This document shows positions 1-64,000 of a stretch of DNA of 64,000 nucleotides, one piece after another; the first letter of the stretch is position 1, and each line of letters begins with the position of its first letter. Origin of the DNA: Cycloclasticus sp. Its GTDB lineage: Bacteria > Pseudomonadota > Gammaproteobacteria > Methylococcales > Cycloclasticaceae. Where the stretch lies: contig NVUJ01000002.1 of the NCBI GenBank assembly GCA_002733135.1, forward strand, positions 124,001-188,000, read 5' to 3'. Under the pieces are notes generated by a model that had not been told where the DNA came from, ran no database searches, and saw only the letters and a list, made by a program, of their open reading frames with translations. The translations under genes were made by a program, and so were the position numbers.

Positions 1-2079
1 GATATTGAATCTTTAGCTGGATTACGTTCACGGCATGCTCGCTTGGAAGGTCGACTCGAATCTATTAATGTTTTACAACAAACTAATTTAGGTGATTCGC
101 GTGAGAAAGTGAGTGACTGGTTAACTCAGATGGGTTTACATGAAGCGGCTACGTTAGTTGAAAAAATTAATGTTGCGAGTGGTTGGGAGCGCGCAGTGGA
201 GATTGTGTTAGGAGCACGACTGCAAGCCATTTGTGTGGATGATGTTGACCGAGTATTAAGCCGTGTTGAGCAATTTCCTGAAGGCGAATTAATTCTATTT
301 AATGCAGGAGGTTCTGCTGTAAATGATAAAGTTTCAGACACTTCGTTGGCTAACCATGTGGCTACGGACTTTTCGTCAGTATCGATTTTGAAGAATGTGC
401 ATTTCGCGACATCAATTAAACAGGCAAGACAATTACTGTCCACTCTCGCTGAGCACGAGTCAGTCATTACTCAGGATGGCGTGTGGCTTCATTCTGATAG
501 TGTTTCGTTTAAGCATAACGATGAAAACGATAGCGTGCTAGTACTGGCCAAAGAGAAAAAAGAGTTACTTAAAACGTTACAAGAATTATCTGCTGACATT
601 TCTCAAAAAAAGCAAGCGCTAACAGTGGCACGCGTGGCGCTAACAGATTCAGAGAAGCAGGCTGATAAAGTTAGTCAGCAAGAGAGCATTTTGTTGGCGC
701 AGATGTCTGAATTAGGCATTCAGTTAAATGACAAGCAATTAAAAATAGAGCAGGCTGAGCAAAGATTAACTCAAATTATCGCCGATATCAGCCAGTGTGA
801 GTCTGATAATAAGCAGGAGACAGACAGTCTGGTTGAATGTAAAGAATTGTTGTCTCAAGCGCTAAATCAAGCGGCTCAAATTGAAATAAAACGTGAGTCG
901 CTTCAGCAGCAGCGAACTGCTAAAAAAGAATTATTAGAGGGCGCCAGAAGAGCTGCACATAGTACGCGCGAATTAACACATAGCCTGATGTTGAAGATTG
1001 AGTCCCACCGTTCTTCTCAAGCGCTTGTTACGCAAAATATACAAACTGTAAAAGAAAGAATTGTCCTCGCAAATGGAAAGGTGAAAGAGATTCAGGCGTA
1101 CATTGACAAGAGTAATGAACCATTAGATTCGCAAAAAAACGCGTTAGAAATCAGTTTAAAAAAGCATGTGGCAATCGAAGAGCAGCTTGTTAAAGCCAGG
1201 TCCGCTGCTGAAGTTACAGATCAGTTGATTAGGGAATTTGAAGCGAAGCGTCACCTAGCAGAGCAAGATGTTCAAGGAGCAAGAGAAAATATTTCATCGG
1301 CGAAGATTGACCACCAAGAAGTACTGGTGCGGAAGCAAACCTTGGTGGAGCAAATGCAAGAAACGGGCGTTGAATTAGATGAAATGCTTGTAAATTTGCC
1401 GGCAGAGGCTGAAGAGGGAGTCTGGCAGCAGAATGTTGTGAAATTAGGCGAAAAAATAAACCGTTTAGGCCCTATAAATCTGATGGCTATCGAGGAATAC
1501 GAAACACAGTCTGAAAGAAAACAGTACTTAGATAGTCAGCAATTTGATTTAACTGAAGCGCTTAAAACATTAGAATCTGCGATAGATAAAATTGATAAAG
1601 AAAGCCGGTTATTATTCAAGCAAACATTCGATAAAGTGAATGAAGGCTTTGAAAAGAGGTTCCCAAAATTATTTGGTGGCGGACATGCGTATTTGCAACA
1701 AATGGGTGACGATGTTCTTGAGTCAGGCGTGACCGTAATGGCTCGCCCCCCTGGTAAACGTAATAGTTCGATACATTTACTGTCAGGTGGTGAAAAGGCG
1801 TTAACGGCGGTGGCGCTAGTGTTTTCAATTTTCGATTTAAATCCTTCGCCGTTTTGTATGTTAGATGAGGTGGATGCACCACTTGATGAGGCGAATGTTG
1901 GTCGTTTTGGTGAATTGGTGAGAGAAATGTCTAAAAGCGTTCAGATAATTTTGATTACGCATAATAAGGCAACCATGGAAATGACCAATCAATTAGCCGG
2001 TGTAACAATGAAAGAGCCAGGCGTGTCTAGGGTGGTGACAGTTAATCTAGAGGAAGCGGCTGAGATGGCCGCCAGTTAA
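1..2079 (+). CDS. smc: Chromosome partition protein SMC, C-terminal part (5' end outside window)
   Basis: This is the ATPase of the SMC-ScpAB condensin, which compacts and segregates the chromosome. The reading frame is open from base 1, so the ORF-track start at 43 (a TTG) is not the true start and the N-terminal head and first coiled-coil arm lie upstream. In order I see the hinge region (rough residues 25-160 of this fragment, GWERAVEIVLGARLQAI), a long Gln/Glu/Lys-rich returning coiled coil (about 160-500), and the C-terminal head lobe with the ABC signature LLSGGEKALTA and Walker B/D-loop CMLDEVDAPLD. The gene is followed by zipA and ligA, a common gammaproteobacterial order. The start of its partner scpA is at the far end of this window. 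Confidence 0.97.
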   Translation, partial: DIESLAGLRSRHARLEGRLESINVLQQTNLGDSREKVSDWLTQMGLHEAATLVEKINVASGWERAVEIVLGARLQAICVDDVDRVLSRVEQFPEGELILFNAGGSAVNDKVSDTSLANHVATDFSSVSILKNVHFATSIKQARQLLSTLAEHESVITQDGVWLHSDSVSFKHNDENDSVLVLAKEKKELLKTLQELSADISQKKQALTVARVALTDSEKQADKVSQQESILLAQMSELGIQLNDKQLKIEQAEQRLTQIIADISQCESDNKQETDSLVECKELLSQALNQAAQIEIKRESLQQQRTAKKELLEGARRAAHSTRELTHSLMLKIESHRSSQALVTQNIQTVKERIVLANGKVKEIQAYIDKSNEPLDSQKNALEISLKKHVAIEEQLVKARSAAEVTDQLIREFEAKRHLAEQDVQGARENISSAKIDHQEVLVRKQTLVEQMQETGVELDEMLVNLPAEAEEGVWQQNVVKLGEKINRLGPINLMAIEEYETQSERKQYLDSQQFDLTEALKTLESAIDKIDKESRLLFKQTFDKVNEGFEKRFPKLFGGGHAYLQQMGDDVLESGVTVMARPPGKRNSSIHLLSGGEKALTAVALVFSIFDLNPSPFCMLDEVDAPLDEANVGRFGELVREMSKSVQIILITHNKATMEMTNQLAGVTMKEPGVSRVVTVNLEEAAEMAAS

Positions 2080-2101
2080 ACGAACATAAGAGATGATTGT
2101 A

Positions 2102-4803
<2,702 letters not shown>

Positions 4804-4918
4804 AAAGCTTGCCGTTAGTTTCGCAAGGCTAATTAGCAATAAATAATATTATTTATCACGCTTAAAAACATTCATCTCAAGAGGTAAACAAGGCTATCTA
4901 GAAGCGGCCTTTTTAAGG

Positions 4919-4924
4919 TATAAT
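4919..4924 (+). promoter_or_regulatory. Candidate -10 element upstream of gyrA
   Basis: A perfect TATAAT lies about 115 bases before the gyrA ATG in the 232-bp ligA-gyrA gap. No good -35 is seen 16-18 bases upstream. The predicted leader contains a small inverted repeat (ACGGC/GCCGT at 4961-4979). Nothing coding is visible in this gap. Confidence 0.45.
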
Positions 4925-5035
4925 TCAGCCTTTATTGCTCATGAATTTACAGCTGGTTTTACGGCCCTATAAAAGCCGTTTATTAACTCATTCGTCGGCT
5001 TTTTAATTACTTGTTATTTGGGGAGATTCCGGCAC

Positions 5036-7627
5036 ATGGCAGAGCTCGTAAAAGAAACCATACCCGTCAATATTGAAGATGAAATGCGTCAGTCTTATTT
5101 GGACTACGCAATGAGTGTCATTGTTGGTCGGGCATTGCCAGACGTGCGTGATGGCTTAAAGCCGGTTCATCGTAGAGTGTTATATGCGATGAATGTGCTG
5201 GGTAATGATTGGAACAAGTCGTATAAAAAATCGGCGCGTATCGTCGGTGATGTGATTGGTAAATATCACCCGCACGGTGATACAGCTGTGTACGACACCA
5301 TCGTTCGCATGGCTCAGCCCTTTTCAATGCGCCATTTATTGGTGGATGGTCAGGGTAACTTTGGTTCGGTTGATGGCGATTCTGCGGCGGCGATGCGTTA
5401 TACCGAAATTAGAATGTCAAAGCTATCTCATGAGATGTTGGCAGATCTTGACAAGGAAACGGTTGATTTTAATGCCAACTACGACGAATCTGAGCATGAG
5501 CCAACTGTGTTACCTGCGCGCGTTCCATTATTGTTGATTAATGGCTCGTCAGGTATTGCTGTGGGCATGGCTACTAATATCCCGCCGCATAATTTAGCTG
5601 AAATCACGTCAGCTTGCTTACGCTTAATTGAAAACCCTGAAACATCCATTGATCAGTTGATGGAATGTATTCCGGGTCCTGATTTTCCAACAGCCGGTAT
5701 TATTAATGGCGCAGATGGTATTCGCGAGGCTTATCAAACGGGCCGAGGGAAAATTTACTTGCGTGCTAGATATCACGTTGAAGGCGAAGAAAGTTCTAAC
5801 AGCAAGTTATCTATCGTCGTCACAGAATTACCGTATCAGGTTAATAAAGCCCGCTTGCTGGAGAAAATTGCGCATTTGGTTAAAGATGCGAAATTAGAAG
5901 GCATTTCTGGTTTGCGTGACGAGTCTGATAAAGACGGCATGCGCATGGTGATTGAGCTTAAGCGTGGTGAAGTACCTGAAGTCATCATAAATAACTTATA
6001 CCAACACACGCAATTACAAAATGTGTTCGGTATTAACATGGTTGCGTTGATTGATGGCCGCCCTAAATGTTTGAATCTAAAGCAAATATTGAATGCGTTT
6101 ATTGATCACCGAAGAGAAGTGGTGACGCGTAGAACGATTTACGATCTTCGCAAAGCACGTGAACGGGCTCATAACTTAGAAGGCTTGGCTGTTGCTTTAT
6201 CGAATATTGATGAAATGATTACGATGATCAAGGCGGCCAAAACACCGGCTGAAGCTAAAGTCAGTTTATTGGCGGCATCGTGGAAGCCGGGCTTAGTTGC
6301 TGAGCTGTTATCAAAAGCAGACTCTGATCGCTCTAGGCCAGACAAGTTAGAAAATGAATATGGTTTCCTAGACGGAGCGTACCACTTATCGCCAGCGCAA
6401 GCGCAGGCAATTTTAGAGTTACGTTTGCACCGCTTGACCGGCCTTGAGCAAGATAAAATCTTGCAGGAATATAAAGACTTATTGGTTGTTATCGACGACT
6501 TGCTCGATATTCTTGGTAGTCGCGTGCGGTTGATGACGGTGATTAGTGATGAGCTTATCGCGCTGATTGAAGAATATAAAGAAGACCGCCGAACTGAAAT
6601 TGTTGATAAGTTCCTTAACTTAACCGCAGAAGATTTAATTACCGAAGAAGATATGGTGGTGACGTTATCGCATGAGGGCTATGTGAAATCTCAACCGTTA
6701 ACGTCTTATACGGCGCAACGTCGAGGCGGTAAAGGCAAAACGGCAGCCAATACAAAAGACGAAGATTTCATTGATAAGTTGTTTATCGCTAATACGCACG
6801 ACACCGTATTGTGTTTCTCAAGCAAAGGTAAAGTGTATTGGTTGCGGGTGTTTAATTTACCGGTGGCCAGCAGAATTGCCCGTGGCAAACCGATTGTTAA
6901 CTTATTGCCATTAGATAATGATGAACGCATTAACGCGATTTTACCTATTCGCGAATTCAATGAAGATGAATTTATCTTCATGGCGACTGAGGCGGGTACG
7001 GTCAAAAAGACCAACATCAAAGAATTTGAAAAACCTCGTGCTAACGGCAAAATAGCGATTGATCTACGTGATGACGATACATTAGTTGGCGTGGCGGTTA
7101 CTAACGGTCAAAAAGACGTGATGCTGTTTGCGAGTTCAGGCAAAGTAGCCAGTTTCAATGAAACAGGCGTTAGGGCGATGGGGCGGACAGCCAGTGGTGT
7201 TCGCGGTATGCGCTTAAAAGACAAAGAGCGCATTATTTCACTCATCATTTCGGAAGAAGGCACGGTGTTGACGCTGACTGAGAATGGGTACGGTAAACGT
7301 ACAAATATTGAAGAGTACCCTATTCATAAACGTGGTGGGCAGGGCGTTATTGCGATGCAAACCAGTGAACGAAACGGTGCATTGGTAGGTGCGGTATTGG
7401 TAGACGATTCAGATGAGCTGATGTTGATTACCGATGGTGGCACGTTGGTAAGAACGCGCACCAGTGAAATATCTATATTAGGCCGAAACACGCAAGGTGT
7501 ACGAGTTATTCGCCCCAGTAAAAATGAAAAAGTCATCGGTTTAGACCGAATTGCAAGCTTAGGTGACGAAGAGATGGGTGATGATGCCGATGAAGGTGAG
7601 TCACCCGATGAACAAACAACAGATTAA
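5036..7627 (+). CDS. gyrA: DNA gyrase subunit A
   Basis: GyrA is the breakage-reunion subunit of DNA gyrase, which introduces negative supercoils with GyrB. I place the start at the ATG 5036 ([19 protein letters not shown]), not at the track's TTG at 5018, because GGGGAG lies about 10 bases upstream and the resulting N-terminus matches the family. With this start the numbering follows E. coli: the catalytic tyrosine falls at Y122 (AAAMRYTE), and the quinolone-determining positions are T83 and D87 ([10 protein letters not shown]). Winged-helix and tower regions are followed by a C-terminal beta-pinwheel with the GyrA-box-like QRRGGKGK. The tail is acidic ([12 protein letters not shown]). At 863 aa it is of normal size. 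serC follows after 19 bases. Confidence 0.98.
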
Positions 7628-7646
7628 TCGTATTTAGGAGTTTTAG

Positions 7647-8729
7647 ATGTCCCGTGTTTATAATTTTAGTGCTGGCCCAGCGGCTGTGCCGCTAGAGGTT
7701 TTACAAAAAGCGCAAAGTGAAATGCTTAACTGGAATGATTCCGGTATGTCGGTGATGGAAATGAGCCATCGCGGCAAAGATTTTATTTCGATTGCAGAAA
7801 AGGCAGAAGCTGACGTTAGAGAGTTGATGGCAATACCAGATAATTACAAAGTGATGTTTTTACAAGGTGGTGCAACAACGCAATTCTCAATGGTGCCCAT
7901 GAACTTACTGCAAGGTAAAAGCAAAGCGTGTTACGTCAACACGGGTGCTTGGTCTAAAAAGGCGATTAAAGAAGCAAAAATCCATTGCGATGTTCAATTA
8001 TCAGCCAGTTCGGAAGATGATAATTTTACATCGATTCCAGCGGTAGAGAGTTGGGATATCGATTCTGATGCGGCTTATTTGCATTACACCAGTAACGAAA
8101 CGATTGGTGGCGTTGAGTTCCAAGACGTTCCTGATGTAGGTGGTTTAGATTTGGTGGCGGATATGTCATCAAATATCTTGTCTAGAGCGGTAGACGTGAG
8201 CAAATTTGGTGTGATTTATGCCGGTGGCCAAAAAAATATGGGCCCATCAGGTATTGCGCTGACTATTGTGCGCGATGATTTGATTGGCAATGTTAAAGCA
8301 GGCTCTCCAACGATGATGGATTATAAGAACCACGCGGATACGGGCTCTATGTTCAATACACCGGCAACATACAGCTGGTATTTGATGGGTTTGGTCTATG
8401 AGTGGATTAAGTCGAAAGGAGGCGTGGCAGGTATCGAAGCGCGTAATGTTCGTAAAGCAGAAAAACTATATGCAGCGATTGACGCTTCTGATTTTTATGC
8501 AAACCCAGTGCAAATTTCATCACGTTCAAGAATGAATATCCCGTTTACATTAGCTAATAGTGATTTAGAAGGCGGATTTTTAGCCGATGCAAAAGCAGCA
8601 GGTTTAGTGACATTAAAAGGACACCGTTCCGTTGGCGGTATGCGAGCCAGTGTTTATAATGCGATGCCTGAAGAAGGTGTCGATGCACTCATCAGTATGA
8701 TGGCTGAGTTCGAAAGAACAAAAACGTAA
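7647..8729 (+). CDS. serC: Phosphoserine aminotransferase
   Basis: SerC is a PLP enzyme that converts 3-phosphohydroxypyruvate to phosphoserine in serine synthesis and also acts in pyridoxal phosphate synthesis. The start MSRVYNFSAGPAAVP is diagnostic for the family. The PLP lysine is K196 in YAGGQKNMGPSG, and the C-terminal GHRSVGGMRASVYNAMP is conserved. Its 360 aa match the usual length. A TAGGAG ribosome-binding site precedes the ATG. It heads a run of same-strand genes (serC, serA, pheA, hisC, tyrA, aroA, cmk) with small gaps, suggesting a serine/aromatic amino-acid operon downstream of gyrA. Confidence 0.98.
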   Translation: MSRVYNFSAGPAAVPLEVLQKAQSEMLNWNDSGMSVMEMSHRGKDFISIAEKAEADVRELMAIPDNYKVMFLQGGATTQFSMVPMNLLQGKSKACYVNTGAWSKKAIKEAKIHCDVQLSASSEDDNFTSIPAVESWDIDSDAAYLHYTSNETIGGVEFQDVPDVGGLDLVADMSSNILSRAVDVSKFGVIYAGGQKNMGPSGIALTIVRDDLIGNVKAGSPTMMDYKNHADTGSMFNTPATYSWYLMGLVYEWIKSKGGVAGIEARNVRKAEKLYAAIDASDFYANPVQISSRSRMNIPFTLANSDLEGGFLADAKAAGLVTLKGHRSVGGMRASVYNAMPEEGVDALISMMAEFERTKT

Positions 8730-8757
8730 CAAATAGTTTAATAATCAAGGTCTTAAA

Positions 8758-9921
8758 ATGTATAAAGTTCAAACGTTAAATAACATTTCTGTAAAAGGTT
8801 TAGAGAAATTCCCAAGAGATAAATACGAAGTCGCGTCGGAGATGCAAAACCCAGATGCCTACATGCTCCGTTCATTAAAAATGCACGATATGGATATTCC
8901 AGCCAGTGTGTTGGCCGTTGGCCGTGCGGGTGCGGGTGTTAACAATATCCCTATTGATAAAATGAGCTCTTTAGGTATACCTGTTTTTAATGCACCGGGT
9001 GCCAATGCGAATGCAGTTAAAGAATTGGTTGTTACGGGCATGTTGTTGGCCTGTCGCAATATTTGCCAAGCGTGGGAATGTGCTAAAAACTTAGAAGGCG
9101 ATGACGAAGCAATTGCCAAAGAAGTTGAGCAAGTAAAGAAAAATTTCGTTGGCTTTGAGCTGCCAGGTAGGACACTAGGCGTGATTGGCTTGGGTGCAAT
9201 TGGTACATCTATCGCCAATACAGCGCAAGATTTAGGCATGGGTGTGGTAGGTTTTGACCCTGCTATTACGGTGGAGAGGGCTTGGCAGTTGTCATCGACT
9301 ATTCAGTCAGCTGCTACAGTGGATGAGCTGTTATCGAAATCAGATTTCGTGACAATTCACGTGCCATTTAACGAAGGAACTAAAAACTTAATCAATGCAA
9401 GCCGTATCGCTACAATGAACGATAACGCTGTGATCTTAAACTTTTCTAGAAATGGAATAGTTAACGATGAAGATGTCGTTGCAGCATTGGATTCTGGTAA
9501 GTTATATGCCTATATTTGTGACTTCCCGAGTAATTTATTAAAAAACCATCCGCGTGTTATTACCTTGCCTCACTTGGGTGCTTCTACAGCGGAAGCGGAA
9601 GAAAATTGCGCGATTATGATTGCCAATCAACTTAAAGAATTTTTAGAAAACGGCAACATTAAAAATTCAGTAAATTTCCCACAAGTGAAAATGCCACGTG
9701 CCGGCGGTTACCGCATGGCTATTGCTAATTCGAATGTACCAAATATGGTAGGTCAAATTTCCAGCATTCTGGCTGATACCGGTCATAACATATTGGATTT
9801 ATTAAATAAATCGCGTGGCGACTTGGCTTATACCTTGTTGGATGTTGATACTGAAATAACAGAAGACGTTGTTAATCAAATTAAGAATATTGATGGCGTG
9901 TTATCAGTTAGAACAATTTAG
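8758..9921 (+). CDS. serA: D-3-phosphoglycerate dehydrogenase (short ACT-containing form)
   Basis: This protein oxidises 3-phosphoglycerate to 3-phosphohydroxypyruvate, the substrate of the SerC encoded just upstream. The Rossmann motif GVIGLGAIGTSIA is at about residues 141-153, the catalytic arginine is R231 (NFSRNG), the catalytic histidine is H272 (LPHLGAST), and a C-terminal ACT-like regulatory segment covers about 315-387. The glutamate of the usual Arg-Glu-His triad is not at its expected place: the segment reads ICDFPSN instead of a DVF(x)xEP pattern, and the loop before H272 is short. As far as I recall, a branch of 387-395-aa SerA proteins shares this feature. The physical link to serC supports the serine-pathway role. 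Confidence 0.9.
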   Translation: MYKVQTLNNISVKGLEKFPRDKYEVASEMQNPDAYMLRSLKMHDMDIPASVLAVGRAGAGVNNIPIDKMSSLGIPVFNAPGANANAVKELVVTGMLLACRNICQAWECAKNLEGDDEAIAKEVEQVKKNFVGFELPGRTLGVIGLGAIGTSIANTAQDLGMGVVGFDPAITVERAWQLSSTIQSAATVDELLSKSDFVTIHVPFNEGTKNLINASRIATMNDNAVILNFSRNGIVNDEDVVAALDSGKLYAYICDFPSNLLKNHPRVITLPHLGASTAEAEENCAIMIANQLKEFLENGNIKNSVNFPQVKMPRAGGYRMAIANSNVPNMVGQISSILADTGHNILDLLNKSRGDLAYTLLDVDTEITEDVVNQIKNIDGVLSVRTI

Positions 9922-9930
9922 GAAACCTGT

Positions 9931-11013
9931 ATGAGTGTTGATAATTCATTATCTGATTTACGAAAAGCAATTGATGAACTCGATAGTAAATTATTAACAC
10001 TTTTTAATCAGCGTGCGAATTTAGCTAAAGACGTTGCTACGGTTAAACTGCGCGAAGGCGAGGCAGTAGATTTTTACCGGCCAGACCGAGAAGCATTGGT
10101 ATTAAGACAGGTGAAAGAAAATAATCCTGGGCCACTGAATGGTGAAGACCTAGCGCGTGTCTATCGTGAATTGATGTCGGCTTGTTTAGCCGTTGAAAAA
10201 CCATTAACGATTGCTTTTTTGGGTCCTGAGGGAACCTTTACTCAAGAAGCGGCACTGAAACACTTTGGCCATGCAGTTAGCACATTAGAAACATCAACAA
10301 TCGCCGATATATTTCATGAGGTTGAAAATGGAGAAGCGCATTATGGCGTGGTACCAGTAGAAAACTCCACAGAAGGTGTTATTAGTCATACGCTTGATAT
10401 GTTTATGGCTTCTTCACTGCATATATGCGGTGAAGTGGCATTGAGAATTCACCACCACCTTTTGTCGCTATCAAGTTCTTTAAGCGACGTTAAGGTGGTT
10501 TATTCGCATCAACAATCGCTAGCGCAGTGCAGACAGTGGTTGACGACGCATTTACCTGGCGTTGAAACCATTGCGGTCAGTAGCAATGCTGAAGCGGCTC
10601 GTCTTGCCCAACAAGAAGGTGCTGCCGCCATCGCGGGAGAAGTGGCATCTGAGGTATACGAACTTAACAAATTAGCCAGTCATATTGAAGATGAGCAACA
10701 TAATACGACACGTTTTTTAGTGATTGGTAAACAGCAAGTTGGCCCTAGTGGCGATGATAAAACCAGCATGATGATTTCTACTAAAAATATTGCAGGAGCA
10801 TTACAAAGCGTTTTGGCGCCTTTTGCCTATGCCGGTATTAGTTTGAATAAGATCGAGTCGAGACCATCAAGACAAGCGGCTTGGGACTATGTGTTTTTTG
10901 TAGATATAGACGGACATAAAGACGACGAAAATGTTGCCGCAGTACTTCAAGAATTATTGCCGAATGTAAATTTATTGAAGGTTTTGGGTTCTTACCCTAG
11001 AGCGGTTATTTAA
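9931..11013 (+). CDS. pheA: Bifunctional chorismate mutase / prephenate dehydratase (P-protein)
   Basis: PheA converts chorismate to prephenate and then to phenylpyruvate for phenylalanine synthesis. The N-terminal AroQ chorismate mutase helix bundle (about 1-90, LRKAIDELDSKLLTLFNQRA) is followed by the prephenate dehydratase domain (about 93-270, FLGPEGTFTQEAA, VPVENSTEGV, NTTRFLVIG). A C-terminal ACT domain carries the phenylalanine-binding ESRP motif (KIESRPSRQAAWDYVFFVD). The 360 aa fit the family. It sits 9 bases after serA and 35 bases before hisC. Confidence 0.97.
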   Translation: MSVDNSLSDLRKAIDELDSKLLTLFNQRANLAKDVATVKLREGEAVDFYRPDREALVLRQVKENNPGPLNGEDLARVYRELMSACLAVEKPLTIAFLGPEGTFTQEAALKHFGHAVSTLETSTIADIFHEVENGEAHYGVVPVENSTEGVISHTLDMFMASSLHICGEVALRIHHHLLSLSSSLSDVKVVYSHQQSLAQCRQWLTTHLPGVETIAVSSNAEAARLAQQEGAAAIAGEVASEVYELNKLASHIEDEQHNTTRFLVIGKQQVGPSGDDKTSMMISTKNIAGALQSVLAPFAYAGISLNKIESRPSRQAAWDYVFFVDIDGHKDDENVAAVLQELLPNVNLLKVLGSYPRAVI

Positions 11014-11048
11014 ATCACTGTTAGTAAAGTAATTTCTTATTAAACATT

Positions 11049-12161
11049 ATGTCTTCAGTGAATCTTTTTTGTGATTTAGCTAATGAATCAATAAATGGCC
11101 TGTCTGTTTATCAGCCAGGTAAGCCAATTGATGAATTGCAAAGGGAGTTCGGCCTAAAGGATGTCATCAAGTTGGCATCGAATGAAAACCCACTTGGCCC
11201 AAGCAATTTTGTAAAAGACGTCATTAAACAAAACATTGATGAGCTGTCGCAGTACCCAGATGGTAATGGCTTTCATTTAAAAAACGCATTAGTTAAAAAG
11301 CTGGGTGTAACGGCTGACATGATTGCCTTAGGTAATGGTTCAAATGATATCTTGGACACTATTGCACGTGTGTTTTTAGAACGAGGCCGTGAAGCGATAT
11401 ATTCCGAACATGCTTTTGTTGTGTATTCAATGGCAACTCAGTCTGTCGGTGCGACAGCAAGGGTGTCTAAAGCTAAAGCATATGGCCACGATTTAGCTGC
11501 GATGAATGCATTGGTGAACGACAAAACGTCCGTCGTGTTCATCGCCAATCCAAACAATCCAACGGGGACGTGGTTAAAACCAAACAAACTGCTAGCGTTC
11601 ATCCAATCAGTGCCAAAACATGTGATTGTTGTGCTTGATGAAGCGTATTGCGAATATTTAGACCAAAGTGAATTGCCTAACACGGTCGAATGGCTTCAAC
11701 AGTATCAGAACTTAATTATTACCCGAACGTTTTCAAAAGCATATGGCTTGGCTGGTTTGAGAGTTGGATATGCCTTAAGTCACTCGGATATTGCAGACTT
11801 GTTAAATACAGTTAGGCAGCCATTTAACGTCAATTCATTGGGTTTGGTTGCTGCTCAAGCAGCATTGGGAGATGATGCGTACATTGAGAAAAGTAGAAAA
11901 TTAAATCAACAAGGGTTGCGACAATTAGAAGCTGGTTTTGATCGTTTAGGACTCAATTATATTCCTTCAGTGGCTAATTTCATCGCAGTTGATGTCGGTC
12001 AGAAGGCACTCGATATTTATCAAGAATTATTACGCGAAGGCGTCATTGTCCGCCCTATTGCGGCCTATAAAATGCCAAATCATTTAAGAGTGTCTGTGGG
12101 GTTGGAGAATGAAAATGATAAGTTTTTGCAAGCAGTTGCTAAGGTGCTAAGTAATGTTTAA
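11049..12161 (+). CDS. hisC: Histidinol-phosphate/aromatic aminotransferase (HisC2 type)
   Basis: This is a fold-type I PLP aminotransferase of the HisC family. It has ASNENPLGPS near the N-terminus, NPNNPTGTW, the substrate/PLP-binding DEAYCEY, and the PLP lysine K230 in RTFSKAYGLAGLRVGY. HisC enzymes act on histidinol phosphate, but copies placed between pheA and tyrA, as here, often serve as transaminases for phenylalanine and tyrosine. I infer the aromatic role from context only. The last eight bases overlap tyrA, so the genes are probably co-translated. Confidence 0.93.
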   Translation: MSSVNLFCDLANESINGLSVYQPGKPIDELQREFGLKDVIKLASNENPLGPSNFVKDVIKQNIDELSQYPDGNGFHLKNALVKKLGVTADMIALGNGSNDILDTIARVFLERGREAIYSEHAFVVYSMATQSVGATARVSKAKAYGHDLAAMNALVNDKTSVVFIANPNNPTGTWLKPNKLLAFIQSVPKHVIVVLDEAYCEYLDQSELPNTVEWLQQYQNLIITRTFSKAYGLAGLRVGYALSHSDIADLLNTVRQPFNVNSLGLVAAQAALGDDAYIEKSRKLNQQGLRQLEAGFDRLGLNYIPSVANFIAVDVGQKALDIYQELLREGVIVRPIAAYKMPNHLRVSVGLENENDKFLQAVAKVLSNV

Positions 12162-13026
12162 TAAAATGTGTATTATTGGCGTTGGTTTAATTGGCGGTTC
12201 AATTGCAAGGTCTTCGCGGAACAATCAGCTATGTACTGAGATCGTGGGGGTGGGTAGGGAACAATCTAATTTACAAAAAGCAGTTGAGCTAGGTGTAATT
12301 GACCAATATGAGTTGTCCATTGAGGATGCGGCGAAAGATGCAGATATCGTCGTTATATGCTCACCTGTTGGCTCATTTGAGTCTATTTTTCAGGCTTTAA
12401 AGAAAAACTGGTCAGATGACTGTCTATACATTGACGTGGGTAGCACGAAGCAGAGTGTTATAGCGGCTTTAAAAAAAGTCTTTGGCAAAGTACCTAGTAA
12501 TTTCGTGCCAGCACACCCCATAGCGGGGTCTGAAAAAAATGGTGTCGAAGCGTCTACGGATTCATTATTTCAGGATAAAAGGGTCATCGTTACACCGGTC
12601 GAGCAAACCAACCAGTCTTCGTTAACTACCTGTTTAGCATGGTGGAAAAAAATGGGCGCGAGGGTGTCTGAAATGAGCCCAGAACACCACGATGAGGTGT
12701 TTGCTGCCACCAGTCATTTGCCACATGTATTGGCCTATTCTTTAGTCGAGTTATTGAAAAACAAACAAGATGAACGAGAAATTTTCGAATATGCGGCGGG
12801 TGGTTTTAAAGATTTTACGCGTATTGCATCAAGCGACCCGTCAATGTGGGCAGATATTTGCGTAGCAAATGGTTCGCAAATCGTCACTTTATTACAACAG
12901 CTAGAAAAGCAAAATCGCCAGATTTCAAATTTGATTGAGGCAGGTGATAAACAAGGCTTGCTTGATATTTTTGAATCTGCGCAAAAAGCGCGCGAGCATT
13001 TTTTAACCTTCAAAATAAATAGCTAA
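12154..13026 (+). CDS. tyrA: Prephenate dehydrogenase
   Basis: TyrA oxidatively decarboxylates prephenate (or arogenate) in tyrosine synthesis. The N-terminal dinucleotide fold shows GVGLIGGSIARS. The conserved PAHPIAGSEKNG and SHLPHVLAYSL motifs carry the active-site histidines, and FKDFTRIASSDPSMWADI is family-typical. At 290 aa it is the monofunctional form, without chorismate mutase or a fused AroA domain as in some pseudomonads. Here aroA follows as a separate gene after one base, an unfused version of the same arrangement. Confidence 0.95.
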   Translation: MFNKMCIIGVGLIGGSIARSSRNNQLCTEIVGVGREQSNLQKAVELGVIDQYELSIEDAAKDADIVVICSPVGSFESIFQALKKNWSDDCLYIDVGSTKQSVIAALKKVFGKVPSNFVPAHPIAGSEKNGVEASTDSLFQDKRVIVTPVEQTNQSSLTTCLAWWKKMGARVSEMSPEHHDEVFAATSHLPHVLAYSLVELLKNKQDEREIFEYAAGGFKDFTRIASSDPSMWADICVANGSQIVTLLQQLEKQNRQISNLIEAGDKQGLLDIFESAQKAREHFLTFKINS

Positions 13027-13027
13027 T

Positions 13028-14329
13028 ATGAATACAATGATTTCTAGCCCCAGTACTGGGTTGAGAGGCACATTTCGTGTCCCTGGTGACAAGTCTATTT
13101 CACACCGTTCAGTGATGTTGGGTAGCTTGGCCGAAGGGGTGACAGAAGTCAGTGGTTTTCTAGAGGCGGAGGATGCACTGGCCACGTTAAAAACGTTTCA
13201 GAACATGGGTGTAAACATTGAACAATTAGGTGAAGGCCGGTTACGCGTTCACGGTGTCGGTTTGCACGGCTTAAAAAAGCCAATTAACGATTTATACGTT
13301 GGGAACTCTGGTACCTCCATGAGGTTGCTGTCAGGCATCTTGGCAGGCCAATCATTTGATAGTGTATTACAAGGTGATAGCTCGCTGAACAAGCGACCTA
13401 TGCGCAGAGTGTTAGACCCGCTGAGTTTAATGGGAGCTGAAGTTGAAAGTACTGAAGCGGGAACATCACCATTAAACATTAAAGGTCATCAGGCTTTAAA
13501 GGGCATTCGTTACCACATGCCAATGGGTAGTGCGCAGGTAAAGTCATGTTTATTATTAGCGGGGCTTTATGCAGAAGGTACAACAACAGTTGTTGAGCCG
13601 GCGGTAACACGAGATCATACGGAGCAAATGTTAAGAGGTTTTGGTTACGAGGTGGTCACAGAAGGTAATGTTGCTTCTTTAAAAGGCGGCGGAAGCCTAA
13701 AAGCTACATCGATTGATGTGCCAGCAGATATTTCTTCCGCTGCGTTCTTTCTAGTGGCGGCATCAATAACGCCGAATTCAGACATTACATTACAACACGT
13801 GGGTATTAATCCAACGCGAACAGGTGTTATCGATATCTTATTAAAAATGGGTGCTGATATTCAATTGTTAAATAAACGCGTGGTGGGTGGTGAAAGCGTT
13901 GCCGATATTCGCGTTAAAAGTTGTCAGTTGCAGGGTATTAACGTACCAGAGGAGCTAGTGGCATTGGCCATTGATGAGTTTCCTGTTTTATTTGTTGCAG
14001 CTGCTTACGCTAATGGTGCCACCGTTGTAACCGGAGCTGAAGAATTACGCGTTAAAGAAAGTGACCGAATTCAAACGATGGCCGAAGGTTTACAGTCATT
14101 AGGTGTAGACGCACAGGCAACACCGGATGGAATGATTATTAATGGTGGTTCAGTATCGGCCGGTGAGATTGAAAGCTTTGATGATCACCGTATAGCGATG
14201 GCTTTTGCAGTCGCGGGTTTACGAGCGGAAGGCAGTATTAAAGTTAATAATTGTGAAAATGTGAGTACCTCGTTTCCTGGATTTGTGGAGTTATCTTCGT
14301 CTTGTGGCTTTGACATACAAGCACTATGA
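13028..14329 (+). CDS. aroA: 3-phosphoshikimate 1-carboxyvinyltransferase (EPSP synthase)
   Basis: AroA joins PEP to shikimate-3-phosphate in the shikimate pathway. The 433-aa protein carries PGDKSISHR near the N-terminus, NSGTSMR, SAQVK, TRDHTE, NPTRTG and the C-terminal KESDRI and FDDHRIAMAFA motifs. The set GDK[ST], SAQxK, RxHxE and NxTR is what defines class II EPSP synthases. However, the glycine of NSG is kept and not replaced by alanine as in the CP4 enzyme. An alternative start at 13037 would drop three residues. The stop overlaps the cmk start (ATGA). Confidence 0.97.
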   Translation: MNTMISSPSTGLRGTFRVPGDKSISHRSVMLGSLAEGVTEVSGFLEAEDALATLKTFQNMGVNIEQLGEGRLRVHGVGLHGLKKPINDLYVGNSGTSMRLLSGILAGQSFDSVLQGDSSLNKRPMRRVLDPLSLMGAEVESTEAGTSPLNIKGHQALKGIRYHMPMGSAQVKSCLLLAGLYAEGTTTVVEPAVTRDHTEQMLRGFGYEVVTEGNVASLKGGGSLKATSIDVPADISSAAFFLVAASITPNSDITLQHVGINPTRTGVIDILLKMGADIQLLNKRVVGGESVADIRVKSCQLQGINVPEELVALAIDEFPVLFVAAAYANGATVVTGAEELRVKESDRIQTMAEGLQSLGVDAQATPDGMIINGGSVSAGEIESFDDHRIAMAFAVAGLRAEGSIKVNNCENVSTSFPGFVELSSSCGFDIQAL

Positions 14330-15009
14330 CGACAACTGACTCATTGGCACCCGTGTTAACAATAGATGGGCCAAGTGGCTCAGGGAAAGGGTCGATTTCA
14401 AAACGCGTTGCAGAACAGCTCGGTTGGCATTATTTAGATAGTGGAGCTCTGTACAGGGCGCTTGGTATTGCTGCAATTAACAACAAAGTTAGTCTTGACA
14501 ATGAAAATTTATTGGCTGAATTGGTCAATCAAGTCAGGTTGGAATTTAAAAAAACTCAGCGCGGCGATTGGGGGGTTTATCTAGACGGTGAAGAAATTCA
14601 ACAGCAATTAAAAACAGAAGAAACGGGGCGCATCGCCTCGAAAATTGCTGTTTATCCTTTGGTTAGAGGTAATTTATTAGCTAGACAACATGCATTTCAG
14701 AGGTTACCAGGTCTTGTAGCCGATGGGAGAGATATGGGCAGTGTTGTGTTTCCAGAAGCAAAGCATAAGGTTTATTTAACAGCTAGCGTTGAAGAACGAG
14801 GGAATAGGCGTTATAAGCAGTTGATTGGAAAAGGAATTAGTGCTAATCTGCGCGATGTTATTCGAGATGTAGAACAAAGAGATGAGCGAGATAAGAATCG
14901 CTTAGCTTCACCGCTAACGGTTCCTGATGGAGCAGTCTTTATAGACTCTTCATTCAATACCATTGAGGAAGTTGTTCAACTAGTCCTAAAGTCCTTGAAA
15001 AACAAATAA
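14326..15009 (+). CDS. cmk: Cytidylate kinase
   Basis: Cmk phosphorylates CMP and dCMP. The P-loop DGPSGSGKGSIS is at about residues 14-25, followed by the conserved YLDSGALYRA, the CMP-binding DGRDMGSVVFPEA and a DVIRDVEQRDERD lid region. The 227 aa are standard. It overlaps aroA by four bases and is followed by a strong terminator-like hairpin before rpsA, a context found in most gammaproteobacteria. Confidence 0.97.
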   Translation: MTTTDSLAPVLTIDGPSGSGKGSISKRVAEQLGWHYLDSGALYRALGIAAINNKVSLDNENLLAELVNQVRLEFKKTQRGDWGVYLDGEEIQQQLKTEETGRIASKIAVYPLVRGNLLARQHAFQRLPGLVADGRDMGSVVFPEAKHKVYLTASVEERGNRRYKQLIGKGISANLRDVIRDVEQRDERDKNRLASPLTVPDGAVFIDSSFNTIEEVVQLVLKSLKNK

Positions 15010-15037
15010 GTCTCAACAATAACGAGATGAATATGGC

Positions 15038-15067
15038 GGCTTGAGTTACGTGACTCAGGCTTTTTTT
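15038..15067 (+). terminator. Rho-independent terminator or attenuator between cmk and rpsA
   Basis: A hairpin GCTTGAGT ... ACTCAGGC (stem 15039-15046/15053-15060, one G-U pair) is followed directly by seven T residues. It would end or reduce transcription from the amino-acid operon, leaving rpsA to its own promoter in the following 50 bases (a TATAAA-like stretch precedes the AGAAGAG ribosome-binding site). Confidence 0.8.
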
Positions 15068-15119
15068 AACTTAACCCTATAAAAGCCTCAAGTTTTTATA
15101 AAATATAGAAGAGAACATC

Positions 15120-16787
15120 ATGAGCGAAAATTTCGCAGAATTATTTGAAGAAAGTATTAAATCAACTGAACTAGTACCAGGTACATTAATTACCGGTCAA
15201 GTCGTTGATATCACAAACGACTCGGTTATTGTTAATGCAGGTTTAAAATCTGAAGGCAATGTGCCTAGATGGCAATTTGTTAGCGCAACCGGTGAGCTTG
15301 AAGTTGAAATCGGCGATGACGTCGAAGTTGTATTAGACATGGTCGAAGACGGTCTAGGAGCGACACTACTTTCGAGAGACAAAGCTAAGAAAGCGGCTGC
15401 ATGGAAATTCCTTGAGAAAGCGGCAGATGCAAAAGAAACTGTTACAGGTATCATCACGGGTAAAGTACGTGGCGGATTCACGGTTGAAGTGGGTGGTTTA
15501 AACGGCTTCTTACCCGGATCATTAGTAGACGTACGTCCCCTAAGAGACACCGATTTCTTAATGGGCAAAGACTTAGAGTTTAAAGTGATTAAACTTGATA
15601 AAAAACGTGACAACGTTGTGGTTTCACGTCGTGCAGTGTTAGAAACAGAATACAGCGCTGAGCGCGAAGAATTACTCAAAAATCTAAAAGAAGGTGCTGT
15701 TTTGAAAGGCATGGTTAAAAACCTTACTGATTACGGCGCGTTTATCGATTTGGGCGGTGTTGATGGCTTGTTACACATCACTGATATGGCTTGGAAGCGT
15801 GTTAAACATCCTTCAGAAGTGATTGAGATCGGCCAAGATATTGAAGTGGTTGTATTACGCTACGATGAAGAGAAACAACGTGTTTCTTTGGGTATGAAGC
15901 AATTGGGTGAGGATCCATGGGTGAACATCCTCGGACGTTATCCAGTAGGTTCAAGATTAACCGGTAAAGTGACAAACTTAACAGACTACGGTTGTTTTAT
16001 TGAAATTGAAGATGGCATTGAAGGTCTTGTGCATGTATCTGAAATGGATTGGACAAATAAAAACGTTAACCCAGCAAAAGTCGTATCGCTAGGTGACGAA
16101 GTTGAAGTGATGGTGCTGGAAATTGATGACACACGTCGTCGTATTTCACTAGGCATGAAGCAGTGTAAAGGTAATCCATGGGAAGACTTCTCGGCTATTC
16201 ATAAGAAGGGTGACAAACTTAAGGGTGTTATCAAATCAATTACAGATTTTGGTGTATTTATCGGTTTAGAGGGTGATATTGACGGCTTAGTACACTTGTC
16301 TGATATTTCATGGGATGAAAAAGGCGAAGAGGAACTGTTAAATTACAAAAAAGGAATGGAAATTGATACGGTTATTTTAGCGATTGATCCAGAAAGAGAA
16401 CGAATCTCACTGGGTATTAAACAGCTTGAACAAGATCCGTTCCAAGAGTTTGTGGCTGCCAACGAAAAGAACAGTGTTGTAAAAGGTATTGTGAAAGAAG
16501 TTGATGCAAAAGGTGCTGTCATTACATTAGCTGATGGTATTGAAGGCTATTTGCGTGCATCTGAATTACAACTTGATCGTGTTGATGATGCTAGAAACAT
16601 CTTGAATGAAGGCGATGAAGTTGAAGCTAAATTTATTGGTGTGGATCGTAAAAACAAAACGATTAACTTATCAATAAAAGCAAAAGATTCTGATGAAGAA
16701 AAGGCAGTGGTTAGCGATTACTCTTCGAAGAATGCAAGTTCACCTACATTGGGTGATATCTTCAAAAACACTATGGACGACAAATAA
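15120..16787 (+). CDS. rpsA: 30S ribosomal protein S1
   Basis: S1 binds mRNA leaders and helps unfold them on the 30S subunit. The 555-aa protein has six S1-type OB repeats. Successive repeat cores are visible as [80 protein letters not shown] and [15 protein letters not shown]. The first two are divergent, as is normal for S1. The N-terminus [13 protein letters not shown] matches the family. The order cmk-rpsA-ihfB is conserved across gammaproteobacteria. Confidence 0.98.
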
Positions 16788-16801
16788 AGTCTTTGAAATA
16801 T

Positions 16802-16831
16802 GGCGGGGTTACAACCCCGCCTCATTTTATT
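16802..16831 (+). terminator. Terminator after rpsA
   Basis: A GC-rich perfect inverted repeat GGCGGGGTT ... AACCCCGCC (16802-16810/16813-16821) is followed by TCATTTTATTT. It lies 15 bases after the rpsA stop and before ihfB, so some transcription probably reads through or restarts. Confidence 0.8.
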
Positions 16832-16843
16832 TAAGGTGATTAC

Positions 16844-17146
16844 GTGACAAAATCAGAATTAATAGAAAAGTTATCAGAGCAGCAAATACATTTGCCGTAT
16901 AAAGATGTTGAACTTGCTGTTAAGTGTATTCTTGCAAGCATGACTAAGGCACTGGCTACTGGTGAACGTATTGAAATTAGAGGTTTTGGGAGTTTCTCTT
17001 TACATTACCGCCCGCCAAGAGTTGGAAGAAATCCGAAAAGTGGTGAATCAGTCAATTTATCTGGGAAATATGTGCCACACTTCAAGCCAGGTAAGGAGTT
17101 AAGATTGAGGGTTGACGAGGCCAAAGATGACTTCAAGATTAGATAA
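16844..17146 (+). CDS. ihfB: Integration host factor subunit beta
   Basis: IhfB pairs with IhfA to bend DNA sharply at specific sites. The 100-aa protein starts with GTG at 16844, supported by AAGGTGA upstream. It shows the HU/IHF fold: [13 protein letters not shown], the beta-arm region [26 protein letters not shown], and [13 protein letters not shown]. Its position after rpsA distinguishes it from HU and IhfA. A strong terminator follows four bases after the stop. Confidence 0.96.
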
Positions 17147-17149
17147 TAA

Positions 17150-17175
17150 ATACCCCATAATTGGGGTATTTTTTT
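17150..17175 (+). terminator. Terminator after ihfB
   Basis: Perfect stem TACCCCA/TGGGGTA (17151-17157/17162-17168) with a four-base loop, followed by seven T residues. It is a textbook intrinsic terminator. Confidence 0.92.
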
Positions 17176-17208
17176 GAACTAAGAAAAATAATATTAGCAG
17201 TAAAGGCT

Positions 17209-17217
17209 TGTTATAAT
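17209..17217 (+). promoter_or_regulatory. Extended -10 promoter for lapAB
   Basis: The sequence TGTTATAAT combines a TGn extension with a perfect TATAAT. No clear -35 is needed for such promoters and none is seen. It lies between the ihfB terminator and lapA, about 50 bases before the ATG. Confidence 0.65.
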
Positions 17218-17268
17218 CAGGGCACATATATTTACTGATGCCCCAGTTAGCAATTCGAGAAAGTTAAT

Positions 17269-17559
17269 ATGCGATTTATTTACTTATTATTATTTATTTT
17301 TTTTCTAGCCGTAGGTTTTGTATTATCAATATTAAATTCATCGCCGATAAAAATTAATTATTATTATGGTTGGCTTGAGATGCCGCTTTCATTTGCTATT
17401 CTCAGTGTTTTTATACTCGGGCTTCTAATAGGGCTGAGTTCAAAAACTATCAGCAACCTAGTGCTTCGAAGACGTTATTCGAAGTTATCCAAAGAGGCAG
17501 CAGTGAATAAAAAAGAAGTCTCAAATTTAAGAACATACCCCGCAAAACGAATAAACTAA
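17269..17559 (+). CDS. lapA: Lipopolysaccharide assembly protein LapA (DUF1049)
   Basis: LapA is a small inner-membrane protein that works with LapB in coordinating LPS synthesis and FtsH-dependent turnover of LpxC. The 96-aa sequence has two hydrophobic segments (about 1-22 and 42-64) joined by a short loop with NSSPIKINYYYGWLEMPLS, and a basic cytoplasmic tail. The stop is directly followed by the lapB ATG. The ihfB-lapA-lapB order is conserved in gammaproteobacteria. Confidence 0.9.
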   Translation: MRFIYLLLFIFFLAVGFVLSILNSSPIKINYYYGWLEMPLSFAILSVFILGLLIGLSSKTISNLVLRRRYSKLSKEAAVNKKEVSNLRTYPAKRIN

Positions 17560-18696
17560 ATGATCGAATTTGCAATTATGCTGTTACCCATAGCAGCGGC
17601 CAGTGGATGGTACTTTGCATCAAGGCATTATAAAAGTACACATACAGCACCTTACAATGAGCATATTGGTTACTTTAAAGGGTTGAATCATTTGTTAAAT
17701 GAGGAGCCCGATAAGGCGATTAGTGCTTTTGTCGATTTATTAGAAGTAGATGATGACACTATAGAAATTCACTTGGCGCTTGGTACGTTGTTTCGTCAGC
17801 GCGGTGAAGTTGATAAATCTATTCGTTTACATCAAAACCTTATAGCTCGACCACAATTGAATCAACAAACACGCCTCGACGTTTTGAATGAGCTTGGATT
17901 AGACTACATGCGTGCCGGTCTGCTCGATAGGGCTGAGAATATATTTTTAGAACTCGAAAAAGAGTTTTCTCATAAAATCAATGCAGTAAGACAATTACTC
18001 TCTATTTTTCAACAAGAACATGAGTGGTTAAATGCTATTGAGTATGCCGCTAAATTAGAAGCCATAGAACATACTAAAAAGCCTACGCTTTTGTCGCATT
18101 TGTACTGTGAGCTTGCTGAGTTTAACCTAGCTAAGAAAGATTTGAATTCAGCTAAAATCCATTTAAAAAAAGCACTTAAAGCTGACCCTAAATGCGTTAG
18201 GGTGAATGTTATAAGCGCTGGAGTGTATCGACAAAATGCAGACTATAAAAATGCCTTGAAGGTCTTAATGAAGATAGAAGGGCAAAATATTAATTTTGTA
18301 TCAGTATTTATTGATTTGATAATAGATTGCTTTGATAAGTTAAATCAACCCGAGCAAAAATTTAAGTTTCTTGCGAATTTACAATCCATTAACGACTCAA
18401 CTATTGTGCTTAGTCGCTTTGTTAATGTGTTGATGGAACACAAAGGAGAAATGCAAGCCACGGCTTTTATGCGCGAAAAACTCATCAATAATCCGAATGA
18501 AAGTTACTTAAAATTATTTGCGGAATTACAAACTGAGGCTAAGGAGAATCAAGAGATTCAATTTTTGTATAACATATTGAAACAACTTGATGAAGCATCT
18601 CTCAGTTATCAATGTAAACAGTGTGGTTTTAATGCAGTTGAATTGCATTGGTGTTGTCCGAGTTGTAAACAATGGGGCACTTCGAACCCTGAATGA
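17560..18696 (+). CDS. lapB: Lipopolysaccharide assembly protein LapB (TPR and rubredoxin-like)
   Basis: LapB (YciM) is an inner-membrane TPR protein that links LPS synthesis to degradation of LpxC by FtsH. It has an N-terminal anchor (about 1-20), a YFKGLNHLLNEEPDKAI start to a series of TPR repeats through most of the chain, and a C-terminal rubredoxin-like metal site with C352, C355, C366 and C369 (CKQCG ... CPSC). Its 378 aa are close to the E. coli protein. It abuts lapA with no gap. The following 212 bp hold no gene, only a short GTAAG/CTTAC inverted repeat. Confidence 0.95.
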   Translation: MIEFAIMLLPIAAASGWYFASRHYKSTHTAPYNEHIGYFKGLNHLLNEEPDKAISAFVDLLEVDDDTIEIHLALGTLFRQRGEVDKSIRLHQNLIARPQLNQQTRLDVLNELGLDYMRAGLLDRAENIFLELEKEFSHKINAVRQLLSIFQQEHEWLNAIEYAAKLEAIEHTKKPTLLSHLYCELAEFNLAKKDLNSAKIHLKKALKADPKCVRVNVISAGVYRQNADYKNALKVLMKIEGQNINFVSVFIDLIIDCFDKLNQPEQKFKFLANLQSINDSTIVLSRFVNVLMEHKGEMQATAFMREKLINNPNESYLKLFAELQTEAKENQEIQFLYNILKQLDEASLSYQCKQCGFNAVELHWCCPSCKQWGTSNPE

Positions 18697-18908
18697 GGCA
18701 GCTCTTTTTGTGGTTTCAAATTCATTAGTAAGTTTGTAAGCATTCACTTACGCTAGATGAGACAGCGGCTTATTTACGAAAAACGTTTAATTGAGTATGG
18801 TTACATTGCTTTATTGTTTGGTTGATGACTCCTCTTCGAACGCAGTTGTCTCCTTTTCAATTTAGTTTGAAAACATGGATGATTTACTTAAATTAAATAG
18901 GGAAATTT

Positions 18909-19175
18909 ATGAAAAATTTTATACGGTTATTTATTACTTTAATTTGTTTTGGGTTTTCACTGTCTGTATTAGCGGTAAATGTTAATACTGCTACTGCTGA
19001 AGAGATTGCTAAGGAACTAAAAGGTATTGGCCCTGCTAAAGCGGGTGCCATTATCATCTATCGTGAAGAACACGGTGCATTTAAGAGTTTGAAAGAACTA
19101 ACAAATGTTAAAGGAATTGGAGCAGCAACGATTGACAAAAATCGTGAAAATATTCAATTGGATGTGAAGTTATAG
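18909..19175 (+). CDS. ComEA-like helix-hairpin-helix DNA-binding protein
   Basis: This short protein (88 aa) has a Sec signal peptide (about residues 1-22, ending VLA) followed by one ComEA-type domain: VNVNTATAEEIAKELKGIGPAKAGAIIIYR and a second hairpin LTNVKGIGAATIDKN. Such proteins are periplasmic DNA-binding factors used in DNA uptake during natural transformation. Single-domain forms like this occur widely in proteobacteria and their role is not always tested. AGGGAAA precedes the start, and the gene stands alone with a terminator after it. Confidence 0.88.
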   Translation: MKNFIRLFITLICFGFSLSVLAVNVNTATAEEIAKELKGIGPAKAGAIIIYREEHGAFKSLKELTNVKGIGAATIDKNRENIQLDVKL

Positions 19176-19193
19176 TCTGAAAGTTGATACGTA

Positions 19194-19220
19194 AAAGCCT
19201 TGATTATTCAGGGCTTTTTT
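19194..19220 (+). terminator. Terminator after comEA
   Basis: Stem AAAGCCTTGA/TCAGGGCTTT (one G-U pair, four-base loop) runs into six T residues. It separates comEA from the converging beta-oxidation operon. Confidence 0.88.
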
Positions 19221-19232
19221 ATGCGAATGTTT

Positions 19233-21017
19233 TCAAAATTGGTTCTCACCTAAACTCATTATATTATCGCTACCAGACATAATGTTCGATAGTAAGGAGC
19301 CTGTTTCTGGTAATAGGCGTTGCATAAAGAATAGTCCGGTCTTAAGTTTCGCATCATAAAAACTATCTGGCATATCACCTTTGTCATGTAATATCTGCGC
19401 TACCATCTTGCTCCATATGTAAGCCATTGCAACCAAGCCAAACATTTTAAGGTAATCGCTTGCCGCTGCGCCAGCTTCATCAGGGTTAGCAAGGCCACGC
19501 TGAGCAATGAAGAGCGTTGCATTTTGTAGCCTTGTAAATGATTTAGCTAGTGGTTGAATATAAGCTGACATTTTTTTATCTTCCGCATGCTGCTCAAGAA
19601 AAGCAGATAAAGGGTGAAAGAAATGACGTAAATAGCGCCCCATATGTGCGGGTAGTTTTCGGCCTACTAAGTCTAATGCTTGAATGCCGTTGGTGCCTTC
19701 ATAAATTCTGCAAATTCTGGCGTCACGCAAATATTGCTCCATGCCATTTTCTCGAATGTAGCCATGCCCACCATAAACCTGAATGCCCATGCTGGTTACT
19801 GTTTCGCCAATATCGGTTAGAAAAGATTTGAATACGGGTGTTAGTAAGGAAACCAATTCATCGGCTTGTTGACGCTGTTGTGGATTGTTAGACTGATATG
19901 ACACATCAAGCTTGAACGATAACCAAGTGCTCAATGCACGTGCACCTTCAGTATAGGCCTTCATGGTGATTAGCATACGCCGAACATTGGGGTGAACAAT
20001 TAATGGGTCTGCTACTTTGTCGGGGTGTTTAATACCCGTGAGCGCACGACCTTGTAATCGTTCTTTGGCATAAACAACAGCGCCACAATACGATGTGTGA
20101 GCTAACGCTAGACCTTGGATGCCAACGTGAATACGCGCGCTATTCATCATAATAAACATCGCTTTCATGCCTTTGTTTAGTTCACCCACCAAATAACCAT
20201 TTGAATTTTCAAACTCTATGGAGCATGTCGACGAGGCCTTGATACCCATTTTATGTTCAATACCGCTACAACTGACGTGGTTTGCTTCAGCCAACGATCC
20301 CTCGGAATCAATATTGATTTTCGGCACAATAAATAAGCTGATGCCTTTAATCCCATCTGGTGCATCTGGTGTACGTGCTAGTACAAGGTGGAGGATGTTT
20401 TCCGTTAAATCGTGTTCGCCGGCAGAAATAAATATTTTACTGCCAGTAATGTCGTAACTGCCATCTTCTAATGGTAAGGCCTTAGTTCTTATAAGACCAA
20501 GATCCGTGCCGCAATGCGGCTCAGTTAGGCACATGGTGCCACTCCACTTGCCAGACACCATATTAAGTAAAAATTTTTGTTTAAGCTCGTCCGTAGCAAA
20601 TTTTTCAACCGCGTTATAAGCACCAATGGTGAGCCCCATGTATATGCTGAAAGACATGTTGCTTGAAATCATCATTTCATCAACAGCATTGGCAATGTAG
20701 TGCGGTAAACCTTGTCCACCGTGTTCTGTTTTACAGGTTAGGTTGCCCCAGCCAGCTTCAGACATCTCTTGGTAGGCTTCTTTGAATCCATCTGGGGTGG
20801 TGACTTTACCATTATCGATAGAGCAACCTTGTTCGTCGCCTGATCTGTTAAGCGGAAATAGCAGCGTCTCTGTTATTTTTCCTGCTTCCTCAAATATGGC
20901 GTCGGTCAAGTCAGGGGTCATGTCATCAAACATGGGGTTGCCGTTCAGTTCTGACGTATCTAAGAACTCGTTAATAAGGTATTTAATGTCATCTACAGGG
21001 GCTTTAAAGGTTGCCAT
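19233..21017 (-). CDS. Acyl-CoA dehydrogenase with C-terminal extension
   Basis: This FAD enzyme introduces the first double bond into acyl-CoA in beta-oxidation. The 594-aa sequence has the N-terminal helical domain, a middle beta domain (MCLTEPHCGTDLGLIRTKA, GSKIFISAGEHD) and a C-terminal helical domain with GGHGYIRENGMEQYLRDARICRIYEGTNGIQALDL, plus an extra C-terminal region of about 120 residues. This layout is that of the large acyl-CoA dehydrogenases related to FadE-like and DmdC-like proteins. Substrate chain length cannot be read from the sequence. It is the last gene of the minus-strand operon, two bases after the hydratase/dehydrogenase gene. Confidence 0.92.
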   Translation of the reverse strand: MATFKAPVDDIKYLINEFLDTSELNGNPMFDDMTPDLTDAIFEEAGKITETLLFPLNRSGDEQGCSIDNGKVTTPDGFKEAYQEMSEAGWGNLTCKTEHGGQGLPHYIANAVDEMMISSNMSFSIYMGLTIGAYNAVEKFATDELKQKFLLNMVSGKWSGTMCLTEPHCGTDLGLIRTKALPLEDGSYDITGSKIFISAGEHDLTENILHLVLARTPDAPDGIKGISLFIVPKINIDSEGSLAEANHVSCSGIEHKMGIKASSTCSIEFENSNGYLVGELNKGMKAMFIMMNSARIHVGIQGLALAHTSYCGAVVYAKERLQGRALTGIKHPDKVADPLIVHPNVRRMLITMKAYTEGARALSTWLSFKLDVSYQSNNPQQRQQADELVSLLTPVFKSFLTDIGETVTSMGIQVYGGHGYIRENGMEQYLRDARICRIYEGTNGIQALDLVGRKLPAHMGRYLRHFFHPLSAFLEQHAEDKKMSAYIQPLAKSFTRLQNATLFIAQRGLANPDEAGAAASDYLKMFGLVAMAYIWSKMVAQILHDKGDMPDSFYDAKLKTGLFFMQRLLPETGSLLSNIMSGSDNIMSLGENQF

Positions 21018-21019
21018 GT

Positions 21020-23344
21020 TTAATTCCTCAACGGTTTTCCAGTTTCAAGTGTGTGTTGAACGCGACTGAGCGTTTTTTCATTTTTGATAAGTGTCATAAA
21101 GGCTTTTCGTTCAAGCGTTAGTAAGTCATCTTCGTCATGAAGCTCATCAATGTCTGTGTCGTCTCCGCTTAATATCATTGCCAGTTGGTCTGCTATGGTG
21201 CCGTCGTAAGCGGTTGCCTTACCTGATTGCACAAAGCTTGTAACGGCTAGGTTAAGTGCGGTTCTGGCCGTTGGGCCAGGCAACGTTAATTCGAGCTTTA
21301 CTGGTGGTGTATAGCCGTCCAGCAGAGCAAGTGCTTTTGCCTTTGCATCAAATAACAAGCGCTCACGATTCATGCTGATGCCGTCGGTTGGCATCATGAA
21401 TAAATCGCCTTTTGCTTCTTGCGCGGAGGTTGATACGGTTGCTGTGCTTATTAATTCAAATGCTTTGCTAATGGCAGGCATGGGGCCTTTGGCGCGTTTA
21501 GGATTTGTCATCCAACGGCTCAGCATTTCTTTACTGCCTCCCCACGCTGGAATGAGGCCAACGCCTACTTCAACCAGCCCAATATAAGATTCTGCATGCG
21601 CTTGTATGGCGTCGCAATGTAGCAGGCTTTCACAGCCGCCGCCCAATGCCATACCGGCAGGTGCGCCGACGACAGGGAAGTGCGCATGTTTAAGGGCTTT
21701 ATAAGTATCTTGTCCAGACTTCACCATGGCCTCGATTTGGGGCCAAGCGGCAACGTTCGCTGCGAATAGTGCTAAACCAATGTTGGCGCCGACAGAATAA
21801 TTACTGCCTTCGTTATACAGAACCAGTGCCTTGTAATCATTGGGAATGATGTCAACGGCGGTATCAATCATTGCAAGAATATCAGGGTCAATGGCGTTCA
21901 TTTTGCTGTGGAATTCTAGGCATAAAACGCCATCGCCAATATCCCATAAGCTCGCGGATGCGTTTTTCTTAACGGGCTGTTGCTGTAATTTGATGTCCGA
22001 TAGCAATAATATACCGTCTTCCCGCGTTAATGTTTGGTAGTCGCCAGACAGAGTTAAACATTGGCGTTGGCCATCGTGGAATCGATAGAACGTTTTACCT
22101 TTGGCAGCTGCTAAAAGCGGGGGAATGCTGAGTTGTGTTGATGCCAGTTTATCGATAAACCAATCAACGCCTATTTTGTCAATCAGTTCAAACGGACCAT
22201 ATGTCCAGTTGTAGCCCAGTTTCATCGAACGATCAATGGCCTCGATGTTATCGCCAATCTCAGGAATGAGGCCAGCAGAGTAACAGAGTGTTTTGGATAA
22301 AACTGACCATGCAAACTCACCGCCTTTATCATCAAAGCTGAGGAATTTTTGCAAGTCTTTTGCAATAGCTGGTTTTAAAGATTCAAGGCTAGGTTTAACG
22401 CTGGTTGCGTATTCGCCTGTATCAAGGTTGATGGATTCTTTAACCTTCTTGCCGCTGGTTTTGTTAATGCGATAAAAACCACCTTTACCTTTGCGGCCGG
22501 TATAGCCCTCGGCAATCATCTTAGTGACCACATCAGGGATGATGGCTTGCTCGTGAAAGGCATCGTTTTTATCTAATGAATGAACCAAGGAATCTAAAAT
22601 GTGCGGCATTAAATCAATGCCCACTAAATCGATTAAACCAAACACCCCAGTTTTGGGTATGCCCATGGGCTTACCACTAAGGGTGTCGGCTTCATCTACA
22701 CTTAACCCCAAACGCATGGTGTCGAGCATGGCGGTTTGCATCCAATAGGCGCCAATGCGGTTGGCAATAAAGCCAGGGGTGTCATTACAGTGCACAACGC
22801 CTTTACCCAACTCGTGATCGCAAAAGTGACTTAAGGTGTCAATCGCTTGTTGCTGGGTTTTTGGGCCGCTGACGATTTCTAGTAACCGCATATAGCGTGG
22901 TGGATTAAAGAAGTGAGTAATCAGAAGGTCGTTGCTAAAACTGTCGGGCAAACCGGCGGTTAAAACGGCCAAGGGCAGAGTGGATGTGTTTGACGATACA
23001 ATGCTGCCTGGCTTACGAACGGCGTCGATTTTTTTATATAAATCTTGCTTTAAATCCAAACGCTCGATAATCACTTCTATTATCCAGTCCACGTCTGCAA
23101 GTTGGTTGAGATTGTCTTCTAAATTCCCCGCTGTTATGTTTTTAGCATTGCGCTTATGCATTAATGCCGAAGGCTTGGCTTTAAGCAGTTTTTGAATGGC
23201 GCTTTGGGCAATAACGTTTCTGTTTTCCGCGTCTTTTGGCACGATATCCAATAACAATACTTTTTTACCGGCGTTGGCTATTTGGGCAGCAATACCGCTA
23301 CCCATCACGCCGGCACCGATAACAGCAACGGATTCAATACTCAT
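21020..23344 (-). CDS. Bifunctional 3-hydroxyacyl-CoA dehydrogenase / enoyl-CoA hydratase
   Basis: This 774-aa protein carries out hydration and NAD-dependent dehydrogenation in beta-oxidation. The dehydrogenase part is N-terminal (VAVIGAGVMGSGIAAQIANAG, then CNDTPGFIANRIGAYW) and the crotonase domain is C-terminal (GMALGGGCES with one catalytic Glu, GLVEVGVGLIPAWGG with the other), the reverse of the FadB order. The track start at 23392 is too far upstream. The ATG at 23344 gives MSIESVAVIGAG and overlaps the thiolase stop (TAATG). It probably works with the neighbouring thiolase and acyl-CoA dehydrogenase. Confidence 0.93.
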   Translation of the reverse strand: MSIESVAVIGAGVMGSGIAAQIANAGKKVLLLDIVPKDAENRNVIAQSAIQKLLKAKPSALMHKRNAKNITAGNLEDNLNQLADVDWIIEVIIERLDLKQDLYKKIDAVRKPGSIVSSNTSTLPLAVLTAGLPDSFSNDLLITHFFNPPRYMRLLEIVSGPKTQQQAIDTLSHFCDHELGKGVVHCNDTPGFIANRIGAYWMQTAMLDTMRLGLSVDEADTLSGKPMGIPKTGVFGLIDLVGIDLMPHILDSLVHSLDKNDAFHEQAIIPDVVTKMIAEGYTGRKGKGGFYRINKTSGKKVKESINLDTGEYATSVKPSLESLKPAIAKDLQKFLSFDDKGGEFAWSVLSKTLCYSAGLIPEIGDNIEAIDRSMKLGYNWTYGPFELIDKIGVDWFIDKLASTQLSIPPLLAAAKGKTFYRFHDGQRQCLTLSGDYQTLTREDGILLLSDIKLQQQPVKKNASASLWDIGDGVLCLEFHSKMNAIDPDILAMIDTAVDIIPNDYKALVLYNEGSNYSVGANIGLALFAANVAAWPQIEAMVKSGQDTYKALKHAHFPVVGAPAGMALGGGCESLLHCDAIQAHAESYIGLVEVGVGLIPAWGGSKEMLSRWMTNPKRAKGPMPAISKAFELISTATVSTSAQEAKGDLFMMPTDGISMNRERLLFDAKAKALALLDGYTPPVKLELTLPGPTARTALNLAVTSFVQSGKATAYDGTIADQLAMILSGDDTDIDELHDEDDLLTLERKAFMTLIKNEKTLSRVQHTLETGKPLRN

Positions 23345-24480
23345 TAGATGGACTCCAATATCGTTGCAATGCCTTGGCCGCCACCGATGCATTGGGTGGA
23401 TAGTGCGTATTGTTTGTTTTCTCTTGAAAGTAGTGAGGCGGCCTTGCCGGTAATGCGAGCGCCGGTTGCGCCTAGCGGGTGGCCGAGTGCAATGCCGCCA
23501 CCATCAAGGTTAACTTTTTTCATTGGAATATTAAGTTCTTGAATGCAGGCAATAGATTGGCTGGCGAACGCTTCGTTTATTTCAACAATATCGATATCTT
23601 CAATAGTTAAAGACGCGCGTTCTAAGGCTTTACGCGTGGCAACAATAGGGCCAAGCCCCATCGTTTCGGGCGCGCAACCAGCAACAGCAATGCTTTTAAT
23701 GCGTGCTAACGGGGTTAAGCCGTGTGTTTTTGCATACTCTTCGCTACAAATTAAGGTAGCGGTTGCGCCATCGGTTAACGGCGAAGACGTTGCGGCTGTT
23801 ACGGTGCCTTCGGCTAGGAAAGCGGGCTTTAAGCCGGCTAAGTCTTCAATGTTCGTATTGGCTCTAATGCAACCATCGGTATCAACGATGCCCTGCTTGG
23901 TGGTGATGGGAATGATTTCATCAGCAAAATGACCTTGCTGTTGAGCGGCAGCGGCTTTTTGTTGACTGAGGATTGAAAATTCGTCTTGCTGTTCACGTGT
24001 TAATTGATATTGCTGGGCCACGTTTTCCGCTGTTTCGCCCATACTCATATAGGCAGTTGGAAGCGTTTTGAATAATTCGTGGCTTGGCATCGGGTTGTAA
24101 CCACCCATGGGGATGCGGCTCATGGATTCAACGCCGGCACAAATAAAGGCGTCGCCAGCGTTCATCTGAATAGCGCCAGCGGCCATATGAATAGCCTGCA
24201 TCGAGGAGCCGCAAAACCGGTTAACAGTAACGCCTGCAACAGATTGTGGAAGCCCTGCCATTAAAGCGGCTAAACGGGCGACATTAAAGCCTTGCTCTCC
24301 TTCTGGAAAGGCGCAACCCAGGATGACGTCCTCTATCGTATTCGGGTCTATGCCTGTTTTAGAAACAAGCCCTGCAATAACTTGTGCCGCTAAATCATCT
24401 GGCCGAACAGAGGCTAAGGCACCTTTGTGTGCAAAGGTTTGAGGGGATCGTACGTATGCGGCTATAGCAACATTTTTCAT
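23344..24480 (-). CDS. fadA: Acetyl-CoA acyltransferase (3-ketoacyl-CoA thiolase)
   Basis: This thiolase cleaves 3-ketoacyl-CoA to acetyl-CoA and a shortened acyl-CoA. All active-site blocks are present: nucleophilic Cys in NRFCGSSMQAIH, the NEAFA loop, His in GGGIALGHPLGATGAR and the C-terminal Cys in STQCIGGGQG. The ORF track begins at 24492, but the ATG at 24480 (MKNVAIAAYVRSP) has GGAG at the right distance and forms an ATGA overlap with the MerR stop. A fadA symbol is used for the activity; the gene may be a paralogue of the classical fadA. Confidence 0.93.
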   Translation of the reverse strand: MKNVAIAAYVRSPQTFAHKGALASVRPDDLAAQVIAGLVSKTGIDPNTIEDVILGCAFPEGEQGFNVARLAALMAGLPQSVAGVTVNRFCGSSMQAIHMAAGAIQMNAGDAFICAGVESMSRIPMGGYNPMPSHELFKTLPTAYMSMGETAENVAQQYQLTREQQDEFSILSQQKAAAAQQQGHFADEIIPITTKQGIVDTDGCIRANTNIEDLAGLKPAFLAEGTVTAATSSPLTDGATATLICSEEYAKTHGLTPLARIKSIAVAGCAPETMGLGPIVATRKALERASLTIEDIDIVEINEAFASQSIACIQELNIPMKKVNLDGGGIALGHPLGATGARITGKAASLLSRENKQYALSTQCIGGGQGIATILESI

Positions 24481-24878
24481 GAGGCGCTCCATCTAATTTT
24501 AGGTTTGTTTTTGAGGGTTTCTGATGCAATGGCTTGAATCTCCCTTAATTCGTCTAGGGTTAAATCAATGTCATCTTTTTGCTTTTGTAGTTGGTCAATT
24601 CGTTGTGAGACTTTAGTGACCAATAGTTGGATTTGAGGTGATCGATCTTCGTTACTGTCGTACAAATCCAAGAACTCACGAATGTCATCTAATGAAAAGC
24701 CAATCCGCTTGCCACGAAGGATTAACGTCATGCGTGCATGGTCTTTGTAGTTGTATATTCGTCTGTTACCAACGCGTTCAGGGGTTATAAGGTGTTTTGT
24801 TTCATAGAACCGAAGCGTTCGAGAGGATACACCTAATCTGTCTGCTAACTCGGTTGCTGTGAATAAAGTGCCTTTCAT
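24477..24878 (-). CDS. MerR-family transcriptional regulator of the beta-oxidation operon
   Basis: This is a 133-aa one-component regulator. The N-terminal winged helix-turn-helix reads TATELADRLGVSSRTLRFYETKHLITPERVGNRRIYNYKDHARMTLI, followed by a dimerising coiled coil (about 75-125). No cysteine-rich metal site is present. It is the first gene of the operon and overlaps the thiolase by four bases. Proteins of this type (LiuR-like) control branched-chain amino-acid and fatty-acid degradation. A matching palindrome lies 20 bases upstream of its start, so autoregulation and control of the whole operon are likely. Confidence 0.9.
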   Translation of the reverse strand: MKGTLFTATELADRLGVSSRTLRFYETKHLITPERVGNRRIYNYKDHARMTLILRGKRIGFSLDDIREFLDLYDSNEDRSPQIQLLVTKVSQRIDQLQKQKDDIDLTLDELREIQAIASETLKNKPKIRWSAS

Positions 24879-24898
24879 GTTACGTAATATGCGCTTAC

Positions 24899-24914
24899 TT
24901 TACGTTAACGTCAA
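24899..24914 (-). promoter_or_regulatory. Palindromic operator for the MerR/LiuR-type regulator
   Basis: On the minus strand the sequence reads TTGACGTTAACGTAAA, with a perfect ACGTTAACGT core and near-symmetric flanks. It resembles the TTnACGTnnACGTnAA boxes recalled for LiuR-type regulators. It lies just upstream of the regulator gene. Confidence 0.7.
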
Positions 24915-24923
24915 CCTAAAAAC

Positions 24924-24965
24924 AAATAAAAGCTAAAATCACCCCGCTCAAGATTGCGCGGGGTG
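24924..24965 (-). terminator. Terminator of fadD (minus strand)
   Basis: Perfect 8-bp stem CACCCCGC/GCGGGGTG (24940-24947/24958-24965). Read on the minus strand it is followed by ATTTTAGCTTTTATTTG. It separates fadD from the downstream MerR operon, which is on the same strand. Confidence 0.8.
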
Positions 24966-24982
24966 GTAAGAATTAACGGTTA

Positions 24983-26644
24983 CTAAAGAGAACGAAGCTC
25001 TCGTCTTAATACTTTACCAACATTGGTTTTAGGCAGTTCTTGGATAAAGACAATTTTATCGGGTGTTTTATAGCCAGTCAGATTTTCTTTGCAGTAAGCC
25101 AGTAATGCTTCTTCGGTTAATGCATCGTCTTTTTTAACGACAAAGGCTTTAACCGCTTCGCCACGTTTTTCATCCGGAACGCCAATCACGCCACATTCCA
25201 GTACACCTTCGTGTTCGACAATTACATTTTCAATTTCATTGGGGTATACATTAAAGCCAGAGACTAAGATCATGTCTTTAATGCGGTCAACGATATAAAA
25301 GAAGCCATTGCCATCCATTTTGGCCACGTCACCGGTTTTCAACCAACCATCGTCTGTGAAAACGTTAGTGGTTTCTTCAGGTAAGTTCCAATACCCCTGC
25401 ATAACTTGCGGGCCTTTAATGCATAACTCACCGGGTTCACCATTGGTAACATCCTTGCCTTCGTCATCAATCAATTTGCAATAGGTAGAAGGGATGGGTA
25501 GGCCAATACTGCCGTTGAACTCTTTCAAATCAAGCGGGTTAATACACGCAGCGGGTGCTGTTTCGGTTAAGCCGAATGCTTCAACCAGCGTGCAACCGGT
25601 GATTTGTTTCCATTGAGCCGCAACAGCAGGTTGTACCGACATGCCGCCGCCAAGGGTTATTTTTAGGTTGGAAAAATCAATGTCTTTAAAGCCTTCTGTA
25701 TTAATCAGCGCATTAAAGAGTGTGTTGACGCCCGTCATAGCGGTAAAGGGAATACTGCTAAGTTCTTTCACAAAACCTTCGAAATCTCTTGGGTTGGTAA
25801 TGAGAATGTTTTTTGCGCCTGCTTCCATAAACACCAAGCAGTTCGCCGTTAAAGAAAAGATGTGATAAAGCGGCAGGGCGGTAATAACGATTTCTTGACC
25901 TTGGATGACGTCATTCTTAATCCATTCGGACGCCTGCAACATATTAGCGACCATGTTTTTATGCGTTAGCATGGCGCCTTTAGCGACACCGGTGGTGCCA
26001 CCGGTATATTGCAAAAAGGCAATATCATCGTGGCTAAGCGACACGGGCGTTAATGTTTGCTGTGCGCCCTCAGATAATACGGTTTTAAAGGGAATGGCAT
26101 TTGGTAATGAAAAGTCCGGTACCATTTTCTTAAGGTATTTAACGACCAAATTAATGACCATGGACTTTGGGAAATCGAGCATGTCGCCCATTTTGGTCAC
26201 GATCACGTGTTCGATATCGGTGTCTGCGATAACGTCTTCAACGATGTTGGCGAAGTTTTCCACAACAATAATCGCTTTAGCACCGGAGTCTTTTAGCTGA
26301 TGGCGTAGCTCACGTGCGGTATATAAGGGGTTGGTGTTAACAACGGTTAACCCAGCGCGTAATACGCCAAAAATGGACACAGGGTTTTGCAGTAAATTCG
26401 GCATCATAATCGCGACGCGATCGCCTTTTTTAAGCCCTAAGGTATTTTGTAAATAGGCAGCAACAGAAGTCGTCGCTTGAGCAAATTCGTTATAGCTTAA
26501 GGTTTTACCAAAGTTGCTGAAAGAAGGCTTGTCGCCGAACTCTTTAACACTCTTCTCAAAAATCTCTACAACGGAAGAATATTTATTGATATCAATATCG
26601 GTGCTAACGCCTTTTGGGTAACTGTTTAACCAAGGTCTGTCCAT
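24983..26644 (-). CDS. fadD: Long-chain fatty acid-CoA ligase
   Basis: This AMP-forming ligase activates fatty acids to acyl-CoA for beta-oxidation. The AMP-binding P-loop-like motif is YTGGTTGVAKGAMLTHKN, followed by GLTETAP, GWLKTGDVAKMDGNGFFYIVDRIKDMI and the C-terminal catalytic lysine region LPKTNVGKVLRRELR. The 553 aa and the N-terminus MDRPWLNSYPKGV match FadD of gammaproteobacteria. AAAGGAGAAC precedes the ATG. It has its own terminator, so it is a separate unit from the operon downstream. fadL lies upstream on the same strand. Confidence 0.95.
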   Translation of the reverse strand: MDRPWLNSYPKGVSTDIDINKYSSVVEIFEKSVKEFGDKPSFSNFGKTLSYNEFAQATTSVAAYLQNTLGLKKGDRVAIMMPNLLQNPVSIFGVLRAGLTVVNTNPLYTARELRHQLKDSGAKAIIVVENFANIVEDVIADTDIEHVIVTKMGDMLDFPKSMVINLVVKYLKKMVPDFSLPNAIPFKTVLSEGAQQTLTPVSLSHDDIAFLQYTGGTTGVAKGAMLTHKNMVANMLQASEWIKNDVIQGQEIVITALPLYHIFSLTANCLVFMEAGAKNILITNPRDFEGFVKELSSIPFTAMTGVNTLFNALINTEGFKDIDFSNLKITLGGGMSVQPAVAAQWKQITGCTLVEAFGLTETAPAACINPLDLKEFNGSIGLPIPSTYCKLIDDEGKDVTNGEPGELCIKGPQVMQGYWNLPEETTNVFTDDGWLKTGDVAKMDGNGFFYIVDRIKDMILVSGFNVYPNEIENVIVEHEGVLECGVIGVPDEKRGEAVKAFVVKKDDALTEEALLAYCKENLTGYKTPDKIVFIQELPKTNVGKVLRRELRSL

Positions 26645-26700
26645 AATGTTCTCCTTTGTCGATTAGACATAAAAAAGATGCTTTTGCTTAATAATCATAC

Positions 26701-26725
26701 ATAAAAAAGCCCCAGTAAAGGGGCT
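26701..26725 (-). terminator. Terminator of fadL (minus strand)
   Basis: Stem AGCCCC/GGGGCT (26708-26713/26720-26725) with a six-base loop. On the minus strand it is followed by six T residues. It lies 29 bases after the fadL stop. Confidence 0.9.
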
Positions 26726-26753
26726 AAATTATTTAAACGTAAAACATGGTTTG

Positions 26754-28055
26754 TTACATATCCCAGCGTATTTGAGCGCTTAGGATGTCTGCGTCTGATT
26801 CATATTCTCCGCGCACAGCACTAAATCCAGCTGGGTTAATCGCTGTAACTTCAGAATTCCGGTTTATTTTTGTTTCGGGCACAAAAATGTGGGCATAACC
26901 AGTGTCGATAGATAAGCTGTCTGAGAGTTTATAACTTGCTCCAAACGTTAACCAATAGCGGTCGTTATCTGGGAATCTAGCAGAGCGCGAGGCTTGGTTT
27001 CTAGCAGCGCCTTCATCATATGCAACACCAGTGCGGAATGTCCAAGGTCCATCAGTAGTGTATGTCGCACCGAGTGAAAGGCGAATATTATCCTTTAGAA
27101 GTAGTGTTTCAGTGCTGTCATCTTTTAATGGGTTATCAAATTTAATAATTAATGCGGGTACTGAGCTCCAACCTACCCAAGTGGCATCCGCCATAACAGC
27201 CACCTTACTGCTCCATTGATGGTGAATGCTCAAAGAAGCCATTGCTGGTAAGTCTGGCTGTGCTTCAATATTAGTGTCAGCTAATACGGGAGCCACGGGA
27301 GCGGGGATATTTCTAAAATCAGCATCGCCTTCTAAATCATGCTTAATCTCTGAGCGATAAGATAGGCCAATGCGTGTACCTTCAGAAATATTGTAAAGCG
27401 CGCCAAAGTTAAAGCCATAGGATATATCGTCTGCTTCTAGCTGCGCATGCCCATCTGGAGCACCCCCTACTAGAGCGAAATCGATTTTATTGTTTAGTGT
27501 CGCTTCAATGTATTGAATGCTAACACCAAACCCTAAAGATAAATCAGGTGATATTTTCCATGCGATTGAAGGGTTTACATTAACTGTAACAATTTCAGAT
27601 TCGACGGCTTGATATTTTCCGGACCAATCACTGTCGTATTTTGTAGCTAGCCCAAAAGGTGCGTTAATGCCAACACCCACTTTAAGCTCGTCACTTAAAC
27701 TATGCACATAGTAAAAATTAGGAACAACAGCGAAGCGACCGCCATCATTAGAGCCATCTCCGCCGACTGGGGTACCATTTGTCCGAGTACTACCTTCGTC
27801 ATCAAAATCAAAGGAGGGGGCAATAAGGTGGCCACCAACGACCATTTGATTGCCTTTAATACGTGTCATCCCCGCTGGGTTAAACCAAACGGTGGATGCA
27901 TCTTCTGCTGAAGCAGCGCCACCAGCAAAGGCATTGCCTATTCCAAGAGCGCTATTTTCTGCGATTCCAAATGCTGCTGAGTAGGATATTGTTGAAACGA
28001 GTGACAAAGATGATGCGAGTGAAAAAGCTAATAACTTAGAACGTGACAATTCCAT
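26754..28055 (-). CDS. fadL: FadL-family outer membrane long-chain fatty acid/hydrophobic compound transporter
   Basis: FadL proteins are 14-stranded outer-membrane barrels that let fatty acids or hydrocarbons diffuse in from outside. The 433-aa precursor has a signal peptide (about 1-27, ending ISYSA), the plug-domain start AFGIAENSALGIGNAFAGGAASAEDASTVWFNPAGM with the NPAG hallmark, many alternating aromatic strands and a C-terminal strand ILSAQIRWDM ending in an aromatic-x pattern. The neighbouring fadD and beta-oxidation genes suggest fatty acids as substrate. Members of this family also carry aromatic or aliphatic hydrocarbons, which the sequence cannot exclude. Confidence 0.92.
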   Translation of the reverse strand: MELSRSKLLAFSLASSLSLVSTISYSAAFGIAENSALGIGNAFAGGAASAEDASTVWFNPAGMTRIKGNQMVVGGHLIAPSFDFDDEGSTRTNGTPVGGDGSNDGGRFAVVPNFYYVHSLSDELKVGVGINAPFGLATKYDSDWSGKYQAVESEIVTVNVNPSIAWKISPDLSLGFGVSIQYIEATLNNKIDFALVGGAPDGHAQLEADDISYGFNFGALYNISEGTRIGLSYRSEIKHDLEGDADFRNIPAPVAPVLADTNIEAQPDLPAMASLSIHHQWSSKVAVMADATWVGWSSVPALIIKFDNPLKDDSTETLLLKDNIRLSLGATYTTDGPWTFRTGVAYDEGAARNQASRSARFPDNDRYWLTFGASYKLSDSLSIDTGYAHIFVPETKINRNSEVTAINPAGFSAVRGEYESDADILSAQIRWDM

Positions 28056-28070
28056 TGATGTTCCCCTGTT

Positions 28071-28089
28071 GTTTATTTGTTTAATAAAC
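28071..28089. promoter_or_regulatory. Inverted repeat in the divergent fadL/enoyl-CoA hydratase region
   Basis: GTTTATT-N5-AATAAAC is a perfect 7-bp inverted repeat located 15 bases before the fadL start and about 100 bases before the divergent hydratase gene. It may be an operator for a fatty-acid regulator. The regulator is unknown. Confidence 0.35.
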
Positions 28090-28191
28090 TTACCCCAAAT
28101 TTAACGCCCTTTAACGTCGTTTAGCAAGTTTTTGTTGCAAAAAAACAAAATACGGGCAGTATTAACAAAACAATTTTTTAAAAGGTTAAAT

Positions 28192-28986
28192 ATGGATTCT
28201 GTGCTTATTGAAAGAAAAGGACCTGTCGGTTATTTAATAATGAATCGGCCCGCTGTACTTAATGTATTAGACAATGACATGGCGTTGAATTTAAAGGTGG
28301 CGGCTTCAGAGTTGAAAGCAGATGCGTCTATAAAGTGTGTTGTTGTAATGGGTGCGGGCGACCATTTTATGGCGGGTGGCGATATTGGTTATTTTAAAAA
28401 ACTGGTTGATCAGTTTGCTGTAGAGGGAGGCGAGGCTTATCCGAAAGATATTTTTGATAATGTCCACTCAGCCATTCGCGATATTGTTTCAATGGATAAA
28501 CCGGTGATTGCGTGTACCAAAGGTGCGGTTGCTGGGTTTGGGTTAAGCTTGATGTTAGCGTGTGATTTAGTGGTGGCGGCTGATGATTGTGTGTTCTCTG
28601 TGGCGTATTGTAAGATTGGAACGACACCCGATGGGGGCATGACATACTTTTTACCTCGCGCAGTAGGGCAGAAAAAAGCAATGGAATTGATGCTGACAGG
28701 TGATAGGTTTTCATCTGTGCAGGCATTCGAGTGGGGTATGTTGAACCGCGTTGTGCCCTGCGCTGATGCGCTTGATGTAACGGAGCAGTTAGCACAAAAG
28801 CTGTGTGCGGGCCCGACACAGGTGTTGCAGCGTTCTAAGAGATTATTAAACCAAACTTTTGATGTGAGCTTGGATGAGCAGTTAGATCAAGAGGCAAAGA
28901 ATTTTCAACAATGTATGTTGGAAAAAGATTTTACTGAAGGCGTGACTGCTTTTTATGAAAAACGAAAAGCTGAGTTTGACGCGTAA
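28192..28986 (+). CDS. Enoyl-CoA hydratase/isomerase family protein
   Basis: This crotonase-fold protein probably hydrates 2-enoyl-CoA. The oxyanion-hole segments are visible as HFMAGGDIGYFK and GAVAGFGLSLMLACDLVVAADDCVFSVAYCKIGTTPDGGMTYFLPRAVG. At the position of the first catalytic glutamate of classical hydratases (GGGCE) it has serine (GFGLS), and at the second it has KIGTTPDGG, so it may be an isomerase or act on a different acyl-CoA. The start at 28192 (MDSVLIERKGP, AAAGG upstream) is preferred to the track start at 28132. It is followed by an SDR gene after 26 bases. Confidence 0.87.
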   Translation: MDSVLIERKGPVGYLIMNRPAVLNVLDNDMALNLKVAASELKADASIKCVVVMGAGDHFMAGGDIGYFKKLVDQFAVEGGEAYPKDIFDNVHSAIRDIVSMDKPVIACTKGAVAGFGLSLMLACDLVVAADDCVFSVAYCKIGTTPDGGMTYFLPRAVGQKKAMELMLTGDRFSSVQAFEWGMLNRVVPCADALDVTEQLAQKLCAGPTQVLQRSKRLLNQTFDVSLDEQLDQEAKNFQQCMLEKDFTEGVTAFYEKRKAEFDA

Positions 28987-29012
28987 AGACGATAGAAAAC
29001 TAGGGAGTTGAT

Positions 29013-29834
29013 ATGTCGGAATTAAAAGGAAAAACATTTTTTATTACAGGCTCAAGTAGGGGTATTGGTGAGGCGATTGCGTTACGTGTTGCAAAAAAAG
29101 GTGCGAACGTTGTCATCGCAGCGAAGTCTGATCAGCCGCACCCAAAGCTCCCAGGTACGATTCATACTGTGGCTAAAGCTGTAGAAGAAGCGGGTGGAAA
29201 AGCACTCGCCATCAAGCTAGATATCAGAGATGAAGACAGCGTGGCGTCAGCAATGGCTCAAGCCGCCGAACATTTTGGTGGTATTGATGTGTTAGTGAAT
29301 AACGCCAGTGCGATTAGTTTGACGGGTACAGCGGATACACCGATGAAGCGTTTTGACTTAATGATGGGCGTTAATACACGCGGCACGTTTGCCTGTTCGC
29401 AAGCGGCGCTGCCGTACTTAAAGAAAGCCGATAATCCTCATATACTCATGTTATCCCCACCATTAAATATGAAGGCTAAATGGTTTAAAAATCATACGGC
29501 CTACACAATGGCAAAATACGGAATGAGTATGTGCGTGCTAGGCATGTCGGAAGAGTTTAAAGCGGATGGCATTGCCGTTAACGCGTTATGGCCTTGTACG
29601 GTTATTGGCACCGCGGCCTTGGCGATGCTAGGTGGTTTGGTGAAACCTGAGAATTGCAGAATTCCAGATATTGTTGCTGAAGCGGCGTGCGAGGTCTTCA
29701 AAAAGGACAGTAAAACTTGCACCGGTAACTTCTTTAGTGATGAAGAGCTATTGAAAGAAAAGGGTGTTGTTGATTTTGACCAATATGCGGTCGACGCAAG
29801 CAAGTCATTACAGAAAGATTTGTTTTTAGATTAA
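29013..29834 (+). CDS. Short-chain dehydrogenase/reductase, HSDL2-like
   Basis: A 273-aa NAD(P)-dependent oxidoreductase of the SDR superfamily. The cofactor motif is TGSSRGIGEAIALRVAKKGANVVIAAKS (about residues 11-38), the structural NNAS motif follows, and the active site has MLSPP and YTMAK. The segment SDQPHPKLPGTIHTVAKAVEEAGG is characteristic of the HSDL2-like subgroup, which is linked to fatty-acid metabolism but lacks a well-defined bacterial substrate. There is no SCP2 domain. Its closeness to the hydratase gene suggests a shared lipid-related pathway, as inference. Confidence 0.87.
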   Translation: MSELKGKTFFITGSSRGIGEAIALRVAKKGANVVIAAKSDQPHPKLPGTIHTVAKAVEEAGGKALAIKLDIRDEDSVASAMAQAAEHFGGIDVLVNNASAISLTGTADTPMKRFDLMMGVNTRGTFACSQAALPYLKKADNPHILMLSPPLNMKAKWFKNHTAYTMAKYGMSMCVLGMSEEFKADGIAVNALWPCTVIGTAALAMLGGLVKPENCRIPDIVAEAACEVFKKDSKTCTGNFFSDEELLKEKGVVDFDQYAVDASKSLQKDLFLD

Positions 29835-29854
29835 CTAATTGAGCCAAAAAAATT

Positions 29855-31120
29855 ATGGATTTTAAAATAGCCGTTATCGGGCTTGGCTACGTGGGTTTGC
29901 CGTTATCAGTGGAGTTTGGCAAACAATATCCTACGGTTGGTTTTGATATTAATGAGTCGAGAATAGATGAACTTAATAAAGGTATTGACGCTACGTTAGA
30001 GACCTCAGCTGACGAAATTAAGAGTTCTAATCAATTGAGCTTTACACTTAATCCTGAGGAGCTCTCTGGATGTAATGTGTACATTATTACAGTGCCTACG
30101 CCAATTGATAATGGCAATAACCCAAATTTAACGCCCGTTAAAGAGGCGACAAAAACAGTGGCGTCAGTGTTATCAGTTGGCGATATTATTATTTATGAAT
30201 CCACGGTATATCCCGGTGCAACAGAGGAAGTCTGCGTGCCTATTCTTGAGAAAATATCTGGCCTTGTTTTTAATCAAGACTTTTTTTGTGGGTACAGCCC
30301 AGAACGAATTAACCCAGGTGACAAAAAGCGAACCTTAACATCTATAACTAAAGTTACTTCCGGCTCGACGCCTGAAATATTAGAAACGGTGGATACTCTA
30401 TACCAGTCCATCATTTCAGCCGGCACGCACAAAGTGAGTAGCATGAAAGTGGCTGAGGCATCCAAGGTGATTGAGAACATACAACGAGATACGAATATTG
30501 CGCTGGTTAATGAATTAGCGCTTATCTTTAATCGAATTGGAATTGATACTGAAGAAGTGTTGGAAGCCGCGGGTACCAAATGGAACTTTTTGCCGTTTAG
30601 ACCGGGATTAGTAGGTGGGCATTGCATAGGTGTCGATCCGTATTATTTGGTGCATAAGGCTGAAACACTGGGATATCACCCGCAATTAATTGCTGCTGGC
30701 CGACGAATCAATGACAATATGGGTTCGTTTGTCGTTAGCGAAGTGGTGAAATTGATGGCGTCTAAATACATTAATGTGGTGGATGCAAGAATCTTAATCA
30801 TGGGGCTGTCATTTAAAGAAAACTGTCCGGATTTAAGAAACACACGTGTTATTGAAATGGTGGGTGAGTTAGAGCAGTGTAATGCGGATGTGGATGTTTG
30901 GGACCCTTGGGTGAACGCCGAAGAGGTAAAAAAAGAATACAAACTTAATTTAATAGAGCAACCTGCGAACGCGAGTTACGACGCTATTATTATTGCTGTA
31001 TCGCATGAGCAATTTCGAGCACTTGGTGCGTCTAACATTCATGCTTTCGGAAAAACCGATCATGTGCTTTATGATATCAAGTACTTGCTGAAAGTAGGCG
31101 AGTCAGATGGGCGTTTATAG
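29855..31120 (+). CDS. UDP-N-acetyl-hexosamine 6-dehydrogenase (TviB/WbpO type)
   Basis: This enzyme oxidises the C6 of UDP-GlcNAc or UDP-GalNAc to the uronic acid, using two NAD+. The N-terminal Rossmann motif is AVIGLGYVGLPLSVEFG, the middle ITVPTPID and ESTVYPGATEE are family-typical, and the catalytic Cys lies in GGHCIGVDPYYL. The C-terminal domain has MGLSFKENCPDLRNTRV. Its 421 aa and motif set fit TviB/WbpO. No epimerase or glycosyltransferase genes are adjacent, so the polysaccharide it serves must be made from genes elsewhere. It follows the SDR gene after 20 bases with no obvious functional link. Confidence 0.9.
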   Translation: MDFKIAVIGLGYVGLPLSVEFGKQYPTVGFDINESRIDELNKGIDATLETSADEIKSSNQLSFTLNPEELSGCNVYIITVPTPIDNGNNPNLTPVKEATKTVASVLSVGDIIIYESTVYPGATEEVCVPILEKISGLVFNQDFFCGYSPERINPGDKKRTLTSITKVTSGSTPEILETVDTLYQSIISAGTHKVSSMKVAEASKVIENIQRDTNIALVNELALIFNRIGIDTEEVLEAAGTKWNFLPFRPGLVGGHCIGVDPYYLVHKAETLGYHPQLIAAGRRINDNMGSFVVSEVVKLMASKYINVVDARILIMGLSFKENCPDLRNTRVIEMVGELEQCNADVDVWDPWVNAEEVKKEYKLNLIEQPANASYDAIIIAVSHEQFRALGASNIHAFGKTDHVLYDIKYLLKVGESDGRL

Positions 31121-31205
31121 CGCGCTTTAATACCCTTAATTATGTTGCAAACTCTAACGATGGGCATTAGGCTTGTCCCTCGTATCCTATTGAACATTCC
31201 AAACC

Positions 31206-33416
31206 GTGTCTAAAAAGAAAAACCCCAAAAAAGAGATGCTAGATTTAAGCGATGAAGAGCTGATCAGTAAATCACAATTGCTTAGCTTTTTGGCTGATCA
31301 AAAGCGTCCGCAAGGTTGGATAGATATCTCTTCTGGTTTAGGTGTTCAGAGTAAGAAAGAGAAAAAGTCCTTGTCACACCATTTATCAGGGATGCTGAAA
31401 TCAGGCGAGTTAATATTTAACCGAAAAGAACAATACTGTTTGGTTCAGCAGAGTGACCTTGAAGCAGGTGTGGTGATTGGCCACGCAGATGGATTTGGTT
31501 TTTTGAAACGCGATGCCGGTGGGGACGATATGTTTATACCTCCACGGGAGATGCGTGCGCTCATTAATGGTGATCGCGTTGTTGCAAGCAGGGGGAAGCT
31601 CAATCGCCAAGGCAAAATAGAAGCTCGAATAGTTGAAGTATTGGAGCGAAAAGTTAACACCGTGGTGGGCCGGTTTTTTGATGTACAGGGTGTTTTTCAC
31701 GTTGAAGCGGAAAACAAACGCATATTCCAACATATCTTCATTCCACTAGATTCAATTGCGAATGCTAAAGACGGCCAAATTGTGATGGCAAAAATCACGC
31801 ACTACCCTACATCGCGCACACAAGCGATAGGCAAGGTTGTTGAAGTGATGGGTGAACACATGGCGCCCGGCATGGAAATAGACATGGCAATTCGTTCGTA
31901 TGATTTGCCGCACGTCTGGTCTCAGTCTGTATTGAACGAGGCTGAGTGTTTTAGTGCTGAGGTTGGTGATGTTGATTTAACGGATAGAAAAGACCTGAGA
32001 AACCTACCCTTTGTTACCATCGATGGCGCCGATGCGCGAGATTTTGATGACGCTGTGTTTTGCAAAAAAACGACGAAGGGTTGGACGTTATATGTGGCTA
32101 TCGCTGATGTGGCACACTATGTAAAAACAGATAGTGCGCTAGATAAAGAAGCTTATGAGCGAGGAAATTCTGTTTACTTTCCCGAGCAAGTTATTCCCAT
32201 GTTGCCGGAAGTGCTATCAAACGGTCTATGTAGTTTGAATCCGCAAGTAGATCGTTTATGTATGGTTTGCGAAATGAAGGTGGACCAGCAAGGTGTGGTG
32301 ACGGCGTCTACCTTTTATCAAGCGGTGATGTATTCACATGCTCGGCTGACGTATGACGAAGTGGGTTCAATCTTTGAAAAAACTGCGCCTGACTTAATTA
32401 AGAAACATAAAAAACTATTGCCGGATTTGAGTGCCTTGCACGCGCTCTACGATGTGATGAAAGTGGCGGCAGAGGCGCGTGGGCAGTTGGAGTTCGATTC
32501 GTTTGAAACACGATTTGTTTTCGATAAAGCTAGAAAAATAAAAGCCATTGAGCCCGTCGTTAGGCACGATGCGCATAAACTGATTGAAGTGTTTATGATT
32601 GCCGCGAATGCATCAACAGCTGAATTTTTAGTAAACGCTAAAATGCCTAATTTATTACGTATTCACGAAGGACCGAGCGTTGATCGCTTGTTGAAATTAA
32701 GAGGTTTTCTGTCGGAGTTAGGCTTGAGCTTGGAGGGTGGGGAAAAGCCCACGCCACATCACTATAAACAGCTTATCGCTAGTATTCAAAACAGGCCTGA
32801 CTCACACTTAATTGAAACCGTTATGTTACGTTCTATGTCTCAGGCTATGTACAGCCCGGAACAGCATGGACACTTTGGTTTGGCCTTAGATTTATATGCG
32901 CATTTCACGTCACCCATAAGGCGGTATCCAGATTTACTTACGCATCGAGCCATTAAGCACGTTATCCAAGGTTCAAAGCCGAGTAAATTTAAATACTCAG
33001 ATACAGATATGGTGAGTTTTGGTGAGCATTGCTCACATTGTAATCGCCGTGCAGACGAAGCAACGCGAGACGTAGAAAACTGGCTTAAGTGTGAGTTTAT
33101 GATGGATAAAATCGGTTATGAGTTTACAGGTGTCGTGTCGTCTGTTACGTCGTTTGGTTTATTTGTGGAATTAGACGAAGTATTTATCGACGGGCTTGTT
33201 CATGTGACGGCGTTGGGTAATGATTATTATCATTTTGATGCTGCAAAGCATCGGTTACTGGGTGAAAGAACCAATCAATCATACCGCTTAGGCGATCGTT
33301 TGAAGGTGAAAGTCGTTAAGGTTAATTTAGAAGATAAGAAAATTGACTTGGCGCTTGTCGGCGCAGACATAAAACAACGGGGTGCCGTTTCTCTTAAAAA
33401 GAAGAAAAGACGGTAA
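31206..33416 (+). CDS. rnr: Ribonuclease R
   Basis: RNase R is a 3'-5' exoribonuclease that degrades structured RNA and helps rRNA quality control and mRNA turnover. The 736-aa protein has a lysine-rich N-terminus with a winged-helix region, two cold-shock domains (VVIGHADGFGFLKRDAGGDDMFIP), the catalytic RNB domain with VTIDGADARDFDDAV carrying the metal-binding aspartates, HFTSPIRRYPDLLTHRAI, an S1 domain (FTGVVSSVTSFGLFVELDEVFIDGLVHV) and a basic tail (SLKKKKRR). The start is a GTG. The stop and the rlmB start overlap (TAATG), the usual rnr-rlmB coupling. Confidence 0.97.
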   Translation: MSKKKNPKKEMLDLSDEELISKSQLLSFLADQKRPQGWIDISSGLGVQSKKEKKSLSHHLSGMLKSGELIFNRKEQYCLVQQSDLEAGVVIGHADGFGFLKRDAGGDDMFIPPREMRALINGDRVVASRGKLNRQGKIEARIVEVLERKVNTVVGRFFDVQGVFHVEAENKRIFQHIFIPLDSIANAKDGQIVMAKITHYPTSRTQAIGKVVEVMGEHMAPGMEIDMAIRSYDLPHVWSQSVLNEAECFSAEVGDVDLTDRKDLRNLPFVTIDGADARDFDDAVFCKKTTKGWTLYVAIADVAHYVKTDSALDKEAYERGNSVYFPEQVIPMLPEVLSNGLCSLNPQVDRLCMVCEMKVDQQGVVTASTFYQAVMYSHARLTYDEVGSIFEKTAPDLIKKHKKLLPDLSALHALYDVMKVAAEARGQLEFDSFETRFVFDKARKIKAIEPVVRHDAHKLIEVFMIAANASTAEFLVNAKMPNLLRIHEGPSVDRLLKLRGFLSELGLSLEGGEKPTPHHYKQLIASIQNRPDSHLIETVMLRSMSQAMYSPEQHGHFGLALDLYAHFTSPIRRYPDLLTHRAIKHVIQGSKPSKFKYSDTDMVSFGEHCSHCNRRADEATRDVENWLKCEFMMDKIGYEFTGVVSSVTSFGLFVELDEVFIDGLVHVTALGNDYYHFDAAKHRLLGERTNQSYRLGDRLKVKVVKVNLEDKKIDLALVGADIKQRGAVSLKKKKRR

Positions 33417-34174
33417 TGGCAGATATTCATACAGTTTACGGGATTCATTCGGTCCAAGCGTTATTAAACGGTGGCGCTGAAAGGATTATTAATGTCTGGT
33501 TGGATGGCCAACGTAACGACGAAAAACTGCAAGATATTAAAAAGGGCATTAATAACTTAGGATTACGTATTGAGTACGCAGACAAAAAAACATTAGAAAA
33601 AATTTCTAATGGCGGTAATCACCAGGGGGTTATCGTGTCGGTTAAATTGCCGCAAGAATTTACAGAAGAAGCATTAAAAAAATCATTAAAGAACAAAGAA
33701 GGCAATGCATTTTATTTGGTGTTGGACCAAGTCACAGACCCACATAACCTAGGGGCCTGTCTACGAACAGCGTTAGCTGCTGGTGTACAGGGTATTATCG
33801 TACCCAAAGATAATGCCTGTCGCTTGAATGCGACGGTATGTAAAGTCGCTAGTGGTGCCGCAGAAATTTTACCTGTTTACCGTGTGACTAATTTAGTGAG
33901 AACGCTAAAGTGGTTAAAAGCTGAGGGTGTTTGGTTGACGGGTGCCGCAGGGGAGGTGGAGCAAACTATTTATGACGCCGATTTAAGCGGTTCGGTTGCT
34001 ATTGTGATGGGTGCTGAAGGTAGGGGTTTGAGGCAATTAACTCAGCAACATTGTGATCAGTTAGTTAAAATCCCAATGTCTGAGAAGGTTGAGAGCCTGA
34101 ATGTATCTGTTGCAACGGGCGTAATTTTGTACGAAGTTGTCAGACAAAATGCCATAAAAAGCCAACACACCTAA
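33416..34174 (+). CDS. rlmB: 23S rRNA (guanosine-2'-O-)-methyltransferase RlmB
   Basis: RlmB methylates the 2'-O of G2251 in 23S rRNA (E. coli numbering). The 252-aa SpoU-family protein has an N-terminal substrate-binding domain (YGIHSVQALLNGG) and the knotted SAM-binding domain with LDQVTDPHNLGACLRTALAAG, IVMGAEGRGLRQLT and IPMSEKVESLNVSVATGVILYE. It shares one base with the rnr stop codon. Confidence 0.96.
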   Translation: MADIHTVYGIHSVQALLNGGAERIINVWLDGQRNDEKLQDIKKGINNLGLRIEYADKKTLEKISNGGNHQGVIVSVKLPQEFTEEALKKSLKNKEGNAFYLVLDQVTDPHNLGACLRTALAAGVQGIIVPKDNACRLNATVCKVASGAAEILPVYRVTNLVRTLKWLKAEGVWLTGAAGEVEQTIYDADLSGSVAIVMGAEGRGLRQLTQQHCDQLVKIPMSEKVESLNVSVATGVILYEVVRQNAIKSQHT

Positions 34175-34203
34175 ACTTTAATGATATTAACCGAGATTTA
34201 AAC

Positions 34204-34737
34204 ATGCCGTCCATAACCTATATTTTACGAAAAATAGATATACTCGAATTTAATGAATACCATGCCAAAATGAACAGTGCATACGGTAACAGCATAAAGC
34301 GCCATCAAATGATTTGGCCTGGTGTGGTCGTTCTAATCGCGTTTTTTATAGTGATGTCTACAGAAAAGGCGCAAACCGGTATGTACCTACTTGTAGCAGC
34401 TTTTGTTTGGTCGTTAATGATTCCAGCATGGTTAAAAAAACGCTTTCATCAGCATGTTCTAGAGCAATTACCTGAAGAGGATATCCAGAAGGTAATAGGC
34501 GAATACAGCCTTAAAGTAACGGAAGAGGGTTTGTTGGAAACCAGCCCATCAGGCGAGGAATTGATTGACTGGAGTAGTATTATTAAAATAGAGCAGTCGA
34601 AGCACCATACTTACCTTTATATGGGCGAAAGCTCGGCAATAACTATTCCTACAGAAATGCTTTCAGAAGAAAGTGACTTTAAGGAATTTTATGACGGCGT
34701 GGTGACGGCAGTAAAGACAGCTAATGGTACAAATTAA
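34204..34737 (+). CDS. Membrane protein with YcxB-like C-terminal domain
   Basis: A 177-aa protein of unknown function. Two adjacent hydrophobic segments (about residues 38-53 and 60-76) follow a polar N-terminal stretch of about 35 residues. The C-terminal part (EYSLKVTEEGLLETSPSGEELIDWSSIIKIEQSKHHTYLYMG ... IPTEML) looks like the YcxB-like domain, a PH-like fold found in small bacterial membrane proteins. It sits between rlmB and the rpsF promoter, 29 bases after rlmB, and may be co-transcribed with rnr-rlmB. No partner or substrate is evident. Confidence 0.75.
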   Translation: MPSITYILRKIDILEFNEYHAKMNSAYGNSIKRHQMIWPGVVVLIAFFIVMSTEKAQTGMYLLVAAFVWSLMIPAWLKKRFHQHVLEQLPEEDIQKVIGEYSLKVTEEGLLETSPSGEELIDWSSIIKIEQSKHHTYLYMGESSAITIPTEMLSEESDFKEFYDGVVTAVKTANGTN

Positions 34738-34741
34738 TGGC

Positions 34742-34770
34742 TTGATTTACAGGGTTTAAATCTGTAGAAT
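34742..34770 (+). promoter_or_regulatory. Sigma-70-type promoter of the rpsF operon
   Basis: TTGATT and TAGAAT are separated by 17 bases. The predicted leader is about 80 nt and contains a TTGTAG/CTACAA hairpin (34784-34789/34802-34807) and a smaller GATTA/TAATC hairpin before the AAGGAG ribosome-binding site. S6:S18 leader autoregulation is known in many bacteria, but I could not find its conserved CCG bulge here. Confidence 0.65.
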
Positions 34771-34858
34771 CGCGCGTTCGAAATTGTAGCTATTTGTATA
34801 ACTACAAACCTTGCTTCACCTATAAAGATTAGGGAGGCTTAATCCATAAGGAGAAAAA

Positions 34859-35299
34859 ATGAGACATTACGAAGTTGTATTTTTGGTGCATCCGGACCAA
34901 AGCGCGCAGGTTCCTGCGATGGTTGAGCGTTATAGCGTATCTATTAAAAATGTTGGTGGTAACGTTCATCGTGTAGAAGATTGGGGCAGAAGACAGCTTG
35001 CCTACCCAATTAATAAAATTCACAAAGCACATTACACATTGATGAATATCGAGTGTGATCAAAAGGGGCTTGATGAGTTAGAGAAAGCATTTCGATTTAA
35101 TGATGCAGTGATTAGAAGCATGATTATGCGCCGTGACGAAGCTGAAACAGCTGAAACGGTATTAGTTAAATTGAAAGAAAACAAGGTTAATGCTGAAAAA
35201 AGGCCAAGTACTAAACCAGTTGAAGCACCTGCGGCAGCCGTAGTCGAAAAAACTGAAGAAGCTACCACAGAGCCTGCTGCAACAGAAGCTACAGAATAA
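34859..35299 (+). CDS. rpsF: 30S ribosomal protein S6
   Basis: S6 is a small-subunit protein that pairs with S18 on 16S r[28 protein letters not shown] is diagnostic, and [20 protein letters not shown] and [13 protein letters not shown] follow. The core ends near residue 105. The remaining 40 residues form a low-complexity tail rich in Ala, Glu, Thr and Pro, longer than in most homologues but of a kind common in proteobacteria; the E. coli S6 tail is also acidic through added glutamates. rpsR follows after 33 bases. Confidence 0.97.
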
Positions 35300-35332
35300 A
35301 GCATCGGCATTACAATAAATTAAGGAATAAAC

Positions 35333-35569
35333 ATGGCATTTGATAAAGGTTTTAGACGTCCGCGTTACTGCAAATTTACAGCAGAAAACGTTAAAGAAAT
35401 CGATTACAAAGATTTAGATACGTTAAAAGAATATATGACAGAAACAGGAAAAATTATGCCTGCGCGTGTTACTGGTGTAAAAGCAAAGTACCAACGCCAG
35501 TTAACCGCAGCCATTAAAAGAGCTCGTTTTCTTTCATTGATTCCGTATTGCGACGCACACGAACGTTAA
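35333..35569 (+). CDS. rpsR: 30S ribosomal protein S18
   Basis: S18 binds 16S rRNA with S6 in the platform of the 30S subunit. The 78-aa sequence has the standard [41 protein letters not shown]... family pattern, with the basic [21 protein letters not shown] near the C-terminus. AAGGAATAA precedes the start. A strong hairpin without a T-tract lies directly after the stop. Confidence 0.97.
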
Positions 35570-35578
35570 AGCTGAATT

Positions 35579-35604
35579 AAGTGGATATGCTTTATTATCC
35601 ACTT
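35579..35604 (+). other. Strong hairpin after rpsR, without poly-T
   Basis: Perfect 9-bp inverted repeat AAGTGGATA/TATCCACTT with an 8-base loop, 9 bases after the rpsR stop. It is followed by CAAGG, not by T residues, so a processing or mRNA-stability element between rpsR and the next gene is more likely than an intrinsic terminator. Confidence 0.6.
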
Positions 35605-35672
35605 CAAGGAAACTTAAGCCCTTTGGGTATAAACATTTTTTTATCGCAAAGTATCGCGGGTAGCCCTTGCTT

Positions 35673-36581
35673 ATGAAGGCGTTAGCATTATTTATTATGA
35701 AGGGTGGCAGGCAAGCCACGATTGTTGTGGCAACAACGGCAATTTTGTCTTTGTTAATGCCTCCAATGGTTGTATTAAGTACCGCAGCAGTTTGTTTGGT
35801 GGGATTGCGGGAAGGTGCAGCAGATGGTTTTAGGCTCATCATTGGCGCGACGGTAGCAACGGCTTTAATTGGTTACGTTCTGCTAGGGACACCATTAGTG
35901 TCACTGAGTTATCTATGTATTATGTGGCTTCCTGCATTGTTGGTGTCGCTGGTGTTGAGAGAAACAGCTCAACTAAACAAGGCATTAGAAGGCTTGATAG
36001 TACTTGGGATGTTGGCCATTGCTGGATTTTATCTGTATATAGATAATCCAGCACAACTGTGGGCTGAAGGAATACGGGAGGTTGTTGTAAGCTTAAGCGA
36101 ACAACAAGACTTACCTGTTACTCAAACAGAGTTGCAGGAGGGCTTAGCGTTTTGGTCTCAATACGTTACGGGTGTGATTGTCGCTGGAACACTGATTAGC
36201 TTGCTAATGAGCTTGTTATTAGGAAGGTGGTGGCAAGGGTTGTTATTTAACCCAGGTGGTTTTGACGAAGAGTTTAGAAGTCTTCGCTTATTGCCGCGAG
36301 ATGGAATGCTGTTTATAGTTCTAACTGGGCTTGCGCTGTTACTAGATGGGCAGGTGTCGGAGTTATTTTGGAATTTGGATATACAAATTCTATTATTGTT
36401 TTTAATGGTAGGTATGTCGGTTGTTCACGTTATATTGAAAAATAAAAGTGGCAATCGGTTTTTGATTTTTGGTTTTTATGTAGCGGTATTTTTTGTGCCA
36501 CATTTGATGTTACCTTTAGTTGTTATTGGTTTGTCAGATGTTTGGATGAATTGGCGACAACGGTTTATAGTTAAAACCTAG
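35673..36581 (+). CDS. DUF2232 integral membrane protein
   Basis: A roughly 302-aa membrane protein of unknown function that in gammaproteobacteria is often encoded between rpsR and rplI. I count about eight hydrophobic segments spread over the chain (for example ATIVVATTAILSLLMPPMVVL, LLLFLMVGMSVVHVIL, YVAVFFVPHLMLPLVVIGL). The ATG at 35673 is preferred to the track's TTG at 35667. No catalytic motif is visible. Its place inside the S6-S18-L9 cluster suggests a housekeeping rather than accessory role, but that is inference. Confidence 0.82.
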   Translation: MKALALFIMKGGRQATIVVATTAILSLLMPPMVVLSTAAVCLVGLREGAADGFRLIIGATVATALIGYVLLGTPLVSLSYLCIMWLPALLVSLVLRETAQLNKALEGLIVLGMLAIAGFYLYIDNPAQLWAEGIREVVVSLSEQQDLPVTQTELQEGLAFWSQYVTGVIVAGTLISLLMSLLLGRWWQGLLFNPGGFDEEFRSLRLLPRDGMLFIVLTGLALLLDGQVSELFWNLDIQILLLFLMVGMSVVHVILKNKSGNRFLIFGFYVAVFFVPHLMLPLVVIGLSDVWMNWRQRFIVKT

Positions 36582-36616
36582 CGCTGGAATATTTTTAAAT
36601 ATATAGGGTAAGTAAG

Positions 36617-37066
36617 ATGGACGTTATTCTTCTAGAAAAAGTAGCAAATTTAGGTAACTTGGGTGACACAGTGTCAGTTAAACCTGGTTTTGGTCGTAAT
36701 TTTTTAGTACCTGGTGGTAAAGCCGTATTAGCGACACCTGAGCGTATTAAAGAGTTTGAAAAACGTAGAGTGGAACTTGAAAAAGTAGCTGCAGAGCGTC
36801 TAGCGCAAGCTCAAACAAAAGCTGAATCTGTTGAGAAGTTAAGCATAACTATTAGCCAACAGGCTGGTGAAGAAGGTAAATTATTTGGCTCAGTTGGTTT
36901 AGTAGACATTGTTAGCGCGTGTGCTGAAGCAGGCGTTGAACTAGAAAAAAATGAAATTAAATTATCTGAAGGCTCACTTCGCCAAACAGGTGAATTTGAA
37001 ATTCCTGTGCATTTGCATGCTGACGTAGTGACGTCTTTAAAAGTAGAAATTATTGCTGAAGATTAA
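36617..37066 (+). CDS. rplI: 50S ribosomal protein L9
   Basis: L9 binds 23S rRNA near the base of the L1 stalk and affects translational frame keeping. The N-terminal domain starts MDVILLEKVANLGNLGDTVSVKPGFGRNFLVPGGKA, followed by the long connecting helix (about 42-75) and a C-terminal RNA-binding domain (GKLFGSVGLVDIV, FEIPVHLHADV). Its 149 aa match the family. A strong terminator follows 18 bases after the stop. Confidence 0.98.
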   Translation: MDVILLEKVANLGNLGDTVSVKPGFGRNFLVPGGKAVLATPERIKEFEKRRVELEKVAAERLAQAQTKAESVEKLSITISQQAGEEGKLFGSVGLVDIVSACAEAGVELEKNEIKLSEGSLRQTGEFEIPVHLHADVVTSLKVEIIAED

Positions 37067-37084
37067 GTGATAGTGCTTTAATTT

Positions 37085-37117
37085 AAAGCCGGTGCATATT
37101 TGCACCGGCTTTTTTTT
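37085..37117 (+). terminator. Terminator after rplI
   Basis: Perfect 12-bp stem AAAGCCGGTGCA/TGCACCGGCTTT with loop TATT, running into a T-tract of about ten. It is one of the strongest intrinsic terminators in the window. The N-terminal extension of the dnaB ORF in the ORF track starts inside it. Confidence 0.95.
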
Positions 37118-37174
37118 GCGAAGGGAATTCGCCTTCATGTACAATCTTACTTACTTAAGCATTATTTAAATCCC

Positions 37175-38569
37175 ATGGCAGAACCACAATTTGATTACGA
37201 CATGACAGACGGGGCGGAATTGCTGCGTCTGCCACCTCACTCGTTGCAAGCTGAGCAATCAGTTCTTGGCGGTTTAATGCTCGATAACGAATGTTGGGAT
37301 ACGGTCGCCGAAAAGGTATCTGTTGAGGATTTTTATCGTAAAGACCACAAGGTGATTTTTGAAGCCATCGGGAATTTGGCTAGTAAAGATGAACCGTTTG
37401 ATGTGATTACAATTTCAGAAGTATTAGGCCAATCTGGCGAGTTGGAGAATGCGGGCGGTTTGGCTTACTTAGGAGCTCTCGCTAACGACACACCCAGTGC
37501 GGCAAATATTGGAAGTTACGCTGATATTGTTAGGCAACGTTCAGTTAGGCGTCAATTAATTCATATTGGAAATGAAATAGCTGATTCAGGCTTTGATACT
37601 GAGGGGCGTGAAATCAATACCTTACTTGATGAAGCCGAAACTAAAGTTTTTAAAATTGCTGAACAGGGGGCAAAAGGTCAAAAGGGTTTTGAACCCATTA
37701 AAGATTTGCTCGGAAAAGCTGTAGATCGTATTACTGAATTACACGAAAACCAGAATTCGTTAACGGGTGTGAGCACAGGTTTTAAAGATTTAGATGACAT
37801 GACATCGGGACTTCAGCCGTCAGATTTAATTATCGTTGCGGGCCGACCTTCGATGGGTAAAACAAGTTTTGCAATGAATATAGCAGAAAATGTCGGTATT
37901 CAAAGTGGCTTGCCGATTGCAGTTTTTAGCATGGAGATGCCTGGCGATTCGCTTGCTATGCGTATGATGTCTTCACTCGGCCGGATTGATCAACACAAGG
38001 TGCGAACTGGCCAATTAGATGACGATGAATGGCCGCGTATGCAGTCGTCTATTAATTTATTGGCAGAAGCAAAGATATTTATTGATGATACGGCTGCGCT
38101 CAGCCCCATCGAAGTAAGGGCCCGCTCTCGTCGCTTGATGAAAGAGCACGGGCAGTTAGGCTTGATAGTATTGGACTATCTCCAGTTAATGCAATCTCCT
38201 TCTAATAGTGAAAGTCGAGTCGCAGAAATTTCTGATATATCGCGCTCTTTAAAAGCCTTAGCAAAGGAGCTGAAAGTTCCTGTAGTTGCGCTCTCGCAAT
38301 TAAATCGTAATCTTGAACAACGACCTAATAAACGACCTGTTATGTCAGATCTAAGGGAGTCGGGCAGTATTGAGCAAGATGCCGATGTGATTATCTTTAT
38401 TTATCGTGATGAGGTTTATAACGAGGATTCACCCGATAAAGGCTCTGCTGAAATTATTATTGGCAAACAGCGTAATGGGCCAATTGGCAAGTGTAGATTA
38501 ACCTTTTTGGGGCAATATACGCGTTTTGAAAACTTTGCTAATGACGCTTATATTGACGATGAGTACTAG
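37175..38569 (+). CDS. dnaB: Replicative DNA helicase DnaB
   Basis: DnaB is the hexameric helicase that unwinds DNA at the replication fork. The track start at 37100 lies within the rplI terminator, so I use the ATG at 37175 (MAEPQFDYDMTDG), giving 464 aa, close to the E. coli length. The N-terminal DnaG-interacting domain (PPHSLQAEQSVLGGLMLDNECWD) precedes the RecA-like domain with Walker A GRPSMGKTSFAMNIA, LIVLDYLQLM (Walker B) and LSQLNRNLEQRPNKRPVMSDLRESGSIEQDADVI. No clear Shine-Dalgarno sequence is visible before either ATG. There is no intein. Confidence 0.97.
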   Translation: MAEPQFDYDMTDGAELLRLPPHSLQAEQSVLGGLMLDNECWDTVAEKVSVEDFYRKDHKVIFEAIGNLASKDEPFDVITISEVLGQSGELENAGGLAYLGALANDTPSAANIGSYADIVRQRSVRRQLIHIGNEIADSGFDTEGREINTLLDEAETKVFKIAEQGAKGQKGFEPIKDLLGKAVDRITELHENQNSLTGVSTGFKDLDDMTSGLQPSDLIIVAGRPSMGKTSFAMNIAENVGIQSGLPIAVFSMEMPGDSLAMRMMSSLGRIDQHKVRTGQLDDDEWPRMQSSINLLAEAKIFIDDTAALSPIEVRARSRRLMKEHGQLGLIVLDYLQLMQSPSNSESRVAEISDISRSLKALAKELKVPVVALSQLNRNLEQRPNKRPVMSDLRESGSIEQDADVIIFIYRDEVYNEDSPDKGSAEIIIGKQRNGPIGKCRLTFLGQYTRFENFANDAYIDDEY

Positions 38570-38610
38570 TCGCCTTTTCATTTTTCTGACGTTTATATAA
38601 CGAATTTCTA

Positions 38611-39723
38611 ATGACACACAGCACAACGGTGTTTGCTCATACGCACGCCATCATAGATTTAGCCGCTCTAAAGCATAACGCCGATATCGTTCGGCAATCG
38701 GCACCTAACTCTAAAATAATGGCTGTTATTAAAGCGGATGCGTATGGTCACGGCATGTTAGAAGTTGCCAATGCGCTATCTAGCGTTGATGGTTATGCGG
38801 TAGCAAGAGTTCATGAAGCGATATCGTTACGCGAAGCGGGTATCAAAAAACCAATATTAGTACTAATGGGCTTTGCGACGAGTGATGAAGTATCGATGTT
38901 TTCGCGACATGATTTGGATGCCGTTATCCATAACGAGCATCAACTAGAGCTACTTAATTCAAGTGTTATTGCTCAACCAATATCAGTCTGGCTAAAGATT
39001 AATACCGGTATGAATAGATTAGGTGTTGATGCGCCTGAGGTTAGAAGATTAAACGACATCATGGCGCTATCAGGTAAAGTGCGTTTGCCGATTAAGCTGA
39101 TGACTCATTTGGCGTGTGCTGATGATATGAATTCAAATATGACAGAAGCCCAAATTCAATTGTTTGATCAATCTGTAGATGGCTTGGTAGGAGAGCAAAG
39201 CATTACAAATTCTGCGGGCATTATCGGTTGGAAATATGCACAGCGACAATGGGTAAGACCAGGAATAATGCTGTATGGTGGCAATCCATTTAGTAGTGGT
39301 AAAGCCGAAGAATTAGGACTTAAACCCGTGATGACACTGAAAAGCAACGTCGTTTCTCTTCGAAGCGTAAAAAAAGGACAGAGCGTTGGTTATGGTGCAA
39401 GTTGGGCCCCTAACAGAACCAGTTTAATTGCGACAATAGGGATAGGTTATGGCGATGGCTATCCACGCCATGCAGCGCATGGGACTCCTGTTGTTATTGG
39501 CGGTCAAAAAGCACCTCTTGTAGGGCGTGTTTCAATGGATTCAATTAATGTCGATGTTAGTCAATGCCGCAACATTAGTATTGGTGATGAAGCAATATTA
39601 TGGGGCGAAGGCCTGCCTATTGACGATGTCGCTGAAAACAGTGAAACAATTTCATACGAATTAATGTGCGGTATTACAGAACGCGTAAACAGAAGGTATC
39701 AGGAATCGGATAATGGTGAGTAA
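38611..39723 (+). CDS. alr: Alanine racemase
   Basis: This PLP enzyme makes D-alanine for peptidoglycan. The 370-aa sequence has the PLP lysine in VIKADAYGHGM (about residue 42), KINTGMNRLGV, the GYGDGYPR strand and the second catalytic region VGRVSMDSINVDV. It lies between dnaB and radA, a frequent gammaproteobacterial order, and its last 11 bases overlap radA. Confidence 0.96.
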   Translation: MTHSTTVFAHTHAIIDLAALKHNADIVRQSAPNSKIMAVIKADAYGHGMLEVANALSSVDGYAVARVHEAISLREAGIKKPILVLMGFATSDEVSMFSRHDLDAVIHNEHQLELLNSSVIAQPISVWLKINTGMNRLGVDAPEVRRLNDIMALSGKVRLPIKLMTHLACADDMNSNMTEAQIQLFDQSVDGLVGEQSITNSAGIIGWKYAQRQWVRPGIMLYGGNPFSSGKAEELGLKPVMTLKSNVVSLRSVKKGQSVGYGASWAPNRTSLIATIGIGYGDGYPRHAAHGTPVVIGGQKAPLVGRVSMDSINVDVSQCRNISIGDEAILWGEGLPIDDVAENSETISYELMCGITERVNRRYQESDNGE

Positions 39724-41077
39724 GCAGAAGTTCCTATATCGTTGTAGAGAGTGCGGTGCTAATGCGCCAAAATGGTCGGGACAGTGTCAAGATTGCGGCG
39801 GATGGAATACCTTGGAAGAGTCTGTGACGTTGGGTTCTTCAAAAGCAAACCGATTTAGTGGTTACGCAGATCAAGCTAGTTCATCCGAGGTGGAGGTGCT
39901 GTCTGACGTTGAAATGGGGCGCCTCGAAAGGACGCAAAGTGGGTTAAGTGAGTTAGATAGAGTCTTAGGTGGTGGTATTGTGCCGGGATCAGCTATTTTA
40001 CTTGGCGGCGACCCTGGTATCGGTAAATCAACACTCTTATTGCAATCCATCGCTAGCCTGAGTCAAACATCAAACGTCTTGTATGTAAGTGGAGAAGAGT
40101 CGGCTCAGCAAGTCAGCATGCGTGCCAATAGGCTTCAATTATCCGTCGATAAAGTTAAAATTTTATGCGAGATAGCACTAGAAACTATATTGGCAACGGC
40201 CGAAAAACTATCTTCTGATGTAATAGTTATTGACTCGATACAAACTGTTTTTAGTGATGAGCTGCAATCAGCGCCAGGTTCTGTTGGGCAAGTAAGAGAG
40301 TGCGCCGCACGTTTAGTTCGTTTTGCAAAACGGACGAATACGACGATATTTTTGGTGGGCCATGTGACCAAAGATGGCTCTATTGCAGGGCCACGTGTCC
40401 TCGAACATATGGTGGATTCCGTTTTATATTTTGAGGGTGACTCGGGCAGTCGTTTTAGAATAATTCGTGCGATAAAAAATCGTTTTGGCGCGGTGAATGA
40501 ATTGGGTGTATTTGCAATGACCGAGAAAGGACTGCGCGAGGTATCAAATCCGTCGGCTATTTTTCTATCGCGTCATGAACAGGAAGTGCCGGGCAGTGTT
40601 GTGATGGTAACGCGTGAGGGCTCCCGACCTCTACTGGTAGAGGTGCAAGCGCTGGTTGATGAGAACCGATTAGGTACACCGCGACGTGTAACAGTTGGCA
40701 TGGACCAAAATAGGTTAGCTATGCTGTTGGCGATTTTGCACCGCCATGGCCAATGTTCGTTGTTAGATCAAGACGTGTTTGTGAATATTGTCGGCGGTTT
40801 GCGAGTGATGGAAACGGGGGGTGATTTGGCCATAGTGGTAGCTTTGTTATCTAGCTTTAAAGCAAAAAATATTCCTAAAGACTGGGTTATATTTGGTGAA
40901 CTAGGTTTGTCGGGTGAAGTCCGCCCTGTGCCGAACGGTGAGGAGCGGCTAAGAGAAGCGGCTAAACACGGTTTTAAATTTGCATTAGCACCGAAGGGAA
41001 ATATCCCAAAAGGTGGGATTGATGGGTTGGAGATTACCCCCGTGAGTGTCTTGCGTGACGCGTTGCAGTTTTTTTAA
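39713..41077 (+). CDS. radA: DNA repair protein RadA
   Basis: RadA is a RecA-like, DnaB-type ATPase that extends D-loops during homologous recombination. The 454-aa protein has an N-terminal zinc finger (CRECGANAPKWSGQCQDCGGWNTLEE), Walker A GGDPGIGKSTLL, the RadA-specific KNRFG motif and a C-terminal Lon-protease-like domain (FVNIVGGLRVMETGGDLAIVVALLSS, FGELGLSGEVRPVP). It overlaps alr by 11 bases and converges with a CorC-type gene whose stop is 11 bases away. Confidence 0.97.
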   Translation: MVSKQKFLYRCRECGANAPKWSGQCQDCGGWNTLEESVTLGSSKANRFSGYADQASSSEVEVLSDVEMGRLERTQSGLSELDRVLGGGIVPGSAILLGGDPGIGKSTLLLQSIASLSQTSNVLYVSGEESAQQVSMRANRLQLSVDKVKILCEIALETILATAEKLSSDVIVIDSIQTVFSDELQSAPGSVGQVRECAARLVRFAKRTNTTIFLVGHVTKDGSIAGPRVLEHMVDSVLYFEGDSGSRFRIIRAIKNRFGAVNELGVFAMTEKGLREVSNPSAIFLSRHEQEVPGSVVMVTREGSRPLLVEVQALVDENRLGTPRRVTVGMDQNRLAMLLAILHRHGQCSLLDQDVFVNIVGGLRVMETGGDLAIVVALLSSFKAKNIPKDWVIFGELGLSGEVRPVPNGEERLREAAKHGFKFALAPKGNIPKGGIDGLEITPVSVLRDALQFF

Positions 41078-41088
41078 AAAGCCACGTT

Positions 41089-42351
41089 TTAAGCGCTATT
41101 TTTTGGCCGGCATTTTATTAATTTAACGGCGTTATCGTCCATTTGAACAATTTCAATAGCTTGTCCAAATAATTTAAGACTCGTGCCCTGTTCAGGAATA
41201 GCCTCTAAGTGTTCAAGTATTAAACCATTTAGTGTTTTTGGGCCATTCGTGGGCAAAGACCATCTTAAGGAACGGTTGAGGTCTCTTATAGTAATATTGC
41301 CGTTGATAAACAGTGAGCCATCTGATTTTTTTTGAATGTCTGGCGAGCTATCAGAGGGGTCTGTAGTGAACTCTCCAATCACTTCTTCGAGCACATCTTG
41401 CAAGGTAATTAACCCAAGAATACTGCCGTATTCATTGACGACAATCGCTAAACGTTGTTTGTTTTGTTGAAAATTTATCAGCTGTTGATAGAGTGTTGTA
41501 TTGTTTGGAATGAAGTAAGTATTACGTTGAATAGCGGCCAATTTTTCAGGCTTAATATCATCGCTTTTGACTAAACGCAGTATATCTTTTGTTCTTATAT
41601 ATCCTTGAATGTTATCAATATTAGTTTTAAAGATAGGCAAACTTGAGTACGAGGAATTAAGAAGTTGTTTCCTTATTTCATTCGGACTGTCATCAAGGTC
41701 AATACCATGAATTTCATTAAGGGGGGTCATGATGTCTTCTACCGTGGCCTGTTCAAGATCCAAAATACCCAACAGCATTTCTTTATGTTGTTGTGGGATC
41801 ATGGAGCCAGTCTCAGTGACGATGGTACGTAGTTCCTCATGCTTCATAGGCGCTTCAAACTGATTAATAGTATGTAAGCCTAGTAATTTGAGTAGCCAGT
41901 TTGCGAGTGTGTTAATAACCCACACCAAGGGGTATAAAATCTTAAGTAGGGGCGTGTAAATAATCGATGCAAAGAACGCTAATCGTTCTGGGTGGTTGGC
42001 GGCCCATGTTTTTGGTGCCACTTCAGAGAAAACTAAGATAACGAATGTTAACAAGCCAGCGGCTATGGCGATACCTGCCTCACCATAAAGACGTAAGGCG
42101 ATAATGGTGGCAATAGAGGCGGCGAATATATTAATAAAATTATTACCGAGTAAAATCAAACCGATTAAACGATCCGGTTTTTGTAGTAATGTGTGAGCCA
42201 GCTTAGCGGTTCTATGATTGTTTTTAATAAGATGAAGTAAGCGGTAACGGTTAAGGCGCATTAAAGCGGTCTCTGAACCCGAGAAAAATGCTGATAATAG
42301 GATAAGGATGGCTAGCAATGTAAAAAGAAAGCCTAAAGAAAGATCAGTCAC
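41089..42351 (-). CDS. CNNM/CBS-pair membrane protein (CorC/HlyC family)
   Basis: A 420-aa protein with a CNNM transmembrane domain (three to four hydrophobic segments before residue 160, including FFSGSETALMRLNRYRL), a CBS pair (about 200-320, VEDIMTPLNEIHGIDL, GLITLQDVLEEVIGEF) and a C-terminal CorC_HlyC domain. Family members take part in magnesium or cobalt homeostasis or are annotated as hemolysin-like, although that name does not imply haemolysis. The closest E. coli type is YfjD. Divergent from oadG, with a 204-bp gap between them. Confidence 0.9.
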   Translation of the reverse strand: MTDLSLGFLFTLLAILILLSAFFSGSETALMRLNRYRLLHLIKNNHRTAKLAHTLLQKPDRLIGLILLGNNFINIFAASIATIIALRLYGEAGIAIAAGLLTFVILVFSEVAPKTWAANHPERLAFFASIIYTPLLKILYPLVWVINTLANWLLKLLGLHTINQFEAPMKHEELRTIVTETGSMIPQQHKEMLLGILDLEQATVEDIMTPLNEIHGIDLDDSPNEIRKQLLNSSYSSLPIFKTNIDNIQGYIRTKDILRLVKSDDIKPEKLAAIQRNTYFIPNNTTLYQQLINFQQNKQRLAIVVNEYGSILGLITLQDVLEEVIGEFTTDPSDSSPDIQKKSDGSLFINGNITIRDLNRSLRWSLPTNGPKTLNGLILEHLEAIPEQGTSLKLFGQAIEIVQMDDNAVKLIKCRPKNSA

Positions 42352-42543
42352 GATGTGCGAGTGTTGTAATAAATAATAACTACGTTCTAAAACTTGGTCG
42401 CCAAACTGTCAAGTAATAACAAGAGAAATAGGAAAGTTTGTATCTTAGTGACCTTGTTTTGCTACGTCACTAGTTAAAGACTATCACAATGATTTGAAAT
42501 TAAAAGGTTTTATATGGCAGTTATTTTTATAGGCTAAATGCCT

Positions 42544-42549
42544 TATAAT
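42544..42549 (+). promoter_or_regulatory. -10 element of oadGAB immediately before the start codon
   Basis: A perfect TATAAT ends six bases before the ATG at 42556. The expected transcription start is therefore at or next to the A of the ATG. The -35 region is poor (TTATTT, 17 bases upstream). No Shine-Dalgarno sequence precedes either the 42556 or the 42565 ATG. Confidence 0.55.
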
Positions 42550-42555
42550 TAACGA

Positions 42556-42789
42556 ATGAATGTAATGAATTTAATAGAACAAGGTATCGAATTAATGCTA
42601 CTTGGGATGGGGATGGTTTTTTTCATCTTGGGTTTATTGGTTATTGTTATTAAGACCGCGTCGACTTTGATTTTAAAATATGAGCCCGTTGCAAGTTTCG
42701 ATGCGAGCAAGTTGCAGGGCTCAAATAAAATAGGCGAAGATGTAGTTGAAGCAATATCTATAGCGGTTCAGCGTTATCGTTCCAAATAA
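42556..42789 (+). CDS. oadG: Oxaloacetate decarboxylase gamma subunit
   Basis: The small gamma subunit joins the alpha and beta subunits of the Na+-translocating oxaloacetate decarboxylase at the membrane. The 77-aa protein has one transmembrane helix (MLLGMGMVFFILGLLVIVI, about residues 14-33) and a short cytoplasmic tail. An in-frame ATG at 42565 is an alternative start. It is followed after 12 bases by oadA, giving the usual oadGAB order. Confidence 0.9.
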   Translation: MNVMNLIEQGIELMLLGMGMVFFILGLLVIVIKTASTLILKYEPVASFDASKLQGSNKIGEDVVEAISIAVQRYRSK

Positions 42790-42801
42790 TTTAAAAAACT
42801 T

Positions 42802-44589
42802 ATGACAAATCCATTAAAAATTACTGACGTCGTGTTGCGCGACGCACATCAATCTTTATTTGCCACGCGTTTACGCATTGAGGACATGTTACCAATAGCT
42901 GAGAAGCTAGATAAAATTGGTTATTGGTCGCTTGAAACGTGGGGTGGAGCTACTTTTGATTCTTGTATCCGCTACCTTGGCGAAGACCCTTGGGAGCGTT
43001 TAAGGCTATTAAAAGCAGCCATGCCAAACACTCAGCAGCAGATGTTGTTGCGTGGCCAAAATCTTTTAGGCTATAGGCACTATGCGGATGATGTTGTTCG
43101 TAAATTTGTTGAACGAGCAGCCGACAATGGTATGGATGTATTCCGTATCTTTGACGCAATGAATGACGTTCGAAATCTTGATACAGCGATTAAAGCGACA
43201 ATTGAAGCGGGCAAACACGCGCAAGGCACAATTTGTTACACAAAAAGCCCTGTCCATACCTTGGATGGTTGGGTTGATATGGGTAAGAAGCTTGAAGATG
43301 CTGGCTGTCATTCAATTGCCATCAAAGATATGGCGGGTTTATTGAAACCTTATGATGCGGCGGATTTAGTTAAACGCTTAAAAAGCTCATGTGATGTGCC
43401 GATTGCATTGCACAGTCATGCAACAACAGGCATGAGTGTAGCCACGTGTTTGAAAGCGGTGGATGCGGGCTTGGATATGCTTGATACGGCAATATCTTCT
43501 ATGAGTATGACGTACGGCCATTCGCCGACAGAAACATTCATTGCGATGCTAGAAGGCACTGAACGTGCAACAGGGCTCGATATAGATGCGGTTGAAGAAA
43601 TTGCAGCTTACTTTAGAACCGTCCGCCCTAAATACGCAGAATTTGAAGGCTCACTGAAAGGCGTTGATTCTCGAATCCTGATTGCACAGGTACCGGGTGG
43701 CATGTTGACTAACCTTGAGAGCCAACTAAAACAGCAAAATGCAGGTGATAAAATTGATGAGGTATTGGCTGAAATTCCAGCTGTGCGTGAAGACTTAGGC
43801 TTCTTACCATTGGTAACACCCACATCGCAAATTGTGGGTACACAAGCGGTGATGAATATTCTGATGGGCGAGCGTTACAAGTCGCTGAGTAAAGAGACAA
43901 TTGGTGTATTAAAAGGCGAGTATGGCGCGACACCAGCGCCAGTTAATGCAGAGCTTCAAGCGAAAGTATTAGACGGTGGAGAAGCGATTACTTGCCGGCC
44001 AGCAGACCTCATTGACGATGAGCTAGATAAATTGGTTGTTGATTTAGAAGCTAAAGCAAAAGCAGAAAACTTGCAGTTGGCAGATCAGGTTATTGACGAT
44101 GTATTAACTTACGCATTATTTCCTCAAGTGGGTTTGGACTTTATTAAAAATAGAAATAACCCTGATGCATTTGAGCCCGTTCCGACGGGCGTGAAAACTG
44201 TGAGTTCGGCTGAGTTAAATACTCCAGAAAGTTATGATGTTGAAGTGAAAGGTAAGGTTTACCAAGTGACAGTGGGCGCTAGTGGTTCAATAGAAAATAT
44301 TGCACCTGCAGCAGCTACAGCAAGCGCGAAACCTGCGATGACTCAGCAACCCGTCCCGTCAGCAGATTATTGTCAAAACGACCCACTATTGTCGCCAATG
44401 GCTGGCAATATTGTAAGGATTGGTGTGGCGGCTGGTGATGACGTGCATGAAGGTGATGTGGTTATTATTCTCGAAGCGATGAAAATGGAAACTGAAATCA
44501 GAGCGCATATTGAAGGCCAAATTTCAGACGTTTTCGTAAAAGAAGGTGAGTCGGTTCCGGCAGGCGCACCATTAATTCTAATTTGTTAG
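42802..44589 (+). CDS. oadA: Oxaloacetate decarboxylase alpha subunit (biotin-dependent)
   Basis: OadA transfers the carboxyl group of oxaloacetate to biotin; the beta subunit then decarboxylates it and pumps Na+. The 595-aa protein has an N-terminal carboxyltransferase TIM barrel ([36 protein letters not shown] metal-binding His), a PYC_OADA helical domain (about 290-460) and a C-terminal biotinyl domain with biotin-accepting lysine K561 in EAMKMETEI. An Ala/Pro-rich linker precedes the biotinyl domain. oadB starts ten bases downstream. The complex can also support fermentation of citrate or simply turn over oxaloacetate to generate a Na+ gradient. Confidence 0.96.
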
Positions 44590-44599
44590 GCTAAGTATA

Positions 44600-45733
44600 A
44601 TGGAAAGCGGCGTATTACAAATTTGGCAATCGACAGGCATTGCAAACTTCGAATGGGGTAATGTGTTAATGATAGGCATTGGCCTGCTGTTGATTTATTT
44701 AGCGATTGCTAAAAAGTTTGAACCCTTATTGTTACTACCCATTGGCTTTGGTGGAATATTGGCGAATATCCCTATTGCAGGTATCAGCGGGCCAGATGGA
44801 TTATTGGGTATTTTGTACCATATGGGTGTCGATACCGGCTTGTTCCCATTATTAATCTTCATGGGTGTCGGTGCGTTAACGGATTTTGGCGCATTAATTG
44901 CGATGCCGAGCTTGTTGGTTCTAGGTGCAGCTGCTCAATTTGGTATTTTTGCGACGTTAATTGGTGCCCTAGCGATGAACTTCATTCCTGGCATGGAATT
45001 TAGCTTGGCAGATGCTTCTGCCATCGCGATTATTGGCGGTGCAGATGGGCCAACGGCTATTTTCTTAGCATCCAAGCTGGCGCCAGATTTGCTCGGTGCT
45101 ATTGCGGTTGCAGCGTATTCTTATATGGCCTTGGTACCACTTATTCAGCCACCTATCATGCGGGCATTAACAACGGAGGCTGAACGAAAAGTTGAGATGA
45201 AACATCTTCGACACGTTAGTAAACAGGAAAGGATTGTTTTTCCGTTGATTATTCTAACGGTGGTTATTTTGTTTTTGCCAGCTTCTGCACCTTTAATCGG
45301 GATGTTGGCCTTCGGTAATTTGATGCGCGAAAGTGGTGTTGTCGACCGCCTTAGTTCAACGGCGCAAAATGAACTCATTAATATTGTGACTATCTTTCTT
45401 GGTTTGGCTATTGGTTCAAAATTATCAGCTGATAAATTCTTAACCGCCGAAACGCTCGGTATTTTAGTGCTTGGTATGGCCGCCTTCTCAGTGGGTACGG
45501 CTGGTGGTGTATTAATGGGAAAAGTAATGCATAAGGTAACCGGTGGCAAAGTTAACCCATTAATTGGCGCTGCGGGTGTTTCTGCGGTTCCAATGGCAGC
45601 CAGGGTGGTCAATAAAGTAGGCCAGGAGTCTAACCCGAATAACTTCTTGTTAATGCACGCGATGGGGCCCAATGTGGCTGGGGTGATTGGTTCTGCCGTA
45701 GCCGCCGGTGTGTTGCTCGCTATCGTAGGGTAA
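44600..45733 (+). CDS. oadB: Oxaloacetate decarboxylase beta subunit (Na+ pump)
   Basis: OadB is the membrane subunit that decarboxylates carboxybiotin and exports Na+. The 377-aa protein has about nine to eleven hydrophobic segments and the conserved [19 protein letters not shown] with the Na+-binding aspartate, [13 protein letters not shown] and [18 protein letters not shown]. Its close spacing to oadA and oadG supports a single operon. The stop is three bases from the converging stop of the next gene, with no visible terminator. Confidence 0.96.
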
Positions 45734-45736
45734 GTT

Positions 45737-46432
45737 TTATTCGTTAGCGTTACTTTTGCGTGCGTTTATAAAGGTCACGAATAAAAAAATAACGCAGCTG
45801 CTCAGCATGATGGTAAGAACAATGATGATGTTCTGATGGCCATCCTGTTTAACGTGTAGTTCATCTAGCAGTAGATTGGTCTCTTCGTCGACTAACGCAA
45901 CAAACGCGGTAATGATTTCGTTCATTGGAATTTGATTGGGTACGGCTGTGTTAAATAATGTTTTAGCAGCACGGCTTTTTTCATCGTCCAGTAACAAATT
46001 TGCAACAAACATTTGAATGTCAGCATTTTTGCCGGTGAGTTCAAGTAATTCTTGTAGAAGCTTACCTTGTTGCTCAGTTAGTTCCACTGCTTGTAGGAAG
46101 TCTCGGTTTTTTTTAAAAATATTGGCGTGTCGAAAGAGTAATTGATGCTGCCCATCTTTAACAAAAGCATCAGTCTGGTTAAGCATTTTTAGCAGCGTAA
46201 TAGATCGATTCTGCATTGCGTGAGCCATTTGGGTTATTGCATGGCTTTTTTTCTGCATCTTAGCAATGGATAATTCTGCTTGTTGATACAACTCATTTGA
46301 TTGGCTGTTGATATAATGTAACGACCAGCCAGCGCTAAAGCAGACGGCAACAGCAAGTAATATGTATAGCTTGCGGCTGGTTTTTTTAACGGACGGGTGT
46401 GCTGGCTTCATTGACGTAAGATTAGCAGACAA
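45737..46432 (-). CDS. Membrane protein with a periplasmic helical sensor-like domain, no output domain
   Basis: I do not recognise this 231-aa protein. It has a basic cytoplasmic N-terminus, a transmembrane segment (about 24-42, LYILLAVAVCFSAGWSLHYI), about 155 residues of mostly alpha-helical periplasmic sequence rich in Gln, Leu and Lys (LYQQAELSIAKMQKKSHAITQMAHAMQNRS), a second transmembrane segment (about 203-222, IIIVLTIMLSSCVIFLFVTF) and a ten-residue tail. This is the layout of a chemoreceptor or histidine-kinase four-helix-bundle sensor domain, but it ends where HAMP and output domains would start. It may be a stand-alone sensor or a gene that lost its output part. Confidence 0.65.
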   Translation of the reverse strand: MSANLTSMKPAHPSVKKTSRKLYILLAVAVCFSAGWSLHYINSQSNELYQQAELSIAKMQKKSHAITQMAHAMQNRSITLLKMLNQTDAFVKDGQHQLLFRHANIFKKNRDFLQAVELTEQQGKLLQELLELTGKNADIQMFVANLLLDDEKSRAAKTLFNTAVPNQIPMNEIITAFVALVDEETNLLLDELHVKQDGHQNIIIVLTIMLSSCVIFLFVTFINARKSNANE

Positions 46433-46455
46433 ATTTATTTTTACCTAGGCTTGTT

Positions 46456-46494
46456 ATGAACAGACAATTTTCCATTGCGCCAATGATGGACTAG
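46456..46494 (+). pseudogene. dusA: Remnant of the native 5' end of dusA
   Basis: ATG AAC AGA CAA TTT TCC ATT GCG CCA ATG ATG GAC TAG encodes MNRQFSIAPMMD and then stops. DusA proteins commonly start in just this way and continue WTDRHCR. The same SIAPMMD coding sequence recurs inside the intact dusA at 49182, 2.7 kb away. I read this as the original dusA start, cut off by integration of the element described next. Confidence 0.85.
46471..46490 (+). repeat. Left attachment repeat (attL), copy of dusA 5' coding sequence
   Basis: TCCATTGCGCCAATGATGGA is identical to 49182-49201, and the next ten bases still match at most positions (CTAGACAGAC against TTGGACTGAC). It is in frame with the remnant start codon at 46456. 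Confidence 0.85.
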
Positions 46495-46580
46495 ACAGAC
46501 TGCTTTAATTAAGCTTTCGTTTTCAATGTCTTAGCTCAACTACAAGAAAAAATGACGCGAATAGGCGTACTAGATTGTTA

Positions 46581-46637
46581 CATAACCGTCGCATCAACCT
46601 GAATTAAAAGCTATTCCGGTTATGCTTTTTGTTAGCT
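46581..46637 (+). repeat. Degenerate recombination site before cassette 1
   Basis: CATAACCG (46581-46588) and CGGTTATG (46617-46624) form a perfect 8-bp inverted repeat just ahead of the cassette junction GTTAGCTG at 46631-46638. The left arm TAACCGTCGCATCAAC resembles the arms of the attC-like site at 47690. It may be the end of an earlier cassette or an attI-like or secondary insertion site. The 137 bases before the junction hold no gene. Confidence 0.35.
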
Positions 46638-46670
46638 GTAACTGAAGTTCTGGAGTATTTGGCCGAAAAC

Positions 46671-46700
46671 AACTATACTCTGATTAAAATAACAATAGTT
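46671..46700 (+). promoter_or_regulatory. Candidate promoter and operator of the Panacea gene
   Basis: AACTAT ... ATAGTT forms a 6-bp inverted repeat with an 18-base spacer and covers a TATACT -10-like element (46674-46679). AAGGA lies seven bases before the ATG at 46717. An operator overlapping the promoter would fit autoregulation by a toxin-antitoxin pair. The -35 is weak. Confidence 0.4.
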
Positions 46701-46716
46701 AACCTAAGGAAAAACA

Positions 46717-47184
46717 ATGACTTACAAAGCAATCGATATCGCAAATTGGTTTATTAGTCAATTCGACAAAGAATCAGGCGATGTAATCACTCATCTAAAG
46801 GTTCAAAAACTTCTATACTTTTCAGAGGCTTGGAGCCAAGTTCTGCTTGAAAAGGAATTGTTTCCCGAAGAAATGGAAGCATGGACTCATGGCCCTGTTG
46901 TAAGAGAAGTCTTTAATCAATTTAATAGCGCAGGCTGGCAGCCACTCAATGTTACCGAAGAAATAGTTAAATTTGATCAAGATGTTTCTAATGTGCTTTT
47001 ACAGGTATTGGAAGCTTACGGGGACATTTCAGCAAAGACACTTGAAGAAATGACTCATCAAGATCGGCCATGGAAAGATGCAAGAGGTTCTTTGCCGCTT
47101 GAGGCTAGATGTTCTGATATTATTAGCAAAAACTCTATTAAAGTATATTTCACCGAGAAATATAACGAAGCATTAAATGCCTAA
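46717..47184 (+). CDS. Panacea-domain (DUF4065, SocA-like) antitoxin candidate
   Basis: The 155-aa protein has the Panacea hallmarks: an N-terminal KAIDIANWFISQF, HLKVQKLLYFSEAWSQVLLEKELFPEEMEAWTHGPVV and a helical C-terminal half with ISAKTLEEMTHQDRPWKDAR. Panacea domains are known as versatile antitoxin modules that neutralise many unrelated toxins, and SocA is a proteolytic adaptor antitoxin of the same superfamily. Here the gene overlaps the next gene by eight bases and both sit inside one integron-like cassette with no other gene, which strongly suggests a two-gene toxin-antitoxin unit. The role of antitoxin is inferred from family and arrangement. Confidence 0.88.
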   Translation: MTYKAIDIANWFISQFDKESGDVITHLKVQKLLYFSEAWSQVLLEKELFPEEMEAWTHGPVVREVFNQFNSAGWQPLNVTEEIVKFDQDVSNVLLQVLEAYGDISAKTLEEMTHQDRPWKDARGSLPLEARCSDIISKNSIKVYFTEKYNEALNA

Positions 47185-47689
47185 AAATGCAAAAAAACGT
47201 CTTCCAAAAAATGCGATTAAAAATGAAGCTTCAGACTTATCTGTAAGAGCAAACCTTAAAGAAGTTAAAATAATAGGGCTAATTGCTAAAGAAATACAAG
47301 AAAACTCAACTCCTCTTAAATTGAATCCATATGTAGCACTGAAATATTATAAAAGCGATTGGCAGTGCTTCTCTGAATGGGAGTCTCAAGAGCTTAAAGA
47401 GTTTTCATCCTTCCTTAAAATACTCCAAAAACATAATTGGGAACAAGTATATAATACTGGTAGTAAAATTCCGAAACATGGGTTGGCGTATACTAAATAT
47501 GAAATTAATGACGTGAATTCAGAAGCTATTAGAAATAAACTAGCATTAGTAAAAAAGGAAATATCTGAAGACATTAATTTTTTTGAATTAAGAGTTAATC
47601 AAAATAAATTGAGAGTTCATGGGTTTCAATCTCAATCTGTATTTTTTCTAGTGGTTTTAGATAGAAATCACGAAGCATTTCCAATGTAA
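47177..47689 (+). CDS. Unrecognised protein, candidate toxin partner of the Panacea antitoxin
   Basis: I cannot assign a family to this 170-aa protein with confidence. The N-terminus is very basic (MPKNAKKRLPKNAIKN), the middle is mixed and Lys/Glu-rich (CFSEWESQELKEFSSFLKILQKHNWEQVYNTGSK), and the C-terminal strands read FFELRVNQNKLRVHGFQSQSV and FFLVVLDRNHEAFPM. The last block (beta strands with a conserved-looking LDxNH near the end) suggests a compact nuclease-like or RelE/HigB-like fold, but that is only an impression. The gene is AT-rich relative to the core genome, overlaps the Panacea gene by eight bases, and its stop is next to the attC-like site. No signal peptide or membrane segment is present. 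Confidence 0.7.
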   Translation: MPKNAKKRLPKNAIKNEASDLSVRANLKEVKIIGLIAKEIQENSTPLKLNPYVALKYYKSDWQCFSEWESQELKEFSSFLKILQKHNWEQVYNTGSKIPKHGLAYTKYEINDVNSEAIRNKLALVKKEISEDINFFELRVNQNKLRVHGFQSQSVFFLVVLDRNHEAFPM

Positions 47690-47789
47690 CAGCTAACAAG
47701 ACACATCCAACGGATCGCCATCAGCGTCACTTGTTTTGCTGTCGCAAAAACGCGCCACTGCTGTCAACCGCTGATGTGCGACGTTAGGC
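47690..47789 (+). repeat. Integron attC-like recombination site of cassette 1
   Basis: The site starts CAGCTAAC and ends GTTAGGC, a perfect GTTRRRY core. Its arms pair imperfectly (TAACAAGACACATC against the complement TAACGTCGCACATC), and inside it are the perfect repeats CATCAGCG/CGCTGATG (47719-47726/47769-47776) and TTTTGC/GCAAAA (47734-47739/47744-47749). Length of 100 bp is normal for attC. The start CAGCTAAC is the exact complement of the cassette's front GTTAGCTG at 46631, as expected for a cassette that was once circular. Confidence 0.82.
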
Positions 47790-48242
47790 TGCCGCAGTAG
47801 CCCATCCATTTTTAGTTTCTTCTAGCTTCATACCATTAGAATAGGTATCTCTATTGAATTGGCCTAGCCCCTCAATCAGGCTGCGAACAGGAGAGTTATC
47901 TGTGGCATATTCATGGTAAAGCATTCTGAGTACACGCTCTGCTGGCTTAGTAATTTTTACTCTATGGTTCTCCCACCCTCTAACTGAATTTTCACTAACT
48001 CCCAACAAATCTGCCAATTGAGATTGAGGCATATCTAGTTCTTTACGTAAAAAACGAATTTCAGCTCCGCTAAGTTGAGGTTTGTTTTTAACTAGGTTTA
48101 AACCAATAGCCTTATGCAAACCATCAACATTATGAATGGCTACACCTTGACCATAAGAAGTTTCTTTAATGTTATAGCCATTACGAAGCCATATTTTGCG
48201 TAAACCACAGCTTGTGTAATGGTACATTTTCTCTTTTTTCAT
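47784..48242 (-). CDS. Helix-turn-helix antitoxin-like protein (MqsA/HigA type)
   Basis: The 152-aa protein has an N-terminal part with YHYTSCGLRKIWLRNGYNI and a C-terminal Xre-type helix-turn-helix, LSGAEIRFLRKELDMPQSQLADLLGVSENSVRGWENHRVKITKPAERVLRMLY. Such proteins are usually the DNA-binding antitoxins of type II systems with DUF4258 or MqsR-like partners. The ATG at 48242 with GGAG nine bases upstream is preferred to the track's TTG at 48257. It starts four bases after the DUF4258 stop. The stop codon is the TAA on the minus strand inside the attC core GTTAGGC. Reverse orientation relative to attC is frequent for toxin-antitoxin cassettes. Confidence 0.85.
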   Translation of the reverse strand: MKKEKMYHYTSCGLRKIWLRNGYNIKETSYGQGVAIHNVDGLHKAIGLNLVKNKPQLSGAEIRFLRKELDMPQSQLADLLGVSENSVRGWENHRVKITKPAERVLRMLYHEYATDNSPVRSLIEGLGQFNRDTYSNGMKLEETKNGWATAAA

Positions 48243-48246
48243 AGGG

Positions 48247-48573
48247 CTATGCTCCAAAGACTGTAATAATTACAACAAAATTTCCTAATTCATCTTTTTC
48301 TAAAGCAGTAACGACTGCAATTATTTCTCCAGCAGACATTACCTCTATTTTCATTTCCATATTACCTTTAATGCTGAGAGCAGGACCCTCCACAATATGA
48401 CCATGAGTTAAGCATTTAAGAACTTGAGTTCTAGTGATTTTTCTAGTGCACATGCGTTTTTCAGCATGCTTAGTGAAAATAACCCTAGAACTATCCTTAG
48501 CTATTTTCTTTATGAGGTTTTTAGCCATCATAGGGGTAATATTGAAATCAATTATATTAGACTCTCTAGCCAA
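48247..48573 (-). CDS. DUF4258-domain protein, candidate toxin
   Basis: A small basic protein of 108 aa. The central block FTKHAEKRMCTRKITRTQVLKCLTHGHIVEGPALSIKGNMEMKIEV and the C-terminal EIIAVVTALEKDELGNFVVIITVFGA match the DUF4258 family, which is often paired with HTH antitoxins and is thought to resemble RelE/MqsR-type RNases. The HTH gene follows after four bases. The first residues (MARESNIIDFNITPMMAKN) begin at a TTG, and ATGs at 48531/48528 are alternative starts. No Shine-Dalgarno sequence is clear for either. A repeat ACCGT/ACGGT at 48601-48619 upstream may be an operator. Confidence 0.85.
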   Translation of the reverse strand: MARESNIIDFNITPMMAKNLIKKIAKDSSRVIFTKHAEKRMCTRKITRTQVLKCLTHGHIVEGPALSIKGNMEMKIEVMSAGEIIAVVTALEKDELGNFVVIITVFGA

Positions 48574-48731
48574 GCTTTATATCTCATGCTATCGTCATAT
48601 ACCGTTAATTATTGACGGTTTGAATGGAATATTCAAGTAATATTTTACTATTTAACTTGTTAGATGGTGATGAAAGGACTAATGAAAAGGCATAACTATA
48701 TTAAGAAAAACAGTATGTTATGGGTGGTTTT

Positions 48732-48755
48732 CAGCCTAACAAGACGCATCAAGTT
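48732..48755 (+). repeat. Left arm of a truncated attC at the end of cassette 2
   Basis: CAGCCTAACAAGACGCATCAA shares TAACAAGAC[A/G]CATC with the attC at 47690. Its start CAGCCTAAC is the exact complement of the front of cassette 2 (GTTAGGCTG at 47783-47791). The right arm is missing, and the sequence passes straight into the integrase fragment. Confidence 0.72.
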
Positions 48756-49047
48756 GGGCAATGTCACTATCCTTCAGTCGCAATAAATCGTATCGCTTAG
48801 ACCTTCCGGTTTTAAATTTATCTAAGTATTCAGCAATCAAATCACTAATGAATACCGGCTCAGACCTGCCGAAGACTTGCGATTCATGCAATTGCGCTTC
48901 ACGTTTACCAGCCCATGACTTAGCTAATTTATGTTGACGAAACGATTTGCTTTCTCGATGAACAATAACACCTTTTTGTTTAATCAAGATCTCAACGCGA
49001 TATGATACGCTACCGTTTTTTAGACGGCGGGTACGAATAGTAGCCAT
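48736..49047 (-). pseudogene. N-terminal fragment of a dusA-type tyrosine integrase
   Basis: The fragment of 103 codons starts MATIRTRRLKNGSVSYRVEILIKQKG with an ideal AAGGAG five to six bases upstream (track start at 49101 is not supported). It carries the Arm-DNA-binding domain (SFRQHKLAKSWAGKREAQL) and the beginning of the SAM-like core-binding domain (ISDLIAEYLDKF), then ends at ...AQLDASC-TAG. Complete integrases of this kind have about 300-350 residues, so the whole catalytic domain with R-H-R-Y is missing. The stop codon lies in the attC-like core GTTAGGC (minus strand), so the deletion joint is at or next to that site. Its position against the 5' end of dusA is the one expected for dusA-targeting integrases. 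Confidence 0.82.
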
Positions 49048-49075
49048 TTCTCTCCTTATGTAGTACGCCTTTTTT

Positions 49076-49104
49076 TTGGTAACGCAAATGGGCGTATTCA
49101 TAAT
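49076..49104 (+). promoter_or_regulatory. Candidate promoter of dusA brought by the element
   Basis: TTGGTA and CATAAT are separated by 17 bases and lie 18 bases before the dusA ATG. They are within the element and replace the original dusA control region, which is left behind at 46433-46455. The Shine-Dalgarno sequence at this start is weak. Confidence 0.5.
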
Positions 49105-49121
49105 GTATTAAACGACAAGAT

Positions 49122-50129
49122 ATGACGGTAAGTAAACAACAAGAATCCTTTAAAACAAAGGGAAAGCCTATAGGTACGCTATCCATTGCGCCAATGATGG
49201 ATTGGACTGACAAGCATTGCCGAGTTTTTCATCGTTTATTGTCGCCAAATGCATTGCTGTATACCGAAATGATCACGACGGGTGCGTTGAAGCATGGCGA
49301 TAAAGAGCGGTTTTTATCATTTAATGAAATTGAACAACCTCTCGCTTTGCAGTTAGGCGGCAGTAACCCAGCAGATATGGCGACATGCGCCGAACTTGCT
49401 GAGCATGCCGGCTTCAAAGAGGTGAATATTAATGTGGGTTGCCCAAGCGATCGTGTGCAAAATGGTCGTTTTGGAGCATGTTTAATGTCCGAGCCCGCGT
49501 TGGTTGCTGAGTGTGTTTCCGCTATGCTTGAAAAGGTTTCGATACCGATAACCATCAAAACTAGAACAGGGATTGATGACTTTGATTCGCAAGCGTTTTT
49601 GGTGGATTTCGTGGGCAAGACTGCCGAAGTAGGTTGTCGCACGTTTATAATCCATGCGCGAAAAGCAATTTTAAAAGGCTTGTCACCGAAAGAAAATAGA
49701 ACAATACCTGAACTTAATTACGATCGCGCATACACCGTTAAGAAGGAGTTCCCTGATTTAACCGTCATAGTAAATGGTGGGGTTAAGACGGTGGGTGATA
49801 TAGAACGACATTGGCAACATGTGGATGGTGTGATGATTGGGCGTGAGGCCTATCACAACCCATTCTTTTTAGCAGAAGCGGAACATCACCTTTTTTCACA
49901 ACCGTTAGTGGACAGAGTCGAGGTGTTGAATAATTATCTGCCCTATGTTGAAAGCGAATTGAGCAAAGGCGTGTCGTTGCAAAGTATTTCTAGGCACCTG
50001 TTAGGCTTATTTGCCGGACAGCCGATGGGTAAACATTGGCGCCGTTATTTAAGCGAGAATGCGCGTTTTAAACACTCTGGAACAGAGGTGTTATTAGCCG
50101 CCTTAGAGCAGATGAAACCTTACCAATAA
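49122..50129 (+). CDS. dusA: tRNA-dihydrouridine(20/20a) synthase DusA with replaced N-terminus
   Basis: DusA reduces uridines in the D-loop of tRNA using FMN and NADPH. The 335-aa protein has LSIAPMMDWTDKHCRVFHRLL, the FMN and catalytic region ALQLGGSNPADMATCAELAEHAGFKEVNINVGCPSDRVQNGRFGACLM with the active-site Cys, TIKTRTGIDDF, TFIIHARKAILKGLSPKENR and VMIGREAYHNPF. The first 20 residues (MTVSKQQESFKTKGKPIGTL) are unlike a typical DusA start and come from the inserted element. The core is complete, so the enzyme is probably active. The 20-bp repeat marks the joint. folE follows after 50 bases. Confidence 0.95.
   Translation: MTVSKQQESFKTKGKPIGTLSIAPMMDWTDKHCRVFHRLLSPNALLYTEMITTGALKHGDKERFLSFNEIEQPLALQLGGSNPADMATCAELAEHAGFKEVNINVGCPSDRVQNGRFGACLMSEPALVAECVSAMLEKVSIPITIKTRTGIDDFDSQAFLVDFVGKTAEVGCRTFIIHARKAILKGLSPKENRTIPELNYDRAYTVKKEFPDLTVIVNGGVKTVGDIERHWQHVDGVMIGREAYHNPFFLAEAEHHLFSQPLVDRVEVLNNYLPYVESELSKGVSLQSISRHLLGLFAGQPMGKHWRRYLSENARFKHSGTEVLLAALEQMKPYQ
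49182..49201 (+). repeat. Right attachment repeat (attR) within dusA
   Basis: Exact copy of the 20 bases at 46471-46490, located 60 bases inside the present dusA and coding for SIAPMMD. The recombination that inserted the element took place in or beside this segment. Confidence 0.85.
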
Positions 50130-50179
50130 AGTAGCTAAAATAAACGAATAAAACGGTATACTTTGACGACTTAAAGAGC

Positions 50180-50740
50180 ATGACTGGAAACATGGAAAAA
50201 CTATATAAACAAATAATCAGCGAGATTGGTGAAGATACAAGCCGTCAGGGCCTAGTTGATACGCCTAAGCGTGCAGCTAAAGCGATGAGTTTTCTAACCA
50301 GTGGGTATCAGAAGAACCTAGATGATATTGTTAATGGCGCTGTTTTTGACTCTGATGTCGATGATATGATTATTGTTAAAAACATTGAGTTATATTCAAT
50401 GTGTGAGCACCATTTGTTGCCATTTATTGGGCAGTGTCACGTGGCCTATTTACCCAACGGGAAAGTACTAGGCTTATCGAAAGTGGCGAGAATTGTTGAT
50501 ATGTTTGCTAGACGTCTACAAATTCAAGAGCAGTTAACAACGCAAATTGCAGATTCAATTCTAGAAGTAACTGGCGCTAAAGGCGTCGCTGTTGTTGTTG
50601 AGGCGCAGCATTTATGTATGATGATGCGTGGCGTAGAAAAGCAGAATTCTCAAATGACAACCTCCAGTATGCTCGGGCAGTTTCGCACGAACTCTGAGAC
50701 ACGGGCTGAATTTTTAAGCCTCTTAAAAATGGGTCAGTAA
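50180..50740 (+). CDS. folE: GTP cyclohydrolase I
   Basis: FolE converts GTP to 7,8-dihydroneopterin triphosphate, the first step of folate and related pterin synthesis. The 186-aa protein shows [21 protein letters not shown] with zinc-binding Cys and His, [31 protein letters not shown], and [21 protein letters not shown] with the second zinc Cys. ATG codons at 50180 and 50192 are both possible starts. A TATACT -10 element at 50157-50162 may drive the gene. hemH starts six bases after its stop. Confidence 0.96.
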
Positions 50741-50746
50741 TTCGAC

Positions 50747-51742
50747 ATGAAAAAAACTGCTGTTTTATTGGTTAATTTAGGAACGCCAGAAGCGCCTACG
50801 GAAGAGGCTGTTCGCGAGTATTTGAAAGAGTTCTTGTGGGACCCGCGCGTTGTACAAATACCCCATTTCATATGGTGGTTTATTTTGCATGGCGTGGTGT
50901 TAAGAAAGCGCCCTGCAATATCTGCAAAAGCGTATCAAAAAATTTGGACTGACGAAGGCTCGCCTTTAATGGTGTACTCCAAGCGTATTCAACAAGCGTT
51001 ACAAGTTCACTCCGATGACAGTGAAAAGGGGAAATTTAAATATTTTTTGGCTATGCGTTATGGGCAACCATCTATTCAGTCAGTGCTCGATGAAGTGAAA
51101 GAATTTAATCCTGAAAGCCTTATTTTACTGCCACTTTATCCACAATTTGCAACGTCAAGTACGGGTACGACGTGGTATGAATTTAGGCGGGTTTATGCGC
51201 AGTGGGGTGATGATGCGCCCGTTAGTAAAACTATTATGGATTACCACGATAAAGGCGCTTATATTGAAGCATTAGCAGCAAGCGTTAAACAACACTGGGC
51301 AGATAAGGGCCGTGGTGAATGCTTGGTCATATCATTTCATGGGGTTCCGGAAAAAATGATTAGACAAGGGGACCCGTACTTAGCGCAATGCACTAAAACG
51401 GCTGAGTTATTGGTTGATGAACTAAATCTTAAGCCTTTAGAGTGGCGGCTAGTTTTCCAATCTCGATTTGGTAAGGCTAAATGGATACAGCCCTATTGCG
51501 TAGATGTCCTTGAGGGCTTGGCGGAAGAAGGCATGGAGACAATAGATGTTATTTGTCCTGGCTTTTCAGCTGATTGTTTAGAAACGCTAGAAGAAATGGC
51601 GCTGCAAAATCGAGATGTGTTTTTAGCAGCGGGCGGAGACAATTACCGATATATTCCTGCGTTAAATGATAATGCCGGTCATATTCAAATGCTTCATCAG
51701 TTAGTAGAAGACATGAGGGCTAACATCCAAAAAGCTGAATAA
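50747..51742 (+). CDS. hemH: Ferrochelatase
   Basis: HemH inserts Fe2+ into protoporphyrin IX, the last step of protohaem synthesis. The 331-aa protein has VLLVNLGTPEAPTEEAVREYLKEFLWDPRVV, LPLYPQFATSSTGTTW, ISFHGVPEKMIRQGDPY with the metal-binding His, FQSRFGKAKWIQPY and ICPGFSADCLETLEEMA with the conserved acidic residue. It is the soluble or peripheral-membrane form with no C-terminal membrane anchor. It directly follows folE and may share its transcript. Confidence 0.96.
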   Translation: MKKTAVLLVNLGTPEAPTEEAVREYLKEFLWDPRVVQIPHFIWWFILHGVVLRKRPAISAKAYQKIWTDEGSPLMVYSKRIQQALQVHSDDSEKGKFKYFLAMRYGQPSIQSVLDEVKEFNPESLILLPLYPQFATSSTGTTWYEFRRVYAQWGDDAPVSKTIMDYHDKGAYIEALAASVKQHWADKGRGECLVISFHGVPEKMIRQGDPYLAQCTKTAELLVDELNLKPLEWRLVFQSRFGKAKWIQPYCVDVLEGLAEEGMETIDVICPGFSADCLETLEEMALQNRDVFLAAGGDNYRYIPALNDNAGHIQMLHQLVEDMRANIQKAE

Positions 51743-51800
51743 CGACTACATACGCTAACATAAACCACGTACCGTTTTTACCAACACAAAAGAGTATTCG

Positions 51801-52073
51801 ATGAGATTTATAATAATTAGTGTGATTTTATTACTTGCAGCAGGTTGTTCTGAAGAACAGCAAAACAGAATTTCACGTCTAGGCATCAGCTGGATGGAGG
51901 GCGACTACAAGGTGACTTTTTATGAAGGGAGTCGTAAAAAGGAGTGGATTGTACTAGATAGTAAAGTGACGTCCGAAGCTCAAAAAGGTTATTACTACTT
52001 TTGGGTAACTGATGGTGCCAAAAAGAAATATGTTCAAACACCGATAGAGCGCACAGTCATTGAGGAAATGTAG
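51801..52073 (+). CDS. Small predicted lipoprotein of unknown function
   Basis: A 90-aa protein with a lipoprotein signal peptide and lipobox LAAGC (lipidated Cys at 16). The mature part of about 75 residues has beta-strand-like sequence (GDYKVTFYEGSRKKEWIVLDSKVTSEAQKGYYYFWVTDGAKKKYVQTP). The residues after the Cys (SEEQ) do not include Asp at +2, so the outer membrane is the likely site. I know no family for it. It lies between hemH and a class II amidotransferase gene, eight bases upstream of the latter. Confidence 0.72.
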   Translation: MRFIIISVILLLAAGCSEEQQNRISRLGISWMEGDYKVTFYEGSRKKEWIVLDSKVTSEAQKGYYYFWVTDGAKKKYVQTPIERTVIEEM

Positions 52074-52081
52074 ACTTTTAT

Positions 52082-52849
52082 ATGTGTGAATTACTAGGGA
52101 TGAGTGCGAATGCGCCCACTGACATCTGTTTTAGTTTCAGTGGGCTTATTAAACGCGGCGGAGAAACAGGCGACCATAAGGATGGTTGGGGTATAGCCTT
52201 CTATGAGGGCAAAGGGTACAGATCCTTTCATGACCCCATCGCAAGTGCGGATTCAGAAGTAGCAAAATTCATCCAAGGTTATTCAATAAAAAGCACACAG
52301 GTAATTTGCCATATCAGAAAGGCTAATAGGGGTAGAGTGTGCCTTGAAAATACGCACCCATTTTCAAGAGAGTTATGGGGCAGTACTTGGTCGTTTGCAC
52401 ATAATGGCCAGCTTAAAGGTATTAAAAATAGACCGCTAAAGGATTATCTACCCGTTGGAACAACAGACAGTGAGTACGCATTTTGTTGGGTTATGGATCA
52501 ACTTAAACAATTATTTCCAGTTAAGCCAACAAACAAAAAGAAGTTATGGAATGAAATGGAGGCGCTGTTAAAAAATGTCGCAACGCTAGGGGTTTTTAAT
52601 GTGCTAATCAGTGATGCAGACTGCTTGTTTGTTTTTTGTAGTACAAAACTTTCATGGATAACGAGACAAGCTCCCTTTGCAGATGCTCAGCTAACCGATG
52701 CGGATATTAGTGTGGACTTTAAAAAGGAAACGTCTGATAGCGACATTGTGACCGTTGTAGCTACCAATCCATTAACGTCCAACGAAGACTGGCATGTGAT
52801 GTCCAGAAACGAATTTGCGATTTTTCGTTTGGGGATAAGAACTAAATAG
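52082..52849 (+). CDS. Class II glutamine amidotransferase (YafJ-like)
   Basis: The 255-aa protein belongs to the N-terminal nucleophile amidotransferases. The catalytic Cys is the second residue (MCELLGMSANAP), exposed after removal of Met. GWGIAFYEGKGYRSF, CHIRKANRGRVCLENTHPFSRELWG, FAHNGQLKG and GTTDSEYAFCWVMDQL give the glutamine-binding site. No synthetase domain is fused, as in YafJ. The acceptor of the ammonia is unknown. It follows the small lipoprotein gene after eight bases. Confidence 0.9.
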   Translation: MCELLGMSANAPTDICFSFSGLIKRGGETGDHKDGWGIAFYEGKGYRSFHDPIASADSEVAKFIQGYSIKSTQVICHIRKANRGRVCLENTHPFSRELWGSTWSFAHNGQLKGIKNRPLKDYLPVGTTDSEYAFCWVMDQLKQLFPVKPTNKKKLWNEMEALLKNVATLGVFNVLISDADCLFVFCSTKLSWITRQAPFADAQLTDADISVDFKKETSDSDIVTVVATNPLTSNEDWHVMSRNEFAIFRLGIRTK

Positions 52850-53162
52850 TATTTGTTACTAAAACAATTTTTTTGAACGCTTATAAACCTTAAGCCGCAG
52901 ATTAAAACCGGTTCTTATACTAGTAAAATACAAAAAAAGAACTACGCTTCTTTATAGACAAGGAATAAGCTAATTTCCACTTAAAATTTATTAAGTTCTT
53001 GATAATAATTTCAACAACTTATAAATTTATTGTTGACAAAACATTAACATTGGACTTAAAGTGATTGATAAGAAAGAATAATTATTTTTAATACTCATGC
53101 AAATTGAATGATTTAATCATGAAGTATTGCTCAAGGAATAGAAAATAAAAATTAAAATTAAA
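52850..53162 (+). promoter_or_regulatory. AT-rich intergenic region with an inverted repeat and -35 element
   Basis: This 313-base gap has no gene. It contains the perfect inverted repeat TCAACAA-N12-TTGTTGA (53011-53017/53030-53036) overlapping a consensus -35 TTGACA (53033-53038). A weak -10 (TTAAAG) follows at 17 bases. It looks like a promoter with an operator for the downstream c-di-GMP gene. A run of seven T residues just after the amidotransferase gene is preceded by only a weak stem. Confidence 0.45.
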
Positions 53163-55016
53163 ATGAAGAAGTTAGATAAAGCAAAAGCGCAACATATCTT
53201 AATCATTGAACATGACGAAGATCGTATGTCGGCACTCCAAAACCTTTTGTCAATTGGTGGTTATAGGAATTTAATTAGTGCGTCGAATCAGGACGAAGCA
53301 CATACACTTATCCGTTCGTTAAAAGCTAAGGTTGAAAAGATTGGCGCCATTTTATTGGCATTTGATTTGCCACAATGCGATATCTTTAAATTCAGTGAAG
53401 TGTTAACAACGTTGGATGGTCATGATGCCATTCCATTAATATTCTTAACGGATAAATCGACAAGAATTGATGAAGAATTGATGACGAGATGTCATCGTGC
53501 CAATGCGGCGACTATAATACATCAGCCTGTCGAAGGTGGTGATGTTGTGCCCATCATTGATTTAGCACTCGCGCTTAAAAGCGAACGTGATGATCGTATA
53601 GCGAATGAAGAAAAACTAGTGCGAGAGCTTTCAGAAAAACGAATTATGGAGGCTAGATTGCAGTACCTAGTCTCGCACGATGAATTAACTGGCCTGTCGA
53701 ATAGAAGCGGTCTTGAGAAAACGTTGGAATTTGCGATTTTAAGCTGTACCAACTTTAAACAACGCGGCGCATTGCTAGATATTGATTTAGACCAGTTTCA
53801 GGTGGTTAATGATATCGAAGGTCACGCGATAGGCGACCGTTTATTGATTGAAATAGCGTCATTAATTCAAAAGACCTTAGAAGAAGATGCTTTTGTTTCT
53901 CGTGTGGGCTCAAATTTATTTCAAGTTTTTCTGAGCAAAGTAACGCAAAATCAAGCGTTAGATATTGCAGAACACCTAAGGTTAACGATTGATGATTTTG
54001 ATTTTAAACCGAATGACACGGTATATAACGTTTCGGCAAGTATTGGGGTGGCGATTTTAGCGCCACTTGAACGGATTAAACAACCTAGTGAAATCATGTC
54101 ACGAGCACATCATGCCTGTTATACAGCTAAGACCTTAGGACGAAACAGGATTAGTTTATTCGAAGGTGATAATGATCATCTTACAGGTTTAAGAAATGAT
54201 GCGAAGTGGGTGCCATTAATACGCAAAGCGTTAAAAGAAGACGCTTTTCAATTGGTTTTCCAACCCGTTGTGCAAATATCAGATGGTTACGTTGCACATT
54301 ATGAAACATTACTAAGAATGGTTGGTGAGGGCGGTGAGCTGATAAGCCCAATGGATTTCATTCCTGTAGCGGAACGTATGGGTCTTATCCATCATATTGA
54401 CTTGTGGGTTGTCTCACACGCAATTGATTATATTTCGGCGTTGCCTAAAGAAAGTGAAAGCATTGCTTTCACAATAAATTTATCTAGTCACGCACTGCAA
54501 GGTGATTACTTATTACCAATATTGAAGCAAAAATTAGAAACCACGTGGATTTCACCGTCAAGAATAACGTTCGAAATTACAGAAACCGCGGCCGTTATAG
54601 ATTTCGAAAAAACGCGCAAGATGGTAACTAAGATTCGTGCATTAGGATGCCGGTTCGCTCTTGATGATTTTGGGGCGGGCTTTAGTTTGTTTAATTACAT
54701 TAAAAACTTCCCCGTTGACTATTTGAAAATTGATGGCCAATTTATCAATAACCTAGCAAATAATACATCTGACCAAGTGTTGGTTAAATCAATGATAGAT
54801 GTTGCGCATAGCTTGGGTAAAAAAGCTATTGCGGAATACGTGTCCGACCCTGAAATTTTAAATATATTAAAAGAGTTTGGTGTTGATTATGTTCAAGGGT
54901 TCTTGTTAGGGAAGCCGCAAATAGAATTATTAAACGAGCAATATATCGTCTTGAGTGATTTTAAAAGCGACCCCGTTGATATTAAAAAATTAATCACTAA
55001 AAAAAGCTATTTATGA
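53163..55016 (+). CDS. REC-GGDEF-EAL protein, probable c-di-GMP phosphodiesterase
   Basis: A 617-aa cytoplasmic signalling protein without membrane segments. A receiver-like domain (about 10-130, ILIIEHDEDRMSALQNLL, AILLAFDLPQCD) keeps the phospho-acceptor Asp but has Gln in place of the usual Lys (IIHQPV). A GGDEF domain (about 165-320) is degenerate: the signature reads VGSNLF. The EAL domain (about 350-595) keeps YETLLRM in place of EAL, NLS, ITFEITETAAV, ALDDFGAGFSLFNY, YLKIDGQFI and QGFLLGKP, which are enough for metal binding and c-di-GMP hydrolysis. I infer a phosphodiesterase whose upstream domains serve as regulators. No Shine-Dalgarno sequence precedes the ATG. Confidence 0.9.
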   Translation: MKKLDKAKAQHILIIEHDEDRMSALQNLLSIGGYRNLISASNQDEAHTLIRSLKAKVEKIGAILLAFDLPQCDIFKFSEVLTTLDGHDAIPLIFLTDKSTRIDEELMTRCHRANAATIIHQPVEGGDVVPIIDLALALKSERDDRIANEEKLVRELSEKRIMEARLQYLVSHDELTGLSNRSGLEKTLEFAILSCTNFKQRGALLDIDLDQFQVVNDIEGHAIGDRLLIEIASLIQKTLEEDAFVSRVGSNLFQVFLSKVTQNQALDIAEHLRLTIDDFDFKPNDTVYNVSASIGVAILAPLERIKQPSEIMSRAHHACYTAKTLGRNRISLFEGDNDHLTGLRNDAKWVPLIRKALKEDAFQLVFQPVVQISDGYVAHYETLLRMVGEGGELISPMDFIPVAERMGLIHHIDLWVVSHAIDYISALPKESESIAFTINLSSHALQGDYLLPILKQKLETTWISPSRITFEITETAAVIDFEKTRKMVTKIRALGCRFALDDFGAGFSLFNYIKNFPVDYLKIDGQFINNLANNTSDQVLVKSMIDVAHSLGKKAIAEYVSDPEILNILKEFGVDYVQGFLLGKPQIELLNEQYIVLSDFKSDPVDIKKLITKKSYL

Positions 55017-55026
55017 CATGATGACT

Positions 55027-55057
55027 AGACACAACACGATAGCTGTTGAGTCTTTTT
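55027..55057 (+). terminator. Terminator after the REC-GGDEF-EAL gene
   Basis: AGACACAACA/TGTTGAGTCT forms a ten-base-pair stem with one mismatch and a seven-base loop, followed by TTTT. It begins 11 bases after the stop. Confidence 0.75.
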
Positions 55058-55076
55058 GTTAATCTGTTAAATCTAT

Positions 55077-57434
55077 ATGGCTAAGCCTAAACGGTCATCA
55101 AGACCGCGTAAGAAAACCTCAATAAAACGAAAAAAAAGAGCCCCTAAAAGGAGCTTTCTTAGAGGGATACTGTTCAAATCCTTTATCATGGCATGTATCG
55201 TTGGCCTTGCGTATGCCTTGTATTTAGATTTTATTGTACGTCAGCAATTCGAAGGTAAACGTTGGGAATTGCCAGCACACGTGTATGCAAACCCCGTTGA
55301 GTTGTATCAAGGTTTACCAATAGGAACTAATCAACTTAAGTCATTGCTTGATGATTTGCGCTATAAGTCAGTTGCAAACGTTTCTAGCTCGGGCTCATAC
55401 AAAATTTCTGGACTTGTGGTTACCCTTAAGACGCGTCCTTTTAACTTTTTTGATGGACAAGAAAAGTCTAAAACAATCAACATTCATTTCAATGAAAATG
55501 TTATTGCATCCATAAGGGATGTTCATTCAAATAACAATGTTGCACTTCTACGTCTAGACCCCGTTCAAGTGGGTAGTTTTTATCCAAGTCATAAAGAAGA
55601 TCGGATATTAGTAAAAATCGATGAAGTGCCTCGTACTTTAATCGATGGTTTGATAGCGATTGAGGACCGAGATTTTTACAATCATTATGGCGTGTCTCCA
55701 AAATCAATTTTAAGGGCGTTAATTGCAAATATAAAAGCGGGCGGTGTTGTTCAGGGCGGAAGCACGTTAACGCAACAGTTGGTTAAAAACTTTTTCTTAA
55801 CCTCCGAGCGGAGTCTTTGGAGAAAAGCCAAAGAAGCAGTGATGGCGCTCATTGTTGAAGTTAGGTATCAAAAAGACGACATTCTTGAGGCTTATATAAA
55901 TGAGGTGTTCTTAGGTCAAGATGGCGAGAGGTCTATAAACGGTTTTGGTATGGCCAGTGTTTTTTATTTTAATAAACCTTTGATACAGCTTAAACCTCAT
56001 CAAGTTGCTTTATTGGTTGGTTTGGTAAAAGGCCCGTCGTATTACGACCCTAGGCGCCATCCGCAACGCGCTGTTAAACGTAGGAACCTTGTATTAGACG
56101 AAATGACACGTTTAGATTTTTTGCCCGCGCAACAACGTAATATCGCAAAACGAATGAGCGCCGACATCTCACCAGTCAAACAAATCAAAAGCTCACGATT
56201 TCCTGCCTACCTTGATCTCGTTAAACGACAATTAAGTAGAGATTATAAGGAAGAAGATTTAACGTCTGAGGGGCTCAATATTTTTTCAACCTTGGATTAC
56301 AACATTCAAACGACCGCTGAAAAATTATTCAAACGTAAACTCGAAGCGCTGAATAAACAATATGGAATAGAAAAAGGAAAGCTCCAAGGTGCAATGGTCA
56401 TCACTCGCCGAGAAGGGGGCGAAATAGTTGCCGTGATTGGTGATAGGAATCCGCAGTTTAGCGGTTTTAATCGCGCCTTAGATGCTCTTAGACCCATTGG
56501 TTCATTAGTAAAACCAGCAGTATATTTGACTGCGCTTAACCAGCCATCAAGCTACACATTAACTAGTCTTATTGATGACAGCGCTATTAGCCTAAAGCAG
56601 CGATCGGGTGAACTTTGGAGACCTAATAATTATGATAAAACAGAGCATGGATTTGTACAGCTGCATACAGCGCTCGCGCATTCATATAATTTGGCAACCG
56701 TTCGATTAGGAATGGAATTAAAAGTATCCAATGTCAAAAGAACGCTTGAAGAACTGGGTATAAGAAGGCCGATTAAACCATACCCCTCTTTATTATTAGG
56801 TGCTATTGCTTTATCGCCAATTGAGGTGACTCAAATGTATCAAACGTTGGCTGGAGAAGGATTTTTTACGCACTTAAGAGCCATTCAATCGATCACCTCA
56901 AGCGATAATGTTGCACTTCAACGTTATCCTTTAACGGTGCGGCAAGTCGCAAAGCCCTCGGTTGTTTACCTCGTTAATACAGCGTTGCAAGAAGTAATGA
57001 CGAATGGTACGGGGCGATCTGCATATCGACAAATCTCCGCGGATTATAAATTGGCTGGTAAAACAGGCACCACAGACGAATTGAGAGATAGTTGGTTTGC
57101 TGGTTTTAGTGGTGATTATTTAGCCGTTGTTTGGCTTGGGCGCGATGATAATAAGCCGTCTAAACTGACGGGCGCAAGCGGCGCTCTTCAGGTATGGTCG
57201 AGTGTAATGGGTGCTATTTCTAAACAAAGCGTTCAATTAACAAAACCTGATGATATCGAATTTAGTTGGGTTGATTCAAAGGGCTTTCGTGCTAATGAGT
57301 TTTGTGTAGATGCTGTACAATATCCGTTTATAAAAGGCTCATCACCTGAACAACTATCCCCATGTGTTGGTGCTGTTGGACGAACATTAGATAAAGCGGG
57401 TAGATGGTTTGATAGCTTGATTAACAGCCATTAA
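55077..57434 (+). CDS. mrcB: Penicillin-binding protein 1B (bifunctional transglycosylase/transpeptidase)
   Basis: PBP1b polymerises and cross-links peptidoglycan at the inner membrane. The 785-aa protein has a very basic cytoplasmic tail (KRSSRPRKKTSIKRKKRAPKR), a transmembrane helix (about 35-53), a UB2H-like region (about 75-160), a GT51 domain with catalytic Glu in AIEDRDFYNHYG plus GGSTLTQQLVKNFFL and EAYINEVFLGQ, and a transpeptidase domain with SxxK RPIGSLVK, SxN HSYN and AGKTGTTDELRDSW. The UB2H domain implies an LpoB-like activator. A TPR lipoprotein gene follows after five bases. Confidence 0.97.
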   Translation: MAKPKRSSRPRKKTSIKRKKRAPKRSFLRGILFKSFIMACIVGLAYALYLDFIVRQQFEGKRWELPAHVYANPVELYQGLPIGTNQLKSLLDDLRYKSVANVSSSGSYKISGLVVTLKTRPFNFFDGQEKSKTINIHFNENVIASIRDVHSNNNVALLRLDPVQVGSFYPSHKEDRILVKIDEVPRTLIDGLIAIEDRDFYNHYGVSPKSILRALIANIKAGGVVQGGSTLTQQLVKNFFLTSERSLWRKAKEAVMALIVEVRYQKDDILEAYINEVFLGQDGERSINGFGMASVFYFNKPLIQLKPHQVALLVGLVKGPSYYDPRRHPQRAVKRRNLVLDEMTRLDFLPAQQRNIAKRMSADISPVKQIKSSRFPAYLDLVKRQLSRDYKEEDLTSEGLNIFSTLDYNIQTTAEKLFKRKLEALNKQYGIEKGKLQGAMVITRREGGEIVAVIGDRNPQFSGFNRALDALRPIGSLVKPAVYLTALNQPSSYTLTSLIDDSAISLKQRSGELWRPNNYDKTEHGFVQLHTALAHSYNLATVRLGMELKVSNVKRTLEELGIRRPIKPYPSLLLGAIALSPIEVTQMYQTLAGEGFFTHLRAIQSITSSDNVALQRYPLTVRQVAKPSVVYLVNTALQEVMTNGTGRSAYRQISADYKLAGKTGTTDELRDSWFAGFSGDYLAVVWLGRDDNKPSKLTGASGALQVWSSVMGAISKQSVQLTKPDDIEFSWVDSKGFRANEFCVDAVQYPFIKGSSPEQLSPCVGAVGRTLDKAGRWFDSLINSH

Positions 57435-57439
57435 ATGAA

Positions 57440-57955
57440 ATGAAATTAATATACCTTGCCGTGATAACACTTATGTTGTCAGCTTGCGCAGATTTATCGA
57501 TGTATAACCAGACACCTGCACCAACGGGGCAACCAGGAGAGGCATCGAGATACCCTGGAAACCAAACATCATCCGCTAAAACATATCCGATAGAAGACCC
57601 TAGCCTAGAAAAGCCTTTATACACGGCTTCTAAGCCACAAAATCCGGCTGTCATTGCGTTACTTGATGGTGCTCATCAGCAAAGCAATCAAGGCCAATTC
57701 GATTTAGCAGCGGTTAAATTAGAGCGTGCTGTTCGAATATCGCCCAGAGATGCAAGGGTTTGGTACGAGTTAGCTAAAGTCCGTGAACAGCAGAAGAAAT
57801 ATCAACTAGCCATAAGTCTCGCCAAAAAATCTAATTTATTGGCAGGTGATAATAGCAACCTTAAACGTAATAACTGGCTGTTAATTGCGCAATGTTTTGA
57901 ACGTTTGGGTAACGAAGATTCAGCAAGCAAAGCGCGTGCTAACGCAATAAGATGA
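57440..57955 (+). CDS. TPR-containing lipoprotein next to PBP1b
   Basis: The 171-aa precursor has a lipoprotein signal peptide with lipobox LSAC (Cys at 16), a Pro/Ser/Thr-rich linker (about 17-65) and two to three TPR-like helices in the C-terminal half (ALLDGAHQQSNQGQFDLAAVKLERAVRISPRDARVWYELAKVREQQKKYQLAISLAKKS). It follows mrcB by five bases and is probably co-transcribed, so a role in regulating or localising PBP1b is plausible, similar in idea to LpoB or CpoB. I see no direct homology to those from motifs alone. Confidence 0.8.
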   Translation: MKLIYLAVITLMLSACADLSMYNQTPAPTGQPGEASRYPGNQTSSAKTYPIEDPSLEKPLYTASKPQNPAVIALLDGAHQQSNQGQFDLAAVKLERAVRISPRDARVWYELAKVREQQKKYQLAISLAKKSNLLAGDNSNLKRNNWLLIAQCFERLGNEDSASKARANAIR

Positions 57956-58013
57956 TGCGCCTAATTCTGTTAACAATAATTAGACATAAAACTGACTATA
58001 CGCGGATAGTTTT

Positions 58014-59957
58014 TTGCACGATCTAGACTTAATTTTTGGTTCAGAGGGTGAACTTGTACGGCTGATAAAGGGCTTTCAGCCACGCGATGGTCAGTTGTCT
58101 ATGGCTCGCGCGATTGAGGAAACGATAGAACAGAAAACACACTTAGTGGCTGAAGCTGGTACCGGAACGGGCAAAACATTTGCTTATTTAGTCCCCGCCA
58201 TTCTGTCCGGAAAGAAAACAATCATTTCTACTGGTACGCGCAACTTACAAGATCAAATTTTTGAAAAAGATTTCCCGCTTATTCAAGAAGCTTTAAACGT
58301 CCCTGTTCGGGCAGCTGTACTTAAGGGGCGCTCAAATTATCTTTGTCTTTACCGATTAGACCAAGCTCATCAGCAAACAGCAGGGTTTGATAAGGAGTTA
58401 GAGGCGGACTTAAGTGAAATAGAGGATTGGTCTAACCGAACGATCGATGGTGATATCTCTGAGGTGACCTCAGTGGCTGAAGATTCTTTCGTGTGGCAAC
58501 AAGTAACGTCGACCGCGGACAATTGTTTAGGGCAGGAGTGTCCAATGGTTGCAGAGTGCTTTCCATTATTGGCCCGAAAAAAGGCACAAGAAGTTGACGT
58601 GCTTATTGTCAATCACCACCTACTTTGTGCTGATTGGTCGTTAAAAGACGATGGCTTTGGGCAAATATTGCCTGAAGCAGAATTGATTATCATTGACGAA
58701 GCACACCAAATAATTGATACGGCATCGAGATTCTTGGGCGTGTCAGTTAGTGCACGGCAAATTCTTTCGTTGTTAAGTGATGTTAATTCTGAACAACTCA
58801 AAATTGCGTCGGACACGCCTGCTTTAATCGACCTCACTCATGTCATCAACGAAGATATACGTGAAATGCGAAAGTTGTTACCCGAACAATCGGTTAAAGA
58901 TTCTTGGGATGAACTTGAGCGATTTAAAAATTTTGTCGTTGCTTTAGCTTGTTTAACAGACAGAATTGAACAGCTCTTTAAGGTGTTAGCCGTTGTGGCG
59001 GTGCGTTCTAAGGGCTTAGAAGCGTGTTGGAAACGCTGTGAGGATATTCTACAGCGTCTTAGATTGTTTTCTAACCAAGATCAGCAAAACTGGATTCAAT
59101 GGTTTGAAACATTTCATCGAACGTTTACTTTTTACCGTACACCCTTAGATATTTCGAAAGCATTTGCTAGTTTTGCATTTGCCAGCGAAGCAAGTTGGGT
59201 CTTCACCTCAGCCACTTTATCGGTGAATAAAAACTTTGATTTTTTCACTCGAAGACTCGGAATACAAGATGCCGAGACAGGGATGTGGGAAAGTCCATTT
59301 GATTATTTACACCAGTCATTGATGTATGTGCCTAAGGGGTTGCCGGAACCTAGAGAATACGACTATACGGCAACGATGATTGAAAAAATTATGCCAGTAC
59401 TAGAGGCAAGTGAAGGTCGAGCATTTATTTTATTTACCAGTCACCGCGCGTTGCAAGAAGCTGCAAACATCTTATTGGAACAAACAAACTTTACCTTATT
59501 GGTTCAAGGTGATTTACCAAAACAACAAATGCTTGAAACGTTTAGACAGTCAGATAATGCTGTACTTCTGGGGACTGCGAGTTTCTGGGAAGGCGTTGAT
59601 GTACGTGGCGAGGCACTTTCTTGCGTTATTATTGATAAACTACCGTTTGCGTCACCCGGAGACCCCGTCACCAAAGCTAGGCTTGATTATATGACTGCTA
59701 ATGGCCAGTCGCCGTTTTCAGAATTTCAGCTCCCTTCAGCTGCGCTAACGTTAAAACAAGGAGCTGGGCGGTTAATTCGAGACGTAGAAGATAAGGGAGT
59801 GCTAGTTTTGTGTGACCCTCGATTGTCTAGTAAAGGTTATGGCAAAGTATTTGTCAGGTCGTTGCCATCGATGCCAATTACCCAAGAGCTTAATGATGTA
59901 AAACGATTTTTTCATCGAATCAAATCGCAACAAACACACATTAAAAAATCAGCATGA
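58014..59957 (+). CDS. DinG-family ATP-dependent DNA helicase (YoaA-like)
   Basis: A 647-aa superfamily 2, XPD-like 5'-3' helicase. It shows Walker A EAGTGTGKTFAYL, four Cys for an iron-sulfur cluster (YLCLYRL, CLGQECPMVAEC), DEAH box IIIDEAHQI, GTASFWEGVDVRGEALSCVIIDKLPFASP and motif VI LKQGAGRLIRD. YoaA helps in tolerance of replication blocks with HolC; DinG acts on D-loops and R-loops. Length and context (next to tsaB) match YoaA better. The start is a TTG at 58014, since an in-frame stop lies 18 bases upstream and no ATG occurs near the N-terminus. The stop overlaps tsaB (ATGA). Confidence 0.92.
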   Translation: MHDLDLIFGSEGELVRLIKGFQPRDGQLSMARAIEETIEQKTHLVAEAGTGTGKTFAYLVPAILSGKKTIISTGTRNLQDQIFEKDFPLIQEALNVPVRAAVLKGRSNYLCLYRLDQAHQQTAGFDKELEADLSEIEDWSNRTIDGDISEVTSVAEDSFVWQQVTSTADNCLGQECPMVAECFPLLARKKAQEVDVLIVNHHLLCADWSLKDDGFGQILPEAELIIIDEAHQIIDTASRFLGVSVSARQILSLLSDVNSEQLKIASDTPALIDLTHVINEDIREMRKLLPEQSVKDSWDELERFKNFVVALACLTDRIEQLFKVLAVVAVRSKGLEACWKRCEDILQRLRLFSNQDQQNWIQWFETFHRTFTFYRTPLDISKAFASFAFASEASWVFTSATLSVNKNFDFFTRRLGIQDAETGMWESPFDYLHQSLMYVPKGLPEPREYDYTATMIEKIMPVLEASEGRAFILFTSHRALQEAANILLEQTNFTLLVQGDLPKQQMLETFRQSDNAVLLGTASFWEGVDVRGEALSCVIIDKLPFASPGDPVTKARLDYMTANGQSPFSEFQLPSAALTLKQGAGRLIRDVEDKGVLVLCDPRLSSKGYGKVFVRSLPSMPITQELNDVKRFFHRIKSQQTHIKKSA

Positions 59958-60643
59958 AAATTTTAGCAATAGAAACAGCTACAGAGGCTTGTTCTGCTGC
60001 CTTGTTATTGGATGGCGAGTTGCTAGATCGCTTTCAAGTGGCGCCGCGCGAACACGGCAATTTAATTTTATCGATGGTTGATGAGTTATTGCAGCAGGCT
60101 GGCGTGTCGTTACAAAACTTGGATGCGTTAGCCTTTGGGCGTGGCCCAGGTTCTTTTACGGGCGTTAGGATGGCAACAGGCGTTATACAAGGGTTAGCAT
60201 TTGCTGCAAATTTACCCGTGGCACCCGTGTCAACGTTAAAGGCATTGGCACAACAAGCTATCGGTCAAGCAAACGACGGGCAAACAGTTTATGCTGTCTT
60301 GGATGCGAGAATGGCTGAGGTTTATTGGTGTGAATACATCATCGAGAATGGTCGGTTAAAAGACGTGTCGAAAGAAGCCGTTATTGCGCCCAGTACGATT
60401 AGTGCAGTACCTAGAAAAAGTGTGGTTGGTATTGGGCATGGTTGGGATACTTACCGCGACGAATTGACTCAAGTCGTTAACGCTAAGTCGTTATCAATCA
60501 TACCTAACGCGTTACCAAGAGCTAGAGAAGTTGCCCAATTAGCCGTTCAATTGATTAATAATGGTCAAACTGTTGCAGCTGAAAATGCACTGCCCGTTTA
60601 TTTACGCGATAATGTGGCAAAGAAAAAGGCGCAGCAAGGATAA
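59954..60643 (+). CDS. tsaB: tRNA threonylcarbamoyladenosine biosynthesis protein TsaB
   Basis: TsaB is a non-catalytic partner of TsaD and TsaE in the transfer of threonylcarbamoyl to A37 of tRNAs reading ANN codons. The 229-aa sequence has the ASKHA-fold start ILAIETATEACSAALLLDGE, REHGNLILSMVDELL, LAFGRGPGSFTGVRMATGVIQGLAFA and VYAVLDARMAEVYW. It overlaps the helicase gene at its start and the yciO gene at its end by a few bases, so the three are one operon. Confidence 0.95.
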   Translation: MKILAIETATEACSAALLLDGELLDRFQVAPREHGNLILSMVDELLQQAGVSLQNLDALAFGRGPGSFTGVRMATGVIQGLAFAANLPVAPVSTLKALAQQAIGQANDGQTVYAVLDARMAEVYWCEYIIENGRLKDVSKEAVIAPSTISAVPRKSVVGIGHGWDTYRDELTQVVNAKSLSIIPNALPRAREVAQLAVQLINNGQTVAAENALPVYLRDNVAKKKAQQG

Positions 60644-61278
60644 TGAGTCAGCATTTTTATATTCACCCAGATAACCCGCAACAACGGTTGATAAAGCACG
60701 TTGTCGATATCGTTAAGAGCGGTGGTGTTATCGCTTATCCTACCGACTCATCGTATGCTCTAGCGTGTCATTTAGGAGATAAGCAAGCGATTGATCGTAT
60801 TCGTCAAATACGCCAAATTGACGATAAACATAACTTTACCTTGATGTGTCGCGACCTGGCGGACATCTCGAATTATGCGCAAGTTAATAATGACACATAC
60901 CGTTTATTGAAATCTTTAACACCAGGCGCTTTTACCTTCGTACTGAAAGCAACTAAAGAAGTGCCTCGTCGTCTACAGCACCCGAAAAGAAAAACAGTGG
61001 GTATTCGAGTGCCGGACAACATTGTAGCGCAGCAGATTTTAGAAGAACTGGGTGAGCCTATGTTAACCAGCACGTTGATATTACCAGATGAAGATGAAGC
61101 ATTAGCTGATCCGTATGATATTGACGAAAGGTTAGAGAATGTTTTAGACGCCGTGGTTGATGTGGGTGTTATACCTTATAAACCAACAACAATAGTGGTA
61201 TGGGATAACGACTACCCCGAAATTGTTAGGCAGGGTAAAGGTAAGGCTGATTTCATCGCCCAAAAGGATAAGCAGTAA
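60643..61278 (+). CDS. yciO: Sua5/YciO/YrdC family protein, YciO type
   Basis: The 211-aa protein has the YrdC-like fold with MSQHFYIHPDNPQQRLIKHVVDIVKSGGVIAYPTDSSYALACHLGD, KHNFTLMCRDL, LTPGAFTFVLKATKEVPRRLQHPKRKTVGIRVPD and PMLTSTLILPDEDEALADP. These are features of YciO, a paralogue of TsaC whose biochemical role is less certain. TsaC makes threonylcarbamoyl-AMP, and the position after tsaB suggests a related function here. The start forms a TAATG overlap with tsaB and the stop another with the next gene. Confidence 0.92.
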   Translation: MSQHFYIHPDNPQQRLIKHVVDIVKSGGVIAYPTDSSYALACHLGDKQAIDRIRQIRQIDDKHNFTLMCRDLADISNYAQVNNDTYRLLKSLTPGAFTFVLKATKEVPRRLQHPKRKTVGIRVPDNIVAQQILEELGEPMLTSTLILPDEDEALADPYDIDERLENVLDAVVDVGVIPYKPTTIVVWDNDYPEIVRQGKGKADFIAQKDKQ

Positions 61279-61937
61279 TGCCAATAGATGAACTAAGCTT
61301 AGTCGGCCGAATTGCTGTATGGATCTTGCCCGTTATATTCGCAATCACCGTTCATGAGGTCGCGCACGGTTGGGTAGCCAGTAAACTGGGAGACAATACA
61401 GCAAAGAGCTTAGGGCGTTTGACCTTAAATCCAATCAGTCATATGGATTTAGTGGGAACAGTTATTGTGCCAGCGGTTTTATTATTCTTAGGTGGCTTTA
61501 TGTTTGGCTGGGCCAAGCCCGTTCCCGTTAATTGGAGTAACTTAAAAAACCCAAAACGCGACATGATTTTTGTAGCCATCGCTGGCCCTCTAGCCAATCT
61601 ATTTATGGCTATTGCTTGGGGTGTTTTAATGAAAATAGGTTATATGTTGAGCGGTACTAATGAGTTTATTGCCATGCCTTTAATTTATATGGGCTATGCG
61701 GGTATTTTTATTAATATTGTGTTGATGGTGCTTAACTTATTACCTATTTTACCGTTAGATGGGGGGCGAATTCTGGCGGGATTGTTGCCAACAAGAGCGA
61801 GTATTCAATTTAGTCAGCTAGAACGATTCGGCTTTCCCATCTTAATCGTTATAATTGCAATGGGTTGGTTGTCGAAAATATTAGGCCCACCTGTATATTT
61901 TTTACAAACTAGTATTTTCAAATTGCTAGGTATTTAG
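61278..61937 (+). CDS. Site-2 protease-like M50 membrane metalloprotease
   Basis: A 219-aa membrane protein with five to six hydrophobic segments. The zinc-binding HEVAHGW (HExxH) is in the first helix at about residue 25 and the second metal site NLLPILPLDGGRIL is near residue 155. It is the short YwhC/M50B-type peptidase without a PDZ domain, unlike RseP. The substrate is unknown. It is part of the conserved yciO-M50-trpS-scpA order and overlaps yciO by one base. Confidence 0.92.
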   Translation: MPIDELSLVGRIAVWILPVIFAITVHEVAHGWVASKLGDNTAKSLGRLTLNPISHMDLVGTVIVPAVLLFLGGFMFGWAKPVPVNWSNLKNPKRDMIFVAIAGPLANLFMAIAWGVLMKIGYMLSGTNEFIAMPLIYMGYAGIFINIVLMVLNLLPILPLDGGRILAGLLPTRASIQFSQLERFGFPILIVIIAMGWLSKILGPPVYFLQTSIFKLLGI

Positions 61938-61945
61938 GAGGAAGT

Positions 61946-63166
61946 GTGAGTTCAGAAGTTCCTGCGCAGTATAGGCGCGTTTTATCGGGTATGAGGCCAA
62001 CAGGCCAGTTACATCTTGGCCACTATCACGGTGTGCTAAAAAACTGGGTTGAGTTACAACAAGAATATAAGTGCTATTTCTTCGTTGCGGACTGGCATGC
62101 GTTAACGACGCATTACGAAGCCCCGTCCATCATTGCTAGTAGCACTTGGGAAATGGTGATTGATTGGCTTGCAGCGGGGGTTGACCACGGCTTAGCAGAT
62201 TTATTTATTCAATCTAGTATTCCCGAGCACGCGGAACTTCATTTATTACTTTCAATGATTACACCTTTGGGTTGGTTGGAACGTGTGCCAAGTTATAAGG
62301 ACCAGCAAGAAAAATTAAAAGAAATGGATTTAGCAACCTATGGCTTTCTAGGTTATCCATTACTCCAAAGCGCAGATATTTTGATGTACAAAGCAGGCCT
62401 AGTCCCTGTAGGCGCCGATCAAGTATCACATGTTGAATTGACGCGTGAGGTGGCTAGGCGTTTTAATTATCTATATGGTCGTGAGCTGGGTTTTGAAGAG
62501 AAAGCAGAAGCAGCCATTAAGAAAATGGGTAAAAAGAACGCTAAGATGTTTAATAAGCTCAGAAGTGCCTATCAAGAAAACGGCGATCAAGAAGCATTGG
62601 GCGTAGCACAAGCATTGTTAGCAGCGCAGCAAAATATCACGGTTGGTGATGTAGAACGTTTATTTGGTTATTTAGAAGGCAGTGGGCGGGTGATTTTACC
62701 AGAACCACAAGCGTTGCTCACAAAAGCATCTAAAATGCCTGGTTTGGATGGGCAAAAAATGTCTAAGTCGTATAACAACACCATCGCACTACGTGATGCG
62801 CCTGAAGAGATCGAACAAAAAATTCGTAAAATGCCGACAGACCCGGCGCGTGTACGCCTAACAGACCCAGGTGAGCCAGAAAAATGCCCAGTATGGCAAT
62901 TTCATCAAGTGTATTCGGACGAAGGCGTGCGTGAGTGGGTGCAAGAAGGGTGTCGTTCAGCGGGGATTGGCTGTTTAGATTGTAAGCAACCGGTCATTGA
63001 TGCAGTATTACGCGAGTTGAAGCCCATGCAAGATCGCGCACAAGAATATACCGAACAACCCGATTTAGTGCGCTCAATCATTCACGAAGGTAATGAGAAA
63101 GCACGTGATGCTGCTAGAGAAACCTTGGAAGAAGTTAAGGCAGCTATGAGTATGAATTTATTATAA
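61946..63166 (+). CDS. trpS: Tryptophan-tRNA ligase
   Basis: TrpS charges tRNA-Trp. The 406-aa class I synthetase shows RVLSGMRPTGQLHLGHYHGVLKNW with the HIGH-like HLGH, PLGWLERVPSYKDQ, ADILMYKAGLVPVGADQVSHVELTREVARRFN and the KMSKS motif GQKMSKSYNNT. It is longer than the E. coli protein (334 aa) because of insertions before KMSKS (about 185-245) and in the C-terminal part (CPVWQFHQVY ... GCLDCKQ). This long form occurs in many gammaproteobacteria. The start is GTG, with a strong AGGAGGAAG just upstream. Confidence 0.96.
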   Translation: MSSEVPAQYRRVLSGMRPTGQLHLGHYHGVLKNWVELQQEYKCYFFVADWHALTTHYEAPSIIASSTWEMVIDWLAAGVDHGLADLFIQSSIPEHAELHLLLSMITPLGWLERVPSYKDQQEKLKEMDLATYGFLGYPLLQSADILMYKAGLVPVGADQVSHVELTREVARRFNYLYGRELGFEEKAEAAIKKMGKKNAKMFNKLRSAYQENGDQEALGVAQALLAAQQNITVGDVERLFGYLEGSGRVILPEPQALLTKASKMPGLDGQKMSKSYNNTIALRDAPEEIEQKIRKMPTDPARVRLTDPGEPEKCPVWQFHQVYSDEGVREWVQEGCRSAGIGCLDCKQPVIDAVLRELKPMQDRAQEYTEQPDLVRSIIHEGNEKARDAARETLEEVKAAMSMNLL

Positions 63167-63197
63167 ATGGCCTGTAACGAATTAGTGAAAGGAAAAA

Positions 63198-63515
63198 ATG
63201 TCTGAGTTTAATAATGTAACAGTGGTTAAAAAAGCTAACGTATATTTCGATGGAAAAGTCGTTAGTAGAACAGTTAAATTCGAAGATGGTTCATCAAAAA
63301 CATTGGGTCTTATGATGCCAGGTGATTATAATTTCGATACCCAAGCGGCTGAAATAATGGAGATTTTGGCTGGCAGACTTGATGTGTTGTTGCCTGATAA
63401 CAGTGATTGGCAGACTATTGTTGGTGGTGAGTCTTTTAATGTACCGGCAAATTCAAACTTTCAATTAAAAATTCACCAAGCGACGGATTATTGCTGTTCT
63501 TTTATTGAAGAATGA
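63198..63515 (+). CDS. ppnP: Pyrimidine/purine nucleoside phosphorylase PpnP
   Basis: PpnP (YaiE, DUF1255) is a small cupin-fold enzyme that phosphorolyses several nucleosides to the base and ribose-1-phosphate. The 105-aa sequence has [52 protein letters not shown] and [15 protein letters not shown], matching the family along its whole length. AAGGAAAAA precedes the start. It lies between trpS and scpA, with 31- and 110-base gaps. Confidence 0.92.
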
Positions 63516-63625
63516 AACGTATTGTAGCTGAGTTAAGCGTAAGCTTGATTACACAGTTTGATGTGCTCTTGGTAGCATGTTGCTGTGATAGACTGAGCGT
63601 CAAACAGGAATCCTTATATTAAAAA

Positions 63626-64000
63626 ATGGACAGTACGCCAAATAATGTCGTTCCCATCCAACAGCCACTCGCTCTGGTGGATGGTAAACCTTTCCAGCAA
63701 TTACCCGACGATTTATACATACCCCCAGATGCGTTAGAAGTATTCCTAGAGACCTTTGAAGGTCCCTTAGATTTATTGTTGTATCTGATTAAAAATCAAA
63801 ATATGGATGTTCTTAATATTTCAGTATTGAAAATCACCGAGCAGTATATTGAATATATTGAAATGATGCAGAACCTCCGTATGGAGCTTGCGGCTGAATA
63901 TCTGGTGATGGCAGCGATGCTAGCTGAGATAAAATCTAAAATGTTATTACCAAGGACGGTGGAAGAATTAGAAGAAGAGGAAGACCCACGAGCAGAATTG
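63626..64000 (+). CDS. scpA: Segregation and condensation protein A, 5' part (continues beyond window)
   Basis: ScpA is the kleisin that bridges the two heads of the SMC dimer. The frame is open from the ATG at 63626 to the window end, giving 125 residues and no stop. A leader of about 40 residues is followed by the ScpA hallmark FEGPLDLLLYLIKNQNMDVLNISVLKITEQYIEYI, then LAAEYLVMAAMLAEIKSKMLLP and an acidic stretch. This N-terminal helical domain binds the SMC neck. It is absent from the ORF track because it has no stop inside the window. The 3' part and probably scpB lie downstream. Confidence 0.95.
   Translation, partial: MDSTPNNVVPIQQPLALVDGKPFQQLPDDLYIPPDALEVFLETFEGPLDLLLYLIKNQNMDVLNISVLKITEQYIEYIEMMQNLRMELAAEYLVMAAMLAEIKSKMLLPRTVEELEEEEDPRAEL

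Follow-up and report, generated by a model that had tools for sequence, protein, structure and literature searches.

An integrase gene truncated inside an attC site in a decayed, cassette-carrying dusA element of Cycloclasticus sp.

The remnant of a mobile element in the 5' end of dusA of Cycloclasticus sp. carries integron cassettes, and its integrase gene breaks off inside an attC site. We interpret the locus, with considerable confidence, as a dusA-specific island in decay whose cargo is a small integron cassette array without its own intI (CALIN), in which the truncation is the product of a microhomology deletion between the L'' box of one attC (attC2) and integrase codons 99–101. The truncation inside the attC is real, and at the level of sequence the locus displays att repeats, a donated dusA start, cassettes, half an attC and a truncated integrase (Table 1).

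The window, that is, the whole stretch of 64,000 nucleotides that was analysed (G000:C4:124001-188000), belongs to a 1.76-Mb draft genome of 24 contigs that is 83% complete. The element occupies 46471-49211 (2.7 kb), between oadB and dusA, and is bounded by a 30-nt direct repeat, of which no further copy occurs elsewhere in the window on either strand at ≥22/30. The interval singled out by the first-pass annotation, 48732-49047, covers the integrase fragment only; the element extends well beyond it and includes an additional, third attC, the short attC0 at 46580-46637. The native dusA start at 46456 is severed from the remainder of the gene, and the start of dusA is now at 49122, where a new N-terminus is encoded (MTVSKQQESFKTKGKPIGTL); from there the gene continues as a single open frame to 50129. 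Joining the flanks across the repeat gives MNRQFSIAPMMDWTDKHC, an intact dusA start. Uninterrupted dusA genes, starting with MNRQLSVAPMMDW or similar, are found in several genus-mates (L014, L015, L016 and L018), in which a 231-aa ORF of the window also lies upstream of the gene.

These features place the element with the dusA-specific (DAI) family: it is inserted at the 5' end of dusA between att sites that form imperfect direct repeats, it supplies an alternative dusA 5' end (native 46456, new 49122), and its integrase is homologous to DAI integrases and adjacent to dusA. The catalytic RHRH/Y residues of a tyrosine recombinase are absent, as the sequence past codon 101–102 is gone, and the element is a remnant and not an active member of the family. 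Other traces of dusA insertions were observed in the genus. In L017 (G001) and L050 (G017), dusA has an extended N-terminus (VTVSK/VTLSK) resembling the element-donated one, with roughly 500 bp of unassigned DNA up to oadB and no second att core; these regions may be older scars left by dusA elements. A second dusA mini-element in which no integrase was seen occupies 560-1600 of L053 (G015): its two dusA att cores lie ~986 bp apart, and it contains a 117-aa ORF followed by a gene for a HicA-type toxin (PF07927, E 1.3e-9). Elsewhere in the window, ARAGORN calls a tRNA-Phe with anticodon aaa at 53998-54096 on the minus strand, antisense within a long ORF (53163-55016), which is probably a false call.

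Table 1. Positions of the element's features within the window
Feature	Position	Strand	Basis
Native dusA 5' end (MNRQFSIAPMMD)	46456-46490	+	Matches dusA start MNRQLSVAPMMDW of element-free genus genomes, e.g. L018, L015, L016
attL copy of dusA attachment site	46471-46500	+	27/30 identical to 49182-49211
Probable left arm-type integrase site (AATAGGCGTACTAGAT)	46560-46575	+	Inverted 14/16 match to 49058-49073
attC0, short	46580-46637	+	R'' ACATAAC; last six bases of R' core in cassette 1
Gene cassette 1	46632-47783	+	SocA/Panacea and MAG6450-family proteins; start pairs with R'' of attC1
SocA/Panacea protein, cassette 1	46717-47184		PF13274, E 1.3e-17
MAG6450-family protein, cassette 1	47177-47689		NF046006, above cut-off
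attC1, complete	47691-47789	+	Bottom-strand hairpin, z −2.45; passes attC structural test
Gene cassette 2	47784-48740	+	DUF4258 and MqsA-like HTH proteins; start pairs with R'' of attC2
MqsA-like HTH protein, cassette 2	47784-48257	-	HTH_3; TIGR03830, E 6.6e-12, under its cut-off
DUF4258 protein, cassette 2	48247-48573	-	PF14076, E 2.4e-11
attC2, left half	48732-48753	+	R'' 48734-48740, spacer AAGA 48741-48744, L'' CGCATCAAG 48745-48753
N-terminal 103 codons of dusA-type tyrosine integrase, catalytic domain missing	48739-49047	-	Homology to full-length relatives
Deletion joint, inferred ~9-nt microhomology CGCATCAAG	48742-48753		attC2 L'' and integrase codons 99–101
Probable right arm-type integrase sites (TAGTACGCC, GGGCGTAT)	49058-49099		Motif also between int and dusA in L055, L058
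Element-donated dusA 5' end (MTVSKQQESFKTKGKPIGTLSIAPMMD)	49122-49201	+	Stands in for native start seen at 46456
attR copy of dusA attachment site	49182-49211	+	27/30 identical to 46471-46500

Inverted-repeat motifs at both ends of the element are probably arm-type integrase sites, judging from their arrangement and from their recurrence beside intact integrase genes. The inverted pair 46560-46575 and 49058-49073 reads AGGCGTACTA and TAGTACGCCT; a further copy, the third, lies near 49090. The TACGCC/GGCGTACT motif of the left site also precedes the intact dusA integrases of L055 and L058. Given the left arm-type site, the element seems to have kept its original left end at least as far as 46575, which is four bases before attC0. 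A displacement of the missing integrase 3' part to the left of the cassettes was considered and rejected, as there is no room for it: the gap between attL and attC0 is only 79 nt and holds the arm-type site.

Between these ends lie two complete attC sites and one half site with no intI ORF in the element, the composition of a CALIN. An R''–L''–loop–L'–R' hairpin ending in GTTRRRY is formed by attC1, and by attC0 with one departure, its R' (GTTAGCT) being one position off that consensus. In attC0, the L'' box GCAT(C)AACC pairs with L' GGTTATGC, leaving one extrahelical base, and the fold has a z of −1.9. Among the 765 GTTRR sites in the window, attC0 and attC1 were the only ones to pass the attC structural test, and attC0 was one of two to pass a stricter version applied to 1361 GTTR sites. 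No Rfam match was obtained. In another genome of the collection (G004), three dispersed ~100-bp sequences on different contigs (L068, L072 and L073) start with CTAACAAGGCGCATGAAGCGG and have attC-like left arms.

The start of a formerly circular cassette must be complementary to its own R''. The nine bases at the cassette starts, including the G of the preceding core, are GTTAGCTGT for cassette 1 and GTTAGGCTG for cassette 2, and in both cassettes all nine pair with the R'' of the attC at the far end. For cassette 2, this pairing runs from G47783 and involves the attC2 left arm, CAGCCTAAC; in addition, CTAACAAGACGCATC of attC2 matches the attC1 left arm at 14/15 positions. These 9/9 and 14/15 matches identify the attC2 arm as a real one. 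The other half of the site is missing: no GTTRR that could serve as the R' core occurs 45–150 nt downstream, no attC-like fold was found at attC2, and its loop, L' and R' are absent, so that it does not count as a complete attC. Exact copies of the arm in the genome collection were limited to six, all reading as chance sequence without an attC hairpin, and its 20-nt form had no match in viral contigs.

The two genes of each cassette are a probable toxin–antitoxin pair. The cassettes described here resemble the toxin–antitoxin cassettes of sedentary chromosomal integrons in that each has its own two-gene module, with one module in reverse orientation, but they lie outside an integron, in a dusA element, and their toxin role is putative. 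Cassette 2 is single-copy in the genome and was not found in relatives or plasmids, where only chance matches of 27–29 nt were obtained. A plausible source of the cassettes is the integron of the host or of the genus, to judge by the sequences at hand. The C-terminal part of an integron integrase lies at the very end of another contig of the genome (L035, G000:C19:18526-19073; 276 bits vs a cut-off of 265), where the gene is cut by the contig end and the cassette array beyond is absent from the assembly. Among the 17 other genomes of the genus, 12 have an integron integrase above the curated cut-off. Near one of these genes lies an attC-like stretch (L037:14382-14479) that shares 66% identity with attC1 over 100 bp.

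The integrase fragment starts at 49047, preceded by the Shine-Dalgarno sequence AAGGAGAG, and stops at a TAG (48736-48738) within GTTAGGC (48734-48740, minus strand), which is the R'' core of attC2. It is 50% identical over 101 aa to an integrase of G059 (E 1.1e-27), and 13 other genomes in the order have matches at E≤1e-14; there are also 78 matching phage records. Identity to the best full-length dusA integrases of the same order (G106, G059, G209 and others) is at most 52%. In 13 of 15 full-length relatives compared, a dusA att core lies directly upstream. The retained part is presumably the arm-binding domain. No second integrase match was found in this genome at E≤1, and searches of the genus, order, class, plasmids and phages, together with pattern scans of genomes and viruses, returned no relative above 60% identity.

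Aligned with the 15 full-length relatives, the fragment is collinear through …RLKDSDIAQLDA (…DIAQLDA) at codon 101 and then ends; codon 102 is S, as in seven of the relatives, and may belong to either parent, whereas nothing in the relatives corresponds to codon 103 or the stop. The first-pass description of a frame reading from a strong ribosome-binding site for about 100 codons and stopping inside GTTAGGC at the left arm of an attC was thus confirmed, and the alignment that it proposed sets the last homologous codon at 101. Its further statement, that the gene is cut exactly at an integron recombination site, holds in part: the joint is inside the attC left arm and not at the core. Codons 99, 100 and 101 (CTT GAT GCG; L99-D100-A101) fill exactly 48745-48753, the L'' of attC2, so that the integrase homology includes all of L'' and stops at the spacer, with 4 nt remaining before the R'' core. 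It therefore ends within the arm and in frame, neither well before it nor beyond it in another frame. The attC match spans the R'' core, the spacer and L'', overlaps the integrase by ~9 nt and leaves the breakpoint ambiguous within 48742-48753. The overlap is deduced on the integrase side from protein homology and on the attC side from sister attC sites, neither parent having been found. Because attC0 L'' shares CGCATCAA with attC2 L'', the native attC2 probably had an L'' of CGCATCAA, and the overlap plausibly predates the deletion. A search for a related strain with an undeleted element or a complete attC2, also proposed earlier, yielded neither: genus, order, class, plasmid and phage searches and genome and viral pattern scans gave integrases of ≤52% identity only.

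Two origins of the joint had been proposed at first pass. A simple deletion that removed the right arm of the attC together with the 3' part of the integrase gene fits the sequence. The other proposal invokes recombination by the integron integrase between the attC and a secondary site in the integrase gene; spelled out, attC2 would have exchanged with a secondary G^TT in the dusA integrase gene, and the distal part would then have been lost. The joint does lie in an attC, an integron integrase exists in the genome, and such enzymes are known to use secondary sites. IntI, however, exchanges strands at the G^TT of R', and a complete attC hairpin would remain beside the target, whereas L', the loop and R' are missing here and the overlap lies over L'', not at GTT. 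A cut in the R'' core instead (G^TTAGGC, minus strand) would need the AAGAC spacer to match attC1 by chance and the integrase gene to have read TCT TG at this point, where a TG-starting codon is present in 0 of the 15 relatives. As attC sites make up roughly a tenth of such an array, the location of the joint by itself is weak evidence for integron activity, and we regard recombination by IntI as very unlikely to account for the data.

Misassembly in this metagenome-derived genome, by which the attC array and a dusA integrase of other origin would have been linked, might be suspected in a draft of 24 contigs, where the position of the host integron at a contig end indicates that attC arrays may assemble poorly. 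Both att copies, the native dusA remnant, the donated start and the two-sided arm sites nevertheless add up to a single coherent element within a long contig, and cassette 2 is single-copy, which makes such an artefact highly improbable. We see only a slim chance that the fragment is a maintained short gene whose product only binds arm sites and would block or regulate the integrases that act on the element, with the attC arm supplying its stop. The frame is open over 103 codons behind a strong ribosome-binding site and the probable arm-type sites are kept at both ends; however, a deletion of recent date would equally leave the frame open, and genus, order and class searches found the truncated form in no second genome. 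The joint itself was likewise found in no other genome across the genome and viral collections, the genus, order and class, plasmids and phages. A broader proposal, which we consider very unlikely, is that dusA mini-elements with defective integrases recur in the genus and are maintained there. Such short, att-flanked carriers of toxin–antitoxin modules would be moved by integrases encoded by other dusA elements and could acquire cargo through attC arrays, among other routes. The element described here and the ~1-kb G015 element would then count as two examples, with the integrase N-terminal fragment serving as an arm-site binder.

Under the favoured microhomology deletion, the order of events that we infer is as follows. 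First, the element would have inserted itself at the 5' end of dusA and supplied that gene with a new start; its CALIN would have lain between the integrase gene and the left end of the element. Subsequently, the L'' box of attC2, the third attC, would have become joined to integrase codons 99–101 by a deletion via ~9 bp of shared sequence, with loss of the remainder of attC2, of the catalytic two thirds of the integrase and of whatever stood in between. In the undeleted parents, the integrase should then read CTTGATGCG at codons 99–101 and a complete attC2 should have an L'' reading CGCATCAAG. The present element would be unable to excise by itself; with its retained att cores and probable arm-type sites, it could in principle be mobilized by a related integrase acting in trans, and its toxin–antitoxin-like cassettes would favour retention.

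The element combines known kinds of systems. dusA-specific islands are inserted at the 5' end of dusA, have imperfect direct-repeat att sites and donate a dusA 5' end (Farrugia et al., 2015; PMC4482086). The element shares with these genomic islands and prophages the site of insertion, the att repeats, the donated start and an integrase of the same family beside dusA, and departs from them in the loss of the catalytic part of its integrase, in its small size of 2.7 kb and in carrying attC cassettes, arranged in an array, as cargo. The dusA-specific integrative mobilizable elements of Vibrio (PMC8409611) have the same site and integrase family, and there also a new dusA start restores the frame; they carry mobilization genes, an oriT and the excision factor RdfN, whereas no such ORF was recognized here. 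Like CALINs, including phage-borne ones (PMC9892861), the element has two complete attC sites and cassettes inside a mobile element with no adjacent integron integrase; unlike those CALINs, its third attC is halved by fusion to a foreign integrase gene, and its carrier is a dusA element. dusA goes unmentioned in the CALIN paper. The combination of integron cassettes with a dusA-specific element was not found in the open-access literature searched, in which dusA, integrase, gene cassette and attC occurred together in an unrelated review only.

The cassette-bearing dusA element is thus a new example combining known kinds. It also illustrates that a joint inside an attC need not mean integron recombination, and that the end of homology must be checked, at the G^TT point vs a non-exchanging arm. 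Otherwise, it is an ordinary decayed mobile element, with which integron cassettes riding in a dusA-specific element are now documented.
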